The position numbers and the translations under genes were made by a program. The notes below the pieces were generated by a model. It did not search any database and was not told the origin of the DNA. It saw only the letters and a program-made list of their open reading frames with translations. Of a stretch of DNA of 64,000 nt, positions 1-64,000 are shown piece by piece (the first letter of the stretch is position 1; every line of letters starts with the position of its first letter). Source of the DNA: Kordiimonadales bacterium IMCC3096 (lineage in GTDB: Bacteria > Pseudomonadota > Alphaproteobacteria > Minwuiales > Minwuiaceae); the NCBI GenBank assembly GCA_016865035.1, contig CP018227.1:3754115-3818114 (forward strand). The letters run 5' to 3'.

Positions 1-1
1 C

Positions 2-928
2 GCCGACGTGGAAACCGATGGCCGCCGTGCGGTGGTCAGTTTCACGACCGACTGGGCACGGGACGCCATGCGGCGCGATTTCACGATCAACGCGCTCTAC
101 CTGGACCCGGACGGCGCACTGCACGATCCGCTGGGGCAGGGACGTGCGGACCTGAAGGCGCAGGTGATCCGCTTCATCGGTTCGGCGTCGGAGCGTATCC
201 GGGAAGACTATTTGCGCATTCTCCGCTTCTTCCGGTTTCACGCCATGCTGGGCTGGCCGATCCGTGACAGGTCGGGCGCGGAGGCCTGTGCGGCGCATCT
301 GGGTGGCCTGCAGCGCCTGTCGGTCGAGAGAATCTGGCTGGAAATGGGGAAGCTTCTGGCCGCGCCGGACCCGGCACCCATGCTGGCCGAGATGGCGGAT
401 ACCGGCATTCTCGCCGCGATAGCCGCTGAACTGGACCTGGCCCGGGGCCTTCCGGTCACGCGTGACGCGATCCTGCGGCTCGCGGCGATGATCCCGGATC
501 AGGCGGCAGCCAGCGCGATCTCCGGACGCTGGAAGCTCCCGAAGGCCGATGCACGACGGCTGGTACTGGCGGTCCGGCATCCTGCGGATTCGCTCACCAG
601 CCCGGCAGCCACCCGTATCGCGCTCTATCACGATGGCAGGCAGGCCATGATGGACCGCAGCGTTCTCGCCACGGCGCGGGGAGAGGTGGTGGACAGGGAC
701 GTGCAGGCGCTGATCGCAGACTGGCCGATCCCCGCGTTTCCCCTGCGGGGCCGCGACCTGATGACAGCGAACGTCCGACCGGGGCCGGAGATGGGCGAAC
801 TGCTGCACAGGCTGGAGGCGCGCTGGATCGCGGATGACTTCAGGGCCGACCGGGCGCAATGCCTGGCATGGCTGGCGGAGGAAGTCAGGGATCTGGCAGA
901 CCCAGGATCCACCCCTCCGACCGGCTGA
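2..928 (+). CDS. cca: CCA tRNA nucleotidyltransferase, 5'-truncated by window edge
   Basis: This protein adds or repairs the 3' CCA end of tRNAs. About 308 residues are visible and the reading frame is open to the window edge, so the start and the nucleotidyltransferase GxxxD/DxD active-site region lie outside. The visible part begins in the conserved ETDGR region and continues with RRDFTINALY and DPLGQGRADL, both typical of class II CCA-adding/poly(A) polymerases. The RNA-and-SrmB-binding segment (IREDYLRILRFFRFHA) follows, then the helical C-terminal body. The GTG at position 8 is in frame but internal, so it is not the start. The last 44 bases overlap the convergent minus-strand gene. The family is clear; CCA addition rather than polyadenylation is inferred from the alphaproteobacterial context. 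Confidence 0.9.
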   Translation, partial: ADVETDGRRAVVSFTTDWARDAMRRDFTINALYLDPDGALHDPLGQGRADLKAQVIRFIGSASERIREDYLRILRFFRFHAMLGWPIRDRSGAEACAAHLGGLQRLSVERIWLEMGKLLAAPDPAPMLAEMADTGILAAIAAELDLARGLPVTRDAILRLAAMIPDQAAASAISGRWKLPKADARRLVLAVRHPADSLTSPAATRIALYHDGRQAMMDRSVLATARGEVVDRDVQALIADWPIPAFPLRGRDLMTANVRPGPEMGELLHRLEARWIADDFRADRAQCLAWLAEEVRDLADPGSTPPTG

Positions 929-1766
929 CCTTGTCGTGGTCGTCGCCGGTCAGCCAGTCCGGTGCGGACAGCCGGGAAGCGAGCATGCCATCCCGCTGCC
1001 AAGCCATGATTGCATCCCGCGTGACCGCGACCTGTGCCTGATCCCGTATCGGCCAGGGGGCGGCGGAAATATCGAACAGACTGGGCCAGCATTCCACATG
1101 CACAAGCCCGTCCAGCCTTGCTGACCAGCCGGTCTCGAAGGGCCACCAGCGGGCCGTGACATGATCCGCCAGCCGGTCATTCAGCCGCTGGATCGCCGCG
1201 AGACCCATGAGCGCCTGGGAGCCGACGGAGCCGGTGGTATAGAGCTTCCAGACGCTCTGGATCGTGGGGAATCCGAGCTGGCGTGTGTGACGCTCGACGA
1301 TGCGCCACTCGGGGAAGGGGAAGCGCGTGAAGTCGGGTTTCTTCTCCGGGACCGTATCCGCGGCAACCCCTGCGGGTCTGGCCCAGAAGGGGCCGGAACC
1401 GGAGCCGAGGGCGCGGTTGAGATCATTGGCCACGGCGAAGCGATTGTTGCGGTCCCTGGGACCATCCTCAATCAGCCTGGCCAGTCGGGTGGCAATGTCC
1501 CGCCCACCGCCAAGCCCGCTCTCCGCCGGATAGCCGAAGGGGAAATCCCAGGCGATCAGGGCATTGCCGCCCGTCCGCCGGACCAGTTCCTCCAGATGAT
1601 CCAGACAGTCGTTTCGTGTGCGGCAATAGACCGGTGATGGCCGTTCATCGGCCGTGCCCCATGCCAGCCAGACACGATCCTCTGTCGGACGCGCGGGGCC
1701 GGGGCTGGCGGCGGCGGACCAGTCCACCACGGCAATCAGGTCAAAGCCGGTCGATGCTTCGTTCAT
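885..1766 (-). CDS. Conserved hypothetical protein, DWS-type (possible RNase H-like fold)
   Basis: This 293-residue cytoplasmic protein has no signal peptide or membrane segment. It opens with an AVVDWSAA motif near residue 12, then a tryptophan-rich strand (RVWLAWG) and a WDFPFGYP motif near residue 75. This pattern recalls alphaproteobacterial proteins annotated variously as DUF429-like or, misleadingly, as cobalamin or molybdopterin biosynthesis proteins. An acidic residue at the end of strand 1 would fit an RNase H-like fold, but that is inference. It starts 10 bases downstream of the acyl-CoA dehydrogenase-like gene on the same strand, so the two probably share a transcript. Its 3' end overlaps the cca gene by 44 bases. 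I do not assign a function. Confidence 0.75.
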   Translation of the reverse strand: MNEASTGFDLIAVVDWSAAASPGPARPTEDRVWLAWGTADERPSPVYCRTRNDCLDHLEELVRRTGGNALIAWDFPFGYPAESGLGGGRDIATRLARLIEDGPRDRNNRFAVANDLNRALGSGSGPFWARPAGVAADTVPEKKPDFTRFPFPEWRIVERHTRQLGFPTIQSVWKLYTTGSVGSQALMGLAAIQRLNDRLADHVTARWWPFETGWSARLDGLVHVECWPSLFDISAAPWPIRDQAQVAVTRDAIMAWQRDGMLASRLSAPDWLTGDDHDKVSRSEGWILGLPDP

Positions 1767-1776
1767 GCCAACGGCG

Positions 1777-2640
1777 TCAGGAACGCGCGGCGCGGCGTTG
1801 CAGGCCTTCGCTGTAGATGCTCAGCACCTTCTGGTCCGATTTCCAGTCAGGTATTTGCATGATTTCAGGTATTTGCGTGACGTTCTTCACAATTTCCTGA
1901 ATCTGGAGATCCAGCCGTGCAATCTCCTTCGGGTGCTGCATCGGGTCCTGACAGCAGGTGTCCAGACCGGTCACGATCTGCCGCAGCCGGTCCGCCAGTT
2001 CAGCGTGTGATGACGCGACATGCGCCCAGAGAAACGCAGCCCCGGCGAGCAGGACATAGGCCGATTCCGCACGCACGAAGGGACGCAGCCGGTTGTCGCC
2101 GAGCCGTCCGGCCTCCGGCACCGCCACATTGTCCATGGCGGCAAAACCCTGGCTCATGCGGGGCAGGAAACCTGCCTTGTCGCGATGCGAAAGGGTGACC
2201 CCCGGCGCCTGGCTGTCCAGCAGGATCGCGTGGCGCGGCTTTTCCTGTTCCTCGCCCGCCGCACGCGCGGTGATGATCAGGTGATCCAGATGCCGCGACT
2301 GCGCCACCCAGGACTTGAACCCGTTCACCCGCCATGTATCCCCGTCGCGCGTCAGCATGACACCGGGATGCTTCTCCGGCTCATGCCGGTCCTCGCTGGC
2401 GGCGAGGGCGGCCCAGCCACCGGCAGGCAGTTCCGGGAAGCAGTGGCGCATGGCGGCCTGGTAGCCGCTGGCGAAGACCCAGTCGAGATGGTCGGCCCGC
2501 AGTCCGCCACTCACGGCCTGCACGACAGGCGTGGCCCTGGACAGGCCGGCCGCGTCCCAGGCCGCACGCCAAGCCTCCTCGGTCGGGGCCTGTGCCCGGG
2601 CGGGCGGGCTGTTCAGCAGATCGTCGGTCCCGGTGGTCAT
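1777..2640 (-). CDS. Acyl-CoA dehydrogenase-like protein, shortened
   Basis: This 287-residue protein resembles the acyl-CoA dehydrogenase fold but is about 90-100 residues shorter than the usual 380. The middle beta-domain is recognisable (TRDGDTWRVNGFKSWVAQSRHLDHLIITAR), followed by a helical C-terminal part. The N-terminal all-helical domain is largely absent: the protein enters the fold after only about 60 residues. I see no clear catalytic glutamate motif and no typical C-terminal signature. It may be a non-catalytic or specialised flavoprotein of the superfamily. It sits between the endonuclease-like gene upstream and the DWS-type protein downstream, 10 bases from the latter. The ATG at 2640 has a purine-rich upstream region. 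The superfamily call is reasonable; activity is uncertain. Confidence 0.7.
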   Translation of the reverse strand: MTTGTDDLLNSPPARAQAPTEEAWRAAWDAAGLSRATPVVQAVSGGLRADHLDWVFASGYQAAMRHCFPELPAGGWAALAASEDRHEPEKHPGVMLTRDGDTWRVNGFKSWVAQSRHLDHLIITARAAGEEQEKPRHAILLDSQAPGVTLSHRDKAGFLPRMSQGFAAMDNVAVPEAGRLGDNRLRPFVRAESAYVLLAGAAFLWAHVASSHAELADRLRQIVTGLDTCCQDPMQHPKEIARLDLQIQEIVKNVTQIPEIMQIPDWKSDQKVLSIYSEGLQRRAARS

Positions 2641-2670
2641 GGATGATGTTCTCCCCTGAGTCTCCGCCGG

Positions 2671-3555
2671 TCAGGGTAGCGCCGTGTCGATCCCGACGGC
2701 CAGACCATAGTGGTCGGAGAGCGGGATCATCTGTCCGTCGGGCAGGGGCACCGTATGCCGGGTCGCGACATGTCGGCTGCGCAGGGCCAGGTCGGGACCC
2801 GCTGGCCGGACCCATATGTGGTCGATGTCCTGATCCGGGCTGTCGCCATTGATGATCGGGTTCGCATTCGACCAGCTTGTCACCCCGGCATCGTCCCATT
2901 CGACCGCATCCACGCGCGCGTCCTTCCAGCCCCGGGAGGCACCGAGACCAAAGGTCTCCGGTTCGAAGGCAGCCGCGGCGTTGAAGTCACCGCCGAGCAC
3001 CAGTGTGTGGTCTCCGGGTGCCTCCGCCATCGCATCCAGCGCCATGCTGACCTGGCGCCAGCGGAAATCCGGTGCCATCGCGGCGATCTTCTGTCGCCCG
3101 CGACCGTCATAGCTGGTGTGCATGTTGCCAAGCCGGAATCGCTGGCCCGCCACCTCCAGATCGACGAACTGCATGCCCTTGCGGGCGATGAAACGCTCCA
3201 CCCAATCGACAGGGGGAAACTGCCGGGTGGCCGGCTGTCCGATTCTGAGATCCCGGCGGATCAGCATGACCAGTCCGGTATCGGGGCCGATCTCCCGTGC
3301 GGCAACCACCCGGAATCCGGTGGATCGGGCCAATTGCGCGACAACATCCCTGCCATAGGCCTCCTGCAGCAGCCACGCATCGACCTGTTCCTCATTGCGG
3401 TTGAGCCAGGCGCAGATCGCGGGCAGGCGCGCGGTCTGGTGGGGCACGCCCTCGCGCAGGGTCTGTCCCAGCAGGTGCAGCCGGGCGAGGCCAATGTTGA
3501 AAGTGGCAATTCGGAACATGTCGGAAATCGCAGGGGTGCTTGGGTTGCGGGCCAT
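2671..3555 (-). CDS. Endonuclease/exonuclease/phosphatase-fold protein
   Basis: This 294-residue member of the Mg-dependent endonuclease/exonuclease/phosphatase superfamily shows the ordered motifs FNIGLA, WLLQEAYG (metal-binding Glu), GGDFNAA (catalytic Asp/Asn), DQDIDHIWV and the terminal LSDHYGLAV (catalytic Asp-His). The substrate could be DNA, a phospholipid or a phosphoinositide-like molecule and cannot be told from sequence. The frame stays open to 3876, into the dnaK coding region, but ATG 3555 has a G-rich ribosome-binding stretch just upstream and is the best start; ATG 3519 is an alternative. It is divergent from dnaK, and the dnaK promoter overlaps its first codons. It heads a minus-strand group with the two genes at 1777-2640 and 885-1766. 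Confidence 0.82.
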   Translation of the reverse strand: MARNPSTPAISDMFRIATFNIGLARLHLLGQTLREGVPHQTARLPAICAWLNRNEEQVDAWLLQEAYGRDVVAQLARSTGFRVVAAREIGPDTGLVMLIRRDLRIGQPATRQFPPVDWVERFIARKGMQFVDLEVAGQRFRLGNMHTSYDGRGRQKIAAMAPDFRWRQVSMALDAMAEAPGDHTLVLGGDFNAAAAFEPETFGLGASRGWKDARVDAVEWDDAGVTSWSNANPIINGDSPDQDIDHIWVRPAGPDLALRSRHVATRHTVPLPDGQMIPLSDHYGLAVGIDTALP

Positions 3556-3573
3556 GGGGCACCCCCCTATATA
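3545..3573 (+). promoter_or_regulatory. dnaK promoter, sigma-70 hexamers overlapping a heat-shock-like element
   Basis: TTGCGG (3545-3550) and TATATA (3568-3573) are separated by 17 bases. GTTG at 3544-3547, followed 18 bases later by CCTATAT, also approximates the alphaproteobacterial RpoH pattern CTTG-N17/18-CYTATNT. The start would be near 3580, leaving a leader of about 130 bases before dnaK. No CIRCE inverted repeat is visible. The -35 lies inside the first codons of the divergent endonuclease-like gene. Confidence 0.5.
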
Positions 3574-3712
3574 GCAGTTCGCGTCGGCATGATTGTGACA
3601 GTCGTTGCAACGGTTCCCGGAACCGCCGGTGCGAACACGAACCGAACTGCAAGGGGGCGCGGGCGGTGCCTGCAAGGGCCAACCGCGTCGGCCACAATAG
3701 AAGAGGAAGCAG

Positions 3713-5641
3713 ATGTCGAAAGTGATCGGGATCGATCTGGGCACCACGAATTCGTGTGTGGCCGTTATGGATGGCACCAATGCCAGGGTCGTCGAGAATG
3801 CCGAGGGCGCGCGTACCACGCCGTCCATGGTTGCCTTCAGCCCCGATGGTGAGCGCCTTGTCGGACAGGCCGCCAAGCGTCAGGCAGTGACCAATCCGAC
3901 CAATACCCTGTTTGCGATCAAGCGCCTGATCGGCCGCCCCTACGGCGACGATGTGGCGAACGAGATCGCCAAGACAGCCCCCTTCGAGATCGTCAAGGCG
4001 GACAATGGTGACGCCTGGGTCGAGGCCAATGGCGAGAAGTACGCGCCGTCGCAGATCTCCGCCTTCATCCTGCAGAAGATGAAGGAAACCGCCGAAGCCT
4101 ATCTGGGCGAGACGGTGGACAAGGCCGTGATCACGGTTCCTGCCTACTTCAACGATTCACAGCGTCAGGCCACCAAGGACGCCGGCAAGATCGCCGGTCT
4201 GGAAGTGCTGCGCATCATCAACGAGCCGACGGCTGCGGCCCTGGCCTATGGCCTGGACAAGTCCGGCGAGAACAAGATCATCGCGGTCTATGACCTGGGC
4301 GGCGGTACCTTCGACATCTCCGTGCTGGAGATCGGCGACGGCGTGTTTGAAGTGCGCTCCACCAACGGCGATACCTACCTGGGTGGCGAAGACTTCGACA
4401 TGGTGCTGGTCAATTATTTCGCGGACGAGTTCAAGAAGGAGAACTCGGTCGATCTGCGCAATGACAAGCTGGCCCTGCAGCGTCTGAAGGAAGCCGCCGA
4501 AAAGGCGAAGGTGGAACTGTCCTCGGCGACGCAGACGGACATCAACCTGCCCTACATCACCGCCGATGCCTCGGGTCCGAAGCATCTGACGCTGAAGCTC
4601 AGCCGCTCCAAGTTCGAGAGCCTGGTCGGTGACCTGGTGCAGCGCACCGTTGCCCCCTGCAAGGCGGCCCTGAAGGACGCCGGTCTGACGGCGGCGGAGA
4701 TCGACGAAGTCGTTCTGGTCGGCGGCATGACCCGCATGCCCAAGGTCATCGAGACCGTGAAGGAATTCTTCGGCAAGGAACCGCACCGTGGTGTGAACCC
4801 CGATGAGGTCGTGGCCATCGGTGCCGCGATCCAGGCGGGCGTGCTGCAGGGCGACGTCAAGGACGTGCTGCTGCTGGACGTGACGCCGCTGTCGCTGGGT
4901 ATCGAGACGCTGGGTGGTGTCTTCACCCGCCTGATCGACCGCAACACGACGATCCCGACCAAGAAGTCCCAGGTGTTCTCCACGGCAGAGGACAATCAGT
5001 CCGCCGTGACCATCCGGGTTTTCCAGGGTGAGCGCGAGATGGCGGCTGACAACAAGCTGCTGGGCAACTTCGACCTCGTCGGCATTCCGGGCGCACCGCG
5101 TGGCGTGCCGCAGATCGAGGTGACGTTCGACATCGATGCCAACGGCATCGTCAATGTTCAGGCCAAGGACAAGGCCACGAACAAGGAACAGTCGATCCGC
5201 ATCCAGGCCTCGGGTGGCCTGTCCGACGCCGACATCGAGAACATGGTCAAGGAGGCGGAAGCCAACAAGGCCGAGGACGAGAAGCGGCGCAACGCGGTCG
5301 AGGCCCGCAACCAGGCCGAGGGTCTGATCCACACCACGGAGAAGAGCCTGTCCGAACTGGGCGACAAGGTCGATGCCGAGACCCGCAGCAGTATCGAAGC
5401 GGCGATGACGGATCTTCAGTCGGCCATGGAAGGCGACGACGGCGACGCCATCAAGCAGAAGACCGAAGCGCTGGCACAGCTTTCCATGAAGCTGGGTGAG
5501 CAGCTGTACGCCCAGCAGGCGGAGGCCGGTGACGGCGACGCCGGCGAGGGCGGTGCCGAAGGCGGCGCCAAGTCTGCGGATGACGACATTGTCGATGCCG
5601 ACTTCGAGGAAGTCGACGACGACAAGAAGAAGTCTGCCTGA
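3713..5641 (+). CDS. dnaK: Chaperone DnaK (Hsp70)
   Basis: DnaK is the ATP-dependent cytosolic chaperone that binds unfolded peptides in a cycle driven by DnaJ and GrpE. The protein is 642 residues, the normal length. The start [18 protein letters not shown] is the phosphate-1 loop of the actin-like ATPase. DLGGGTFD (near residue 196), the [12 protein letters not shown] connection and the [10 protein letters not shown] interdomain linker are all present. The substrate-binding domain is followed by a helical lid and an acidic C-terminus ending in [15 protein letters not shown], the usual EEVD-like tail of bacterial DnaK plus a short lysine-rich end. GAGGAAG precedes the ATG. dnaJ follows after 91 bases on the same strand, the standard alphaproteobacterial arrangement. 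Confidence 0.99.
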
Positions 5642-5662
5642 CAGGCAACGGAGCGTTGACGG

Positions 5663-5700
5663 CGGCACTGGTCCGGAGCATTTGTTCAGGGCCAGTGCCG
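5663..5700 (+). other. dnaK-dnaJ intergenic stem-loop
   Basis: CGGCACTGGTCC (5663-5674) pairs with GGGCCAGTGCCG (5689-5700), giving a 12-bp stem with one G-T wobble and a 14-base loop. No U-run follows, so it is not a classical terminator. It may act as an mRNA processing or stability element that sets the dnaK to dnaJ ratio. Confidence 0.55.
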
Positions 5701-5732
5701 TTCGTTCCGGCTGACTGGAGGGGCGGAGACTG

Positions 5733-6887
5733 ATGGCAAAGACCGACTATTACGAGATGCTGGGGGTTTCGCGCGACGTGGATGGCGCGACCCTGAAGAA
5801 GGCCTATCGCAAGAAGGCGATGCAGTATCACCCCGACCGCAATCCCGGGGATGCGCAGGCCGAACAGACCTTCAAGGAACTTTCCGAAGCCTACGACGTG
5901 CTGCGCGATGCCGAGAAGCGCGCGGCCTATGACCGTTTCGGCCATGCGGCGTTCGAGAACGGCGGTTTCGGCGGTGGACGCGGCGGCGCATCCGGCCCCG
6001 ACTTCGCCAATTCCTTCTCCGATATCTTCGAGGACCTCTTTGGCGAGTTCATGGGCGGTGCACGCGGCGGACGTCGCGGTGGCCCGGCCCGTGGTGACGA
6101 CCTGCGCTACAACCTGCAGATCGACCTGGAAGATGCCTTCATCGGCAAGCAGGTGCAGGTCACGATCCCGACCGCCGTCAATTGCGAGACCTGCAAGGGC
6201 TCCGGTGCGACGCCGGGGACCGAGCCCACAGGCTGCGGTACCTGCAACGGCATGGGCAAGGTGCGCGCGCAGCAGGGTTTCTTCACCATCGAGCGGACGT
6301 GCCCGGCCTGTGGCGGCCAGGGCCAGGTGATCAGCGATCCCTGCATCGACTGCAACGGCAATGGCCAGGTGCAGCGGGAGAAGACGCTGTCGGTCAATGT
6401 GCCTGCGGGCGTCGAGGACGGTACGCGCATTCGCCTTTCGGGCGAGGGCACGGCGGGCGCACGCGGCGGACCGCCGGGCGATCTTTACATCTTCCTGTCG
6501 ATGAACCCGCATCCGATCTTCGAGCGGGAGGGCATGAACCTGTTCTGCTCCGTCCCGATCCCGATGACCACGGCGGCGCTTGGCGGTGATGTCGAGGTGC
6601 CGACCATCGACGGCGGGCGCGCCAAGGTGACGATCCCCGCCGGCACCCAGACCGGCAAGCAGTTCCGCCTGCGCGCCAAGGGGATGCCGCAACTGCGCGG
6701 CGGCTCCTATGGCGACCTCTACATCCAGGCGGAGATCGAGGTGCCGGTGAACCTGTCACGGCGCCAGAAGGAACTGCTGGAAGAGTTCGCCTCCGAGAGC
6801 AAGGACGGCCGGGGCAAGCGCAACCATCCCCAGACGGACGGCTTCTTCGACAAGGTGAAGGAATTCTGGTCCGACCTGACGGACTGA
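5733..6887 (+). CDS. dnaJ: Chaperone DnaJ (Hsp40, type I)
   Basis: DnaJ delivers substrates to DnaK and stimulates its ATPase. The 384-residue protein has all class I domains in order. The N-terminal J-domain carries the HPD motif (YHPDRNPGD, about residue 33). A Gly/Phe-rich linker follows (GGFGGGRGG). The zinc domain has four CxxCxGxG repeats: [24 protein letters not shown] and CIDCNGNG. The C-terminal peptide-binding domain contains [17 protein letters not shown]. The ATG follows a GGAGGGGCGGAG ribosome-binding region. It is probably co-transcribed with dnaK through the intergenic stem-loop. The next gene, dnaE2, is convergent. Confidence 0.98.
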
Positions 6888-6945
6888 TCCGGCAGCCCGG
6901 AAGGGCCGCGCCGGTGCGGGAAGATCGGGCAACTGAACGCGCGCG

Positions 6946-9900
6946 TCAGTGAAAGTCCCTCGACTTCGGGATGACGCGGACGTTGCGCGGGTGGCGGGCC
7001 GTGTGACCGGGCAGGGGGCTGGTCACATGATCGGCGCGGGCGATGGGTGACCGCATCAGGTCGTCGGACAGATGGATCAGTTGCCCGGTTTCATCCACCA
7101 GCCGCTTCGCGATGATGTGGATCACGTCGTCGTCCATCTGCACCATGCCATGCACCGCCATCAGCCGCGCCCCCATGATGGTGCGGCGGTACTGTTTCAG
7201 GGTATCGGGCCAGACCACCAGGTTGGCGACTCCGGTCTCGTCCTCCAGCGTGATGAAGACGACTCCCGCCGCACTGCCCGGGCGCTGGCGGATCAGCACG
7301 ATCCCGGCCATCGAGACGGCGCGGCCATTGCCCAGGGCGCGCAGCCGGTCGGCGGTGGTGAAGCCCTCCGCCCTGTATTTCTCCCGCAGGAATTCCATCG
7401 GATGCGCCTTCAGCGACAGACGCAGCGTCTGATAGTCGGCGACCACATGTTCGCTCAGGGGCATGGCGGGCAGCAGCACATCGGTGTCCGGCCCCTCGTC
7501 ATGGGTTTCCTGCCAGGTGAACAGGGGCAGGTCGGGCGCGTTCTTGACCGTGCGCGCATCCCACAGTGCCCCGCGCCGGTCCCGCCCGAGGGAACGGAAG
7601 GCATCCGCCGCCGCCAGGGTCTGGATACCCCGCGCCGACATGCCGGCGCGGCTGCGCAATTCCTCTACCCCGTCATAGGGCCGGCCGCGATGGCGCAGCA
7701 GCCGGGCCGCATCCTCCTTCGACAGGCCGGTGACCTGGCGCAACCCCAGCCGCAGGGCGCAGGTCTGCGGCTGGTCGGGGGAGGGCGATTGCATATGGGT
7801 GCCGATTGGTCTGACAGGCTCGGATGCGCCTTCCCCCTCGACGGGGGAAGGTCGGGATGGGGGTGAATCGGCGAAGCCGACATGGCGTTGAATGCTTGTG
7901 CTGCAGCCTGCGGCTTCACCCCCCATCGACCGCTGCGCGGTCACTTCCCCCGCAAGGGGGGAAGATGGACGGTCTGGTGTGCCTGTTCCACCTTCCCTCC
8001 GGCGCTCCGGGGCCTGATCCGGGAATCCGGGGTGCAGTGGCTCCAGCGTATTGTCCCAGTCGCTGTAGTTCACATCGACGCCCCGCACGGTGACGCCATG
8101 CTCCCGGGCGTCGCGCACGATCTGGGCGGGGGCATAGAAGCCCATGGGCTGGGAATTCAGCAGCGCCGCCGCGAAGACCGCCGGATAGTGGCACTTCATC
8201 CAGCTCGACACATAGACCAGATGGGCGAAGCTGGCGGCATGGCTCTCGGGAAAGCCGTATTCGCCAAAGCCTTCGATCTGGCTGAAGCAGCGCTCCGCGA
8301 ATTCCGGATCATAGCCGCGTTCCACCATGCGCCCGACCATCTTCTCCCTGTGTTCGCTGACCAGTCCCTTCGAGCGGAAGGTGGCCATGGCCTTGCGCAA
8401 CTGGTTGGCCTCCACGGGGGAGAAGCAGGCGGCAACCATGGCGATCTTCATCGCCTGCTCCTGAAAGATCGGCACCCCGAGCGTCCGCTTCAGGATGTTC
8501 TTCAGCTCGTCCGGATCATGCTCGGGACCGGGGGAGGGATAGACCTCCGGCTCCTTGCCCTGGCGGCGGCGCAGGTAGGGATGCACCATGTCGCCCTGGA
8601 TCGGACCGGGGCGGACAATCGCCACCTCGATCACCAGATCGTAGAAGGTGCGCGGTTTCAGACGCGGCAGCATGTTCATCTGCGCCCGGCTCTCCACCTG
8701 GAACACGCCCACCGAGTCGCCCTTGCAGAGCATGTCGTAGACCGCCGGATCCTCCTGCGGCACGGTGGCCAGCGACAGGTCCAGGCCATGGTGCGCGCGC
8801 AGCATGTCGAAGCCCTTGCGGATACAGGTCAGCATGCCCAGCGCCAGCACATCGACCTTCAGGATGCCCAGCGTGTCGATGTCGTCCTTGTCCCATTCGA
8901 TGAAGCTGCGGTCGGCCATCGCGCCATTGCCGACGGGCACGGTCTGCACCAGCGGGTGCTGGGTCAGGATGAAGCCGCCGACATGCTGTGACAGGTGCCG
9001 GGGCATGCCGATCAGCTCATGCGTCAGGGCGATGGTGCGCTTCAGGTGCGGGTCCGACAGGTCCAGCCCGGCCTCCGTCACCATGCCGTCCTCCACCGAT
9101 GCGCCCCAGGATCCCCAGACGGTGCGGGCCAGCGCGGTGGTCACATCCTCCGACAGGCCCATGACCTTCCCCACCTCCCGGATCGCCATGCGCGGGCGGT
9201 AGTGGATGACGGTGGCGCACAGCCCGGCCCGGTCGCGGCCATAGCGGGCATAGATGTGCTGGATCACCTCCTCCCGCCGCTCATGCTCGAAATCCACGTC
9301 GATGTCGGGCGGTTCCTTGCGCTCCTCGGAGATGAAGCGTTCGAACAGCAACTGGTGCTGCGCCGGATCGACGGAGGTGATCTTCAGGCAATAGCAGACG
9401 GCACTGTTGGCCGCCGATCCACGCCCCTGACAGAGGATTTCTTCGCCGCGTGCAAAATTAATTATGTCCTTTATCGTAAGGAAATAGCGGGCAATATTCA
9501 TTTTCGAGATCAGCGCGAGTTCCTTGTCCAGGGTCTGCTGCACATCGTCCGGCACACCGTCCGGATAGCGTTCCGCCGCGCCCTCACGGGTCAGCCGTGC
9601 AAGCTGCTCATCCGGGGTCCGGCCATGCGGCACCGTCTCCTCCGGATATTCGTAGCGCAGCTCCGACAGGGAGAAGCGGCAGGCATCGGCGATGCGTCGG
9701 CTTTCACTGATCGCTTCCGGCCAGTCGGCGAACAGGCGCTGCATCTCGGCGGGGGACTTCAGGTGCCGTTCCGCGTTCGGATGCAGCAGATGCCCGGCAC
9801 TTCGGATCGTCACCTTCTCCCGGATGCAGGTCATCACGTCCTGCAGCGGGCGGCGGGCAGGCGTGTGGTAATGCACGTCGTTGGTGGCCAGCAGGCGCAG

Positions 9901-10521
9901 GTCATGTGCCCTGGCCAGCCGTGCCAGATGGTTGATCCGCGCCCGGTCGTCACCGCGATAGAGATATGTCGCCGCAATGTGGCTGAGACCGGGCAGATGC
10001 TGCACCAGACGCGGCAGCTCGGCGGCGAAGCGGTCCACGTCCGCCCCCGGCATGGCGATCAGCACCACCTGTGCCGGTTCGGTGCCCAGAGCCTCCGCCA
10101 CCATGGCCAGTGACAGGTCGCAGACACCCTTGCGCTGCCATTCCCCCGCCGCGTCCTGCATCTTGCCGGCGGAGAGCAGGGCACAGAGGCGCCCATAGCC
10201 TGCCCGGTCCTTCGGATAGGCCAGCAGGGACGGCGCATCCAGCAGGTCCAGACGACAGCCGATGACCGGGCGCAGGCCTGCCGTTGCCGCCTCCCCATGC
10301 ACCCGCACCGTTCCGGCCATGCTGTTGCGGTCGGCGATGCCCATGGCGTCATAGCCCAGCAGGTGTGCGGTCAGCACCAGATCAACCGGGTCCGAGGCCC
10401 CGCGCAGGAAGGAGAAGTTGGAGACCACGCCCAGCTCCACGAAGGCTGCGGGCGGGTTGGGGCGGAACGTGCCGGGGTCGCGGATCCGGCGCTTCTCCGG
10501 TGTCAGCGGGGCTTCCGGCAT
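6946..10521 (-). CDS. dnaE2: Error-prone DNA polymerase III alpha subunit DnaE2 (ImuC) with in-frame palindromic insert
   Basis: DnaE2 is the translesion polymerase of the SOS-induced ImuA-ImuB-DnaE2 mutasome and replaces the replicative alpha subunit at lesions. The 1191-residue protein begins with a PHP domain ([19 protein letters not shown]) and contains the catalytic palm motif [12 protein letters not shown] (about residue 400). The finger region ([21 protein letters not shown]), helix-hairpin-helix region ([14 protein letters not shown]) and C-terminal OB domain ([27 protein letters not shown]) follow. It is roughly 80-90 residues longer than typical because residues about 830-917, between the conserved SDWDNTLE and ALRLGLRQ motifs, are encoded largely by a palindromic repeat. 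The ATG overlaps the imuB stop (ATGA), showing translational coupling. Polymerase motifs look intact, so the protein may tolerate the insert. Confidence 0.96.
   Translation of the reverse strand: [1191 protein letters not shown]
7829..7964. repeat. Palindromic repeat element inserted in frame within dnaE2
   Basis: Two hairpins flank a longer imperfect inverted repeat. CCTTCCCCC (7829-7837) pairs with GGGGGAAGG (7843-7851), and CTTCCCCC (7944-7951) pairs with GGGGGAAG (7957-7964). Between them, GATGGGGGTGAA (7856-7867) is answered by TTCACCCCCCATC near 7915-7927, with one extra C. The whole unit is about 136 bases and reads in frame with dnaE2, encoding a Ser/Pro/Gly/Glu-rich peptide including [16 protein letters not shown]. 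The structure resembles mobile palindromic or MITE-like elements; coding insertions of this kind are known as Rickettsia palindromic elements. No second copy was noticed in this window. Confidence 0.75.
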
Positions 10522-12092
10522 CAGGCATCCAGCCCATGCATGAACCAGTGCGGGCTGCCGCCGCGTCCGTCACCGGCCACCCCCTCCCGATAGATCCAGT
10601 AGCGACGGCCGTCGCTGTCCTCCACATTGTAGTAGTCGCGCAGGCGCACGATGGATTTCTCCCGCCACCATTCCGGTGCAATCCGCTCCGGTCCGCCGCT
10701 GCGCACCACCCGATGGGTCTGGCGTCGCCAGATGAAACGCGCCGGGGGACCGTCGGGAATGGCGTGCAGCACCTCCACCTCCTCCGGTCGGGGCAGCAGC
10801 CGCAACGGGCGATGGGGGGGCGGAGACTCCGATGTTTCCGCCGACAGGGCCCGTGCTGCCGGGCGTGGCATGTCCGTATCCGCCGGAACCAGCATCTCCG
10901 CCCGCTCCGGCACATGGCTGCCGTGCCCCAGCGGCCGCAGCACCGACTGCCGCCCCAGTCGCGCGATCAGCCGGTCGATCAGCCGTGACAGGGCCACGCC
11001 GGTATCGGTTTCACCGCTCAGGTCGGGCTGCGTCAGGGCCAGGTCCTGGCCATCGATCACGTCCAGCACCATGACCTCGAACCCGAAGCCGGGATCAAAT
11101 GTTTCTATTTTGTTCTCGAACAGCCTTGCCAGATGCTCGGGTTCGCGGCTGGGACGGCTGGTGGCGACCTGGATGGCGGAGACCCCGCCATCGACACGAA
11201 ATCCGCTGAAACGCAGGCAGCGGGCGCCGATGTTGCGTGCCTCCATCTGTGTGGCCAGATCCTGCATCAGGTGGGTCAGCACATGGCTGAAGCTGTCGAT
11301 CTCCGTGATCGGTTCGGCCAGCGTACGCAGGCTGCGCAGCGGTTCCGTGATCGCGGCGGCGACCAGAGGCTCCGTGGTCCGGCCCATGGCCTGATCCAGC
11401 CGCGCCAGCGGATTGGCGGGCAGGGGCGTGCCATGGCGGAACCGCCGGGCCATGGCGGCACGGGGAATGTCGGCCAGCGCCGCGATGGTGCGAAGCCCCA
11501 GCCGTTCCAGCAGCAGCACCGTATGGCCATCCAGCCGCAGCGCCGCCACCGGCAGGGCACCCAGCCGTGCCGCCAGCCTGTCGGGCAGACAGGTCTCCAC
11601 CTTCTCCTGCCCGTGCCGGGCGAAGGCCCAGGCGCTGCCGACCGTCGGGGCGATGGCGATGTGCGCGGTCAGACCCAGTTGCGCGAAGGCCCGGCGCATG
11701 TCGGCGACCAGCGCCGCCTCCCCACCCCACAGGTGATCGGCCCCGGTGGTGTCGAGCATCAGCCCGTCCGCCCCGTCGGTCCGGGTCCAGGGGCACCAGC
11801 GTCGGCACCAGTGGGACAGGCGGGCCAGATCGGCGTGGTCCAGCCGTTCCTCCGCTTCCTCCACCCGCAGGTCGGGCACCAGGGTGCGCATGTCGGTGAC
11901 CCGCGCGCCGCGTGTCATGCCCAGCGCCACGGCGGCGGCATTCATGTCATGGATCACCGGGCCGTGGGGGCCGGGGCGGGCCAGCACGACCGGTTCGGTT
12001 TCAGCCGTCGCCTTCTCGCCGTAATGCCGCCGCCGCCAGCGCTGGATCGCGAAGTGGGGCAGCCAGATGGAGACGATGCGCCGTGCGGTCAT
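10521..12092 (-). CDS. imuB: ImuB, Y-family polymerase-like protein of the SOS mutasome
   Basis: ImuB is the Y-family polymerase homologue that links the beta clamp, ImuA and DnaE2 in damage-induced mutagenesis. It is generally considered catalytically inactive. This 523-residue protein starts MTARRIVSIWLPHFAIQRW and shows the Y-family fold (GLMLDTTGADHLWGGEAAL, IAIAPTVGSAWAFARHG, then the LERLGLRTIAALADIPRAAMARRF helix-hairpin-helix-like region). The usual Y-family acidic catalytic motif at the start is replaced by IWLPHF, in line with an inactive enzyme. The frame is open up to 12218, but ATG 12092 has a GGGAGGGGGG ribosome-binding stretch immediately upstream. It overlaps the end of imuA by 92 bases and couples to dnaE2 by ATGA. 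Confidence 0.93.
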   Translation of the reverse strand: MTARRIVSIWLPHFAIQRWRRRHYGEKATAETEPVVLARPGPHGPVIHDMNAAAVALGMTRGARVTDMRTLVPDLRVEEAEERLDHADLARLSHWCRRWCPWTRTDGADGLMLDTTGADHLWGGEAALVADMRRAFAQLGLTAHIAIAPTVGSAWAFARHGQEKVETCLPDRLAARLGALPVAALRLDGHTVLLLERLGLRTIAALADIPRAAMARRFRHGTPLPANPLARLDQAMGRTTEPLVAAAITEPLRSLRTLAEPITEIDSFSHVLTHLMQDLATQMEARNIGARCLRFSGFRVDGGVSAIQVATSRPSREPEHLARLFENKIETFDPGFGFEVMVLDVIDGQDLALTQPDLSGETDTGVALSRLIDRLIARLGRQSVLRPLGHGSHVPERAEMLVPADTDMPRPAARALSAETSESPPPHRPLRLLPRPEEVEVLHAIPDGPPARFIWRRQTHRVVRSGGPERIAPEWWREKSIVRLRDYYNVEDSDGRRYWIYREGVAGDGRGGSPHWFMHGLDA

Positions 12093-12768
12093 ATCCCCCC
12101 TCCCATGTACCGGGCCGCGCGTCGCGGGCGCGGAACAGTTCGGTGCGCCAGCGTGGCTCCCCCGGTGCGCGCGGATCGTGCGGGTGCGGGTGCGGGGCGG
12201 AGGCGGCGGAGGCCACACGCCAGCGCCGCCGCGCCACGGAGGCGCTGGCCACCGCGCCGCCGAAACGGATCAGGAAGGCAGGTATCCCCACCCGCTCCGA
12301 CCGCATTGCCAGGCGTTTCGTGGCGGTGAAGTCCAGCGCCTTCGGCTCGCCCCATATCTCTCCGATCACGGCACCAAGCGACGGGCATGCCAGACCCTCC
12401 TCCATTGTCCAGAGTACATCCCCCGCATGACGGGCGCAGGCCAGGATCAGCCTGTCCGGGTCGCCGCCGAAGCGGGCCAGCGCCCGGCCGTGGGGTTGCC
12501 CCACCTCCTGCGCGCACATGCGGTCCTGCACCCACAGAATCGACTGCGCGCGCGGTATCTGTGCCAGGGCGAAGCCCACCGCGCCGACATCCCGCGAGTC
12601 CGCGAAGACCTCCACCAGCTGCGGCTTTCCCGGCAGCGGTGGCGGCTGCATATCCGCTGTTCCGGACGGCCCCGCATCCTGCCGGTCCCGCGCCATGGCG
12701 TGCGGTTTCGGAGGCCGCAGACGGTCCGGAACAGGCGACAGGACAGATGTGTGATGGCGTGCATTCAT
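12001..12768 (-). CDS. imuA: ImuA, SOS mutasome accessory protein (SulA/RecA-like)
   Basis: ImuA is a RecA/SulA-related accessory protein of translesion synthesis with ImuB and DnaE2. The ORF shows the family core (VEVFADSRDVGAVGFALAQI, AQSILWVQDRMCAQEVGQPHG, then the PDRLILACARHAGDVLWTMEEGLACPSLGAVIGEIWG segment). The frame is open to ATG 12804, but the SOS operator at 12787-12801 would then be coding. ATG 12768, giving 255 residues, is therefore the better start, although it lacks a strong ribosome-binding site; ATG near 12696 is possible. The C-terminus runs about 28 residues past the usual end of the family (RWRTELFRARDARPGTWE) into the imuB reading region. It is the first gene of the operon. 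Confidence 0.85.
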   Translation of the reverse strand: MNARHHTSVLSPVPDRLRPPKPHAMARDRQDAGPSGTADMQPPPLPGKPQLVEVFADSRDVGAVGFALAQIPRAQSILWVQDRMCAQEVGQPHGRALARFGGDPDRLILACARHAGDVLWTMEEGLACPSLGAVIGEIWGEPKALDFTATKRLAMRSERVGIPAFLIRFGGAVASASVARRRWRVASAASAPHPHPHDPRAPGEPRWRTELFRARDARPGTWEGGYDRTAHRLHLAAPLRDPALAAAALRREGDG

Positions 12769-12786
12769 GCAGGCACGATAACAGAT

Positions 12787-12825
12787 GTTCTTATTTTGTT
12801 CCATACGGGAACGGAGAACGGGAAC
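12787..12825 (-). promoter_or_regulatory. LexA (SOS) operator of imuA-imuB-dnaE2
   Basis: On the plus strand GTTC (12787-12790) and GTTC (12798-12801) are separated by exactly seven bases, the alphaproteobacterial LexA box GTTC-N7-GTTC. Three further half-sites follow as GAAC at 12809-12812, 12816-12819 and 12822-12825; the first lies seven bases from the box in inverted orientation. The site is 19-57 bases upstream of the preferred imuA start, where the promoter must be. Confidence 0.8.
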
Positions 12826-12870
12826 AGCATTTCGTGAGCGTCCGTCACCATGCGCAACAGGCCAGGATAA

Positions 12871-13947
12871 TCAGGACTTCAGCGTCACCATGTGATTGTC
12901 CCAGTTGATGTCTGGATAGGCATCGGCCTTGCCGCCAAGCAGGATCTCGCCCGTACCTGCCGTTGCCATGAAGCCGTCCCCTGTCGGGGCAATGCCGCAG
13001 GTATCGGCCAGGCTGACGGTCTCCAGAAAGGACCCGGAGCGACCGTCGAGCACGACAATGATTCCGCCGCGCGGGCTGGTGACGGCAATGCGCCGACCGT
13101 CAGGCGTCGCGGCGATGGAGCCTGCGTAATTGCGCATCGACCGGGTCACGGTGGCAGGCAGGTCGATCAGCCGGATTTCTCCATTCCGGTCCCAGCGCCC
13201 GATCAGCGGCGGTTGCTCGGTTGCCGCGCCCTGATGCTGGCAGCAGAACCAGGTGGCACCATCCGGTGTCGCCGCCAGGTGGCGCATGGACAGTTGATAG
13301 AGGGCAGGGGGCAGGCTGGCGCGCGCCAGCAGGTCGCCGGACGCGAGATCCAGCCGCACCAGCGTCGAAACCATGGTGTCCAGATTGAGCTTCCGCCGGG
13401 GCCAGTCCGGGTGCGTGAGGATGCCGCCGTTGGCGATGACCGCAGACCTGCCGTCATCCGCCAGCAGACATTCATGCGGGCCGATGCCGTGTGTCGCGAA
13501 CTCGCCGATGCGGCGATAGTCCTGACGGACATCATGCACGGCCAGTACGCCCCGCCCGGCATCGAAGTCATTCTGCGTCGCGAACAGCCGCTTCCCATCC
13601 GCGCTGAACAGGCCGTGGCCATAGAAATGACGGTCGGCAGGAAGCGGAAGCGGCGCAGACGCCTGCATCGTGGCCGGGCTGAAGGGAAGGGCGAAACGGC
13701 CAGGACGGCGGGCAAAGGCCACGGCGTGGTGACCGTCGCGGCTGACGGCGAAACCGTGCCCCCGGCCGGGCAGCGGCACGTCGCCGAGGATGTGCCCGGC
13801 CCCGTCCAGAGCCATCGCATGAAACCGGCCGTCCCGCCGCCCGGTGGTCAGGAATGCCGGGGGCGCAGGCGCACCTGCGATGGCCTGGCCCAATGGCAGG
13901 GCCGTGCAGAACAGACCCAGCAGTACCGATCGCCGATCAGTCGCCAT
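12871..13947 (-). CDS. DUF1513 protein, secreted beta-propeller-like, iron-locus member
   Basis: This protein of about 358 residues has an N-terminal MATDRRSVLLGLFCTALPLG that looks like a Tat-type signal peptide (RR followed by a hydrophobic run). The remainder contains repeated GHGFAVSRDGHHAVAFARRPGR, GLFSADGKRLFATQND and AATPDGRRIAVTSPRGG segments, typical of a WD40-like or NHL-like propeller. It matches the DUF1513 family, which commonly accompanies imelysin and di-haem oxidoreductase genes. The start is taken at ATG 13947 (ATG 13956 is an alternative), overlapping the imelysin stop by 11 bases. The frame is open further upstream, but that would read through the imelysin gene. It is the last gene of the minus-strand iron-type operon. 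Its biochemical role is unknown. Confidence 0.85.
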   Translation of the reverse strand: MATDRRSVLLGLFCTALPLGQAIAGAPAPPAFLTTGRRDGRFHAMALDGAGHILGDVPLPGRGHGFAVSRDGHHAVAFARRPGRFALPFSPATMQASAPLPLPADRHFYGHGLFSADGKRLFATQNDFDAGRGVLAVHDVRQDYRRIGEFATHGIGPHECLLADDGRSAVIANGGILTHPDWPRRKLNLDTMVSTLVRLDLASGDLLARASLPPALYQLSMRHLAATPDGATWFCCQHQGAATEQPPLIGRWDRNGEIRLIDLPATVTRSMRNYAGSIAATPDGRRIAVTSPRGGIIVVLDGRSGSFLETVSLADTCGIAPTGDGFMATAGTGEILLGGKADAYPDINWDNHMVTLKS

Positions 13948-15022
13948 CGAGTGCATTGAACCCCCTGACCAGACCCAGCGCAGGCAGCAGCCGCGTGTCG
14001 TGCAGATCGACGGCGGCCTGCAGCGGGATGCGGGCATACTGCAGCAGGTCGTGCGTTGCCGGATTGGCGATCCGCGCTGCGATCCCGCCGGGAAAGTCGA
14101 GCGCGGTACGGATCGCGGCTTCCGACTGGCCCAGCTCGAAATCCAGTTCCCGGAACAGGTTCAGCAGATCAGGGTTGTCCAGGTCAGGCATGTCGGGATG
14201 GGTGAGCACGGCGCGACTGGCGGCAATGTTCACGGCCACGGCGCGCAGCGTCATGCCGGACAGGCGGAAGGGAGCGGACAGCGGGTTGGCACTTGCAGGG
14301 CCATCCCGCAGCACGCGCCCGAGTTTCTGCTGCTCGACGATGATCAGTTGTTCCATTGCCGCCTTCAGCAGGGTCTTCAGCGCTTCGCCCTGATCGCGGT
14401 AGAGCGGGTTCTCCGGTCCAGGCCGGCGCAGCAAACCTGCCTGACCGTCGCGCCAGCCGTTCAGCAGGGCCTCTGCGGTTTCATGGGTTACATCGGCAAT
14501 GGCTGTGCCGTAGCGGCAGGCGAAATCGGGGATCATCCCACCGTCAGCCTCCGCCAGCACCTGTTCGAGGGCCGAAAGCCCCTGCACGGCGACACTCTTG
14601 CCCCTCAGCGTTGCGGGATCAGTGGCGGTCTGGTCCTGCTCCTGCAGGATCCGGCGTACCTGCCGCATTCCGAGTCCGCGCCTGTCGGGCCAGAAGTTGA
14701 GGCGGGCGAGGCGGTTGTCTTCCCGCCCCGGACCGAAGCGATACATCTCCACCCGGGAGAAGGCGGTGACCAGATCGCGAAAGGCTGCCTGCGCATCCGA
14801 CAGGGTATCGGCCGACGGCGTCGCGCAAGCCGCGCGCATGGTGCGCTGCTGATCCGCCGTTGCCTGCACCAGGGCTGCGTGATCGGGCAGTATCGTTTCC
14901 GCCAGTATCGTCCCGACCAGCCGTTTCTGAAGTGCCGCCTGGGCGGGTGTCGTGTCGGCCAGTGCGGGCGTGAGGCAGGCGAGCGCGAGGCCGGCAAGCA
15001 GGAATACCGACGGCAGGCGCAT
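13937..15022 (-). CDS. Imelysin-family periplasmic protein, variant motif
   Basis: This 361-residue protein begins with a signal peptide (MRLPSVFLLAGLALACLTPALA) and then the all-helical imelysin (peptidase M75-like) domain: QAAFRDLVTAFSRVEMYRFGP, NFWPDRRGLG and the central region SVAVQGLSALEQVL. The canonical GxHxxE motif of IrpA-type imelysins reads GLSALE here, so the histidine is replaced by serine, as in the second imelysin subfamily that travels with DUF1111 proteins. It likely acts in the periplasm in iron handling, by family and context. Its ATG overlaps the stop of the di-haem oxidoreductase gene (ATGA), and its end overlaps the DUF1513 gene, so the three are translationally coupled. 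Confidence 0.88.
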   Translation of the reverse strand: MRLPSVFLLAGLALACLTPALADTTPAQAALQKRLVGTILAETILPDHAALVQATADQQRTMRAACATPSADTLSDAQAAFRDLVTAFSRVEMYRFGPGREDNRLARLNFWPDRRGLGMRQVRRILQEQDQTATDPATLRGKSVAVQGLSALEQVLAEADGGMIPDFACRYGTAIADVTHETAEALLNGWRDGQAGLLRRPGPENPLYRDQGEALKTLLKAAMEQLIIVEQQKLGRVLRDGPASANPLSAPFRLSGMTLRAVAVNIAASRAVLTHPDMPDLDNPDLLNLFRELDFELGQSEAAIRTALDFPGGIAARIANPATHDLLQYARIPLQAAVDLHDTRLLPALGLVRGFNALDGD

Positions 15023-16578
15023 CAGAGTGACTCCAGGAACCGGATCAGGGCGGCGCGGTCTTCGGGCGACATGTCGACCACTGTTTCGCGAGCCTGTTCC
15101 GCCTCCCCACCGTGCCACAGGATGGCTTCCAGCAGGTTCCGCGCCCGCCCGTCGTGCAGGAAGTATGTGTGGCCGTTCACCGTTTCGGTCAGGCCGATGC
15201 CCCACAGCGGGGCGGTGCGCCATTCGCGCCCCGACGCACTGCCGACCGGTCGGTTGTCGGCCAGTCCTTCGCCCATGTCATGCAGCAGCAGGTCGGTGAA
15301 GGGCCAGATGAGCTGAAACCGGTGTTCGGCGACCGGCGCGTCGCGCCGCGTGACGAATTTCGGATGATGGCAACTGGCGCAGCCGGTCTCGTGAAACAGC
15401 CGCTTGCCCTTCAGCACCGTCGGGTCGGAAACATCGCGCCGGGCCGGAACCGCGAGGTTGCGTGCATAGTGGGCGATCAGGGGCAGCACCGGGTCCGGTG
15501 CCTCTGTTTCACCCAGGCGCGCCTGCACGCCTGTGGCCATCTGCAGGCAAGGTGACTCGGCCTGGGTGCAGTCACCGTGGTGGCGCGGGGCGAGGGGGCT
15601 TGAAACACCGATATCGCCCGCCAGCGCGTCGGCGCTCTGCTGCGCCACGGTCGGATTGCCGGCCTTCCAGCCGAACCGGCCAAGTGTTTCACCGCCAGTC
15701 GCGGCATCCCGCACGATGCTGACCCGGCCGGAGATGCCGTCACCGTCCCGGTCATCGGGGTCGGCCAGGGCGTGAATGTCGTCCGGGTGAATGGCCTCCA
15801 GCAGGCCCAGCCCGATCATCTGCGGTGCGACACGCGGGGAAAGCAGTGTCTCCGGGTGCAGCGGGCCGAATGCGGGATCGCCGACACTGTAGGTGGGATG
15901 CCGCAGGGACGCCGTTTCACCACCGGAAAGGCTGACAGCCTCCTCCCTGTAGCGGATGACCATGCGCCCTTCGGCAGGCAGCCCCGGTACGGCGAAATCC
16001 TGCAACTGGCCGCCGTAGGTGGGTTCGGGCAGGGAGGCCACGGCACCGGAGGCGATCAGCGCCCGCTCCGCGTCCGTCTGCGGCGGAACCGACAGGCGCA
16101 GGAACATCGAAGTTGCGTTGCGTTCACCGGCTTCCGGCGGATGGCCGCGCCCGTCCTTCAGGTGGCAGCGCTGGCAGGAGCGCGCGTTGTACAATGGTCC
16201 CAGACCATCGGATGCCTGGGTGGAGGAGGGGGAGGAGACCCAGAGCTTGCGGAACAGCGCATTGCCCAGCTTGAAGTCCCGCTCCCCTTCAAAGTCCAGG
16301 TTGGCGGATGAATGGGAGAACGCATTGCCATCCGGCGTCTTGCGCGATGTCGCTGCACCACCGGCCATCATCTCGAACGGTTCGGCCTGGGTGAAGCTCG
16401 CGGGGGGCGCGGTCACCGCCCGGAAACGTGCCAGGTCCTTCTGTGTCAGATCACTGCGGCCCGGAGAATCGGCGACGGCCGGTGCAGCAGGGAGACCCAG
16501 GAACAGGCCTGACAGCACGGCGGCCGCGATGGCTCCGGTGCGCGTTCCGGAGGTTCGGGACCAGGGGCGCAGTTGCAT
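15022..16578 (-). CDS. Di-haem oxidoreductase (DUF1111, thiol oxidoreductase family)
   Basis: This 518-residue exported protein has a hydrophobic signal segment (IAAAVLSGLFLGLPAAPAVADS) and two c-type haem motifs. CQRCH occurs in NARSCQRCHLKDGRGHPP, and CASCH in FHETGCASCHHPKFVTR near the C-terminus. This is the layout of the DUF1111 or di-haem oxidoreductase family found beside imelysins. A calcium-type loop, DPDDRDGDGISG, is also visible. In the iron locus it could change the redox state of iron or a periplasmic partner; that is inference. The frame is open to 16698, but ATG 16578 is nearest to the signal peptide. Its stop overlaps the following imelysin start. A strong hairpin lies in the 243-base gap upstream. 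Confidence 0.9.
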   Translation of the reverse strand: MQLRPWSRTSGTRTGAIAAAVLSGLFLGLPAAPAVADSPGRSDLTQKDLARFRAVTAPPASFTQAEPFEMMAGGAATSRKTPDGNAFSHSSANLDFEGERDFKLGNALFRKLWVSSPSSTQASDGLGPLYNARSCQRCHLKDGRGHPPEAGERNATSMFLRLSVPPQTDAERALIASGAVASLPEPTYGGQLQDFAVPGLPAEGRMVIRYREEAVSLSGGETASLRHPTYSVGDPAFGPLHPETLLSPRVAPQMIGLGLLEAIHPDDIHALADPDDRDGDGISGRVSIVRDAATGGETLGRFGWKAGNPTVAQQSADALAGDIGVSSPLAPRHHGDCTQAESPCLQMATGVQARLGETEAPDPVLPLIAHYARNLAVPARRDVSDPTVLKGKRLFHETGCASCHHPKFVTRRDAPVAEHRFQLIWPFTDLLLHDMGEGLADNRPVGSASGREWRTAPLWGIGLTETVNGHTYFLHDGRARNLLEAILWHGGEAEQARETVVDMSPEDRAALIRFLESL

Positions 16579-16621
16579 GGATCTTCTTCCGTGTCCTGGA
16601 AAGGTCGCCTGTGAGAAAGAT

Positions 16622-16649
16622 GTGGGCTGGCTCGGGGAAGCCAGCCCAC
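16622..16649 (-). terminator. Strong hairpin between the first imelysin and the di-haem gene
   Basis: GTGGGCTGGCT (16622-16632) and AGCCAGCCCAC (16639-16649) form a perfect 11-bp stem with a 6-base loop. On the minus strand it is followed by a pyrimidine run (ATCTTTCTC) but no clean U-tract. It could be a partial terminator or a stability element that lowers expression of the downstream di-haem, imelysin and DUF1513 genes relative to the first imelysin. The remainder of this gap shows no gene. Confidence 0.45.
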
Positions 16650-16821
16650 GTGATCGCGAAAACGTATCACCGGATATCGGGATCTGGGACTGCATCATCG
16701 GAGGAGTGTCACGACAGGTGATGGGCGTGACGGGGAACGATGCAGAGGGTCACCCTGGTCCTTTCTCTATCCGGAAACGCCTCTGGCCATGGCTAACCAG
16801 ATCGCGATCAAGGGTGGTTGG

Positions 16822-18099
16822 TTACTGGAAGACCGCGCCGGGGTTATCCAGGCTGTCGGAGCCTTCGAACTGGATGGTCTGCAGCTTCAGCGCTGCCACG
16901 ATCCGCTCGATGCTCCGGGTCTGGTCGATCAGGCCGTCGATCGCGGCCTGCACCGTGGCGTTGCCCACCGGATTGCCCTCCGCGATCATCTGGTCATAGG
17001 CCTCGATGGATTCCGCGCGGGCCTTCATGACCGCCATGGACGCAACAGTCGTGTCCAGCCTGGCACGCAGTTCCGCATCCAGTTTCGGGGCGACGTGGGC
17101 CACGACATCCGCCACGGACGGGCCGGAGACCACTGAGCCGTCCACACGGCGATAGTGCCCGGTATAGACATTCCTGATGCCGATTTGATCGAAGTAGTGC
17201 GAGTTGTGCGTGTTGTCGGAGAAGCAGTCGTGCTCCTCCTCCGGGTCATGCAGCATCAGGCCGAGCTTCATCCGCTCACCGGCCAGCTCGCCGTAGGACA
17301 GCGATCCCATGCCGGTCAGGATGACCGAAAGGCCTGCCTGCGGATCCTGCAGCAAGGCCTGGCGTGACGCGCCGTCGGCACCCCAGCTTGCCACCATGTC
17401 CTGCAGATCGCTGATCAGCAGGTCGGTCGCCGCCGTCAGATAGGCGATCCGCCGGTCGCAGTTGCCGCCCGTGCAGTTGGCGAGATCGAAATCCGTGGCG
17501 GGACGCTGCCCGGCACCGGCGCCGGTGCCGTTCAGGTCCTGGCCCCAGAGCAGGAACTCGATGGCGTGATAGCCGGTGGCGACGTTGGATTCGACCTCTT
17601 CCGCCTCATGCAGCGTATCCGACAGCAGGGCAGGGGTGATCAGGGTCGCGTCCACCTGCTGGCCATTGACGGTCAGCATCGGGTTGGCGATCACGTTGCT
17701 GGTGTAGAGACGGTTTTCGCCCGCCGCGTCGCCATAGGACGTGTCGACATAGTCGATCAGCCCCTCATCCAGCGGCCAGGCATTGACCTTGCCTTCCCAG
17801 TCATCGACCGAGGCATTGCCGAAGCGAAAGGCCTCCGTCTGCTGATAGGGGGCGCGTGCGGCCACCCAGGCTGCACGTGCCGCCCCGAGCGAAGCCTCCG
17901 ACGGTTTCGCGATCAGGGCGTTGATCGCGGCGCGCAGGGCCTATGCCGTGGTCAGGGAATCGCTGTAGCCGGCGAGCGCGATGTCGGCATAGGTTCCCAC
18001 CACGGCCTCGGCCGTTGGTGCCTCATCCGCGTTGGCGATGCCGGCGGACAGGCCCATGGCCATTCCGCACAGCAGTCCGGTAGCTCTCGTGAGTCTCAT
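16822..18099 (-). pseudogene. Imelysin (IrpA-like) gene with in-frame amber stop at codon 53
   Basis: Reading from ATG 18099 gives a signal peptide (MRLTRATGLLCGMAMGLSAG) and the start of an imelysin domain. TAG then falls at 17941-17943 (codon 53), after which the same frame continues unbroken to 16822, for 426 codons in all, the usual family length. The post-stop part has the hallmark GYHAIEFLLWGQDL, containing GxHxxE, and normal coding character. The change looks like CAG (Gln) to TAG. No other lesion is seen, so it may be a recent mutation, a sequencing error, or a gene with readthrough or reinitiation. GTG 17865 is the first in-frame restart, but it would lack an export signal. It lies between the barrel protein and the di-haem gene in the iron-type operon. 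Confidence 0.8.
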
Positions 18100-18139
18100 G
18101 TGAGGTTCCTCCTCGGATCAGGTGACGGTCGGCTTGTCG

Positions 18140-19228
18140 TCAGAATTCAATGCCGTAGGTGACGATGGCGCCCAGGGTCTGGGTGCTGATGTTGGCTGCC
18201 GTGGCGCGCTTGTAGCCGACGTCCAGCGTGAAGCCGTTCTCGAAGGCATAGCCGGCGGAAAGCTGCACCTGGTGATCGAAGGTGGAGCCATTGGCACCGT
18301 CCACGTTCACATCCTTGGCGGTACCGGCCAGCGCCACGTTCCACGGGCCGGTCTCGGCCACCAGTGACAGCGTGTAGTAGTTGCGGCTCTCCGCCCCCAG
18401 GCCGCCGGCGTTCCAGAAGCGGACATATTCGGCCATCGGCGTCAGAGTGAGATCGTCACCCAGATCATAGGACCATTCGGCACCGGCGGTGGCCCGCAAC
18501 TCGTCGTCGGCGTTGTTCACGGCCAGACGGGCGAAGCCCACGTGATAGCGCATGCCCTCCATGCCCGGCACGGCCTCACCGTCCAGCGCGACCGCGAAGG
18601 ATTCCGGGAACTCGGTATTGCCCGGTCCGCCTGCCGCCAGGTTGTTGCGGCCCCGGTTGGTGATGAAGGATTCGCTCAGGAAGGTGCGATCCTGGAAGAA
18701 CACGCTGCCCGACAGGACCATGGAGTCACCGACGGCGAAGGCACCGCCCGCGCCGATGAATTCCGACAGTTCCACATCATCGCCCAGCAGGTCGGTGCCA
18801 TAGACACCGCCAGCGGCGTCATAGCCGATGGAGAAGTTGGGGCCGAACTTGCCGCCATGGACTTCCACATCGTCGTTGGCCCAGGTCAGCACCAGCGTGT
18901 CGACAAAGATGCCATGATCCTGGAACACCCGGTCCTCCCGGGGGCCGGGGCCGCGCACCGCCTCCAGCGTCATGCCGGTGGTCAGGGTTAGGTTGGGATT
19001 GAAGTTCAGGTTGATGACCGGCTCGATGACACCGCCAAGCTCGTTCTGTTCGGCATTCGGATCTTCGGACTCGAAGTTGAAGTCGTTCTGGACCTCGAAA
19101 CCGACTTCGCCCGTGATGTTCGGATAGGCTTCATCTTCGGCAAGGGCCGCCAGCGGCATGATCGTGAGGCCGAACGCAGTGGCCATGGCTGCCTGCCTGA
19201 TGCGGGCGTTGTTCGTGAGAGTCGACAT
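18140..19228 (-). CDS. Outer-membrane beta-barrel (porin-like) protein, first gene of iron-type operon
   Basis: This 362-residue protein carries an N-terminal export signal (AAMATAFGLTIMPLAALA) followed by alternating amphipathic strands rich in Gly, Tyr, Phe and Asp. It ends in aromatic YGIEF, the terminal phenylalanine recognised by the outer-membrane assembly machinery. Acidic loops (EDPNAEQNE, DDVELSE) might bind cations. The start is ATG 19228 (MSTLTNNARI); the frame remains open upstream to 19318 without support. It precedes the amber-interrupted imelysin by 40 bases and lies directly downstream of two Fur-like palindromes. A role as outer-membrane entry path for iron in this locus is inference. 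No TonB box or plug domain is seen, so it is not a TonB-dependent receptor. Confidence 0.8.
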   Translation of the reverse strand: MSTLTNNARIRQAAMATAFGLTIMPLAALAEDEAYPNITGEVGFEVQNDFNFESEDPNAEQNELGGVIEPVINLNFNPNLTLTTGMTLEAVRGPGPREDRVFQDHGIFVDTLVLTWANDDVEVHGGKFGPNFSIGYDAAGGVYGTDLLGDDVELSEFIGAGGAFAVGDSMVLSGSVFFQDRTFLSESFITNRGRNNLAAGGPGNTEFPESFAVALDGEAVPGMEGMRYHVGFARLAVNNADDELRATAGAEWSYDLGDDLTLTPMAEYVRFWNAGGLGAESRNYYTLSLVAETGPWNVALAGTAKDVNVDGANGSTFDHQVQLSAGYAFENGFTLDVGYKRATAANISTQTLGAIVTYGIEF

Positions 19229-19318
19229 GTTCAATCCTTTGGAGTCAGCAAGTGGCAACGGATGCTGGCGGCCTTTCGGGCAACCAGCGGAGAATGCGGT
19301 GTCTTTCCCCAACCACAT

Positions 19319-19338
19319 TTGCTAATAATCATTCGCAA
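19319..19338 (-). promoter_or_regulatory. Putative Fur-type operator 1
   Basis: TTGCTAATAATCATTCGCAA is an imperfect palindrome with TTGC/GCAA ends and an AATAATCATT core, close to the Fur consensus core (ATAATNATTAT). It lies about 90 bases upstream of the barrel gene start. Assignment to Fur rather than another iron regulator is inference. Confidence 0.4.
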
Positions 19339-19349
19339 CAAGAAGCTTA

Positions 19350-19368
19350 ATTGAGAATGAGTGTCAAT
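19350..19368 (-). promoter_or_regulatory. Putative Fur-type operator 2
   Basis: ATTGAGAATGAGTGTCAAT is a 19-base site, the length of a Fur box, with ATTGA/TCAAT ends and the GAATGA core common in iron boxes. On the minus strand a TTGACA hexamer sits inside it, so binding would cover the -35 of the barrel-imelysin operon promoter. Confidence 0.45.
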
Positions 19369-19487
19369 AACAAATTTGTGCCGGGCAGCTGCCGCCTGAA
19401 TGCAACGCCCAGGGAGGCAGGGTTTCCCGGCGCTCCTTCCCGATCCCGAGGCAGTCTGCCGGCGGGAAAGGGATGACATGTGCGCAG

Positions 19488-19521
19488 CATCCATAGTTCG
19501 CTGTTAATCGAACTATGGATG
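19488..19521. repeat. Perfect 13-bp inverted repeat with 8-bp spacer (34 bp)
   Basis: CATCCATAGTTCG (19488-19500) and CGAACTATGGATG (19509-19521) are exact reverse complements separated by CTGTTAAT. The 13-8-13 geometry with an asymmetric spacer is that of loxP-type tyrosine recombinase sites, but could equally be a dimeric repressor operator or an RNA hairpin. There is no U-run on either side and no recombinase gene in the window. Confidence 0.85.
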
Positions 19522-19756
19522 TCTGTCAATCGGACCGGCGCGAATGCCAGGCCTGCCATTTCGTCATGTGAACCATGAAGTGCGGGGAAACGGATGCCCG
19601 GAGGGGCGAGGGCAGGCAATCGCGAACCCCGGCTCCGCCGTCCTGCCTGTCACCCCGACATTCCAACCGCGTCGCGTGGCATGTGTCGTGCGCATTGGAT
19701 TCCCCTGCGTCAGCCTGTTAGCTGTCAGTGGTGCGATCCAGGGGAGGCAGGCGCAG

Positions 19757-20899
19757 ATGACACTCAGGCATCCGATGTACACCGAGGAAACGGAGGTCAT
19801 CCGCGACCAGATCCGTCGCTTCATCGATCGCGAGATCGAACCGAACGGCGAACGCTGGGAGGAGGAAGGCACCTTCCCGCGAGAGCTCTACGTGAAGGCC
19901 GGCGAGGCCGGCATTCTGGGCCTCGGCTTTCCGGAGGAGTACGGCGGTGCCGGTGGTGGCATCGATTACTACTGTCTGGCGCGGGAGGAGATGGCGGCCT
20001 CAGGCTTCGGCGGCATCCGCGTCAGCCTGATGGCGCATGGTATCGGCCTGCCGCCGGTGCTGAAGCTCGGCTCGGAAGAGCTTAAGCGTCGAGTCGCGCC
20101 CCGGGTACTCAGCGGGGAGAAGATCATCTGCCTCGCCATCTCGGAGCCCAACGGCGGGTCCGACGTCGCCAACATCCGCACCACCGCGCGCCGGGACGGC
20201 GACCACTATGTCGTCAACGGGGAGAAGGCCTTCATCTCCAACGGCGTCCGTGCCGATTACCTGTCCGTTGCCGTCCGCACGGGCGGGGAGGGGATGGGCG
20301 GCATCTCCCTGCTGCTGATCGCGGGGGACACGCCGGGCGTCAGCCGCACCAACATGCGCAAGAGCGGCTGGTGGACCTCCGACACCGGCCACATCATCTT
20401 CGACGATGTACGGGTGCCGGCCGGCAACCTGCTGGGGCAGGAGAACGCGGGTTTCCGCGGCATCATGAACAACTTCAATCTGGAACGCCTCGGCATCGCT
20501 GCCACCCAGATCGGCGTCAGCCGCTGCGCCTACCGGGAGGCGGTGCGCTACGCCCACGAACGCATGACCTTCGGCAAGCACCTGGCCGAGTTCCAGGTGG
20601 TGCGCCACAAGCTGGTGGACATGGCGGTGCGGCTGCAGGCCATGGAATCCCAGATGGACAGCCTGATCTGGCGCGTGATGCAGGGCGACCCCTGCATCGC
20701 CGAGATCGCCATGCTGAAGGTCTATTGCGGCGAGGCCCACGAATGGATCGCCGCCGAAGCCGCCCAGATCTTCGGCGGCGCCAGCCTGCTGCGCGGCCAC
20801 AAGGTCGAACGCATCTTCCGCGAATCCAAGATCCTCACCATCGGCGGCGGCAGCACGGAAGTCATGAAGGACCTGGCGAGCCGGCAGTTGGGGTGGTGA
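19757..20899 (+). CDS. Acyl-CoA dehydrogenase
   Basis: This 380-residue FAD enzyme oxidises acyl-CoA thioesters to 2-enoyl-CoA and passes electrons to ETF. All family landmarks are present: the N-terminal helical domain, CLAISEPNGGSD (FAD/substrate signature 1, about residue 130), the HYVVNGEKAFISNGVRADY beta-domain, RMTFGKHLAEFQVVRHKLVDM, and the C-terminal QIFGGASLLRGHKVERIFRESKILTIGGGSTEVM (signature 2). The start is ATG 19757, preceded by GGGGAGGCAGG; in-frame upstream sequence to 19544 has no coding signs. It stands alone, divergent from the iron-type operon, with the IS remnant immediately downstream. Substrate chain length cannot be assigned. Confidence 0.95.
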   Translation: MTLRHPMYTEETEVIRDQIRRFIDREIEPNGERWEEEGTFPRELYVKAGEAGILGLGFPEEYGGAGGGIDYYCLAREEMAASGFGGIRVSLMAHGIGLPPVLKLGSEELKRRVAPRVLSGEKIICLAISEPNGGSDVANIRTTARRDGDHYVVNGEKAFISNGVRADYLSVAVRTGGEGMGGISLLLIAGDTPGVSRTNMRKSGWWTSDTGHIIFDDVRVPAGNLLGQENAGFRGIMNNFNLERLGIAATQIGVSRCAYREAVRYAHERMTFGKHLAEFQVVRHKLVDMAVRLQAMESQMDSLIWRVMQGDPCIAEIAMLKVYCGEAHEWIAAEAAQIFGGASLLRGHKVERIFRESKILTIGGGSTEVMKDLASRQLGW

Positions 20900-20931
20900 A
20901 GGGGGGGGTAAAGGCCGCGCTGGATTAGTAT

Positions 20932-21784
20932 CTAGGGCTGAGACTCAATCACAGCCGGAATGCAACGAGGACGGCAATGGCGACAGCGGAGAGGAAGTTT
21001 CTCGCCAGCTTGTCTTAGGGGGTGTGGACGCGCCGGAAGTCCTTGATGCGGCAGAAGGCATTCTCGATCAGATGGCGCTCTCGGTAGCGTTGCTTGTCAT
21101 AGACGATCTTTCGCTTCCTGTTGATGCGTCCTGGCATGATGGGAATTACGCCGCTTTGGCGAAGCTCTCTTCGGATCGCGTTGGCGTCGTAGCCCTTGTC
21201 GGCCAGCAGCCTCCGGGCGCCTGCCAATCTGTTGAAGAGTAACCGCGCCGCCTTCGCATCCGAGACATTTCCAGCCGTCAGCTCGAAGGCATAGGGGCGG
21301 CCTATTGTGTCTGTGAGCGCGTGGACCTTCGTCGTCTGACCACCTCGTGAAGGCCCGATCGCCTGCGACCTTGCCCCCTTTTCCGCCGTGGGCCGAACGA
21401 TGCGCCTTGATGTAAGTGCTATAATGGCGCTCGAAGTCGACACCGCGCCAGTCGCGGCCAGGGCCTCCGTCAGGTCCGTCCAGAAGCGGCGGCGTGGCCA
21501 ATGATCGAAGAGATTGTAGATCGTCGTCGAAGGACCGTACTCGGCAGGGCAGTCACACTAGCGGCAACCCGTCTTCAGAACATGAATGATCCCGGAGATC
21601 GCACGGCGATCATCGACGCGCCTCGCACCAGGCTGGCTTTTCGGCACGTGCGGCTCAATCGCCGCCCATTGCGCATCCTCAAGCCAAAAAAGTCGGGCCA
21701 TCCCAATCCTGCAGAGCGAAACATGTACATAGAGAAACAGCCCGTTCCCGCAACTTCAATGCGTTGATTGGGCTTAGACCCTAG
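20932..21784 (-). mobile_element. Decayed IS5-family (IS427-type) insertion sequence
   Basis: An element of about 853 bases is bounded by CTAG on both sides (20932-20935 and 21781-21784), the typical target of this group. The ends are imperfect inverted repeats: left CTAGGGCTGAGACTCAATCA against right, read inward, CTAGGGTCTAAGCCCAATCA. It contains one degenerate transposase on the minus strand. It lies between the acyl-CoA dehydrogenase and the FAD oxidoreductase gene and interrupts neither. Confidence 0.85.
20949..21701 (-). pseudogene. IS5-family transposase, inactivated
   Basis: Conceptual translation from ATG 21701 gives an IS5/IS427-type start (MARLFWLEDAQWAAIEPHVP). The C-terminal DDE region follows: SRGGQTTKVHALTDTIGRP, LLADKGYDANAIR and the RYRERHLIENAFCRIKDFRR signature with the catalytic Glu. 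Inactivating changes are TAG in place of a Trp codon at codon 48 (21558-21560) and TAA near the C-terminus (21015-21017). A pair of compensating frameshifts also lies around 21380-21450, where the conserved DFERHYSTYIKAHRSAHGGKGG segment reads in a different frame. It is not functional as it stands. Confidence 0.88.
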
Positions 21785-21859
21785 ATGATTCTGGTCAGCA
21801 TCTTTCCCCTGACGAAATCGGACTGGACTTGGCTATGGCGGGCACCGCAATCCCCACCC

Positions 21860-23221
21860 TCAACCCATCCGCACCCCCTGCCGCCTCAACTCCCGCTGCA
21901 CATCCACCACATCCATCTCCGCCACCGCCCGGTCCTGCTTTACCGACAGGGCGGCGCCGACGCCGGCGGCCTGGCCGGTGACGGTGCAGCACATCATGTT
22001 TCTGGTGGCGGCGTGGCTGATGCGGTCGCCGCCGGTGGCGCGGCCGGCGACAAGCAGGTTGCTGACCTGCTTCGGCACGATGGTGCGCCAGGGCACCTGG
22101 AAGTAGCGGCCCGTGGTGGGCAGGATCAGCAGGCCGTAGCCGTCGATGAATTCGGGGAAGATTCCGATACTGTCCTCGAACCGGCCCTGATCGCGCACAT
22201 CCATCTCGGTCATGTTGTAGCGGGCGTCGATCTTGCGGGTGTCGCGCACGCCCAGCGTCATGCCGAAATTGCGCAGCTTCGCGGTCTCGCAGCCGGGGTG
22301 GTGGCGGCGCATGGCTTCCACGGCCAGCATGGCCTGACGCCGACCCTCGATCTCGAACCGGGTCAGGTCGTCGGGGTCGGTCCCGTCGCAGCCGTCCAGG
22401 TGGACCAGGTTCAGATAGGTCAGGTCGCCGGTGTCATAGATGGCCCCCCAGGTGCCCGCGATGGTCGAGAGGTTCTGTGGGATAAGCCCCTCCTGAATGG
22501 CAAGCTGGAACGGTTTCTTGAGAAAGGGGGAGAACATCCCGTCCTCCTTCCCCGTGGTCTCGACGGTCCATTCGCCGCTGTCCCAGTCGCGGTAGGTGAG
22601 GGGGTTGGCGCGAATCTCCTCCAGGAACTTCGCCCGGTCCACACCGGACATGGAGAACATGACGGAAGCTGCCATCAGATCCTCCCGCGCCGCCTTGTGC
22701 GTCGGGGCGCCGGCGCGATGGGCCACGTCGGCGTCCCCCGTGGCGTCGATGACCCGTTTCGCCAAGATGGCCTCCCGCCCGGCCTTGCTCTCCGTGATGA
22801 TGCCCCGGATGGCCGTGCCTTCCATGATGGGGGCGACGAACTGGCGGTGCAGCATCGGGGTGATCCCGGCTTCCTCCACCAGCCGGTCGGCAACGACCTT
22901 GAAGCCTTCGGCATCCAGCGCGTGACTGTCGGACTGGGGTTCGGGCGTGGCGGCCCCCATCTCGATAGCACGGGCCTCGAACTCGCGCCCGACTCCCTCC
23001 GTATCGACGGTCTTCTCGTGGCGGTACCAGGCGAAGCCCTCGACCCCGACCGCCGTGATGTTGCCCCCGAAGCAGCCGAAGCGTTCGACCAGTGTCACCG
23101 CGACGCCCGCCCGCGCCGCCCCCAGCGCGGCGGCGAGACCACCGGGCCCGGAGCCGACGACCAGAACATCGGTCTCATGGATGACGTCGATCTGGCGGGC
23201 GGGTTCGGTGATCTGTTTCAC
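21860..23221 (-). CDS. FAD-dependent oxidoreductase
   Basis: A flavoprotein of about 453 residues opening with a Rossmann dinucleotide-binding motif (DVLVVGSGPGGLAAALGAARAG, then VTLVERFGCFGGN). It ends in a second FAD contact region (NLLVAGRATGGDRISHAATRNMMCCTVTGQAAG), the arrangement of the FAD_oxidored family of GidA/thioredoxin reductase-like enzymes. A KRVIDATGDADVAHRAGAP motif is typical of that family. The substrate is unknown. The start is uncertain: GTG 23221 is chosen because it falls just before the conserved region and after the stop of the upstream carboxyltransferase gene, whereas the frame is open to 23359 within that gene. It probably forms an operon with the carboxyltransferase and the MFS transporter upstream. 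Confidence 0.85.
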   Translation of the reverse strand: MKQITEPARQIDVIHETDVLVVGSGPGGLAAALGAARAGVAVTLVERFGCFGGNITAVGVEGFAWYRHEKTVDTEGVGREFEARAIEMGAATPEPQSDSHALDAEGFKVVADRLVEEAGITPMLHRQFVAPIMEGTAIRGIITESKAGREAILAKRVIDATGDADVAHRAGAPTHKAAREDLMAASVMFSMSGVDRAKFLEEIRANPLTYRDWDSGEWTVETTGKEDGMFSPFLKKPFQLAIQEGLIPQNLSTIAGTWGAIYDTGDLTYLNLVHLDGCDGTDPDDLTRFEIEGRRQAMLAVEAMRRHHPGCETAKLRNFGMTLGVRDTRKIDARYNMTEMDVRDQGRFEDSIGIFPEFIDGYGLLILPTTGRYFQVPWRTIVPKQVSNLLVAGRATGGDRISHAATRNMMCCTVTGQAAGVGAALSVKQDRAVAEMDVVDVQRELRRQGVRMG

Positions 23222-23237
23222 GGGCAGGGTCCAGCGG

Positions 23238-24800
23238 TCAGATGGGGCTGATGGCGCGTTTCTTCGGTGGCCCGCCCTCATGCGGGCGCAGCGGTGCGTG
23301 GCGCAGCGCGTCGGCGAGCACGGCGCGGGTATCGCGCGGATCAATGACGTCATCAACACCGAAGTGTTCCGCCGCGCGCAGCGGTGTCAGGTTGCGGCGG
23401 ATGTCGGCCTCCAGCTCCGCCTTGCGCGCCGCCGGGTCGGGCGCATTCTGCCAGTCGCGGGCATAGGCGACGTTCAGCGCGGTCTCGATCGACATGGCGC
23501 AGAGCTCAGATGTCGGCCAGGCCCAGGTGCCGTCCGCCTTGAAGCCGCGCCCGCCGTTCATGGCGTAGTACCCGGCCCCGTAGCCCTTGCGCACCATCAC
23601 CGAATAGCGCGGTACCGTCGCGACACCCAGTTCGTAGAGCATCTTGGCGGAGCGCAGACCCAGCGTGGTCTTCTCCGCGCCCGAGCCGACGAAGATGCCC
23701 GGCATGTCGATGAAGTAGAACAGCGGCAGGCCGAAGGCGTCGGCGATGGCAATGTGGCGTGCGGCCTTCTCCGCCGCCTTGGCGTCCAGCATCCCGGCGA
23801 GGAACATCGGATTGTTGCCGATGATGGCGACCGGTCGCCCCTCCAGCCGCGCTAAGGCGGTGACCATGTTGCGGGCATGGGTCGGCTTGGTCTCGAAGAC
23901 ACTGCCCTGGTCGAAGATCAGTTCCACGGCCTTGCGCATGTCGTAGGCGCGGCGCGGGTTGTCGGGCACCAGGGTCGCCAGCGCTTCCGCCCGGCGGTCC
24001 ACGGGATCATCGCAGGGCCGCACGGGCGGCGCTTCACCGGCGTTGCGGGGCAGGAAGTCCAGATAGCGCCGGATCGCCGCGAAACAGTCTTCCTCCGTAT
24101 CCGGTGCCATGTCGGCGACACCCTGGGCATCCGCCTGCGTTGCCGCGCCGCCCAGTGTCTCGGTATCGATCTCCTCCCCCGTCGCAGCCCGCACGAGTGC
24201 CGGGCCGCCGATGCCCATCTGGGCGTGGCCCCGCCGCATGATGCGGAAATCGGCGAAGGCGGCCATGTTGGTCGGCCCGGCATAGCCCGGACCCAGGATG
24301 GCGGTGGCGATGGGTACCCAGCCCGACAGGCGCGACATGTGCCAGAAGATCGGACCGGCGGAGGCAAAGTGCCGGGAATCGAGGCCGTCCTGGATGCGGT
24401 GACCCGCGCCTTCCTGCAGCCAGATGACCGGCAGGCCGTATTTCTCCGCCCGTGTCAGCAGGTGCTCCACCTTGGCGCCGCCGACCACGCCGACCGAGCC
24501 GCCCAGCACCGTGAAGTCATCGGAGATGATGCAGACCGGGCGACCGTCCACCGTGCCGGTGCCGGTGACGACACCATCGGCAGGGGCGTCGAGGGTGCTG
24601 GTCAGCTCGGTGTCGCGCATCGGCTCCACCAGCTGTCCCAGTTCCCGGAAGCTGCCGGGGTCCAGCATGGCCGTGATGCGTTCCCGCGCCGTCAGCTTTC
24701 CGCGTGCGCGCTGCTTTGCGACCGCGGCTTCCCGCCCGGCATCGGAGACCGCATGCCGTTTCGCGGCGACCCGTTGCAGATGTTCCTCGGTGATGCCCAC
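23238..24800 (-). CDS. Acyl-CoA carboxylase carboxyltransferase (beta) subunit
   Basis: This 520-residue carboxyltransferase of the propionyl/methylcrotonyl-CoA carboxylase type transfers the carboxyl group from carboxybiotin to an acyl-CoA. The two crotonase-like halves are visible. The N-terminal half has RGKLTARERITAMLDPGSF, VCIISDDFTVLGGSVG and the acyl-CoA oxyanion region PGYAGPTNMAAF; the C-terminal half has PVAIIGNNPMFLAGMLD, FIDMPGIFVGSGAEKTTL and RKGYGAGYYAMNG. No biotin carboxylase/BCCP subunit is encoded nearby, so its partner must be elsewhere or it works differently. The start is GTG 24800 with GGGGAGGAAG upstream. It precedes the FAD oxidoreductase gene by 16 bases and follows the MFS gene by 30. 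Confidence 0.9.
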   Translation of the reverse strand: MGITEEHLQRVAAKRHAVSDAGREAAVAKQRARGKLTARERITAMLDPGSFRELGQLVEPMRDTELTSTLDAPADGVVTGTGTVDGRPVCIISDDFTVLGGSVGVVGGAKVEHLLTRAEKYGLPVIWLQEGAGHRIQDGLDSRHFASAGPIFWHMSRLSGWVPIATAILGPGYAGPTNMAAFADFRIMRRGHAQMGIGGPALVRAATGEEIDTETLGGAATQADAQGVADMAPDTEEDCFAAIRRYLDFLPRNAGEAPPVRPCDDPVDRRAEALATLVPDNPRRAYDMRKAVELIFDQGSVFETKPTHARNMVTALARLEGRPVAIIGNNPMFLAGMLDAKAAEKAARHIAIADAFGLPLFYFIDMPGIFVGSGAEKTTLGLRSAKMLYELGVATVPRYSVMVRKGYGAGYYAMNGGRGFKADGTWAWPTSELCAMSIETALNVAYARDWQNAPDPAARKAELEADIRRNLTPLRAAEHFGVDDVIDPRDTRAVLADALRHAPLRPHEGGPPKKRAISPI

Positions 24801-24830
24801 GTCGTACTTCCTCCCCAGGAATTGAAACCT

Positions 24831-26045
24831 CTACCGGACGATGGGACCCGGGGGGCGACCCCGATCCGTGATGAACGATAGCGCAAGTGCGGTGCCGGGC
24901 AGAACCGCGAAGCCGATCACCAGCGGCAGGACGCTTTCCCCCAGCAGGCTGCCGATGGTGATGCCCAGCGGCACCGCGACCATGGTGGAGGTGAAGCCGA
25001 CGAAGGCCGCACCGACACCGGCCATGTGGCCCATGTTCTCCAGCGAAAGCGCATTCATGTTGCCGAAGCAGATTCCGGTGCCGAAGAAGACGATCATCAG
25101 CCAGATCATGAAGCCCAGCAGGTTCGGCGGCGCGGACGCAAAGATGGTGGCTGCGATCACGGACGCGACAACGGTCACGGCCAGACCTGCACGGGTGATC
25201 CGGCGCATGCCGTACCGCATGACCAGCTGCGAATTGACGACGGATGCCGCGCCGATGGACACCGCGCCCACGCCGAACCAGACGGCAAACATCTCGCCGG
25301 TGCCGAAGATGTCCTGAAACACATGCTGCGAGGAGCCGAGATAGCCGATGAAGGGGCCGAAGATGCAGCCGGTGGCGAGGGTGTAGCCGAGCGTGATGCG
25401 GTCCCGCAGGCAGAAACCGAAGCCGGAAATGATGTGCTTCACGGAGAACCTGCGCCGCAGTCCCTTCGGCAGGGTCTCCGGCTGGCGCAGCCCGAACCAG
25501 AGGGTCGCGACCGAGGCGAGCACGATGAAGAAGACGAAGATCGCCCGCCACTCGGCCACGAACAGGATGCCCTGGCCGATCATCGGCGCCAGCACCGGCA
25601 CCAGGATGAAGACCGACATGATGAAGGACATGACCTTCGCCATCGCCCGGCCCTCGAACTGGTCGCGGACCAGGGCCATCGGCACGATACGGGCGCTGGC
25701 TGCCCCCAGACCCTGCAGCGTGCGTCCGACCAGCATGGTCTCGAAATCCGGGGCGAACAGCGACAGCAGGCAACCGATCAGGAAGACCGCGATGCCGATG
25801 TAGATCGTGGGCTTCCGGCCGATGCTGTCGGACAGGGGGCCATAGAGCAGCTGCCCGGTGGCGAGCCCGGCAAACAGCAGCGAGACCACAAGCTGGGTAT
25901 CCTGCACGTCGGTCACGTCCAGGTCCGCTCCCATGGCGGCCAGCGCGGGCAGCATGGTGTCAATGGACAGGGCCATCAGGGAAGTCATCAGGGCGATCAT
26001 GATGACGAATTCGACCCGTCCCGGGCCGGTAACTTCACGTGACAC
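24831..26045 (-). CDS. MFS transporter, Bcr/CflA-type drug-resistance family
   Basis: This 404-residue inner-membrane protein has about 12 predicted hydrophobic segments. It carries the DHA1 signature (QLLYGPLSDSIGRKPTIYIGIAVFLIG, loop 2-3) and the Bcr/CflA-like N-terminus (VIMIALMTSLMALSIDTMLPALAAMGADL). It is expected to export small molecules by proton antiport; the substrate is unknown. The start is GTG 26045 with AGGA upstream. It lies between the CitE-like lyase and the carboxyltransferase genes on the same strand, 53 bases after the lyase, so it may be part of the same transcript. Confidence 0.9.
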   Translation of the reverse strand: MSREVTGPGRVEFVIMIALMTSLMALSIDTMLPALAAMGADLDVTDVQDTQLVVSLLFAGLATGQLLYGPLSDSIGRKPTIYIGIAVFLIGCLLSLFAPDFETMLVGRTLQGLGAASARIVPMALVRDQFEGRAMAKVMSFIMSVFILVPVLAPMIGQGILFVAEWRAIFVFFIVLASVATLWFGLRQPETLPKGLRRRFSVKHIISGFGFCLRDRITLGYTLATGCIFGPFIGYLGSSQHVFQDIFGTGEMFAVWFGVGAVSIGAASVVNSQLVMRYGMRRITRAGLAVTVVASVIAATIFASAPPNLLGFMIWLMIVFFGTGICFGNMNALSLENMGHMAGVGAAFVGFTSTMVAVPLGITIGSLLGESVLPLVIGFAVLPGTALALSFITDRGRPPGPIVR

Positions 26046-26098
26046 TTATGTATCCTTTGGGGGAGGAATCTGGACGTACTGTCTGAAGCGGTGGCGGT

Positions 26099-26965
26099 CT
26101 ATCCGGCAACCCGCTCGGCAATGGAAATAATGCGGTTCATCTCTCTCAGCACCGGTTTCTCGATCAGCTTGCCATCGACCACGACCAGTCCGGTGTCCGC
26201 TTCCGCAAAGGCCGCAACGATCCGGCGCGCCCGCGCCACCTGTGCGGCGTCCGGTGTGAAGATGTCGTTCAGCACGGAGATCTGCTTGGGATGGATCGAG
26301 CCCTTGCCACTGAAACCCAGGTCGCGGGCGCGGCGCGCTTCCTCTGCCATGCCGTCCATGTCGTCCAGGTCGAGCCATGGCACGTCGATGGCATCGATCC
26401 CGGCGCTGGCGGCGGCATGGACGACGCGGGACCGGGCATAGAGCAGCGGTTCCCACGCATTGACGCAGCGCAGTTCCGCCGCCATGTCGACGCCACCGAA
26501 GAACAGGGCGTCGATGCGCGGGCTGGCGTGGGCCAGTTCCACGGCACGTTCCAGCGCCTGGTTGGTTTCGATGATGATGTGCAGACGGGTATCGTGTCCG
26601 CGTTCCGTCAGCAGGTCATCCAGCCAGACAATCTCATCCGGTGTCATGACCTTGGGAAGCATCAGCGCCGGGGGCGGGGTATCGCTGTCGAGCACGGCCT
26701 GAACATCGGCGATGCCGAAGGCCGTGCGCAGGCAGTTGATGCGGACAATCCGTTCCACGCCATCGTCTTCCTGCGGTTTCGCGAACAGGCCAAGTCCAAG
26801 GTCACGGGCGGCGGACTTGTCCTTCGGTGCGATGCCGTCTTCCAGCTCGACGCACACGATATCCGTGCCGCTCGCCAGGGCCTTCGGATACATGTCCGGG
26901 CGCAGGCCGGGGGAGAATATGAAGCTGCGGCGCGGGCGAATGGCCCGCTCAGGATCGCTGGTCAT
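26099..26965 (-). CDS. HpcH/HpaI aldolase/citrate lyase family protein (CitE-like CoA ester lyase)
   Basis: This 288-residue TIM-barrel protein of the CitE/malyl-CoA lyase superfamily has RRSFIFSPGLRPDMYPKALASGTDIVCVELEDGIAPKDK, where the VELEDG glutamate and aspartate ligate Mg2+. LMLPKVMTPDEI, the second acidic site LHIIIETNQALERAVELA, and the conserved GFSGKGSIHPKQI segment follow. It would cleave or form a C-C bond in a malyl-CoA-, citramalyl-CoA- or similar thioester; the exact substrate is not evident. Its ATG overlaps the mobA stop (ATGA), an odd pairing by function, so coupling may simply reflect compact genome organisation. Confidence 0.9.
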   Translation of the reverse strand: MTSDPERAIRPRRSFIFSPGLRPDMYPKALASGTDIVCVELEDGIAPKDKSAARDLGLGLFAKPQEDDGVERIVRINCLRTAFGIADVQAVLDSDTPPPALMLPKVMTPDEIVWLDDLLTERGHDTRLHIIIETNQALERAVELAHASPRIDALFFGGVDMAAELRCVNAWEPLLYARSRVVHAAASAGIDAIDVPWLDLDDMDGMAEEARRARDLGFSGKGSIHPKQISVLNDIFTPDAAQVARARRIVAAFAEADTGLVVVDGKLIEKPVLREMNRIISIAERVAG

Positions 26966-27594
26966 GGATCGGGGCTTTCGTCGCAGAGCGAAAGGGCGGC
27001 CTCTGCCGCTGCCAGTTCGTCCGGTGTGTTGATATTGACGAAGGGATCACCCGCCGCCGTTGACCAGTCTACATGTAACGTCTTGTGCGCCGCAGTGAAG
27101 CGGTCGATCTTGCGGATGTCCTGTTCGGTCAGCGCAACCCTCAGCGGTTGCAGCAGGGACCGGTGCCAGAGTGCCACCACGGGGTGGGTGCGGCCATCTG
27201 ATCGCGCCACCACGGTTTCCGTATCTTCGTCGGCGGCTGAATGCAGCCGCTGCACCAGGTCCGGCGGCAGGAATGGCGCATCGGTGGGGACGGTCAGCAG
27301 CCATTCGGCTTCACCTGACCGGTCCAGCCATTCCAGGCCGGTCAGGACACCTGCCAGCGGTCCGGCAAAGCCCGCCACCACGTCCGGCAGGACCGGGTAG
27401 CCAAACGCCCCGTAGGATTCCGGGTCTTCATTGGCATTCAGCACGATGGACCGGCATTGCGGGGCGATGCGCGCCAGCACATGGGCCAGCAGGGGCCGTC
27501 CGGCCAGATGTTTCAGCGCCTTCGCGCCACCACCCATGCGCCGCGCCAGCCCGCCCGCCAGCACAAGCCCGGCGACTGATGGGGTTTCAGTCAT
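26962..27594 (-). CDS. mobA: Molybdenum cofactor guanylyltransferase MobA
   Basis: MobA joins GMP to molybdopterin to make the MGD cofactor used by the DMSO reductase family, including formate dehydrogenases. The 210-residue protein shows the nucleotide-binding signature AGLVLAGGLARRMGGGAKAL and VPTDAPFLPPDLVQRL, with the metal-binding Asp, plus ...PFVNINTPDELAAAE near the C-terminus. Length is normal. The start ATG 27594 overlaps the end of fdhD by 8 bases, an arrangement that makes sense since FdhD also serves molybdenum formate dehydrogenase. The frame is open upstream to 27675, but that region is fdhD coding. Confidence 0.95.
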   Translation of the reverse strand: MTETPSVAGLVLAGGLARRMGGGAKALKHLAGRPLLAHVLARIAPQCRSIVLNANEDPESYGAFGYPVLPDVVAGFAGPLAGVLTGLEWLDRSGEAEWLLTVPTDAPFLPPDLVQRLHSAADEDTETVVARSDGRTHPVVALWHRSLLQPLRVALTEQDIRKIDRFTAAHKTLHVDWSTAAGDPFVNINTPDELAAAEAALSLCDESPDP

Positions 27595-28480
27595 CGCGGG
27601 CACCCTTCCGCCGGTGTCCGGGGGCCTCGTCAGCGACCGTGTTCGGGTCGTGGTCGAAGACCAGTCGTTCCGCACCGGAAAGACAGATGAAACGCTTGCC
27701 CTTGGCGCGTCCGATCAGGGTCAGCCCGGCCTGCCGCGCCAGCTCGACCCCGGAGGCGGTGAAACCGGAACGCGAGATCAGGATCGGCAGTTCCATCTGC
27801 ACCGTCTTGATGACCATCTCCGATGTCAGGCGTCCGGTGGTGTAGAAGCACTTGCCGACGGGGGAGATCCCGTTCAGCCGCATGTAGCCTGCGATCTTGT
27901 CCACCGCATTGTGGCGGCCCACGTCCTCCATGTAGATCAGGGGCCTGTCCTGCGCGCAGAGTACGCAACCGTGGATCGCACCGGCGGTGAGATAGAGCGA
28001 CGGCGTCTGATTGATCTGGCGCGACAGGGCATAGAGCCAGGACGTGCGCAGGCGCGCGGTATCGTCCAGCACCACCTCGTCGAACCGCTCCATCACGTCA
28101 CCGAAGGCCGTGCCCTGGGCGCAGCCGGATGTGAGGGTGCGCCGTTTCAGTTTCCATTCGTAGTCGGTACGCCGGGCGGTGGTGACGAAGATATGACCCT
28201 TTTCCTCATCAACCGTCACGCCGGTGAGTGTGTCATCGGCCCGCAGCATGTTCTGGTTGGTCAGATAGCCGACCGCGAGGCAGTCCGGATAATCGCCGAT
28301 CGTCATCATGGTGACGATCTCCTGCCCGTTCAGGAACAGCGTCAGCGCGCGTTCCACCGTCACGGCGGTGTCCACGGGCTTGCCGTCCTGATCGATGCCG
28401 TCCATCCGCCGGGTCAGTGCGGTGTCATCGGGGTTCGGCAGCAGGATGGGGCCGGGCATTGTCTTGTCAGGTTCGGTCAT
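27587..28480 (-). CDS. fdhD: Formate dehydrogenase accessory sulfurtransferase FdhD
   Basis: FdhD transfers sulfur to the molybdenum cofactor of formate dehydrogenase. The protein of about 297 residues has the family motifs TIGDYPDCLAVGYL, TAGAIHGCVLC, EDVGRHNAVDKIAGY and TTGRLTSEMVIKTVQM. The loop that carries CxxC in E. coli FdhD reads SGCAQGT here, with one cysteine and no partner two residues on, a variant seen in part of the family. The start is taken at ATG 28480; TTG 28498 is upstream in frame but weaker. mobA overlaps its 3' end. No formate dehydrogenase structural genes are in the window. Confidence 0.93.
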   Translation of the reverse strand: MTEPDKTMPGPILLPNPDDTALTRRMDGIDQDGKPVDTAVTVERALTLFLNGQEIVTMMTIGDYPDCLAVGYLTNQNMLRADDTLTGVTVDEEKGHIFVTTARRTDYEWKLKRRTLTSGCAQGTAFGDVMERFDEVVLDDTARLRTSWLYALSRQINQTPSLYLTAGAIHGCVLCAQDRPLIYMEDVGRHNAVDKIAGYMRLNGISPVGKCFYTTGRLTSEMVIKTVQMELPILISRSGFTASGVELARQAGLTLIGRAKGKRFICLSGAERLVFDHDPNTVADEAPGHRRKGARDD

Positions 28481-28592
28481 GGGTGCAGTCTGCCCCAATC
28501 GTCCGGTCCATCACCAGCCCGGAAGCCTGCTTGACCGGTGACCGTGACGAGTGGTTACCTCCGCCCCGGATCTCGCAGTCTGGAGGGAACAG

Positions 28593-29339
28593 ATGGACCA
28601 CGTACTGGTGGTTACCGGCGGCAGTCGCGGCATCGGTGCCGAAGTCGCGAAGCTTGGTGCCGCGCGCGGCTACAAGGTGTGCGTCAATTACGCCCGAAAC
28701 AAGAAGGCCGCGCAGGCGGTCGTCGATTCCATCCGCGATGCGGGCGGGGAAGCCATCATGGCCCATGCGGATGTGGCGGAGGAGGCGGACGTGAAGGCCA
28801 TGTTCCGCCTGGTGGACCAGGAACTGGGCCCCGTCACCGCGCTGGTCAACAATGCCGGGATCATCGACGAGAGCGGCAAGGTCGCCACCATGAATGCGGA
28901 GCGGATCAACCGCATCCTGGCCGTCAATGTCACCGGGTCGTTCATCTGCGCCCGGGAAGCTGCGCGGCGCATGTCGACGGAACATGAGGGGCAGGGTGGC
29001 GCCATCGTCAATGTCTCCTCGGCGGCGGCAAGGCTTGGCAGTCCGAACGAATTCGTCGATTACGCGGCGTCCAAGGGCGCGATGGATACCTTCACCATCG
29101 GTCTGGCCAAGGAACTGGCGATCGAAGGCATTCGGGTCAACGCGGTCCGGCCAGGACTGATCGACACCGAGATTCACGCTTCGGCCGGCGATGCGGACCG
29201 GGTTGAACGTTTCAGGACCTCTGTGCCGATGCAGCGTGTCGGAACCGCGCTGGAAGTGGCGGAGGCCGTGCTGTGGCTGCTGTCGGACAGTGCGTCCTAT
29301 GTCACCGGGACCTTTGTCGATGTGGCCGGGGGGCGCTGA
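28593..29339 (+). CDS. SDR-family oxidoreductase
   Basis: This 248-residue classical short-chain dehydrogenase/reductase has an N-terminal nucleotide-binding TGGSRGIG (residues 8-15), NNAG near residue 88, and the catalytic Ser and YxxxK in VNVSSAAARLG...VDYAASKGAMD. The GTFVDVAGGR end is typical. Substrate is unknown; 3-oxoacyl or sugar reductase are both possible. The start is ATG 28593 behind GGAGGGAACAG. cysQ follows 4 bases after its stop, so the two are co-transcribed. It is divergent from fdhD across a gap of about 110 bases. Confidence 0.92.
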   Translation: MDHVLVVTGGSRGIGAEVAKLGAARGYKVCVNYARNKKAAQAVVDSIRDAGGEAIMAHADVAEEADVKAMFRLVDQELGPVTALVNNAGIIDESGKVATMNAERINRILAVNVTGSFICAREAARRMSTEHEGQGGAIVNVSSAAARLGSPNEFVDYAASKGAMDTFTIGLAKELAIEGIRVNAVRPGLIDTEIHASAGDADRVERFRTSVPMQRVGTALEVAEAVLWLLSDSASYVTGTFVDVAGGR

Positions 29340-29343
29340 GACC

Positions 29344-30138
29344 ATGACCATTCATGACCGTCAGGCGCTGGTCGATATGCTGGTCGACGTCTCAATCGAG
29401 GCCGGAAAGGCCATTCTCGAGATCTACGAGGGCGAGATTGCCACGCGGGTGAAGGATGACCGCTCCCCCGTGACCGATGCCGACGAGAAGGCGGAGGCGA
29501 TCATCCTGAAACGCCTCTCCGTGCTGGCGGGGGACATTCCGGTGGTGGCCGAGGAATCGGTCGCGGCGGGAACGATCCCCGACATCTCCGGCGGCACCTT
29601 CTTTCTGGTCGATCCGCTGGACGGCACGAAGGAATTCATCAACCGCAACGGCGAGTTCACGGTGAACATCGCCCTGATCGAGGACGGCCAGCCGACACTC
29701 GGCGTGGTTCACCTGCCTGCACTTGGCCAGACCTTCTGGTCGAAGGGGCCGGGCGATGCCTGGCGGCGCGATGGGGCCACTGTGGCGAAGCCGATCACGG
29801 TGCGGCCGGCGCCGGAGGCCGGGCTGGTCGTGGTTGCCAGCCGCTCTCATCGCGACAGCGCGACCGACGACTATCTGGCCGATTTCAGGGTTGCGGAACT
29901 GGTCTCCGCCGGATCGTCGCTGAAACTCTGCCGTCTGGCGGAAGGCGCGGCGGACATGTATCCGCGTCTCGGCCGGACCATGGAGTGGGATATCGCCGCC
30001 GGGCATGCGGTGCTCGCCGGGGCAGGCGGTAATGTCACCATCATTGCCGGTGGCGACGTGGCGGGCGCTGTGGGCCAGCCACTGATCTACGGCAAGCCGG
30101 AATTCGAGAACCCCTACTTCGTGGCACGGGGCGGCTGA
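29344..30138 (+). CDS. cysQ: 3'(2'),5'-bisphosphate nucleotidase CysQ
   Basis: CysQ hydrolyses 3'-phosphoadenosine 5'-phosphate, the by-product of sulfate assimilation, to AMP. The 264-residue protein is of the inositol monophosphatase superfamily, with metal-binding motifs VVAEESVAAG, FFLVDPLDGTKEFINRNGEF and the second-site MEWDIAAGHAVLAGAGG. The DPLDGTKEF motif points to CysQ rather than SuhB. The ATG is 4 bases after the SDR stop. A tandem repeat follows in the short gap before the convergent marC gene. Confidence 0.93.
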   Translation: MTIHDRQALVDMLVDVSIEAGKAILEIYEGEIATRVKDDRSPVTDADEKAEAIILKRLSVLAGDIPVVAEESVAAGTIPDISGGTFFLVDPLDGTKEFINRNGEFTVNIALIEDGQPTLGVVHLPALGQTFWSKGPGDAWRRDGATVAKPITVRPAPEAGLVVVASRSHRDSATDDYLADFRVAELVSAGSSLKLCRLAEGAADMYPRLGRTMEWDIAAGHAVLAGAGGNVTIIAGGDVAGAVGQPLIYGKPEFENPYFVARGG

Positions 30139-30144
30139 CAGGGA

Positions 30145-30180
30145 TTCAGTGGATACCGGTTCAGTGGCGACCGGTTCAGG
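30145..30180. repeat. 15-bp tandem repeat, 2.4 copies
   Basis: TTCAGTGGATACCGG (30145-30159), TTCAGTGGCGACCGG (30160-30174) and the partial TTCAGG (30175-30180) lie between the convergent cysQ and marC genes. The last copy includes the marC stop codon. It is probably a slippage product; no function is evident. Confidence 0.7.
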
Positions 30181-30808
30181 CGCCGAACGTGTTGGAGATG
30201 GCGTCGAAGATCAGCTGCACGGCCAGCGCCGCCAGAATCACGCCCAGGATGCGCCCGATGGTCTGGGCAACGGTTTCGCCCAGTACCCGCATCAAGGGGC
30301 CAACGGCAATGAAGATCACCAGACAGACCAGAAGGTTGATACCCGCCGCACCGAGGACCGTCAGCTGCGCCACCACATCGTCGCCCGCGCTCTTCATGTA
30401 GAGCATGATCGTCGCGATTGCCCCGGGACCGGCCATCAGCGGGATCGCCAGCGGGAAGACGGAGATGTCGGTTGGCGAATCGTCACGGTGTTCCAGGATC
30501 TGATCGTTGCGCTTCTCCCGCCGTTCGGTGCGTTTCTCGAACACCATGTCCAGCGCGATCAGGAAAAGCAGCAGGCCGCCGGCAGCCCGAAATGCCTCCA
30601 GCGTGATGCCGAGCGCGCCCAGCAGGAACGATCCGCCATAGGCGAAACCGGTGATGATCATGGCCGAAATCATGACCGACCGCAGCGCCATGCGCCGCCG
30701 GTGCGCCGCATCCGTGCCCTCTGTCAGACTGGCAAACATGGGGGCCAGTCCGATCGGATCGATGATGACGAAGAATGTCACCAGCGCGGGTACGAAGGCG
30801 TCGGTCAT
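30176..30808 (-). CDS. marC: MarC-family integral membrane protein
   Basis: This 210-residue inner-membrane protein has about six hydrophobic segments and the MarC/UPF0056 layout: ALVTFFVIIDPIGLAPMFASLT at the N-terminus, then SVMISAMIITGFAYGGSFLL, AGGLLLFLIALDMVF, and FPLAIPLMAGPGAIATIML in the second half. The family's function is unresolved; it was once linked to multiple antibiotic resistance without firm support. It is convergent with cysQ and divergent from the olsB-like gene. The start ATG 30808 gives the family's usual length. Confidence 0.93.
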   Translation of the reverse strand: MTDAFVPALVTFFVIIDPIGLAPMFASLTEGTDAAHRRRMALRSVMISAMIITGFAYGGSFLLGALGITLEAFRAAGGLLLFLIALDMVFEKRTERREKRNDQILEHRDDSPTDISVFPLAIPLMAGPGAIATIMLYMKSAGDDVVAQLTVLGAAGINLLVCLVIFIAVGPLMRVLGETVAQTIGRILGVILAALAVQLIFDAISNTFGA

Positions 30809-30916
30809 GCTGCCTGTGCTCCAATTGCGATGGTCGCCGTGAATTGACCCCTCACGGACTGCACTATACCTTCGGGGCGGAATTCGATAGGGCCTGTTCT
30901 GCGTGAGAATGTGATC

Positions 30917-32020
30917 ATGCCAGACGGTTTGCGTTCGGCATCACCTGAAATCGGGGAGACGGCATTGAGCGCCATGAGAAAACTGCCCTGGCGCAAGCGA
31001 CGTGGCCTGCAGCCGAAACCGCCAGGCAGCAAGACCGGTGTCATCCGCAATGTCATCGTGTTGCCGAAGCTTGCCGCCAACAAGCTGATGCGGCGGCGGC
31101 GGCTGAAGAAGGCCGGGATCGTCAGCGGTCAGAATGCCGACGTTCAGGAGGCGGTGCCTTCCGTGACCGCCATGGCCAGTGCCGGAGCCGCGACCGCGCG
31201 CCGTTCCGTGCCGCGTCTGCGCTGGGTTCTGCCGTCCGACGGGCCGCTCTGCTCCGCCGGCAATCTTGAGGTCTATATCACCCGTGACCGGGATGCGATC
31301 CGGGCGGCGCAGGCCCTGCGCTATACCGTGTTCTATGACGAGATGGGCGCGCGCCCGTCGCCGGTCGCCCGTCGGCTGCGGCTGGACATGGACCGCTATG
31401 ACGACATCTGCGATCACCTGATCGTGGTGGATCGCGGCATGGATGACGGGGAACAGATCGTCGGTGCCTATCGCCTGCTGCGCGGCAGCGTCGCCAAGGA
31501 CAATGGCGGTTTCTATTCCGCCGACGAATACGATCTGACGCCGCTGATGGCGCAGCCCATCGAGCAGTTGCTGGAACTCGGCCGGTCCTGCGTGGCCGCC
31601 ACGCATCGCTCCAAGTCGACGATCCAGCTGCTCTGGCGGGGCATTGCCGCCTATCTGGCGGAACATGAGCTTACGACGCTGTTCGGTTGCGCCAGTTTCC
31701 ACGGCCGGGACCCGCAGGCGCACGCGGAATCACTCAGCTACCTGCGCCATTTCCATGCCGCCGATCCGGAGCATGCGGTGAAGGCCCTGCCGGAACGCCA
31801 TGTGGACATGGAGATGGTGCCGAAGGACGAGATCGATGCGCGGCGCGTCTGGAAGGCGATGCCGCCGCTGATCAAGGCCTACCTGCGCCTCGGCGGCGTG
31901 ATCGGGGACGGCGCGGTGGTCGATGACCAGTTCGGTACGATCGATGTCTTCGTCACCGTTGCGATGGATCAGGTCGGCAGCCGCTACTATGCGCACTTCG
32001 ACAAGCGGACGGACGGCTGA
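30917..32020 (+). CDS. olsB: L-ornithine N-alpha-acyltransferase (OlsB-like GNAT)
   Basis: OlsB transfers a 3-hydroxyacyl group from ACP to ornithine in the first step of ornithine-lipid synthesis. The C-terminal about 265 residues match: EVYITRDRDAIRAAQALRYTVFYDEMGA, VVDRGMDDGEQIVGAYRLLRGSVA, QLLELGRSCVAATHRSKSTIQLLWRGIAAYL and FGCASFHGRDPQAHAESLSYL. The N-terminal about 100 residues are basic and low-complexity (LPWRKRRGLQPKPPG, KLMRRRRLKKAG) and not part of the domain, suggesting membrane association or a later start. GTG 30911, ATG 30917 and ATG 30974 are candidate starts. The partner olsA is not in the window, and other hemolysin-like GNATs share this fold. Confidence 0.82.
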   Translation: MPDGLRSASPEIGETALSAMRKLPWRKRRGLQPKPPGSKTGVIRNVIVLPKLAANKLMRRRRLKKAGIVSGQNADVQEAVPSVTAMASAGAATARRSVPRLRWVLPSDGPLCSAGNLEVYITRDRDAIRAAQALRYTVFYDEMGARPSPVARRLRLDMDRYDDICDHLIVVDRGMDDGEQIVGAYRLLRGSVAKDNGGFYSADEYDLTPLMAQPIEQLLELGRSCVAATHRSKSTIQLLWRGIAAYLAEHELTTLFGCASFHGRDPQAHAESLSYLRHFHAADPEHAVKALPERHVDMEMVPKDEIDARRVWKAMPPLIKAYLRLGGVIGDGAVVDDQFGTIDVFVTVAMDQVGSRYYAHFDKRTDG

Positions 32021-32089
32021 CGCCGCCTTCGGGACCCGTTTGCCGGTCGGGGTATCGATACTGATCTGGATGTTCGGGGAGGGACATTG

Positions 32090-33622
32090 GTGAATCAGGC
32101 AGAACATCTCTGGCGCACCGCCAGGGTGCATGGCGACCTGCCAGCGGTCGCCCTCGGCACCCATGTCACACACGACTATGCCCGCCTGGCCGACCGCGCC
32201 GCACGTCTGGCGGAAGGGCTGACAGGCCGGCTCGGGCTCGTACGGGGCGATACGGTCGCCATCGTGCAGAAGAACAGCACCCACTATCACGAATGCCTCT
32301 ACGGCATCTGGTGGGCAGGGCTTGCGGCGGTCCCGGTCAATGCAAAGCTGCATCCGAAGGAACTGGCCTATATCCTTGAAAATTCAGGTGCACGGCTGAT
32401 CCTGTCCAGCGCTGATCTGGATCAGGTGATGGTGGAGGCGGTGACCGGTCTGCAGCCGTCGCCGACGGTCCTGATGGCCGGATCGACGGAGTACGAACGT
32501 CTGCTTTCCGGGGAGGGTATCGCCCGACCAGTCAGTGTTCCCGACGATGACCTCGCCTGGCTGTTCTATACCTCCGGCACCACCGGGCGACCCAAGGGCG
32601 CGATGATCACGCATCTGAACCTGCTGATGCAGACGATGAACTTCTTCGTCGATGTGGACACGGTCAGCCCCGGTGACGCCATCATCCACAGTGCACCCCT
32701 CAGCCATGGCTCCGGCCTCTACGGCCTGCCGCATACGGTACGCGGCGGGGTGCATGTGATCCCCGAATCGGGCGGCTTCGACCCGGCGGAGAACCTGCGG
32801 CTGATCCGTGACTGGCCGGGAACCGGGCAGTTCCTGGCGCCAACGATGGTCCACCGCCTGATCAACGATCCGCGCACCGGCGACACCGACACCACGAACC
32901 TGAAGACCGTCTGGTACGGCGGTGGCCCGATGTATGTCGCCGACCTGCTGCAGGCCATGGAGATGCTGGGCGACAAGTTCGTGCAGATCTACGGGCAGGG
33001 GGAGGCGCCGATGACCATCACCGGCCTGTCCCGCGACCTGCACGCCATGCGCGACCATCCGCGCTACATGGAACGCCTTGGCTCCGCCGGGACCGCGCGC
33101 ACGGATGTGGAAGTGCGGGTTGTGGATGAAGACGACAATGAACTGCCGGTCGGGGAGACGGGGGAGATCATCGCCCGGGGCCGTGTGGTCATGAAGGGCT
33201 ACTGGCAGAACCCGGAGGCCAGCGCGGAGACCCTGCGCAACGGCTGGCTGCATACCGGCGACGTCGGGGCCTTCGACCGGGACGGGTTCCTGACCCTGAA
33301 GGACCGGTCCAAGGACATGATCATCTCCGGCGGTACCAACATCTATCCCCGCGAGATCGAGGAGGTGCTGCTGCGCCACCCCGGCGTGGCCGAGGTCTCC
33401 GTCGTGGGCCGGCCCCATGCCGACTGGGGCGAGGAAGTGGTGGCCTTCGTGGTGCGCGACGGCGCGGAAACCGCGGACGAGGCCACCCTGGACCGGCTCT
33501 GCCTCGACAACATCGCCCGATTCAAGCGCCCGAAGGACTATGTCTTCGTCGATGCCCTGCCAAAGAACAACTACGGCAAGGTGCTGAAGACGGAACTCAG
33601 GGCATGGTTGGGGCAGGGCTGA
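32090..33622 (+). CDS. Acyl-CoA synthetase (ANL superfamily)
   Basis: This adenylate-forming enzyme of about 510 residues activates a carboxylic acid to its CoA thioester with ATP. Motifs appear in order: LFYTSGTTGRPKGAMITH (P-loop), YGQGEAP near residue 305, GWLHTGDVGAFDRDGF (ATP-binding Asp), KDMIISGGTNIYPREIEEVL (hinge) and LPKNNYGKVLKTEL, with the catalytic lysine near the C-terminus. Substrate specificity (fatty acid, aromatic or dicarboxylic) is not evident. The start is GTG 32090 preceded by GGGGAGGGA; TTG 32087 directly before it is an alternative. No partner genes point to a pathway. Confidence 0.92.
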   Translation: MNQAEHLWRTARVHGDLPAVALGTHVTHDYARLADRAARLAEGLTGRLGLVRGDTVAIVQKNSTHYHECLYGIWWAGLAAVPVNAKLHPKELAYILENSGARLILSSADLDQVMVEAVTGLQPSPTVLMAGSTEYERLLSGEGIARPVSVPDDDLAWLFYTSGTTGRPKGAMITHLNLLMQTMNFFVDVDTVSPGDAIIHSAPLSHGSGLYGLPHTVRGGVHVIPESGGFDPAENLRLIRDWPGTGQFLAPTMVHRLINDPRTGDTDTTNLKTVWYGGGPMYVADLLQAMEMLGDKFVQIYGQGEAPMTITGLSRDLHAMRDHPRYMERLGSAGTARTDVEVRVVDEDDNELPVGETGEIIARGRVVMKGYWQNPEASAETLRNGWLHTGDVGAFDRDGFLTLKDRSKDMIISGGTNIYPREIEEVLLRHPGVAEVSVVGRPHADWGEEVVAFVVRDGAETADEATLDRLCLDNIARFKRPKDYVFVDALPKNNYGKVLKTELRAWLGQG

Positions 33623-33639
33623 ACCCGCCCTGCCGGGAT

Positions 33640-34065
33640 TTACATCTCCGCGAAGACCTTTGCCGCGATCTGGCCGATCTCCTCATCCTGTTCCTTGGTG
33701 CCGCCACTCTGGCCGAGCGCACCGAGGATGGCACCGGCGGAGGATTTCAGCAGGATGCCGCCCCAGACCGGCGTGTACATCGGGTCGCAGAACCAGCTTA
33801 TTTCCCGACGGTCGTCACCAAGGCTCATCGCGAACAGATTGTCCTGGATGACGCGGGTATTCCGCTTCCACTTCACTGCCGTATAGGCCTTGTGGAAGCT
33901 CATGCGCGCATTCAGCGCCGACGCATCGTCCATGCGCGACAGATGGATCAGGTCGCCCCCGGCATCCGTCACCGCACCGGCAAAGTTCAGCCCCCGCTTC
34001 TTTCCCTCGGCCAGCATCGTGTCCACGATGATGCGCGCTTCATCCAGTCCCAGTCTCTCGGCCAT
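33640..34065 (-). CDS. GlcG/HbpS-family haem-binding-like protein
   Basis: This 141-residue cytoplasmic protein matches the GlcG/HbpS (DUF336) family: LDEARIIVDTMLAEGKKRGLNFAGAVTDAGGDLIHLSRMDDAS, then FHKAYTAVKWKRNT and the GGILLKSSAGAILGALGQSGGTKEQDEEIGQIA C-terminus. Relatives bind haem or occur next to glycolate or propanediol genes; here there is no such neighbour and no signal peptide. The start is ATG 34065 with AGGGGAG upstream; an upstream in-frame ATG at 34128 lacks support. It is convergent with the acyl-CoA synthetase and lies 99 bases downstream of tRNA-Glu on the same strand. Confidence 0.88.
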   Translation of the reverse strand: MAERLGLDEARIIVDTMLAEGKKRGLNFAGAVTDAGGDLIHLSRMDDASALNARMSFHKAYTAVKWKRNTRVIQDNLFAMSLGDDRREISWFCDPMYTPVWGGILLKSSAGAILGALGQSGGTKEQDEEIGQIAAKVFAEM

Positions 34066-34164
34066 GTCGCTCCCCTTGCTCCAGATATGGTGTTCCGGAG
34101 TGTGGTCTCGCTGGCGCAGATAATCCACCGCGCGAATGCACTGGAATTTGCGGGGGGAGGTGAC

Positions 34165-34239
34165 TGGCAGTCCCTAGGGGAATCGAACCCCTGTTTCGAG
34201 AATGAAAATCTCGCGTCCTAACCACTAGACGAAGGGACC
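34165..34239 (-). tRNA. tRNA-Glu (anticodon TTC)
   Basis: The minus-strand sequence from 34239 begins GGTCCCTTCGTCTAGTGG and folds into a full cloverleaf: a 7-bp acceptor stem (GGTCCCT/AGGGACT, with a G-T pair at the top), a D arm with GTCTAGTGGTTAGGAC, anticodon loop TTTTCAT with TTC, and a T arm with GGTTCGATTC. The discriminator is G and CCA is encoded. This is the standard bacterial tRNA-Glu(UUC). Confidence 0.96.
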
Positions 34240-34402
34240 GCGGTCGCGGCGAGGGTGTAACCAATGCAGAGGGGGAAATCAACACCTTCTGCGGCTGGCG
34301 TAGCATATGGAACGCCGCTAGATTGCTGCGGATGGGGAGACGGTCCTACCGCGATCCGCTGCCAAAAAAGCGGACGCTCATGCAGATGGAGGAAAATCTG
34401 AA

Positions 34403-35407
34403 ATGAAGAAGCTGTTCGTAACTGCCTGCGCGCTTGGTGCGCTGGCCCTTTCCGCCGGTGCGGCACAGGCATCCGATGCCTGCCAGCCGGGCGAGATCGT
34501 CATCAAGTTCAGCCACGTCACCAATACCGACAAGCATCCGAAGGGTATCGCCGCTTCGCTGCTGGAGAAGCGGGTGAACGAGGAGATGAACGGCAAGGCC
34601 TGCATGGAGGTCTTCCCGAACTCCCAGCTCTATGATGACGACAAGGTGCTGGAGTCGATGCTGCTCGGTGACGTGCAGATGGCCGCGCCCTCGCTGTCGA
34701 AGTTCGAGAAGTTCACCAAGAAGTTCCGCATCTTCGACCTGCCGTTCATGTTCAAGGACGTGGCCGCCGTCGATGCCTTCCAGGCTTCTGATGCCGGTCA
34801 GGCGCTGAAGAATTCCATGCGCCGCCGTGGCCTGCTGGGCCTGGCCTTCTGGCACAACGGCATGAAGCAGCTTTCGGCCAACAAGCCCCTGGTCGATCCG
34901 TCGGACGCCAAGGGACTGAAGTTCCGCATCCAGGCTTCCGACGTGCTGCAGGCGCAGTTCGAGGCGCTGGGCGCCAACCCGCAGAAGATGTCCTTCAAGG
35001 AAGTCTACGGCGCGCTGCAGACCGGCGTCATCGACGGGCAGGAGAACACCTGGTCCAACATCTATGGCCAGAAGTTCTTCGAGGTTCAGGACGGTGTCAC
35101 CGAATCCAACCATGGCATCATCGACTATCTGGTCGTGACTTCCACGGAGTGGTGGGACGGCCTGCCGGGTGATGTGCGCGACCAGCTCGCCACGATCCTG
35201 GCCGAGGTGACGGAGGCCCGCAACGCGGAGTCCACCGCCATCAACGAGGAGAACAAGAAGCTGATCATGCAGGCCGGCAGCCCGGTCCGGACCCTGACCA
35301 GTGAACAGCGTGCGGCCTGGGTCAAGGCCATGAGCCCGGTCTGGGACCAGTTCAAGGGTGACGTGGGTGAAGACCTGATCGCCGCCGCGCGGGGCGCAGG
35401 CAGTTGA
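34403..35407 (+). CDS. dctP: TRAP transporter substrate-binding protein (DctP family)
   Basis: This 334-residue periplasmic binding protein of a tripartite ATP-independent transporter has a clear signal peptide (MKKLFVTACALGALALSAGAAQA). The DctP fold follows: IVIKFSHVTNTDKHPKGIAA, NSQLYDDDKVLESMLLGDVQMAAPSLSKF, GLKFRIQASDVLQAQFEALGANPQKMSFKEVYGALQTGVIDGQENTW and IDYLVVTSTEWWDGLP. The conserved arginine of GLKFRIQ normally binds the substrate carboxylate, so an organic acid is likely. GGAGGA precedes the ATG. The small and large permease genes follow at once on the same strand, giving a complete transporter. Confidence 0.96.
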   Translation: MKKLFVTACALGALALSAGAAQASDACQPGEIVIKFSHVTNTDKHPKGIAASLLEKRVNEEMNGKACMEVFPNSQLYDDDKVLESMLLGDVQMAAPSLSKFEKFTKKFRIFDLPFMFKDVAAVDAFQASDAGQALKNSMRRRGLLGLAFWHNGMKQLSANKPLVDPSDAKGLKFRIQASDVLQAQFEALGANPQKMSFKEVYGALQTGVIDGQENTWSNIYGQKFFEVQDGVTESNHGIIDYLVVTSTEWWDGLPGDVRDQLATILAEVTEARNAESTAINEENKKLIMQAGSPVRTLTSEQRAAWVKAMSPVWDQFKGDVGEDLIAAARGAGS

Positions 35408-35496
35408 TCTGACGATCCCTGGATCGGGGTGTCCGGTGCGCCAGCCGCGCCGGACACCCCGGTACCTTCGACATACGGGTACTGGAGGACGGTCTG

Positions 35497-36129
35497 ATGC
35501 AGCCGCGCTCATCCACCTGGTTCGACAAGCTCGAGGAAAACCTGATCGCGCTGTTCCTCGGCCTGATGACGCTCATTACCTTTGCCAATGTCGTCGCGCG
35601 TTACGTATTCAACGACAACATTCTCTGGGCGCTGGAGGCGACGGTCTATCTGTTCGCCTGGATGGTGCTGCTGGGCGCATCCTATTGCGTCAAGATCACC
35701 GCCCATCTGGGGGTCGACACGGTGGTGAACCTGTTCGCGCCACCCCTGCGCCGGATCCTGACCCTGCTGGCCGTCGTGGCCTGTCTCGCCTTCTCCGTCC
35801 TGATCCTGATCGGTGGCTGGAACTACTGGTGGAAGTTCGCCGGTACCGCGTCCTTCATGGAAGTGAACGACATTCCGATGCCAGGCTTCCTGCAGTTCCT
35901 GGCCGACTGGCGGAACGAGGGTGAGCTCTATGAGAAGCTGCCGCGGTTCGTGCCCTATTTCATCCTGCCGCTGTCGATGGCGCTGCTGGTGCTGCGCTTC
36001 CTGCAGGCGGGCTGGAAGGTGTACCGCGGACAACAGGACCTGATCATCGTCAGTCATGAGGCGGAGGACGATGTGAAAGCCGCTGCACAGACGCTGGATG
36101 AAACCGGCGCATCCAGAACCGGGGGCTGA
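35497..36129 (+). CDS. dctQ: TRAP transporter small permease (DctQ family)
   Basis: This 210-residue membrane subunit of the TRAP transporter has four hydrophobic segments, including LIALFLGLMTLITFANVVARYVF and TVYLFAWMVLLGASYCVKITAHLGVD, the DctQ hallmark with GAxxxxxxxxHxxVD. A last segment precedes a polar, acidic C-terminal tail (VSHEAEDDVKAAAQTLDETG). A loop of about 40 residues between helices 3 and 4 (TASFMEVNDIPMPGFLQFLADWRNE) is longer than in the smallest members. It stops 5 bases before dctM. Confidence 0.94.
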   Translation: MQPRSSTWFDKLEENLIALFLGLMTLITFANVVARYVFNDNILWALEATVYLFAWMVLLGASYCVKITAHLGVDTVVNLFAPPLRRILTLLAVVACLAFSVLILIGGWNYWWKFAGTASFMEVNDIPMPGFLQFLADWRNEGELYEKLPRFVPYFILPLSMALLVLRFLQAGWKVYRGQQDLIIVSHEAEDDVKAAAQTLDETGASRTGG

Positions 36130-36134
36130 CCACC

Positions 36135-37505
36135 ATGTCCGCACTGTTGCTTTTCGTCGTCGTCATCGCGCTGATGCTGATCGGCGTGCCCATTGCCATT
36201 TCGCTTGGCCTTTCGAGCGTGCTGTTTCTGCTGGTCTATTCGGACGCTTCGCTGGCCTCCATCGCGCAGACGCTGTTTTCCGCCTTCGACGGTCACTACA
36301 CGCTGCTGGCGATCCCCTTCTTCATCCTGGCCTCGTCCTTCATGTCCACGGGCGGCGTGGCACGGCGCATCATCCGCTTCGCGGTGGCCTGTGTCGGGCA
36401 TCTGCGTGGCGGGCTGGCCATCGCGGGCGTCTTTGCCTGCATGCTGTTCGCGGCACTCAGTGGCTCTTCCCCCGCCACCGTGGTTGCCATCGGCACCATC
36501 ATCATCGCCGGGATGCGGGAGGTCGGGTACACCAAGGAATTCGCCGCCGGTGTGATCTGCAACGCGGGCACGCTGGGCATCCTGATCCCGCCATCCATCG
36601 TCATGGTGGTCTATGCCGCCTCCGTCGATGTCTCGGTCGGGCGCATGTTCCTGGCGGGTGTGATTCCGGGCCTTCTGGCCGGGCTGATGCTGATGATCGG
36701 CATCTATGTCGCGGCGCGGGTCAAGAACCTGCCTGCCCAGCCCTGGGCCGGATTCGGTGAGATCCTGGCATCCGCGCGCGACGCGGGCTGGGGCCTGTTC
36801 CTGATCGTCGTCATCCTGGGCGGCATCTATGGCGGCATCTTCACACCGACGGAGGCTGCGGCGGTCGCTGCCGTCTACGCCTTCATCATTGCCAACTTCG
36901 TCTATCGCGACATGGGGCCGTTCGCACAGCCGGGCCGGAAGCTCGGCCTGGGTCGGCGGCTATGGGACACGGTGGCCGTGCTCTGGCATGAGGATACGCG
37001 CCGGACGCTGCTGGATGCGGGCAAGCTGTCGGTGATGCTGATGTTCATCATCGCCAACGCGCTGATCCTGAAGCATGTGCTGACGGAGGAGCAGATTCCG
37101 CAGTCGATTGCCGGGGCCATGCTGGACGCCGGCTTCGGCCCGGTCCTGTTCCTGGTGATCGTCAATCTGATCCTGCTGATCGGCGGGCAGTTCATGGAGC
37201 CGTCGGGCCTGATCGTGATCGTGGCGCCGCTGGTCTTCCCCATCGCCATCAATCTCGGCATCGATCCGATCCATCTGGGCATCATCATGGTGGTCAACAT
37301 GGAAATCGGCATGATCACGCCACCCGTTGGCCTGAATCTGTTCGTCACATCGGGCGTGGCAGGTATGCCGATGATGGATGTGGTAAGGGCGGCCTTGCCA
37401 TGGCTGGGCATTCTGGTGATCTTCCTGATCATGATCACCTACATTCCGGCGATCTCCACCTTCCTGCCGACGTACTTCATGGGGCCGGAGCTGGTCATAA
37501 AGTAG
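36135..37505 (+). CDS. dctM: TRAP transporter large permease (DctM family)
   Basis: This 456-residue integral membrane subunit catalyses sodium-coupled transport. It has about 12 or more hydrophobic segments and the DctM signatures FAALSGSSPATVVAIGTIIIAGMREVGYTKEFAAGVICNAGTLGILIPPSIVMVVYA and IINLGIDPIHLGIIMVVNMEIGMITPPVGLNLFVTSGVAGMP, including both GxxIPPS/TPPVG hairpin motifs. An extra stretch near residues 255-295 (VYRDMGPFAQPGRKLGLGRR and following) is polar and probably cytoplasmic. The gene ends in TAG. xseA begins 12 bases later. Confidence 0.96.
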   Translation: MSALLLFVVVIALMLIGVPIAISLGLSSVLFLLVYSDASLASIAQTLFSAFDGHYTLLAIPFFILASSFMSTGGVARRIIRFAVACVGHLRGGLAIAGVFACMLFAALSGSSPATVVAIGTIIIAGMREVGYTKEFAAGVICNAGTLGILIPPSIVMVVYAASVDVSVGRMFLAGVIPGLLAGLMLMIGIYVAARVKNLPAQPWAGFGEILASARDAGWGLFLIVVILGGIYGGIFTPTEAAAVAAVYAFIIANFVYRDMGPFAQPGRKLGLGRRLWDTVAVLWHEDTRRTLLDAGKLSVMLMFIIANALILKHVLTEEQIPQSIAGAMLDAGFGPVLFLVIVNLILLIGGQFMEPSGLIVIVAPLVFPIAINLGIDPIHLGIIMVVNMEIGMITPPVGLNLFVTSGVAGMPMMDVVRAALPWLGILVIFLIMITYIPAISTFLPTYFMGPELVIK

Positions 37506-37517
37506 CGGGAGTATCTG

Positions 37518-38948
37518 TTGACCGAAGAAAGCGCCGCCGGTTCGAACGTTCCCGCCTATACGGTCAGCGCCCTCTCGGGGGAACTGAAACGCACGCTGGA
37601 GGATCGGTTCGGGCGGGTCTCCGTGCGCGGGGAACTCTCCGGCTTCAAGCAGGCGGCCTCGGGCCACATGTATTTCGGCCTGAAGGATGAGAAGGCCCTG
37701 ATCGACGGCATTGTCTGGAAGGGGACTGCGGCGCGCCTCGGTTTCCGGCCGGAGGACGGGCTGGAAGTCGTCTGCACGGGCCGCGTGACCAGCTACCCCG
37801 CACGCTCCAAGTACCAGATCGTCGTCGACAGGATGGAACCGGCGGGGGAGGGCGCGCTGATGGCCCTGCTGGAGCAGCGCCGCCGCCAGCTGATGGCGGA
37901 GGGGCTGTTCGCACAGGAACGCAAGCGGGCGCTGCCGTTCCTGCCGCGCCACATCGGCATCGTCACCAGCCCGACGGGGGCGGTGATCCGCGATATCCTG
38001 CATCGCCTCTCCGACCGTTTCCCGCGCCCCGTCACCATCTGGCCGGTCCGGGTGCAGGGGGAAGGCGCCGCCGAGGAGGTTGCCGCCGCGATCAGGGGTT
38101 TCAATGCGATGCAGGGGGCGGCGCGGCCTGACCTGCTGATCGTCGCGCGGGGTGGCGGCTCGATCGAGGATCTCTGGGCCTTCAACGAGGAGGTGGTGGT
38201 CCGCGCAGCCGCAGACAGCGACATTCCGCTGATTTCCGCCGTCGGGCATGAAACCGATACGACCCTGATCGACCATGCCTCCGACCACCGCGCGCCGACG
38301 CCGACGGCGGCGGCGGAGCGGGCGGTTCCGGTACGTTCCGACCTGGCGCTGCAGATCGGAGACCTGATGCGGCGCGGCTTCACGGCGCTGAAACGGGTGC
38401 AGGGGGAGCGGCGGAACAGCCTGCAGGGGCTGGCGCGTGGTCTGGTGGACCCGCGCCGGATGCTGCAGCAGCATCAGCAGCGCCTGGATGATCTGGCCGA
38501 CGCTCTGGGGCGTGCCCTGCGCATCAATGCCGGTCATGGACACCAGCGGCTGGCCGGTGCTGCGGGTGGTCTGCGGCCCGGCATCCTGCAGCAGCCGATC
38601 CGGGACGGTCGGCAGCGGCTGGAGCGCGCCGAACGGGCAATGGCCCGGGACATGGCGCGGGGACTGCAGGACCGTCAGCGCAGGCTGGCCAACGCCGCGC
38701 GCCTGCTGGAGAGCTTTTCCTACCGCGCGACCCTCGCACGGGGGTTCGCAGTCGTCCGCAAGGATGGGGCCGCCATGGTCTCCGCTGGTGCTGCCAAGGG
38801 TGGAGACGCGCTGGAGATCGAGTTCGGTGACGGACGGCTGTCAGTCATTGCGGGGAGTGGCGGTAGCAGCGGGAGCACTCAGCGGCCCGCGCGGCGGTCG
38901 AGCGGTGCGGCGTCGGACGTGAAACCGAAACAGGGAGACCTCTTCTGA
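37518..38948 (+). CDS. xseA: Exodeoxyribonuclease VII large subunit
   Basis: XseA with XseB forms a single-strand-specific exonuclease. The 476-residue protein has the N-terminal OB-fold (VSVRGELSGFKQAASGHMYFGLKDEKALIDGIVWKG), the catalytic domain with GIVTSPTGAVIRDIL and DLLIVARGGGSIEDLWAFNEE, AVGHETDTTLIDHASDHRAPTPTAAAE, and a long coiled-coil C-terminal part. Its end is basic and low-complexity (SGSTQRPARRSSG). The start is TTG 37518 behind GCGGGAG. It follows the TRAP operon by 12 bases, and its stop overlaps the ATG of the M23-like gene. xseB is not in the window. Confidence 0.95.
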   Translation: MTEESAAGSNVPAYTVSALSGELKRTLEDRFGRVSVRGELSGFKQAASGHMYFGLKDEKALIDGIVWKGTAARLGFRPEDGLEVVCTGRVTSYPARSKYQIVVDRMEPAGEGALMALLEQRRRQLMAEGLFAQERKRALPFLPRHIGIVTSPTGAVIRDILHRLSDRFPRPVTIWPVRVQGEGAAEEVAAAIRGFNAMQGAARPDLLIVARGGGSIEDLWAFNEEVVVRAAADSDIPLISAVGHETDTTLIDHASDHRAPTPTAAAERAVPVRSDLALQIGDLMRRGFTALKRVQGERRNSLQGLARGLVDPRRMLQQHQQRLDDLADALGRALRINAGHGHQRLAGAAGGLRPGILQQPIRDGRQRLERAERAMARDMARGLQDRQRRLANAARLLESFSYRATLARGFAVVRKDGAAMVSAGAAKGGDALEIEFGDGRLSVIAGSGGSSGSTQRPARRSSGAASDVKPKQGDLF

Positions 38949-39760
38949 TGCGGTGGCTGCTTGTCTTGCTGTTCGCCGTCGTCGCGATCCTGCCCGCGCG
39001 GGCACAGATCCTGAACGGCGAGCTGGTAAAGGGCGGCATGGTTGTCGGGCGCACCCTGCCGGGGACGAAGGTCTTTCTGGATGACCGGTCGGTCCGGGTT
39101 TCCGCCACGGGTGTCTTCGTGATCGGATTCGGTCGGGATCATCCGCCGCAGGCCATGTTGCGCACCGTGGGCGAGGATGGGCAGGCAAATGTGACCATGC
39201 TGCAGATCCGCCAGCGCACCTATGAGACGCAGCGGATCAATGGCCTGCCGCCGAAGATGGTGACGCCGCCGGCGGATGTGCTGAAACGCATCCGGCGGGA
39301 GAATGCGGAGATCGCGCGGATACGCAGCATCGACAGCCCGCAGACCTGGTTCGACGAGAAGTGGCTCTGGCCTGCCGTCGGCACGGTGACCGGCATCTAC
39401 GGCAGTCAGCGCATCCTGAACGGCAAGCCCCGGCGACCGCATTACGGCATCGACATAGCGGCACCACGCGGCACGTCGGTCATTGCGGCGCGGGACGGTA
39501 TCGTGCGGATGGCGGAAGACGATCTCTACTACACCGGCGGTACCATCATGCTCGACCACGGACATGGCATCGTCAGCGTCTTCTCGCATCTGGAGCGCAT
39601 CGACGTGGCTGTGGGCGACAAGGTCTTCGCCGCACAGGTGATCGGCGCAATCGGTTCCACGGGACGCTCGACAGGTCCGCATCTCGACTGGCGCGTCAAC
39701 TGGTTCGACCAGCGCCTGGATCCCGCCCTGCTACTGGGTGCCACCCCGGTGGGCGGGTGA
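38948..39760 (+). CDS. M23-family peptidase-like protein with altered zinc motif
   Basis: This 270-residue exported protein has an N-terminal hydrophobic signal (MRWLLVLLFAVVAILPARA) and a C-terminal LytM-type domain, RPHYGIDIAAPRGTSVIAARDGIVRMAEDD followed by GIVSVFSHLERIDVAVGDKV. The HxxxD zinc motif (HYGID) is intact. The second zinc-ligand motif, normally HLHFEV, reads GPHLDWRVNW here, so the HxH ligand is Asp. It may bind zinc differently or act as a non-catalytic regulator of peptidoglycan hydrolases. An N-terminal beta domain precedes the peptidase part. It overlaps the xseA stop by one base; the dehydrogenase gene follows after 4 bases. Confidence 0.85.
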   Translation: MRWLLVLLFAVVAILPARAQILNGELVKGGMVVGRTLPGTKVFLDDRSVRVSATGVFVIGFGRDHPPQAMLRTVGEDGQANVTMLQIRQRTYETQRINGLPPKMVTPPADVLKRIRRENAEIARIRSIDSPQTWFDEKWLWPAVGTVTGIYGSQRILNGKPRRPHYGIDIAAPRGTSVIAARDGIVRMAEDDLYYTGGTIMLDHGHGIVSVFSHLERIDVAVGDKVFAAQVIGAIGSTGRSTGPHLDWRVNWFDQRLDPALLLGATPVGG

Positions 39761-39764
39761 TGGC

Positions 39765-40616
39765 GTGATCGGTGTGGTTGGCTGTGGTGCCATGGGACAG
39801 CCGATGGCCGAGGCGCTGTTGCGCGCAGGCTTTGCGGCCATTGGTCATGATGTCCGCCCGCTCACCGAATTCGCGAAATTCGCCGGCCACATGACGGTCG
39901 CGATCAGCGACCTGGGCCGCCAGGCGGAGACCGTCATCTCGGTCGTGCGCGACAGCCAGCAGACCCGCGATGTCATTGACGGGCTGGGCCTGCACCAACC
40001 GCCGGGGCAGGGGCACAACGTCCGGACCTTCATCGTCTCCTCGACCCTGTCACCGCGCTTCGTCACATCGTTGCGGGACGTGGTGCACCCCGAAATCGCG
40101 CTCATTGATGCGCCCATGTCCGGTGCCCCCTTCAGGGCACGGCAGGGCACGCTGACATTCATGCTCGGTGGTCCGGAGCGTGAGATCACGCCACTGATGC
40201 CCATGTTCCGGGCGATGGGGGAGGAAGTGCATCACCTCGGTTCCTATGGCGCGGGGATGGCGGCCAAGGTGCTGAACAACTTCGTTGCCGCGAATTCGGT
40301 GACAGCCGTGCGCACGGTGCTGGCGCAGGCGGAGGCACTGGGGCTGGCCCCGGCCCGGCTGCTGTCGGTCATGCGCAGCAGTTCGGGCGGCACCTGGTTC
40401 GGCAACAATCTGGATCAGATCGACTGGTCCGCCGAAACCCATGATCCCGGCAATACCATCGGGATTCTGGAGAAGGACGTGCGCGCCTATCTGGATGGCG
40501 TGAGCGGCGACGGCACGCCTGATTCGCTGACCGCCGCCGTTCTCGATCGCCTGAAACACATTCCCGAATTGCCCGGAAATCTATTTTCGGATCAGGAAGA
40601 TAAGGAACCTTCCTGA
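39765..40616 (+). CDS. NAD(P)-dependent beta-hydroxyacid dehydrogenase family protein
   Basis: This 283-residue member of the 3-hydroxyisobutyrate/tartronate-semialdehyde reductase superfamily has a Rossmann motif IGVVGCGAMGQPMAEALLRAG at the N-terminus and IDAPMSGAPFRARQGTLTFMLGG (substrate-binding). The catalytic lysine region is GAGMAAKVLNNFVAANSVTAV. The substrate is not defined. The start is GTG 39765, 4 bases after the preceding stop, with GGCGGGTGATGG overlapping the previous gene as ribosome-binding region; the frame extends upstream to 39738. It is convergent with the GST gene. Confidence 0.88.
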   Translation: MIGVVGCGAMGQPMAEALLRAGFAAIGHDVRPLTEFAKFAGHMTVAISDLGRQAETVISVVRDSQQTRDVIDGLGLHQPPGQGHNVRTFIVSSTLSPRFVTSLRDVVHPEIALIDAPMSGAPFRARQGTLTFMLGGPEREITPLMPMFRAMGEEVHHLGSYGAGMAAKVLNNFVAANSVTAVRTVLAQAEALGLAPARLLSVMRSSSGGTWFGNNLDQIDWSAETHDPGNTIGILEKDVRAYLDGVSGDGTPDSLTAAVLDRLKHIPELPGNLFSDQEDKEPS

Positions 40617-40634
40617 TGTAATGCTGCGCCTTGA

Positions 40635-41246
40635 TCAGGCAGCGGCGGACGGCCGTGCCTTCATCCGCTCGAACCAGGCTATGACGTTCTTGTTGTCGGG
40701 ATTGAGCTTCTGCCCGACCATGGCGGCGAACTCGACGAAGGCGAACATCAGGATGTCAGCCATGCTGATCCGGTCACCGCAGAGGAACTGCTTGCCCTCC
40801 AGCTCCCCGTCGATCCAGGTCAGCTTGTCCTGCGCCAGCGCCTTCAGGCCGTCGGCAGCCTCCGGGATACAGCGGAACCGGCTCTCGAACATCTTCAGCC
40901 CCTCCGCATAGCGGAAGCCGTTGCCGAGATTTTCGCAGACGTTCAGGTCCACACGCCGGGTCCACATGCGGGTTTCCGCGCGCTCCTCCGGCGTCATGCC
41001 GATCAGGCTGGATCCGCCTGCCTTGTCCGCCAGATATTCGCAGATCGCCGTGATCTCGCAGATGCAGGTGCCGTCATCCAGTTCCAGCACCGGGCACTGG
41101 CCGGCCGCGTTCTTCTTCAGGAACTCCGGCTGGCGGTTGACGCCACCGCGGATATCCACGTCCTCCATCGGCATCTCGGTGCCAAGCTCATGCATGAAGA
41201 TGCGGACCATGCGCGGGTTCGGTCCGATCGAATTGTAAAGTTTCAT
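40635..41246 (-). CDS. Glutathione S-transferase family protein
   Basis: This 203-residue GST has an N-terminal thioredoxin-like domain, MKLYNSIGPNPRMVRIFMHELG, in which the serine after YN is in the catalytic position. VLELDDGTCICEITAICEYLADKAGG is the glutathione-gamma-glutamyl binding region. An all-helical C-terminal domain ends ...ADILMFAFVEFAAMVGQKLNPDNKNVIAWFERMKARPSA. It could conjugate electrophiles; the substrate is unknown. It is the last gene on the minus strand after soxG with a 99-base gap, so co-transcription with sox is possible but not shown. Confidence 0.92.
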   Translation of the reverse strand: MKLYNSIGPNPRMVRIFMHELGTEMPMEDVDIRGGVNRQPEFLKKNAAGQCPVLELDDGTCICEITAICEYLADKAGGSSLIGMTPEERAETRMWTRRVDLNVCENLGNGFRYAEGLKMFESRFRCIPEAADGLKALAQDKLTWIDGELEGKQFLCGDRISMADILMFAFVEFAAMVGQKLNPDNKNVIAWFERMKARPSAAA

Positions 41247-41345
41247 CTAGTTTCCTCCCGATCTGAAATCGGACGCAGTCTATCGGCACGATACGCCGCT
41301 GTCTCGTATCGAGCGGTCCATTGCGGGCGTGCAGAAGGTGGAGAT

Positions 41346-41897
41346 CTATCCGACCCGATACCCGAACGCTGCCGCCGCCTGTCGGACGCTGTGAACGAAC
41401 GACCGCGCGAAGCCGCGAAACACGTACATCTCGATGCAATCCGGGGCCGTCCGGTGCAGGGTGACGCCCATATGGCCGACAACGGTCTCTGCCGTGCAAC
41501 CTGGCGAAAGCCGGTCCGCGCCGAAGTCGAGGGGTACCAGTCGGCTCATCAGTTCCAGGGTGGCCGGGCCGGAGACCTGCAGGACCGCGCGAGCGTCCGA
41601 CAGATCCACCACCGCACCAAGTCCAGGGTCGATACCGCGTTCCAGCTCCTGTGCCAGCCCGGCCCCCGGCGACACCAGCCACCAGCGGCCCGGTGCCAGG
41701 TCCATCAGTGTCGCATTGCGAGAGAGCTGAGGCAGGACGATCCGCATCCGGTTCAGCGTGTCGGGCCAGCAGCCGACCTCGACGATGCTGCCGGGCCGCA
41801 GTTCCATCAGGCTGAGGGGGGCTTCACCGCTGCCCGCGCCGTGACGACCGGCAGGCAGGTGACCATCCAGGGGCCAGGCGATCATGCTCTCAGCCAT
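41346..41897 (-). CDS. soxG: Sarcosine oxidase gamma subunit
   Basis: The gamma subunit of heterotetrameric sarcosine oxidase. The 183-residue protein has the family core VEVGCWPDTLNRMRIVLPQLSRNATLMDLAPGRWWLVSP and AVVDLSDARAVLQVSGPATLELMSRLVPLDFGADRLSPG, resembling the T-protein-like fold. HRTAPDCIEMYVFRGFARSFVHSV is the C-terminal motif. Its ATG overlaps the soxA stop by 8 bases. The order soxD-soxA-soxG is the standard operon without soxB. Confidence 0.9.
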   Translation of the reverse strand: MAESMIAWPLDGHLPAGRHGAGSGEAPLSLMELRPGSIVEVGCWPDTLNRMRIVLPQLSRNATLMDLAPGRWWLVSPGAGLAQELERGIDPGLGAVVDLSDARAVLQVSGPATLELMSRLVPLDFGADRLSPGCTAETVVGHMGVTLHRTAPDCIEMYVFRGFARSFVHSVRQAAAAFGYRVG

Positions 41898-44892
41898 GCA
41901 TCCGGCTCCCTTCCGGGTCGATGAAGCAGGGATCGGTGACCTCCACCTCCACCGACTTGCCGCGCACCGGATCCGTCGCGGTCAGCCGCTTGCCCAGATG
42001 TTTCATGCCGCCCTGCAGCAGGGCCAGGGCGACATAGGTGCCGAGTTCCGGGCTGTAGGTCATGGCCGTGACATGGCCCAGGCTTGGACCGGTTTCACCG
42101 CTCCCGGCGTCATCGGGTTCGATGAGGTGACTGCTGGGGGAGATCTTCGTGCCGCTGACGGACGACAGGCCGACCAGTTGCTCCCGATCCTCGCCATGCA
42201 GGTATTCCCGCGCGGCCAGCGTGCTGCCGATGAAGTTCTTGCGGGCAGAGACCATGCGTCCCAGTCCGACATCGGCGGCGGTGGTGCGCCCGTCCAGTTC
42301 CCGTCCGGCCACATGTCCCTTCTCGATGCGCAGCGCGCCCAGCGCCTCCATGCCATAGGGAATGATCCCCTCCGGCTGTCCGGCCTGCATCAGGGCTTGC
42401 CATACGGCGGTACCGGCGTGGCTGCCGCAATAGACCTCATAGGCCATCTCGCCGGAGAAACTGAGCCGCGCCAGCAGCACCTCCACCCCGTTCAGCGTGC
42501 CGGGGCGCACGCCCATGAAGGGGAAGGCGGCATCATCGAAATCAATGTCGGCGATGGCCCGGCGCAGCACGTCGCGGGACTTCGGCCCGGCGATGGCCAT
42601 CCCCGCCCATTGCTCGGTGACGGACGTCAGCTTGACCCGCAGGCCCGGCCAGTGCGCGGCCAGCAGGAATTCCAGATGCTGCATCACCGGCCCGCCATTG
42701 GCGGTGGTGGTCGTGATCAGATAGCGCGTCTCCGACAGGCGCCAGGTGGTGCCGTCGTCGAACAGGAAACCGTCCTCGCGCAGCATGAGACCGTAGCGGG
42801 CCCGCCCCACTGGCAGCTTGGCGAAGCCATTGGCATAGACACGTTCCAGAAAGACCGTCGCATCCGGTCCCTGCACGTCGATCTTGCCCAGTGTCGAGAC
42901 ATCGACCATGCCGACGCCACCGCGCACCATGGCGGTTTCGCGGACGTAGCCGGCCTCCAGCGGTTCATTGCCATCGGGGTAGAAGCGCGGGCGAAACCAC
43001 AGACCCGCCTGCATCATCTCCGCACCATGGGCGACGTGCCAGTCGTGCATCGGTGTCAGCCGCTTCGGGCGCAGTTCCGCCCCGACCTCCGGCCCCGCGA
43101 GCGCACCGATGCTGACGGGCGTGAAGGGGGGGCGATAGCGGGTGGTGCCTGCGTCGGGGATGGAGATTCCGCGCGCATCCGCCATCAGCGCCAGACCGAT
43201 GATGTTGGACGACTTGCCCTGGTCGGTACCCATGCCCAGCGTGGTGTAGCGTTTCAGATGCTCGACGGAGCGGTATCCTTCGCGGTTGGCGAGGCGGATA
43301 TCGTCAACGGTCACATCATGCTGGAAATCCACAAAAGCCTTGCCGTGCTTCCTCTGCCTGTCGCGGATCTCGAAGATCGCGGGCATGTCACCGGGACCCC
43401 GGTCATCGGCAACCGTGGGCACGGCGCTGGCGATGGTCCGGTGGCCAAGTCCGGTCGCGATCTCCGCCCCTGTCCGGGCGCCGTCGCCCAGCGCCCCGGC
43501 GAGGGTCAGTTGACCGGTCACGGCACCTGTCGCCAGCCAGTCCTCCCGCGGCGCGCCGGCCACGAAGGATTGCAGGGCACGGTCGAACTGCGCCGGACCA
43601 CCGGCCTGTGAGGCCAGATGGATCACCGGATTGAATCCGCCGGACACCAGAACCGTATCGACCGCCAGGTCCTCACCACCCACCAGTGCGCCCCGCGCGA
43701 TGTCGAAGGGAGCCACATGAATGCTGCGGACCCGCTGTCGGCCCTTTGCCGCGACAATGGCCTGACCGGTCCGTACCTCAAGCCCGCGCGCCCTGAGACC
43801 CTGCAGTACCGTCTCGCCCGGTGTCTCGCGCGGATCGACCAGCGCAGCGATTGCGATGCCTGCATCATGCAGGGCAAAGGCAGCGCCATAGGCCAGGTCA
43901 TTGCTGGCGAACAGGGCCACCTTCTGTCCGGGAACCACGGCGTGGCGGGCAAGATAGCGCTCGGCGGCTCCGGCGAGCATGACGCCGGGCAGGTCGTTGC
44001 CCGCGAAGGCGATGGGACGCTCGAACGCGCCGGTGGCCAGCACGACCTTGCCTGCGCGGATGTTCCACTGTCGCTGGCGCGGCTGATGGGGCAGGGGAGT
44101 GGGCAGGTGATCGCTGACCCGCTCCAGCGCCGCGATGACATTGCCGTCGTAGTAGCCCCAGGCCGTGGTGCGCGGCATGACTGTCGCGCCAAGGCTCTCC
44201 AGCTCGGCGCGGGCGTCGGCGGCCCAACGGGCGGCGGGCTTGCCGTCGATGGTGCCCGGTTCCTGCAACAGATGACCGCCGATCACCGCCTCCTGCTCCA
44301 GCAGCAGGACACGGACGCCGCTGCGGGCCAGGGTCAGGGCGCTGGACAGGCCTGCAGGACCGCTGCCAACCACCAGCACATCCGTGAAGGCCCAGGCATG
44401 CTCATAGCTGTCCGGGTCGGGTTCCAGTGATGCCGCACCCAGCCCGGCGGCGCGCCGGATGAAATGCTCATACAGCATCCAGGCCTTCTGGGACGGGCCG
44501 ATGAAGGTCTTGTAGTAGAACCCGGCGGAAAGAACCGGCGCGGCCAGGCCAGTCGCGGCCATCAGATCGAACCCCAGGCCGGGCCAGCGGTTCTGGCTCT
44601 GCACGACCAGGCCGTCGAACAGTTCCGCCTCCGTCGCCTTCACGTTCGGTTCCCGCCGCCCCCCTTCGCGCAGGGTCATCAGGGCGTTCGGTTCATCCGT
44701 ACCGGCAGCGAAGATTCCGCGCGGGCGATGCAGCTTGAAACTGCGCCCGACGACGGAAACCCCGTTCGCCAGCAGGGCAGAGGCAATGCTGTCGCCGGCA
44801 AAGCCCGACATTGGCCGACCATCGAAGCTGAAGCGCAGCGGCTGCCCCCGGTCGATGCTGTTGCCGCCGTCCGGCAGGCGCATCCCGCTCAC
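41890..44892 (-). CDS. soxA: Sarcosine oxidase alpha subunit
   Basis: The alpha subunit of heterotetrameric sarcosine oxidase oxidatively demethylates sarcosine and passes the one-carbon unit to tetrahydrofolate. The 1000-residue protein has the normal layout. An N-terminal ferredoxin-like/2Fe-2S_4 domain (DRGQPLRFSFDGRPMSGFAGDSIASALLANG) comes first. The FAD/NAD Rossmann motif DVLVVGSGPAGLSSALTLARSGVRVLLLEQEA and a second NAD-binding region (VALFASNDLAYGAAFALHDAG) follow. The C-terminal half is aminomethyltransferase-like (TVFLERVYANGFAKLPVGRARYGLMLREDGFLFDDGT, GVEVLLARLSFSGEMAYEVYCG). The start GTG 44892 overlaps the soxD stop (GTGA). The beta subunit that carries covalent FMN is not encoded beside it. 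Confidence 0.95.
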   Translation of the reverse strand: MSGMRLPDGGNSIDRGQPLRFSFDGRPMSGFAGDSIASALLANGVSVVGRSFKLHRPRGIFAAGTDEPNALMTLREGGRREPNVKATEAELFDGLVVQSQNRWPGLGFDLMAATGLAAPVLSAGFYYKTFIGPSQKAWMLYEHFIRRAAGLGAASLEPDPDSYEHAWAFTDVLVVGSGPAGLSSALTLARSGVRVLLLEQEAVIGGHLLQEPGTIDGKPAARWAADARAELESLGATVMPRTTAWGYYDGNVIAALERVSDHLPTPLPHQPRQRQWNIRAGKVVLATGAFERPIAFAGNDLPGVMLAGAAERYLARHAVVPGQKVALFASNDLAYGAAFALHDAGIAIAALVDPRETPGETVLQGLRARGLEVRTGQAIVAAKGRQRVRSIHVAPFDIARGALVGGEDLAVDTVLVSGGFNPVIHLASQAGGPAQFDRALQSFVAGAPREDWLATGAVTGQLTLAGALGDGARTGAEIATGLGHRTIASAVPTVADDRGPGDMPAIFEIRDRQRKHGKAFVDFQHDVTVDDIRLANREGYRSVEHLKRYTTLGMGTDQGKSSNIIGLALMADARGISIPDAGTTRYRPPFTPVSIGALAGPEVGAELRPKRLTPMHDWHVAHGAEMMQAGLWFRPRFYPDGNEPLEAGYVRETAMVRGGVGMVDVSTLGKIDVQGPDATVFLERVYANGFAKLPVGRARYGLMLREDGFLFDDGTTWRLSETRYLITTTTANGGPVMQHLEFLLAAHWPGLRVKLTSVTEQWAGMAIAGPKSRDVLRRAIADIDFDDAAFPFMGVRPGTLNGVEVLLARLSFSGEMAYEVYCGSHAGTAVWQALMQAGQPEGIIPYGMEALGALRIEKGHVAGRELDGRTTAADVGLGRMVSARKNFIGSTLAAREYLHGEDREQLVGLSSVSGTKISPSSHLIEPDDAGSGETGPSLGHVTAMTYSPELGTYVALALLQGGMKHLGKRLTATDPVRGKSVEVEVTDPCFIDPEGSRMHG

Positions 44893-45164
44893 GATCCTGT
44901 CTCGCCCGCGAAGGGGCCGATCAGGCGCACGGCCTCGATCCGGTGCGTGGTCACGTCCCGCCGCACCTGCAGCCAGGACCGGCAGCCGCCCGAATGCTGC
45001 CAGTGTTCCTCATGCGGTCCCCGGGGGTTCTGACGCGCGAAGACATAGGTCGACCAGTCTTCTCGGTCGGTATTCTCCATAGCGACCAGGGTACGGCTGG
45101 CTTCGCCGCCATAGCTGAACTCGGCCAGATGCCGTGGCCCGCAGACCGGACAGTCGATGATCAC
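44889..45164 (-). CDS. soxD: Sarcosine oxidase delta subunit
   Basis: The small zinc-binding delta subunit of sarcosine oxidase, 91 residues. It begins MIIDCPVCGPRHLAEFSYGGEA, where CPxCG...H is the zinc-binding motif. It continues with RQNPRGPHEEHWQHSGGCRSWLQVRRDVTTHRIEAVRLIG, matching the family including the third cysteine. The start is GTG 45164 with AAGGGG upstream. It is the first gene of the sox run. soxB, expected immediately upstream, is absent; the icd terminator and icd lie there instead. Confidence 0.93.
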   Translation of the reverse strand: MIIDCPVCGPRHLAEFSYGGEASRTLVAMENTDREDWSTYVFARQNPRGPHEEHWQHSGGCRSWLQVRRDVTTHRIEAVRLIGPFAGETGS

Positions 45165-45218
45165 GCCGGAATCCCCTTCGCATGCATGCCCACCGACGAT
45201 AGCCCCGCAGCCGCATAC

Positions 45219-45249
45219 GAAAAAAGCCCCGGAACGACATCCGGGGCTT
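45219..45249 (-). terminator. Rho-independent terminator of icd
   Basis: On the minus strand a 10-bp stem AAGCCCCGGA/TCCGGGGCTT (45240-45249 and 45224-45233) with a 6-base loop is followed by a T-run. It lies 54 bases downstream of the icd stop and upstream of soxD, so it separates the two transcription units. Confidence 0.85.
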
Positions 45250-45302
45250 CTCTCATGACGTTTTCTGCAACGGGGAAGCAGTCCCCTTCGCTCGGCGTCG
45301 GG

Positions 45303-46514
45303 TCAGCCCCGTGCCTGCTGCAGGTTCTGGTCCAGCGCGTCCAGGAACTGGTTGGTGGTCATCCAGGGCTGGTCGGGGCCGACCAGGATGGCCAGGTCCT
45401 TGGTCATCTGGCCCGCCTCGACGGTGGAAATGCAGACCTTCTCCAGCGTCTCCGCGAATTCGCCCAGGGCCACGTTCTCGTCCATCTTGGCGCGGTAGGA
45501 CAGTCCACGGGTCCAGGCGAAGATCGACGCGATCGGGTTGGTCGAGGTCTCCTTGCCCTGCTGGTGCATGCGGTAATGGCGGGTGACGGTGCCGTGGGCG
45601 GCCTCCGCCTCGACCGTCTTTCCGTCCGGCGTCATCAGCACGGAGGTCATCAGACCCAGCGAGCCGAAGCCCTGTGCCACGGTGTCGGACTGCACGTCGC
45701 CATCGTAGTTCTTGCAGGCCCAGACGTACTTGCCCGACCACTTCATGGCGCAGGCGACCATATCGTCGATCAGGCGGTGCTCGTAGGTGATGCCCTTCTT
45801 GTCGAAGGCCGCCTTGAACTCGTTCTGGTAGACCTCCTCGAACAGGTCCTTGAAGCGCCCGTCATAGGCTTTCAGGATCGTGTTCTTGGTGGACATGTAG
45901 ACGGGCCAGCCACGATCCAGACCGAAGTTCATGCTGGAACGCGCAAAGTCGCGAATGGAATCGTCCAGGTTGTACATGGACATGGCGACGCCGCTGCTCG
46001 GGAAGTCAAAGATCTCCCGCTCGATCACCTGACCGTCCTCGCCTTCCCATTTCAGGGTCATCTTGCCCTTGCCGGGAACCAGGAAATCGGTGGCGCGGTA
46101 CTGGTCGCCAAAGGCATGACGGCCGATGACGATAGGGTCGGTCCAGCCGGGCACCAGGCGCGGCACGTTCTGGCAGATAATCGGCTCCCGGAAGATGGTG
46201 CCGCCCAGGATGTTGCGGATGGTGCCGTTCGGGCTGCGCCACATCTTCTTCAGCTTGAATTCCTCGACGCGATCCTCGTCGGGGGTGATGGTCGCGCACT
46301 TCACGCCGACACCGTACTTGGCAATGGCGTTGGCGGAATCGACAGTGACCTGGTCGTCCGTGCGATCCCGCTCCTCGACGCTCAGGTCGTAATAGTGCAG
46401 GTCGATGTCCAGATAGGGCAGAATCAGCTTCTGCTTGATGAAGTCCCAGATGATCCGGGTCATCTCGTCCCCATCAAGCTCGACAACCGGTTTCGTTACC
46501 TTGATCTTGCTCAT
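45303..46514 (-). CDS. icd: NADP-dependent isocitrate dehydrogenase
   Basis: This TCA-cycle enzyme oxidatively decarboxylates isocitrate to 2-oxoglutarate with NADP. The 403-residue protein belongs to the type II (eukaryote-like homodimer) subfamily. [44 protein letters not shown] is at the N-terminus; the isocitrate-binding region has [53 protein letters not shown] is the metal-binding site (reads NYDGDVQSD here), and [11 protein letters not shown] the NADP site. It has its own promoter and terminator, so it is monocistronic. The preceding gene on the strand is the LOG-family gene. Confidence 0.97.
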
Positions 46515-46569
46515 CCCGACCCCTTCCTGACTGGCAGCGCGCCACCACGTGTGCCTTGATTTCCCGCGC

Positions 46570-46597
46570 GTTATAACACCGGGTCAAAGGTGGTCAA
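46570..46597 (-). promoter_or_regulatory. Promoter of icd
   Basis: On the minus strand TTGACC (46592-46597) and TATAAC (46570-46575) are separated by 16 bases, close to sigma-70 consensus. A second TTTGACC copy lies inside the spacer. Transcription would start near 46563, about 50 bases before the icd ATG. Confidence 0.6.
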
Positions 46598-46619
46598 AAG
46601 GCTAAGGCCGACAGGCAAG

Positions 46620-47204
46620 TCAAACCTTCTCGGGACGCTGTGGCAACTGCGGTTCCGGCAGGGCGGCAATCGCGGGAAGCACGTCATCGACCGTATTCAC
46701 CCAGGTCAGGAAATCCAGCGTGTCCGGACCGGCGAAATTCTCCGCTACCACATGCTCCAGCATCGTGCGGAACGGATCGAAGTAGCCCTCCTGATTGACG
46801 ATCACGATGGGGTCGTCATGCAGGCCAAGCTGTCGCCAGGTCAGGATCTCGATGACCTCATCCAGCGTGCCGATGCCGCCGGGCAGCACGCAGAAGGCAT
46901 CGGCGCGGCGGAACATCTCCGCCTTGCGCTCGTGCATGCTCCTCACCACCAACAATTCCGTGACACCCTCGTGCCGGACCTCGACACGGTGCAGGTGTTC
47001 GGGGATGATTCCGGTGACGCGGCCCTGACCGGCAAGCACGCCGTCTGCGACACGCCCCATCAGCCCCAGGCGTCCGCCACCGTAGATCAGGCCCATGCCG
47101 TTGCTGGCCAGGATGGCGCCGAGCCGTTCTGCCGCGTCGAGGAACGCCGGGCGCGCCCGGTCGGAGGAGCCGCAATAGACGCACAGAGTGGAGATTCTTG
47201 CCAT
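46620..47204 (-). CDS. LOG-family protein (TIGR00730, cytokinin riboside 5'-monophosphate phosphoribohydrolase-like)
   Basis: This 194-residue Rossmann-fold protein begins MARISTLCVYCGSSDRARPAF. It contains GLIYGGGRLGLMGRVADGVL, MHERKAEMFRRADAFCVLPGGIGTLDEVIEILTWRQLGLH, the PGGxGTxxE motif of the lysine decarboxylase-like LOG family, and VIVNQEGYFDPFRTMLEHVV. LOG enzymes release free cytokinin bases or otherwise cleave nucleotide 5'-phosphates. The frame is open upstream to 47348, but ATG 47204 fits the family start. That ATG shares the bases CATG with the divergent secreted-protein gene. The ribosome-binding site (AGGC) is weak. Confidence 0.9.
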   Translation of the reverse strand: MARISTLCVYCGSSDRARPAFLDAAERLGAILASNGMGLIYGGGRLGLMGRVADGVLAGQGRVTGIIPEHLHRVEVRHEGVTELLVVRSMHERKAEMFRRADAFCVLPGGIGTLDEVIEILTWRQLGLHDDPIVIVNQEGYFDPFRTMLEHVVAENFAGPDTLDFLTWVNTVDDVLPAIAALPEPQLPQRPEKV

Positions 47205-47583
47205 GTTCAGAAGCCTGCTGTCGGTTGCGATGCTGTCACTGGCGCTTGTCTTGCCTGTATCCGTCCAGGCCGGTGGTGCCGATGTCGTCGGCGTGACCGT
47301 GCTGCACATGAAGAAGTCGGGTCCGAACATATACCGATTCCGTGTCACCGTCCGTCATGCTGATACCGGATGGGAACACTATGCCGACCAATGGCAGGTG
47401 CTGGCCCCGGACGGGACGGTTCTTGGCACGCGCGTGCTGCATCATCCGCACGAAAACGAGCAGCCTTTCACGCGCTACCACGACATCGAGATTCCGCCGG
47501 GAGTGCGCGAAGTGACCGTGAGGGCCGGTGACAAGGTTCACGGCTTCGCGGGGGCGACAATGACCGCCCATCTGCCGGACTGA
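47203..47583 (+). CDS. Small secreted protein of unknown function
   Basis: This 126-residue protein has a signal peptide (MFRSLLSVAMLSLALVLPVSVQA) and a compact beta-rich domain: ADVVGVTVLHMKKSGPNIYRFRVTVRHADTGWEHYADQWQVLAPDGTVLGTRVLHHPHENEQPFTRYHDIEIPPGVREVTVRAGDKVHGFAG. The HHPHENEQPF segment with three histidines is striking and could bind metal; that is speculation. A similar pattern occurs in other alphaproteobacterial periplasmic proteins of unknown function. The start ATG 47203 has GGAG upstream; GTG 47188 is an alternative. It is divergent from the LOG-family gene with overlapping start codons. Confidence 0.85.
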   Translation: MFRSLLSVAMLSLALVLPVSVQAGGADVVGVTVLHMKKSGPNIYRFRVTVRHADTGWEHYADQWQVLAPDGTVLGTRVLHHPHENEQPFTRYHDIEIPPGVREVTVRAGDKVHGFAGATMTAHLPD

Positions 47584-47688
47584 CGTCACGACGTTGCTGA
47601 CTGGCCACAAAAGCAGGGAATCGTTGCGGTTTCGGGTGGTTCGGACTACGTATCACCGAATTGACACAATTGCCCGGGCGTTGTCGCG

Positions 47689-49095
47689 TTGAACCGTATC
47701 CTGCTTCTGTTGATCGCCGTTGCCGCACTCGCTGCGGCAGGGTTCCTCATCCTTGGCGGCAGCGACACGCCCGAAGAGGCCAAGAAGCCTGTGGCGACCG
47801 CTGTCACAGGCGCGCCTGTGGCGAAAAAGTCAGGTGCGCCCGAGAGCATCACTGCACCGGCCGAGAGCCCTGCCGTTCCTGAATCCGGCGAGCCAAGGAC
47901 TGAATCGGCGTCAGAGGCTCCGGCTCCGGCTCCGGCTCCGACTGCGGCGCCTGAAGCCGGAACATCGGAGCCTGCCAGTACCGTAACCACTTCTGCGACG
48001 CGCCCGGACCCGGATGAGCGCAAGACTGCTGAAAAGGCGGCAACTGCAAGCGAGAGCGTCGTATCCGGCCCGGTCGTTCCCGAAGCTGATGCCGTGCGCG
48101 AGAAGCTGGAGCGCAAGGTCGAACAGAAGCTGGACGTGGCGAAGGACCAGGCTGTTGCCGCCGTCACGGAAGAGCCGACGAAGCCGTTGCAGCCGGTTGC
48201 TCCGAAGCGGGAACCGGAGACCAACACGAAGGGTGTTCCTGTCATTCCGAAGCGCGCCGTTGCACCGCCAAGCTTCGATGTGGTGCGGATCAGCGATGTT
48301 GACTGCACGGCGGTGATGGCCGGACGGGCACCGTCGCAGGCCATCGTGCGCATTGCCGCCAACGGGGAAATCATCGCCACCCTGCGCGCGGAAAACGATG
48401 GTTCCTGGGCCCATGTGGTGTCAGAACCTTTCAAACCCGGTGGTGTGGAACTGACACTGACCGCCGAGACAACGGCGGGCCGGGCGGAATCGCCTGAGAG
48501 TGTCGTGCTGGTCGTGCCGGACTGCGCTGACCTGTCCGACGACAAGAAGGCGATTGCGCTGCTGACGCCGAAGAATCGCACCGGCACCCGTATCCTGCAG
48601 GAACCGGATCGCGCGGATCGCATCGCGATGCCGCAGGGGCTGAACCTCGGCAAGGTCGACTATGATGACAAGGGCAACCTTGAAATGTCCGGCAATGGCG
48701 CGCCGGACGCCGAACTGCGTGCGTATGTCGATGGTGTCTATGCCGGTCGCGCCCGCGCGGATGCGCAGGGGCAGTGGCGTATCATGCCGGAGACGGAGAT
48801 CGCGCCCGGCCTGCATGTGCTGCGCGTCGATCATGTGGACAGTTCCGGGGTGGTGCTGGCCCGGATCGAGCTGCCCTTCGCGCGCGTTGCACCCGCCTCC
48901 GTGGAGGTCACGGCGGACCAGGTGATCGTGCAGCCCGGCAATTCACTCTGGCGCATTGCGCGGCGCACATACGGACGCGGCATCAGCTACACCACGATCT
49001 ACGAGGCAAATCGCGACCGCATCCGCGACCCGAACCTGATCTATCCCGGACAGGTTTTCGAGCTTCCCGATCTGCCGGACACCATCAATAACTGA
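47689..49095 (+). CDS. LysM-domain envelope protein
   Basis: This 468-residue protein has an N-terminal membrane/signal anchor (MNRILLLLIAVAALAAAGFLILGG), then a long disordered region rich in Pro, Ala, Glu and Thr. That region includes a PAPAPAPAP stretch encoded by GGCTCC repeats (47917-47940). Two Ig-like or bacterial adhesin-like beta modules follow (ISDVDCTAVMAGRAPSQAIVRIAANGEIIATL; GNLEMSGNGAPDAELRAYVDGVYAGRARADAQGQW). A C-terminal LysM domain closes the protein (VIVQPGNSLWRIARRTYGRGISYTTIYEANRDRIRDPNLIYPGQVFELP). It probably binds peptidoglycan from the inner membrane across the periplasm. The start is TTG 47689. The SDR gene follows 65 bases downstream. Confidence 0.88.
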   Translation: MNRILLLLIAVAALAAAGFLILGGSDTPEEAKKPVATAVTGAPVAKKSGAPESITAPAESPAVPESGEPRTESASEAPAPAPAPTAAPEAGTSEPASTVTTSATRPDPDERKTAEKAATASESVVSGPVVPEADAVREKLERKVEQKLDVAKDQAVAAVTEEPTKPLQPVAPKREPETNTKGVPVIPKRAVAPPSFDVVRISDVDCTAVMAGRAPSQAIVRIAANGEIIATLRAENDGSWAHVVSEPFKPGGVELTLTAETTAGRAESPESVVLVVPDCADLSDDKKAIALLTPKNRTGTRILQEPDRADRIAMPQGLNLGKVDYDDKGNLEMSGNGAPDAELRAYVDGVYAGRARADAQGQWRIMPETEIAPGLHVLRVDHVDSSGVVLARIELPFARVAPASVEVTADQVIVQPGNSLWRIARRTYGRGISYTTIYEANRDRIRDPNLIYPGQVFELPDLPDTINN

Positions 49096-49160
49096 TTGAC
49101 CCCCCGTCGCCGCATTGCCTGAATGAGGGCGGTGAGGATATGAACCTGGGGAGGATGACA

Positions 49161-49934
49161 ATGACCAATCCAATGACATTGGACGGGATGACCGTGCTGG
49201 TGACCGGTGCGGGACAGGGAATCGGGCGGGCCGTGGCCTGTCAGGCGGCGTCGCTGGGCGCGCGTGTCGCGATCAATGACGTCAATGGCGACGGGCTGGC
49301 CGAGACCGCGGAACTGGTCGGGCGGGACGACACGCTGCAGCATGTCGGTTCCGTCGATGATCCGGGTACGGTCGAGAAGATGGTGAATGACATCGTGCGC
49401 GAGGCCGGGGCACTGCACGGGCTGGTCAACAACGCCGGAATCGTCCGGGCGGCGATGATCGACAAGATGCCGTTCCAGACCTGGCAGCAGGTCATCGACG
49501 TCAACCTGACCGGCGTCTTCCTGTGCCTGCAGGCCGTTGGCCGTCACATCATCGAACGCCGCAAGGATGGCGACACGGCACCGGGGCGGATCGTCAATGT
49601 CTCCTCCATCGCCGGGCGTCGCGGCACCATCGGCCAGATCAACTATGGTGCGGCGAAATCCGGTGTGCTGGGCCTCAGCATGAGTGCGGCGCGGGAATGG
49701 GGCCGCCACGACATCAACGTCAATTCGGTCTGCTTCGGCCTGGTCGAGACACCGATGACGGAGACCATCCGGGGCGAGAAGTTCCGCGACCGCTATCTGG
49801 GCCAGATCCCGCTGGAGCGCTTCTCCAAGCCGGAGGAAGTGTCCGTGCCGGTGTGCTTCCTGCTGTCATCCGGGGCGAGCTACATCACCGGTCAGCACCT
49901 GAGCATCGACGGTGGCAGCCACATCGGTTTCTGA
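49161..49934 (+). CDS. SDR-family oxidoreductase
   Basis: This 257-residue classical short-chain dehydrogenase has VTGAGQGIGRAVA at the N-terminus, NNAGIV near residue 85, and the catalytic Ser and YxxxK in IVNVSSIAGRRGTIGQINYGAAKSG. ASYITGQHLSIDGGSHIGF is its C-terminus. The start is ATG 49161 with GGGGAGG 7 bases upstream; ATGs at 49140 and 49155 are in frame but less well placed. It begins a cluster with the CoA-transferase subunit genes (15 bases before the A subunit), so an acyl-CoA or hydroxyacid substrate is plausible but unproven. Confidence 0.92.
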   Translation: MTNPMTLDGMTVLVTGAGQGIGRAVACQAASLGARVAINDVNGDGLAETAELVGRDDTLQHVGSVDDPGTVEKMVNDIVREAGALHGLVNNAGIVRAAMIDKMPFQTWQQVIDVNLTGVFLCLQAVGRHIIERRKDGDTAPGRIVNVSSIAGRRGTIGQINYGAAKSGVLGLSMSAAREWGRHDINVNSVCFGLVETPMTETIRGEKFRDRYLGQIPLERFSKPEEVSVPVCFLLSSGASYITGQHLSIDGGSHIGF

Positions 49935-49949
49935 GACAGGGGAGCATCC

Positions 49950-50783
49950 ATGCCGCGCGCAGTGATCACCAGCCTGGAAGAGGCAGTGGCGGAGAATGTC
50001 CGGGACGGCGACAGCCTGTCGCTGGAAGGCTTCACGCACCTGATCCCCTATGCCGCCGGCCATGAGATCATCCGCCAGGGCCGCAAGGACCTGACGCTGA
50101 TCCGCATGACGCCGGACATCATCTTCGACCAGATGATCGGCATGGGCTGCGCGCGGAAGCTGGTGTTCTCCTGGGGTGGCAATCCCGGTGTCGGATCCCT
50201 GCACCGGATGCGTGATGCGATCGAACGCGACTGGCCGCTGCCCCTGGAGATCGAGGAGCACAGCCACGGTGCCATGGCCAATGCCTATGAGGCCGGGGCT
50301 GCCGGACTGCCCTGTGCGGTGTTCCGGGGCTATATCGGCAACGACCTGCCGAAGGTGAACGACCGCATCCGGTCGGTCGAATGCCCGTTCACCGGGGAGA
50401 AGCTGGCCGCCATTCCGGCCATGCGCCCCGATGTGGCCGTGATCCATACGCAGAAGGCGGACCGGCGCGGCAACGTGCTGCTGGAAGGCATCATCGGCGT
50501 GCAGAAGGAGGCGGTGCTGGCCGCCAGCCGCTCCATCGTGACGGTGGAGGAGATCGTTGACGATCTGGGCGGTGGTCCCAACGCGGTGATCCTGCCGTCG
50601 TGGACGATCAGCGCCATCGCAGCCGTGCCCGACGGCGCCTTTCCCAGCTACGCCCATGGCTACTACCCGCGTGACAACAGCTTCTACAAGGCCTGGGATC
50701 CCATCGCGCGCGACCGGGAGACGTTCCGCGCCTGGATGGACAGCCATGTCATGCAGCGCAAGGCGGGGGAGGGTGTGCAATGA
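49950..50783 (+). CDS. CoA-transferase subunit A
   Basis: The alpha subunit of a family I CoA-transferase, 277 residues, of the glutaconate/3-oxoacid CoA-transferase type. AVAENVRDGDSLSLEGFTHLIPYAAGHEIIRQGRKDLTLIRMTPDIIFDQMIGMG begins the domain. Segments GNPGVGSLHRMRDAI and NDLPKVNDRIRSVECPFTGEKLAAIPAMRPDVAVIHTQKADRRGNV follow. Such enzymes exchange CoA between acyl-CoA and a free acid; the substrate is not evident. It overlaps the beta-subunit gene by ATGA and is preceded by the SDR gene. Confidence 0.92.
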   Translation: MPRAVITSLEEAVAENVRDGDSLSLEGFTHLIPYAAGHEIIRQGRKDLTLIRMTPDIIFDQMIGMGCARKLVFSWGGNPGVGSLHRMRDAIERDWPLPLEIEEHSHGAMANAYEAGAAGLPCAVFRGYIGNDLPKVNDRIRSVECPFTGEKLAAIPAMRPDVAVIHTQKADRRGNVLLEGIIGVQKEAVLAASRSIVTVEEIVDDLGGGPNAVILPSWTISAIAAVPDGAFPSYAHGYYPRDNSFYKAWDPIARDRETFRAWMDSHVMQRKAGEGVQ

Positions 50784-51562
50784 GCGACAGGGGCTACACC
50801 GCCGACGAGATGATGACCGTCGCAGCATCCCGGGCATTGCAGAATGGTCAGGTCTGCTTCGTCGGTATCGGCCAGCCCAGCGCGGCCGCCAATCTGGCGC
50901 GCCAGACCCATGCGCCGGACGTTGTGCTGATCTATGAATCCGGCACGCTGGAGACGCGGCCCGACGTGCTGCCGCTCTCCATTGGCGACGGTGAACTGGC
51001 GGAGACGGCGCTGACCAATGTCTCGGTGCCGGAGATGTTCCGCTACTGGCTGCAGGGCGGACGCATCGATGTCGGATTCCTGGGGGCGGCGCAGGTGGAC
51101 CGCTTCGGCAACATCAACACCACGGTCATCGGCGGCACCTATCTGAAGCCGAAGACCCGCCTGCCGGGGGCGGGTGGCGCGCCGGAGATCGCGACCAGCG
51201 CGCGGGAGACCTTCATCCTGCTGCGCCAGTCACCGCGTGCCTTCGTGGAGAAGCTGGATTTCATCACCTCGCTCGGTCACGGCAACGGGGGCAACAGCCG
51301 GGCGGAGGCCGGGGCCAGGACCCTGGGGCCGACGCGCCTGATCAGCGATCTCTGCCAGATGGCACCGGATCCCGAGACCAGGGAACTGATCGTCACCACC
51401 ATCCATCCGGGCGTGACACGCGATCAGATCACGGCCGCGACCGGCTGGGATATCCGCTTTGCCGACAGTGTCACGGAGACACCGGTGCCGGAGCCGACCG
51501 AACTGGCCGTGCTGCGGGAGATCCATGCCCGCACTGCCCGCGCCCACGCGGGCCAGGCCTGA
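50780..51562 (+). CDS. CoA-transferase subunit B
   Basis: The beta subunit of the same CoA-transferase, 260 residues. CFVGIGQPSAAANLARQTHAPDVVLIYESGTLETRP is the family start, where the ESG glutamate is the predicted catalytic residue that forms the acyl-CoA intermediate. GFLGAAQVDRFGNINTTVIGGTYLKPKTRLPGAGGAPEIATSA follows. The gene overlaps subunit A by four bases, so the two subunits are made in equal amounts. The CsaA-like gene begins 28 bases later. Confidence 0.92.
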   Translation: MSDRGYTADEMMTVAASRALQNGQVCFVGIGQPSAAANLARQTHAPDVVLIYESGTLETRPDVLPLSIGDGELAETALTNVSVPEMFRYWLQGGRIDVGFLGAAQVDRFGNINTTVIGGTYLKPKTRLPGAGGAPEIATSARETFILLRQSPRAFVEKLDFITSLGHGNGGNSRAEAGARTLGPTRLISDLCQMAPDPETRELIVTTIHPGVTRDQITAATGWDIRFADSVTETPVPEPTELAVLREIHARTARAHAGQA

Positions 51563-51590
51563 TACCGCGCGATACAGGGAAGCCGAGAGC

Positions 51591-51926
51591 ATGACCGACC
51601 TGACCTATGACGAATTCCAGCGTGTCGACATTCGTGTCGGAACCATCATCGACGTGCAGGCGTTCCCCGAGGCGCGACGCCCGGCCTGGAAACTCTGGAT
51701 CGACTTTGGTGAGGAGATCGGGACCCGCAAGACCTCGGCCCAGATCACCAATTACACGCGGGAGGAACTGATGGGCCGGCAGGTTGCGGGGGTGGTCAAT
51801 TTCCCGCCGAAGCAGATCGGCAAGTTCATGAGCGAATGTCTGACGCTCGGGTTTCCCGACGCTGACGGCAACGTCATCCTGATCGGCCCAGAGCGGCAGA
51901 TTCCGAACGGCGGACGGATGTACTGA
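51591..51926 (+). CDS. csaA: CsaA-like tRNA-binding domain protein
   Basis: This 111-residue protein consists of a single OB-fold (EMAP II/tRNA-binding) domain: FQRVDIRVGTIIDVQAFPEARRPAWKLWIDFGEEIGTRKTSAQITNYTREELMGRQVAGVVNFPPKQIGKFMSECLTLGF. It matches CsaA, a dimeric homologue of the C-terminal domain of methionyl-tRNA synthetase with chaperone-like or RNA-binding activity. The start is ATG 51591 with AGGGAAGCC upstream; the upstream frame is open to 51459 but has no support. It sits 28 bases after the CoA-transferase genes and is convergent with the dioxygenase-like gene. Confidence 0.94.
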   Translation: MTDLTYDEFQRVDIRVGTIIDVQAFPEARRPAWKLWIDFGEEIGTRKTSAQITNYTREELMGRQVAGVVNFPPKQIGKFMSECLTLGFPDADGNVILIGPERQIPNGGRMY

Positions 51927-51944
51927 GGCGGCAGCGCCGCAGCA

Positions 51945-52322
51945 TCAGGCCCGCCCGGGTCGTCCGGCAAAGCCGCGCAGGAATGCAATGTCCAGCGGCA
52001 GGCGTTCGCCCAGCCAGAGCGGGTGAATGTCGTGGTCGGCCAGATCATCGCCGGTTTCCGGATGTACCAGGATGGTCAGGCCCCGCCGGTTGAGCATCAG
52101 CCAGGGCACCATCGTCGGGAAGACATCAGTGGCAAATGCCATCTGGTACATGGGCAGCGGATGTGGTCCGACCGGCTGATCGCGCCAGCGGCCCGGCACG
52201 ACCTCGAAAGTGGTCATGATCTGACGGCGCAGTACGGCCGCCTCCGCGCGCTCCGCATCGTTCCGGTAGTAGATGTGGGCGTGATAGCCGTGGATGGTGC
52301 TGGGGTTCTGCGGTTCGGTCAT
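51945..52322 (-). CDS. DOPA 4,5-dioxygenase family protein
   Basis: This 125-residue protein of the DOPA 4,5-dioxygenase (DUF1907-like) family has IHGYHAHIYYRNDAERAEAAVLRRQI with two candidate metal-binding histidines, VGPHPLPMYQMAF with a third, and TILVHPETGDDLADHDIHPLWLGERLPLD. The family's plant and fungal members open the DOPA ring; bacterial members are poorly characterised. The start ATG 52322 has AGGAGG 5 bases upstream, so this start is firm. It is the terminal gene downstream of the ABC ATPase genes with a gap of about 98 bases. Confidence 0.88.
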   Translation of the reverse strand: MTEPQNPSTIHGYHAHIYYRNDAERAEAAVLRRQIMTTFEVVPGRWRDQPVGPHPLPMYQMAFATDVFPTMVPWLMLNRRGLTILVHPETGDDLADHDIHPLWLGERLPLDIAFLRGFAGRPGRA

Positions 52323-52420
52323 CGGGTCCTCCTGCCTGTTCCGCCCATATGACGTTCCGTTTCGGCGAGGCAATGGCAGGATGCTTCACAAGACTGTTTC
52401 CGATCGGGAAAGGCCGCCCG

Positions 52421-53383
52421 TCAGGCACCGATCAGCGGATGGTGGCAGGCGATCGCGCGCCCGTCCGGCAGCTCACGCATCGCCGGCACCTCCGCCGCGC
52501 AGCGTTCGCTGGCAACGGGGCAGCGGGTGCGGAAGCGGCAGCCGCTGGGTGGTGAGATGGGGGAGGGCAGGTCGCCCTGGATCATCTCGATCGGCTTTGG
52601 CGTCACGGTGGGATCGGGCACCGGAATGGCGCTGAGCAGGGCGCGGGTATAGGGATGCGCCGGACTGTCGAAAAGCATCTCCGAACTGCCGACCTCGCAG
52701 AAGCGGCCCAGGTACATCACCGCCACCCGGTCCGCCACATTGCGGACCACGGCGAGGTCATGACTGATGAACAGCATGGTCAGGTCATAGCGCTGCTTCA
52801 TGTCCTCCAGCAGGTTCAGGATCTGAGCCTGGATGGAAACATCGAGTGCCGAGACCGGTTCATCACAGATCAGCAGGTCCGGTTCCAGGATCAGCGCCCG
52901 CGCAATGGAGATGCGCTGGCACTGGCCGCCGGAGAACTCGTGCGGTCGCTTGTCCATGGCCACCGCCGGGTCGAGTCCGACAGTCTCCAGCAGTTCCTCG
53001 ACCGCCTGCCTGCGTTTCTCTGCATCCAGCAGCCCCGCGATCTTCAGCGGCTTCTCGATGATCTCGCTGATGCGCTTGCGCGGGTTGAGGGAGGCAATCG
53101 GGTTCTGGAAGATCATCTGGAACCGGCGTCTCATCCGCCGCAGGTCCCGCTTTCCGGCGGCAACCAGATCGTCACCGTCCAGCACGATCTGGCCGCTGGT
53201 CGGGCGTGGCAACTGCATCACCGCCCGCGCCGTCGTCGACTTGCCGCAGCCGGATTCGCCAACCAGCGCCAGCGTTTCCCCGCGCCGCAGTTCGAAGGTC
53301 ACACCACTGACGGCCTGCACCAGGCCCTTGCGCGTCGGAAACTCGACGACCAGGTCACGGACATCCAGCAGCACGTCGCTCAT
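52421..53383 (-). CDS. dppF: Dipeptide/oligopeptide ABC transporter ATPase, OppF/DppF type
   Basis: This 320-residue ATPase of a peptide/nickel-type ABC importer has Walker A GESGCGKST, signature FSGGQCQRISIARALILEPDLLICDEPVSALDVS with the Walker B, and the C-terminal oligopeptide extension with CRFRTRCPVASERC, which may hold an Fe-S cluster. Together with the partner ATPase it energises uptake through the two permeases. Its ATG overlaps the dppD stop (ATGA). The five importer genes run in the order binding protein, permease B, permease C, ATPase D, ATPase F on the minus strand. Confidence 0.95.
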   Translation of the reverse strand: MSDVLLDVRDLVVEFPTRKGLVQAVSGVTFELRRGETLALVGESGCGKSTTARAVMQLPRPTSGQIVLDGDDLVAAGKRDLRRMRRRFQMIFQNPIASLNPRKRISEIIEKPLKIAGLLDAEKRRQAVEELLETVGLDPAVAMDKRPHEFSGGQCQRISIARALILEPDLLICDEPVSALDVSIQAQILNLLEDMKQRYDLTMLFISHDLAVVRNVADRVAVMYLGRFCEVGSSEMLFDSPAHPYTRALLSAIPVPDPTVTPKPIEMIQGDLPSPISPPSGCRFRTRCPVASERCAAEVPAMRELPDGRAIACHHPLIGA

Positions 53384-54387
53384 GCCACCTCCTCCGTCAC
53401 CTGCTCGGGATCGCGCGGATGCCAGCAGGCGAAGCTGTGTGCCGGGTCGGCCTCGTCAGCCTGCATCGGGGGCATCGCGGCTTCGCACTGCGCATCGGCG
53501 AAGGCACAGCGGGGGGCGAAGCGGCACCCCGGTGGCGGTGTGATGAGGTTCGGTGGACGGCCACCGATCGACTTCAGCCGCTCATGTGGCGGGCGATCGA
53601 GGCGCGGAATGGAATCCAGCAGGGCCTGCGTGTAGCGCATCCGGGTGCGGGCGAACAGGCTGCGGGTGCTGCCGGTCTCGACGATGCCACCGGCATACAT
53701 CACCGCCACCTTGTCGCAGCGCCCGGCAACGACGCCGAGATCATGGGTGATCAGGATCAGGGTCATGCCGCGGTCCCGCTGTTCGCGCTGCAGCAGGTCG
53801 AGGATCCCTGACTGGACGGTCACATCCAGCGCCGTCGTGGGTTCATCGGCGATCAGCAGCTTCGGCTCGCAGGCAAGCGCGATGGCGATGGCCACGCGCT
53901 GTCGCATCCCGCCGGAAAGCTGGTGCGGATACTGGTCGACGCGGACATCAGGCTGCGGGATACCGACTTCTGTCAGCAGCTCGATGGCGCGCTGGCGGCC
54001 CGTGGCCTTGCTGGTGCCGAAATGATGGCGCATCCCCTCATAGACCTGCTGGCCGATCTTCATCACCGGATTGAGGCTGGTCATGGGGTCCTGGAAGATC
54101 ATGCCGATGCCCGGTCCCGAGATGGCGCGACGGGCCTTGCGATCCATGGTCAGCAGGTTCTGGCCATCGAAGGTGATGGCACCGCCCTTCGGGATCTCTG
54201 CATAGGACGGCAGCAGACCCATGATGGTGCGTGCCAGCACGGACTTGCCGGACCCGGATTCACCGACCAGGCCAAGTGTCTGTCCGGCCTCCAGCGAGAC
54301 GGAAACCCCGTCAACGGCCCGCACGCGACCGGCAGGTGAATGGAAATGGGTGGAGACGTTGGTGAGTTCGAGCAGGGGTCTGGACAT
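53380..54387 (-). CDS. dppD: Dipeptide/oligopeptide ABC transporter ATPase, OppD/DppD type
   Basis: This 335-residue second ATPase of the importer has Walker [22 protein letters not shown] and [18 protein letters not shown]. The signature with Walker B is [36 protein letters not shown]. The C-terminal cysteine cluster is [21 protein letters not shown]. Its start is 2 bases before the end of the permease C gene, and its own 3' end overlaps dppF by four bases. The substrate could be a di- or oligopeptide, nickel or a sugar-like molecule. Confidence 0.95.
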
Positions 54388-54389
54388 GA

Positions 54390-55295
54390 TCAGATCGCCG
54401 CCTCCCGCACATCCGCGAAGCGGCTGCGCAGCGTGTCACCCACCAGGTTGAAGGACAGCACCGTCAGGAACATGACGATTGCCGGAAAGACGCTGATATG
54501 GGGGGATTCCTCCAGATGCTCCCGACCGCCCGCGATCATGCCGCCCCAGCTCGGGTGAGGGGCGGGCACCGACAGGCCGAGGAAGCTCAGCGCGCCCTCC
54601 ACCACGATGGCGCTGGCCACGGCGACCAGGCCGAACGCCAGCACCGGCAGCACGACATTGGGCAACAGTTCGCGCACGAGGATGTTGAAGTCGTTCGCGC
54701 CGATTGTGCGTGCCGCAAGGATGAACTCCGACGACTTGAAGCTGAGCGTCGCGGCCCGGCTGATGCGGGAGAAGATCGGAATGAACAGCAGTCCCAGACT
54801 GACGGTCACCACCAGCAGGCTGCCACCGAAGATGAGAGAGAACAGCAACAGCAGCACGAGACCGGGAACGGCCAGGAAGGTATCGATGGAGCCGACGATG
54901 AAACCGTCGATGCGCCCGCCGAAATAGCCTGCGATCATGCCGATGGGCAGGCCCAGCAGCATGCCGACCACCGGCGCGCAGAAGCCGACGACCAGCGACA
55001 CGCGGGCGCCGTAGACGACGCGCGCCAGCACATCGCGACCCAGGTGATCCGTGCCGAGCAGGTGCGCGTCGTTCGGTGGCGTCTGAAGATTGACGAAATC
55101 CAGTGAGTCCGGATCCTGGATGCCGATCCAGGGCGCGAAGATCGCCGTGAAACTGATCAGGAACAGCCAGGCGAGGGGCAGCCAGAAGGCAATGCCGAAC
55201 TGTCCGGACTTGCCAGTCGTAGGCCGCATGCGGCGGAACCGTGAAAGTGTCGGCCGTGCCGGATGAAGGGGACGGTTGGTTGTGGGATCAGCCAT
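54390..55295 (-). CDS. dppC: Peptide-type ABC transporter permease, DppC type
   Basis: This 301-residue inner-membrane permease starts with a cytoplasmic N-terminus and a hydrophobic segment FWLPLAWLFLISFTAIFAPWIG. The DppC signature LLGTDHLGRDVLARVVYGARVSLVVGF follows. The permease motif with EAA-like GANDFNILVRELLPNVVLPVLAFGLVAVASAIVVEGALSFLGLSVPAPHPSWG comes next. It ends in NLVGDTLRSRF. The start ATG 55295 overlaps the upstream permease by 8 bases. Residues further upstream in frame belong to dppB. Confidence 0.94.
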   Translation of the reverse strand: MADPTTNRPLHPARPTLSRFRRMRPTTGKSGQFGIAFWLPLAWLFLISFTAIFAPWIGIQDPDSLDFVNLQTPPNDAHLLGTDHLGRDVLARVVYGARVSLVVGFCAPVVGMLLGLPIGMIAGYFGGRIDGFIVGSIDTFLAVPGLVLLLLFSLIFGGSLLVVTVSLGLLFIPIFSRISRAATLSFKSSEFILAARTIGANDFNILVRELLPNVVLPVLAFGLVAVASAIVVEGALSFLGLSVPAPHPSWGGMIAGGREHLEESPHISVFPAIVMFLTVLSFNLVGDTLRSRFADVREAAI

Positions 55296-56241
55296 CGGCG
55301 CGCTCCGTCCGGATACGGGGGTCCAGCACGGCATAGAGCAGGTCAACGATGAAGTTCACCAGCACGTAGGCAAAGGCGATGAAGACCACGACGCCCTGGA
55401 CCACGATGAAGTCACGGGCATAGATCGCGTTGATCAGCAGGCGACCGACACCGGGCAGGGCAAAGATGGATTCGATGATGATCGAGCCGCCGACCAGATT
55501 GCCGATCTGCAGGCCCAGGACCGTGATCATCGAGAAGGAAGCCGGCTTCAGTGCGTGGCGCAGGATGACGTGGCAGACCGGCAGTCCCTTGGCCCGCGCG
55601 AGCGAGATGTAGTCCTGTTGCAGCACGCCGATCATGTCGGCCCGCAATACCCGCATCAGCACCACCCATTCGGCCATGGCGATGGCCAGCGCCGGAAGGA
55701 TGAAAGCCCGCAGGTTCGCCCAGAGACCTGCCGACAGCGGCTCGTATTCGGATGTGGGCAGCCAGCCGAGATTGAGGGATACGACCAGGATCAGCAGGAT
55801 TGCCGCCATGAATGACGGAACGGACAAGGACATGAAGCCCGCCGTCGCAATGGTCCGGTCGACCGTGCGTCCGGCGCGATAGGCGGCAAGTATGCCGAAC
55901 GGAACAGCCAGGATCAGCGCGAAGACCTGCGCCACCAGCATGAGTTCGAGAGAGACCGGAAAGCGGGACAGGATGGCGTCCACCACCGGTTCGTCCGTGC
56001 GGAAGGAGCGACCCCAGTCACCCTGAACGAAGTCCCCCAGCCATTCCGCGTATCGGACCATGACCGGCCGGTCGAGGCCCAGGTCGGCACGAATGGCCTG
56101 TACCTCCTCCTCCGATGCGTCCTGCCCGGCAATGTCATAGGCGACATCACCCGGCAGGACGTTGACCAGCAGGAAGGTGAAAAGGGTGACGGCGAAGATC
56201 ACGACGACCAGTCGCCGTACCCGTTTCAGCAGGTAACGCAT
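55288..56241 (-). CDS. dppB: Peptide-type ABC transporter permease, DppB type
   Basis: This 317-residue inner-membrane permease has an N-terminal hydrophobic segment MRYLLKRVRRLVVVIFAVTLFTFLLVNVLPGD, the typical start of DppB/OppB proteins. The central conserved region is VLRADMIGVLQQDYISLARAKGLPVCHVILRHALKPASFSMITVLGLQIGNLVGGSIIIESIFALPGVGRLLINAIYARDFIVVQGVVVF. A final segment precedes LDPRIRTERADG. The binding-protein gene ends 41 bases upstream. Confidence 0.95.
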   Translation of the reverse strand: MRYLLKRVRRLVVVIFAVTLFTFLLVNVLPGDVAYDIAGQDASEEEVQAIRADLGLDRPVMVRYAEWLGDFVQGDWGRSFRTDEPVVDAILSRFPVSLELMLVAQVFALILAVPFGILAAYRAGRTVDRTIATAGFMSLSVPSFMAAILLILVVSLNLGWLPTSEYEPLSAGLWANLRAFILPALAIAMAEWVVLMRVLRADMIGVLQQDYISLARAKGLPVCHVILRHALKPASFSMITVLGLQIGNLVGGSIIIESIFALPGVGRLLINAIYARDFIVVQGVVVFIAFAYVLVNFIVDLLYAVLDPRIRTERADG

Positions 56242-56282
56242 GTCTGCAGTCTCAGCAGTTGTTCAGATGAATGATCTGCTGA

Positions 56283-57833
56283 TCACTTGTCCTTCCATGC
56301 GCCGGAGACCCTGACCACACCCAGACCATCGATGCCGATGTTGTGGGTGTTGGTGCCATGGAAGGCGTAGTAGCGGTTGCCACCACGGTACTGCATGTTG
56401 CCCTGGTCATTGACCATGCGCATCAGATCGCAATGGAACTTCTCGCGCACAGCCGGATCAGCCGCCGTCCGCATGGCGAGCGCAACCTTGTCCATTTCCG
56501 GCAACATCAGGCGGGTGAGGTTGTAGGAGCTCTTGGAGAAGGACAGGGCGAAGGTCTGCGGACCCACATCGTCCGCATCGGCAATCCGCCAGCCGGAGAT
56601 CATGTAGTCGTTGGTGAAGACCTTCTTCACCAGCGTGTTCTGATCGACCGGGACGAGTTCCAGTTCGATGCCGACCTGCTTCAGCAGCTGCTGATAGATC
56701 TCGCCAAACTCACGGCCGCGCGGGGTCGTGGTGTGGATCATGCTGATCTTCACCGGCTTGCCATAGTCAGCCAGCAGGGCCTTGGCCTTTGCCGGATCGT
56801 AATGGCGATATCCGGCATCACACTTGGATTCGGTACCCAGCGGGTGTTCCGCGAACGGACGGGTATCCTTCCAGGTGACCTTCAGGAGCGCAGTCTGGTT
56901 CCAGGCGTGGGAAATGGCCTGGCGCACGCGGGCGTCATCCAGCGGCGGCTTGGACGCATTGATGAAGGTGACCGCGGCACCCTTGCCGTCACGAACGACA
57001 GTGGTGAGATTCGGGTCTTTCTGCGCCTCCACGATGGAACTGCCGCGGTCGGTCCAGATCAGGTCGATCTCGCCGGAACGCAGGCTGGCAAAGCGGGCCT
57101 GGGTATCGGGCAGGATACGGAAGACGATCTCGTCGAGATGCACCGCGTCCTTGTTCCAGTAGTTCGGGTTCCGCTTGATGGTGATGCGGTCACCACCGGC
57201 CCAGCTGTCGAACATGAACGGGCCGGTACCGATCGGCTCCCGGTTTTGCTTGTCGGCGGCGACATTGGCACTCGACGGGATCAGCCCGATCATGCTCGGC
57301 GCCGCAAGGTTGCCCAGCAGCGGCAGCCAGGGGTGTGCCAGGTTGAACTTGACGGTGTGGTCGTCGATGGCCTCGACACCGGTTATCGCCGTGATGAACG
57401 ACCGGCTGCGCGACTTGTTCGCCGGATCGAGGATGCGGTTGAAATGGTCCGCGACATCCTTGGCGGTGAAGTCGGAGCCGTCATGGAACTTCACGCCCTT
57501 GCGCAGGGTAACGGTCCAGCTCTTGTTGTCCTCGGACGCTTCCCAGGCGGTTGCCAGATTGGGTTCGAATTCCTTGGTCTTCTCGTTGTACTTCAGCAGC
57601 GTGTCGTGGACTGCCAGAGAGACCGTTCCGGCGCTGACGCCAAGCACACCGCCCTTGACCGCGTCAAAGCCGCGCGAGTCGGTCTCGACGCCGACGATCA
57701 GGGTGCCGCCCTTCACCGCGCCGCTGTGTGATGCTGCGTGAACATTGTTGACGGCGAGCGTCGCTGCCAGCGCGATTGCGGCAGTGGCAGTCAGCACACG
57801 TCGCGAACGCTGCCCCAAACTAAGTTTGAACAC
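56283..57833 (-). CDS. dppA: Peptide-type ABC transporter substrate-binding protein (SBP_bac_5 family)
   Basis: This 516-residue periplasmic binding protein of family 5 (DppA/OppA/NikA) is exported by its N-terminal segment (RRVLTATAAIALAATLAVNNVHA). Family landmarks include VGVETDSRGFDAVKGG, FEPNLATAWEASEDNKSWTVTLRKGVKFHDGSDFTAKDVADHFNRIL, NPNYWNKDAVHLDEIVFRILPDTQARFASLRSGEIDL, and INASKPPLDDARVRQAISHAWNQTALL. The ligand is unknown; the gene symbol marks the family only. The start is GTG 57833 behind GGAGG. It is the first gene of a five-gene importer operon; an intergenic gap of 160 bases separates it from the enoyl-CoA hydratase gene upstream. Confidence 0.94.
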   Translation of the reverse strand: MFKLSLGQRSRRVLTATAAIALAATLAVNNVHAASHSGAVKGGTLIVGVETDSRGFDAVKGGVLGVSAGTVSLAVHDTLLKYNEKTKEFEPNLATAWEASEDNKSWTVTLRKGVKFHDGSDFTAKDVADHFNRILDPANKSRSRSFITAITGVEAIDDHTVKFNLAHPWLPLLGNLAAPSMIGLIPSSANVAADKQNREPIGTGPFMFDSWAGGDRITIKRNPNYWNKDAVHLDEIVFRILPDTQARFASLRSGEIDLIWTDRGSSIVEAQKDPNLTTVVRDGKGAAVTFINASKPPLDDARVRQAISHAWNQTALLKVTWKDTRPFAEHPLGTESKCDAGYRHYDPAKAKALLADYGKPVKISMIHTTTPRGREFGEIYQQLLKQVGIELELVPVDQNTLVKKVFTNDYMISGWRIADADDVGPQTFALSFSKSSYNLTRLMLPEMDKVALAMRTAADPAVREKFHCDLMRMVNDQGNMQYRGGNRYYAFHGTNTHNIGIDGLGVVRVSGAWKDK

Positions 57834-57993
57834 CTCTTGTATCCTCCCATATGGCTGCCCCTGTCAGGCAGCAAACAATGACTGGTTTTCCAGTTCTCTT
57901 GCCAGAGTGCAAAATGCCCGGGGACTTGTCCAGCGAGCAAAGACCGTTCGGGTTACCGAATTGTTCGTTTGCGAGAGTCCTCTTTCCCCCGGC

Positions 57994-58779
57994 CTATTTG
58001 CCGGTCCAGCGCGGCTTGCGCTTCTCCGTGAAGGCGGTCAGACCCTCCATCGCATCCTCGGTGCCCAGCAGGGCGCACATCATCTCAACCTGGTTGGCGA
58101 CATCGCGGCGGTAGTCGAGGTCGTTGGCCCGGCTGAAGGCGCGGCGACCGACGGCCATGATGGCGGGCGACTTGGCGGCGAACTTGCGCCCGATCTCCAT
58201 GGCCTTCGGAAGCACATCGGCGACCGGAACGACATGGTTGATCACGCCGATCTCCCGCAGGCTCTCGGGCGGCAGCATGTCCCCGGTGAAGAGATATTCG
58301 AAGGCCCGGTGGCGGCCCGCGATTCGGGGCAGGTGGGCAAAGTGGATGGCGGGCAGCACCCCGACATTGATCTCCGGATAGCCCAGCCGGGCATCATCGG
58401 CGGCAATCAGCACGTCGCTGGTGATGGAGAGTGTCATCCCCGCGCCAAGGGCGGTGCCATTGATCGCGGTGATCGTCGGCTTGGTCAGACGGTGCTGGAT
58501 GTCCAGGGTTTCGAGATAGAATGTCTCCAGAAAGCGCCGGAAGGCCGCAACACCGCCGCGCTGCACCATCTTCAGGTCCATCCCGGCACAGAAATAGCCA
58601 TCGACGGCGCTGGTCAGCACGATGGCGCCGACATCCGGGTCGGCATCGGCGCGCTTCAGACCGGCATGGATCGCCCCGATCTGTTCCATGTCCACGGCAT
58701 TGACCGGCGGATGCTGCATCGTCAGCACCGCCACCCGGTCGGTGACCGCATAGGTCACCCGTTCGATCTCGTCCGTCAT
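57994..58779 (-). CDS. Enoyl-CoA hydratase/isomerase family protein
   Basis: This 261-residue crotonase-fold protein has the oxyanion-hole region VLTSAVDGYFCAGMDLKMVQRGG and the catalytic-loop region KPTITAINGTALGAGMTLSITSDVLIAADDARLGYPEINVGVLPAIHF. The glutamate of YPEINVG occupies the position of a catalytic residue of hydratases, so hydratase activity is plausible. The C-terminal FTEKRKPRWTGK is usual. The substrate is unknown. It stands between the importer operon and serB on the same strand, 18 bases downstream of the serB stop, so it may be co-transcribed with serB. Confidence 0.92.
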   Translation of the reverse strand: MTDEIERVTYAVTDRVAVLTMQHPPVNAVDMEQIGAIHAGLKRADADPDVGAIVLTSAVDGYFCAGMDLKMVQRGGVAAFRRFLETFYLETLDIQHRLTKPTITAINGTALGAGMTLSITSDVLIAADDARLGYPEINVGVLPAIHFAHLPRIAGRHRAFEYLFTGDMLPPESLREIGVINHVVPVADVLPKAMEIGRKFAAKSPAIMAVGRRAFSRANDLDYRRDVANQVEMMCALLGTEDAMEGLTAFTEKRKPRWTGK

Positions 58780-58797
58780 TGACCGTGTCTCCCCCAG

Positions 58798-59685
58798 TCA
58801 GGTCGCCCATTCGCTGAATGGAATCCCCTGATAATAGAGCAGCACCGTCAGGTCGCCATGCAGTACGCGCGCGCCCGCTGCCGCCGCCGTCATCGGCTTT
58901 GCATGAAAGGCGACACCAAGACCGGAGGCCTGGATCATGGCCAGGTCATTGGCCCCGTCGCCCACCGCCAGCGCGTCCTCGTTGGTGATCCCGAGTTCCG
59001 TCGTGATGCGGTTGAGCTGGTCCAGCTTGGCCTGTCGGCCCAGGATCGGGCGACCGACATCGCCGGTCAGGTGGCCGTCCTGAAACAGCAGCGTGTTGGC
59101 GTGATGTTCGTCGAACCCGGCCAGGTGCGCCACCCGTTCGGTGAAGAACGTGAAGCCCCCCGACACCAGTGCCGCATGGCCCCCCCCGGCCCGCATCGTC
59201 CGTGTCAGGACAGCGGCCCCGTCTGTCAGTCGGACGCGGTCGTCGAAGGCCTGCTGCAGCACTGACTCCGGCAGACCCTTCATCAGTCCGACACGTTCCA
59301 GCAGCGCGTCCTCGAAATCGATCTCGCCGCGCATGGCGCGTTCGGTAATGCCGGAAACCGCGTCCCGCACACCTGCGAAGTCGGCCAGTTCGTCAATGCA
59401 CTCGACGGTGATGATGGTGGAGTCCATGTCGGCGATCAGCAGGCGCTTGCGCCGGTTCCCGGTGCCGGTGAGAGCCAGATCGACCGCTGCCCCGTCAAGG
59501 GCATCAATGGCCCGCTGCTCCAGCTCCGATGCATCGGCGGGCCGTACCTCGACGGGGAACTCGACGGCGTCCGGCCCCAGTTCGTGAACCGGGGCGGATG
59601 CGTCCGTTGCGGCGCGGACGGCGGCGACCTGTGCCGCTGTCAGTGGTTGACGCGCATTGCCCACCAGCGTCAGAACCATTTCCAT
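58798..59685 (-). CDS. serB: Phosphoserine phosphatase SerB
   Basis: SerB hydrolyses phosphoserine to serine, the last step of serine synthesis. The 295-residue HAD-family protein has the catalytic motif IADMDSTIITVECIDELADF (nucleophile Asp), VSGGFTFFTERVA (motif II), and GRQAKLDQLNRI...ALAVGDGANDLAMIQASGLGVAFHAKP (motifs III and IV). The N-terminal about 85 residues form a small ACT-like regulatory extension. The start ATG 59685 has GGAGGGG 8 bases upstream and shares the bases CATG with the divergent miaA start; ATG 59679 is a weaker choice. Confidence 0.96.
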   Translation of the reverse strand: MEMVLTLVGNARQPLTAAQVAAVRAATDASAPVHELGPDAVEFPVEVRPADASELEQRAIDALDGAAVDLALTGTGNRRKRLLIADMDSTIITVECIDELADFAGVRDAVSGITERAMRGEIDFEDALLERVGLMKGLPESVLQQAFDDRVRLTDGAAVLTRTMRAGGGHAALVSGGFTFFTERVAHLAGFDEHHANTLLFQDGHLTGDVGRPILGRQAKLDQLNRITTELGITNEDALAVGDGANDLAMIQASGLGVAFHAKPMTAAAAGARVLHGDLTVLLYYQGIPFSEWAT

Positions 59686-60652
59686 GAACGATACCCCTCC
59701 GGAACAGCCAGTTTCGTCTGGCGACCTGTTGCTGATACTCGGCCCGACGGCGAGCGGCAAGTCGGCGCTGGCTGCCCGCGTGGCTGCGGAACTGGGCGGG
59801 GTCGTGATCAATTGCGACTCCATGCAGGTCTATCGTGACCTGCATATCCTGACCGCCCGGCCGGAGCCGGAACTGGAGGCCATGGCCCCGCATCGGCTCT
59901 ACGGCTTTCAGGATGCGGCGGAGGCCTGCTCCGCGGCGCTCTGGTCCGCGCGCGCGGCAGCAGAGATCGCGGCATGTCACGCGGCAGGGCAGGTGCCCGT
60001 GCTCTGTGGCGGGACCGGCCTGTATGTCCGGGCATTGCTGCAAGGCCTTGCACCGATCCCCGACATCGCTCCTGCGTTCCGGCAGGAGGCGACGGAGATA
60101 CTGGCGCGCGAGGGCGGGGAGAGGGTGCGGCAGCGATTGATGGCGGTCGATCCGGTGGCGGCCGAACGGTTGAATGCCGGCGACAGCCAGCGCCTGGTTC
60201 GCGCCTGGGAGGTCTGGCGCGGGACCGGACGATCGCTGACCGACTGGCAACAGATGCCGGGAGTTCCACCCGTCCGGGCACGGACATTCACGGTTGTCCT
60301 GGACCCGCCGCGCGACGGCCTCTATGCCCGCTGTGACGCACGTTTCGATGCCATGCTGGCGGAGGGGGCACTGGCGGAGGTGGCACGCCTGCATGCGCGC
60401 GGCCTCGACCCGGATCTGCCCGCGATGAAGGCGCTCGGCGTGCCGGCCCTGATTGCCCATCTGGACGGAGACCTGAGCCTGGAAGAGGCGCGAACGCAGG
60501 CCCAGACTGCCACGCGCCGCTATGCCAAGCGACAGGGGACCTGGTTCCGTCATCAGATCGTTGCGGATATTTGCTCGAATACGAAACAAACAGAAAGTGT
60601 TTTCGGGGAAATCTTTCCGAAAATAAGCGAATTTCTGTTGACCGGGGGGTAG
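59684..60652 (+). CDS. miaA: tRNA dimethylallyltransferase MiaA
   Basis: MiaA adds the isopentenyl group to adenosine 37 of tRNAs that read UNN codons. The 322-residue protein has the P-loop LLILGPTASGKSALAARV and NCDSMQVYRDLHILTARPEPELEAMAPHRLYGF. The catalytic aspartate region includes PVLCGGTGLYVRALLQGLAPIP, with ERLNAGDSQRLVRAWEVWRGTGRSL and the C-terminal TATRRYAKRQGTWFRHQ motif. It ends in TAG. Its start ATG 59684 overlaps the divergent serB ATG; ribosome binding upstream is weak, and in-frame TTG 59657 is an alternative. The ilvB promoter begins in its last codons. Confidence 0.95.
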   Translation: MNDTPPEQPVSSGDLLLILGPTASGKSALAARVAAELGGVVINCDSMQVYRDLHILTARPEPELEAMAPHRLYGFQDAAEACSAALWSARAAAEIAACHAAGQVPVLCGGTGLYVRALLQGLAPIPDIAPAFRQEATEILAREGGERVRQRLMAVDPVAAERLNAGDSQRLVRAWEVWRGTGRSLTDWQQMPGVPPVRARTFTVVLDPPRDGLYARCDARFDAMLAEGALAEVARLHARGLDPDLPAMKALGVPALIAHLDGDLSLEEARTQAQTATRRYAKRQGTWFRHQIVADICSNTKQTESVFGEIFPKISEFLLTGG

Positions 60653-60666
60653 CCCTTGCCTATGTT
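60638..60666 (+). promoter_or_regulatory. Promoter of ilvB-ilvN
   Basis: TTGACC (60638-60643) and TATGTT (60661-60666) are separated by 17 bases, and an A/T-rich stretch (60590-60637) lies directly upstream. Transcription from near 60673 gives a leader of about 180 bases before ilvB. The -35 overlaps the last miaA codons. Confidence 0.6.
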
Positions 60667-60672
60667 TCGCGC

Positions 60673-60853
60673 CGCCCGGTTCGCCGCGCGTATTCTGTAA
60701 CTGATGGCCCTCTGAGATGACCTCTGACCGGTCGCGCCGTTTCCGGGTTGAAATGGCCAGTTCAGGCGACGCGTGCGCGTGACGGGCTGTTCATTTTGAG
60801 GAACGAGGAACTGCTCCCCCGTCCGGGGAACAGACAAGGCAACGAGGCGTATC
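60673..60853 (+). promoter_or_regulatory. ilvB untranslated leader, possible regulatory RNA
   Basis: Between the predicted start and ilvB lie about 180 bases containing a stem with CTGCTCCCC and GGGGAACAG (near 60810-60830, one mismatch) just before the ribosome-binding site, and a palindromic ACGCGTGCGCGT (near 60770). A 21-codon ORF (60717-60782, MTSDRSRR start) is present but lacks runs of Ile, Leu or Val codons, so classical leader-peptide attenuation is not supported. Confidence 0.3.
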
Positions 60854-62617
60854 ATGTCGAACAACGCAATGACCGGCGCGGAAATCCTGATCAAGGCACT
60901 GACCGATCAGGGTGTAGATACCATCTTCGGGTATCCTGGCGGCGCGGTACTGCCGATTTACGATGCGCTGTTCAAGCAGAACTCCATTCGCCACATCCTG
61001 GTCCGTCAGGAAGGCGGCGCGGTTCATGCGGCGGAGGGCTATGCCCGCTCCACGGGGAAGCCGGGTGTCGTTCTCGTCACCTCCGGCCCCGGTGCCACCA
61101 ATGCGGTTACCGGACTGACCGACGCGCTGATGGATTCCATTCCCGTCGTCTGCCTGACCGGGCAGGTCGCGACCCACATGATCGGCAACGACGCGTTCCA
61201 GGAATGCGACACCACCGGCATCACCCGCCCCTGCACCAAGCACAACTATCTGGTCCGGGACACGGCTGATCTGGCGCGGGTGGTCCATGAAGGCTTCTAC
61301 GTTGCCACCAATGGCCGTCCCGGCCCGGTGGTCATCGACATCCCGAAGGATGTGCAGATCAACACCGCCGACTACACGGCGCCGGAGAAGGTGCGCCACA
61401 AGACCTACCGTCCGCGGGTGAAGGGTGACCTGGAGAAGATCCGGGAAGCCGTGGAGATGATCGCCAATGCGGAACGGCCGATCTTCTATACCGGCGGCGG
61501 CATCATCAATGCGGGGCCGAAGGCATCCGCGCTGCTGACCCAGTTCGTGCGCATGACCGGCTATCCCATCACCAACACGCTGATGGGACTGGGCGGCTAT
61601 CCGGCGTCGGACCGGCAGTATCTCGGCATGCTGGGCATGCACGGGTCGTATGAGGCCAACTGGGCCATGCACGACTGTGACGTGATGATCTGCATCGGCG
61701 CGCGCTTCGATGACCGGGTGACCGGGCGTCTGGATGCCTTCTCGCCGAAGTCGAAGAAGATCCACATCGACATCGATCCGAGTTCGATCAACAAGAACGT
61801 GCGGGTGGACCTGCCGATCATCGGCGACGCGGCACACATCCTGGAAGACATGATCCGCATCTGGAAGGCGGGCGCGCGTCAGGTCGATCCGGCCCGGATC
61901 GAGCCCTGGTGGCGTCAGATCGACATCTGGCGGGCGCGCAACAGCTTCGCCTACGAACAGACCGACAAGCTGATCAAGCCGCAGCGTGCGGTCGAGGCCC
62001 TGTACGAGAAGATCAAGGACCGCGACCCCTACATCACGACGGAGGTCGGTCAGCATCAGATGTGGGCGGCACAGCTCTTCAAGTTCGAAAGCCCGAACCG
62101 CTGGATGACCTCCGGCGGGCTCGGCACCATGGGCTACGGCCTGCCGGCGGCGATGGGCGCGCAGATCGCGCACCCTGACAAGCTGGTGGTCGATATCGCC
62201 GGTGAAGCCTCGATCATGATGAACATTCAGGAAATGTCGACGCTGGCGCAGTACAAGCTGCCTGTGAAGATCTTCATCCTGAACAACCAGTGGATGGGCA
62301 TGGTCCGCCAGTGGCAGGAACTGATGCACGGCAAGCGCTATTCGGAGAGCTACGTGGAGAGCCTGCCGGACTTCGTGAAGCTGGCCGAGAGCTTCGGTGC
62401 GGTGGGCCTGAAGGCGGAAACGCCGGACGAGATGGACAGCCTGATCGACGAGATGATTGCCGTGGACCGGCCCGTCATCGCCGATGTTCGCGTTGATCCG
62501 GCCGAGAACGTGTACCCGATGGTGCCGTCCGGGGCCGCACACAACGAAATGATCCTGGGGAACGAAGCGGGCGCGGAGTCACCCCAGGCCACCGATCAGG
62601 GACTGGCACTCGTCTGA
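60854..62617 (+). CDS. ilvB: Acetolactate synthase large subunit
   Basis: IlvB condenses two pyruvates, or pyruvate and 2-oxobutyrate, to acetohydroxy acids with ThDP and FAD, the first common step of branched-chain amino-acid synthesis. The 587-residue protein has LTDQGVDTIFGYPGGAVLPIYDALF, with the glutamate of HAAEGYARSTGKPGVVLVTSGPGATNAVTGL for cofactor activation. FAD-region motifs include NTLMGLGGYPASDRQYLGMLGMHGSYEANWAM. The ThDP motif is present in the C-terminal domain as DIAGEASIMMNIQEMSTLAQYKLPVKIFILNNQWMGMV; the usual GDG reads AGEAS here. ilvN follows after 93 bases. Confidence 0.96.
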   Translation: MSNNAMTGAEILIKALTDQGVDTIFGYPGGAVLPIYDALFKQNSIRHILVRQEGGAVHAAEGYARSTGKPGVVLVTSGPGATNAVTGLTDALMDSIPVVCLTGQVATHMIGNDAFQECDTTGITRPCTKHNYLVRDTADLARVVHEGFYVATNGRPGPVVIDIPKDVQINTADYTAPEKVRHKTYRPRVKGDLEKIREAVEMIANAERPIFYTGGGIINAGPKASALLTQFVRMTGYPITNTLMGLGGYPASDRQYLGMLGMHGSYEANWAMHDCDVMICIGARFDDRVTGRLDAFSPKSKKIHIDIDPSSINKNVRVDLPIIGDAAHILEDMIRIWKAGARQVDPARIEPWWRQIDIWRARNSFAYEQTDKLIKPQRAVEALYEKIKDRDPYITTEVGQHQMWAAQLFKFESPNRWMTSGGLGTMGYGLPAAMGAQIAHPDKLVVDIAGEASIMMNIQEMSTLAQYKLPVKIFILNNQWMGMVRQWQELMHGKRYSESYVESLPDFVKLAESFGAVGLKAETPDEMDSLIDEMIAVDRPVIADVRVDPAENVYPMVPSGAAHNEMILGNEAGAESPQATDQGLALV

Positions 62618-62710
62618 GCCGGAACCGCAACGAACTCTATCTCTCAGGAGGGACGGTCGCGCGAAGGGGATGCCGGACAGGTAATCGCCTTCGCCACACC
62701 GTGAAGCGAC

Positions 62711-63217
62711 ATGCAAGACACCATAGAACGTCACACGATATCCGCCGTGGTCGACAATGAGTCCGGCGTCCTGGCCCGGGTCATCGGCCTGTTTTCCGGT
62801 CGTGGCTACAACATCGACAGCCTGACGGTGTCGGAGGTCGATCGCGACAACGGGATTTCCCGCATCAACATCGTCACCACCGGCACGCCGATGATCATCG
62901 AGCAGATCAAGGCACAGCTCGACCGGCTGGTGCCGGTGCACCGGGTTGCCGACCTGACCGTGCAGGGACCGCATATCGAGCGGGAGCTGGCGCTGCTGAA
63001 GGTGCGCAACTCCGGTGAGAAGCGGGTGGAGGCCCTGCGAATCGCCGACATCTTCCGCGCCCGTGCCGTCGATGCGACCGACCGCAGCTTCGTCTTCGAG
63101 ATCACCGGCTCCGCCTCCAAGATCGACGCCTTTGCCGACCTGATGCGGCCTCTGGGACTGGTGGACATGAGCCGCACCGGCGTCGCCGCCATCAGCCGTG
63201 GCCCGGACGAAATCTGA
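62711..63217 (+). CDS. ilvN: Acetolactate synthase small (regulatory) subunit
   Basis: The regulatory subunit of acetohydroxyacid synthase confers valine feedback inhibition. The 168-residue protein has an N-terminal ACT domain, HTISAVVDNESGVLARVIGLFSGRGYNIDSLTVSEVDRDNGISRINIVTTG. The C-terminal domain reads VADLTVQGPHIERELALLKVRNSGEKRVEALRIADIFRARAVDATDRSFVFEITGSASKIDAFADLM. Its length fits the IlvH/IlvN family; the symbol ilvH is often used for the same type. It lies between ilvB and ilvC on the same strand, all probably in one transcript. Confidence 0.95.
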   Translation: MQDTIERHTISAVVDNESGVLARVIGLFSGRGYNIDSLTVSEVDRDNGISRINIVTTGTPMIIEQIKAQLDRLVPVHRVADLTVQGPHIERELALLKVRNSGEKRVEALRIADIFRARAVDATDRSFVFEITGSASKIDAFADLMRPLGLVDMSRTGVAAISRGPDEI

Positions 63218-63323
63218 GGAATCAACCGCGCGCGCTGGCGCGCCCCGCGAAATACGGCGTTGCGCCAGGGCCGCACTTGCGGCACAGCAGCGCCCATGAA
63301 CCGAGACCCTGAGGAGGACCTGA

Positions 63324-64000
<677 letters not shown>

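Follow-up and report, generated by a model that had tools for sequence, protein, structure and literature searches.

Is an imelysin gene that carries a stop codon near its start a gene recently lost, a gene still expressed by readthrough, or a gene misread? The window (the whole 64,000-nucleotide stretch of DNA analysed here) holds such a case on its minus strand. The first-pass annotation had named all three options, and we here weigh them against the frame itself, its neighbours, its orthologues and the record of selection on it.

An amber codon in an otherwise intact imelysin frame

The features of the interrupted gene, imel1, are as follows.

17941-17943, minus strand: in-frame amber codon (codon 53), read directly from the letters
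16822-18099, minus strand: interrupted imelysin imel1 (Peptidase_M75, GxHxxE type), from PF09375 (302.8 bits) and 7xrx (E 4.6e-116)
17941-18099, minus strand: product expected from termination at the TAG, a 52-residue peptide made up of the signal peptide and about 28 further residues, from translation
16822-17865, minus strand: longest ORF after the stop with an ATG, GTG or TTG start, 347 aa from a GTG, from the ORF list

The plus strand reads CTA at 17941-17943, that is, TAG on the minus strand, and a search of the whole single-contig genome recovered the identical TAG. Translation of 16822-18099 yields a frame of 425 residues that contains the stop at codon 53, the terminal stop and no further damage. 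The first-pass description of an imelysin frame intact but for this codon, with a signal peptide before the stop and the GxHxxE hallmark after it, thus agrees with our reading: judged by eye, about the first 24 residues are signal-like, and GYHAIE, an instance of GxHxxE, lies 3′ of the TAG. With the TAG taken as a residue, the Pfam model Peptidase_M75 (PF09375) matches residues 41-396 at 302.8 bits (E 3.8e-90), above the curated cut-off of 23.5 bits. Among solved chains, the frame hits 7xrx (Insulin-cleaving metalloproteinase outer membrane protein; E 4.6e-116), which we take to be a P. aeruginosa protein. The score against the NCBIfam LruB equivalog model, 136.5 bits, is far below its cut-off of 850, and we therefore do not call the gene LruB.

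Both sides of the stop align to intact 1275-base orthologues of equal length in two relatives (G001, 94% protein identity; G002, 93%), which argues against two ORFs lying together by chance. Only two M75 genes were found in a search of the genome, the other being of the GxxxxE type, so the interrupted gene is the only GxHxxE imelysin found there. Restart of translation downstream was considered and rejected: the GTG at 17865 lies within the mature protein, no signal peptide was seen by eye in the ORF that it opens, and the product would not be secreted.

The iron-type cluster around the gene

What is the setting of this gene? In the order of transcription, the cluster runs porin-like gene, imel1, di-haem oxidoreductase (DHOR), imel2 and DUF1513 gene.

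19320-19367, minus strand: two putative Fur-like elements upstream of the cluster, from alignment of upstream DNA
18140-19228, minus strand: porin-like outer-membrane protein, intact, at the head of the cluster, named from its appearance only
15022-16578, minus strand: DHOR, intact (PF06537, E 7.6e-93 for the containing 558-aa ORF)
13937-15022, minus strand: imel2, second imelysin, with GLSALE as its GxxxxE variant, intact (PF09375, E 7.9e-35 for the containing 428-aa ORF)
12871-13947, minus strand: DUF1513 protein, intact and free of internal stops (PF07433, E 5.7e-106 for the containing 388-aa ORF)

Gene order and Pfam matches bear out the earlier view that imel1 comes first among the imelysins of an iron-type cluster. 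The porin-like gene itself has no Pfam or NCBIfam match; its orthologues are uninterrupted in G001, G002 and G005, and G004 has a full-length match. The starts of DHOR and the DUF1513 gene were placed to agree with those in G001 and G002, two relatives in which imel2 is, as in the window, uninterrupted. Of the upstream elements, which presumably resemble Fur sites, that at 19348-19367 is well conserved in the window's own genome (G000), G001, G002 and G005, and that at 19320-19338 less so; neither is recognisable in G004.

Adjoining the cluster, 10521-12218 on the minus strand encodes an impB/mucB/samB (Y-family polymerase-like) protein (PF00817, E 2.7e-8), and this DNA is conserved in G001, G002 and G004. 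A probable insertion sequence lies at about 20930-21785, where an ORF at 21015-21443 on the minus strand matches the DDE transposase model PF01609 over profile positions 32-178 of 200 and is thus incomplete in this frame; no inverted repeat of at least 14 bases was found around it, and parts of it have matches at several contig ends of G004.

Codon 53 in other genomes

Orthologues were sought in a sample of 96 genomes, the window's own included and one genome per species, of which 17 have an imel1 match. Among the six same-genus relatives, three carry clear orthologues without internal stops (G001 and G002, and G005 at 82% identity), and in the other three no orthologue was found (G003 and G006; G004 holds only a stub). 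Codon 53 was aligned in 15 of the 16 other matching genomes, leaving aside G022 (L018, a partial match of 38% identity) and the weak second matches L019 and L020. None of the 15 has a stop there; the equivalent codons are GAA, GAG, CAG, GAA, CGT, CAG, CGC, AAG, AAA, AAG, AAG, CGG, AAG, GGT and GGG. The same holds for orthologues from named genomes, a set that may partly overlap with the 15 and may lack near records: in the best 80 of at least 588 confirmed relatives, all 80 of which were examined, the frame is open from before the position through the match, with no stop at codon 53 (0/80) and with K in 42, Q in 19, E in 11, R in 6 and V and M in one each. As an example of possible overlap between the two sets, L009 and L087 sit on equally long contigs. 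A candidate parallel amber in the orthologue of G083 was discarded: that TAG falls at residue 387 of a 390-residue match and is therefore taken as the gene's own terminal stop.

From which codon did the TAG arise? The first-pass annotation had favoured a change from CAG as the simplest path, a suggestion that the relatives do not support, as the two closest have Glu codons (GAG in G001, the nearest by dS, and GAA in G002) and only the more distant G005 has CAG. A Glu ancestor therefore appears more parsimonious, with a CAG ancestor possible.

Dispensability of the cluster in the genus

The pattern of presence and absence suggests that the whole cluster is not essential to these bacteria. DHOR occurs in four of the seven same-genus genomes, the window's own included, and the cluster is absent from the other three. 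In G003 and G006, neither imel1 nor DHOR was found. G004 keeps both flanks and the porin-like gene (72% protein identity) when aligned to the window, and its matches to DHOR, imel2 and the DUF1513 protein are only at chance level (E 0.32 or more). Its sole imel1 match is short, lies just after the porin-like gene and has an E of 0.23 when taken alone; at about 3131-3199 of L156 (G004:C6:193500-202500) it encodes a stub of 23 residues, 15 of which agree with those of the imelysin signal peptide, and its alignment score of 80 compares with no more than 45 when this DNA was base-shuffled 500 times. A stub in this position, beside a retained porin-like gene, marks the deletion of most of the cluster. 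Together with the retained flanks, it shows at least one loss by deletion in the genus, separate from the amber codon, and the cluster looks dispensable in the genus.

Selection on the interrupted frame

How long has the stop been there? In imel1, dN/dS is 0.098 between the window's genome and G001 and 0.062 between it and G002, as compared with 0.056 between G001 and G002; the corresponding values for DHOR are 0.165 against G001 and 0.129 against G002. Measured against the more distant G005, imel1 gives 0.189 for the window's genome, 0.159 for G002 and 0.199 for G001, and these similar values do not set the window's genome apart. Changes were also assigned to branches, G005 serving as outgroup and codon 53 being left out of the counts. 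On the branch of the window's genome, imel1 has 9 nonsynonymous and 20 synonymous changes. A wholly neutral branch would be expected to hold 45-57 nonsynonymous changes, a range obtained with transition weights of our own choosing, 4 to 1, together with 1.5-2 further stops; none of the latter is seen. Since 9 nonsynonymous changes stand against 45-57 expected, the share of the branch without constraint is estimated at 10-13%, with a Poisson upper bound of 25-32%. Selection on imel1 thus does not appear clearly relaxed on this branch, and dN/dS and branch counts together suggest that the stop is either very recent or not real, that is, a sequence error.

Old, misread or read through?

That the loss is old and the gene only looks intact is the least credible of the readings considered, with very little probability left to it. 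A weak nonsynonymous excess on the branch of the window's genome, 9:20 as compared with 11:62 for the two relatives together (Fisher p 0.096), would fit an old loss; however, the intact DHOR (13:28) and porin-like gene (19:31) have ratios on the same branch at least as high as that of imel1, dN/dS remains below 0.1 against the two nearest relatives, the frame is free of frameshifts, and the extra stops that full neutrality predicts are missing. A base error is a more serious matter. The TAG could come from a wrong base call, from misassembly or from a mutation that became fixed in the sequenced culture alone, in a species whose gene is intact, and to this we give a minor yet real share of the probability. 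Apparently unbroken selection and the lack of a second lesion favour it, a lone substitution with no other decay is exactly how a base-call error would be expected to look, and the intact copies in other species are compatible with it. Artefacts are moreover reported to account for many of the internal-stop pseudogenes in public assemblies (PMC11017572). Against it, internal stops were seen in just one of 161 sampled domain matches of this genome, 0/97 for ABC-ATPases (150 of 163 candidates scored) and 1/64 for SDR proteins, in a count that covers stops within domain matches and is blind to frameshifts. False stops therefore do not seem to be common in the assembly, with a single one possible. 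Furthermore, five neighbours are uninterrupted (the genes for the porin-like protein, DHOR, imel2, DUF1513 and an acyl-CoA dehydrogenase), and the lesion is a substitution and not an indel. A base error is the main rival to a young pseudogene. As a separate observation, the SDR-family match with an internal TAA (G000:C1:3533711-3534148) may be a second pseudogene in the genome.

Alternatively, the TAG might be read through, by leakiness of the amber or by a suppressor tRNA, with full-length imelysin still being made. Purifying selection is still visible over imel1, and codon 53 encodes K, Q, E or R in 78 of the best 80 of at least 588 orthologues, suggesting that several residues would be tolerated. 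A recent mutation accounts equally well for the selection signal, however, and other observations speak against readthrough: RF1 is present (a prfA model match above the cut-off), and TAG terminates 5 of 53 ORFs in the window, which were picked by a composition heuristic and are in some cases wrong (one is antisense to imel2). The earlier statement that TAG is a normal stop here is consistent with both observations. No tRNA with a CTA anticodon is among 47 ARAGORN hits (41 loci, covering 42 Rfam tRNA matches), some tRNAs being counted twice in overlapping stretches; this survey is incomplete, as Ile-GAT, Ala-TGC and Leu-CAA, all expected in such a genome, are also missing from it. Codon reassignment was rejected given RF1, and a suppressor tRNA is considered unlikely given the lack of a CTA anticodon in that incomplete survey. 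Nor is the amber conserved in orthologues (absent from 15/15, and from 80/80 of the best 80 of at least 588). As RF1 is present, TAG ends other ORFs, no CTA tRNA was found and the amber is unshared, programmed readthrough of imel1 is unlikely, and we regard readthrough of any kind as improbable. A narrower version, in which the amber is real and leaky and a small, perhaps iron- or growth-dependent yield of full-length imelysin keeps up selection past the stop, is a shade less probable still.

A very young pseudogene as the best reading

What remains is the first of the three options, and it is the one that we prefer: with no clear relaxation of selection, no second lesion and intact relatives, a very recent nonsense mutation has probably knocked out the second gene of the iron-type cluster, which encodes the canonical GxHxxE imelysin. 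Translation would then halt after 52 residues, some 24 of them signal peptide, so that no imelysin domain would be made, and an iron-related function would be lost, possibly with some polarity on the downstream genes. The window's genome may accordingly be at the outset of a loss like that in G004. Speaking against a pseudogene, the porin-like gene, DHOR, imel2 and the DUF1513 gene are all still intact. The stop in the sequence, the intact relatives, the selection signature and the absence and stub in relatives are all observed; we infer that the living strain truly carries the stop, that readthrough is absent and that the iron-related function has been lost. The finding is of an ordinary kind. 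At most, it catches an iron-uptake-type cluster just as its loss begins, the cluster being one already deleted in a sister species, and might tell at what point imelysin systems become dispensable; if the stop is instead an assembly error, the locus counsels caution in interpreting single-stop pseudogenes.

Comparison with known systems

The arrangement is reminiscent of the P. aeruginosa PA4370-PA4373 operon, which encodes an EfeB-like (di-haem, DUF1111) protein along with two that are imelysin-like, the first with GxHxxE and the second belonging to a family in which the histidine is not conserved (PMC3143127). Here, too, the genes for an imelysin, a di-haem protein and a GxxxxE imelysin are adjacent. 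In contrast to that operon, the cluster opens with a porin-like gene and its first imelysin carries the TAG; the term DUF1513 does not occur in PMC3143127. As a lesion, imel1 resembles the young bacterial pseudogenes that carry a single nonsense mutation, having one in-frame stop, an otherwise intact frame, no clear relaxation and intact relatives. What it adds is that a sister species has separately deleted most of the same cluster.
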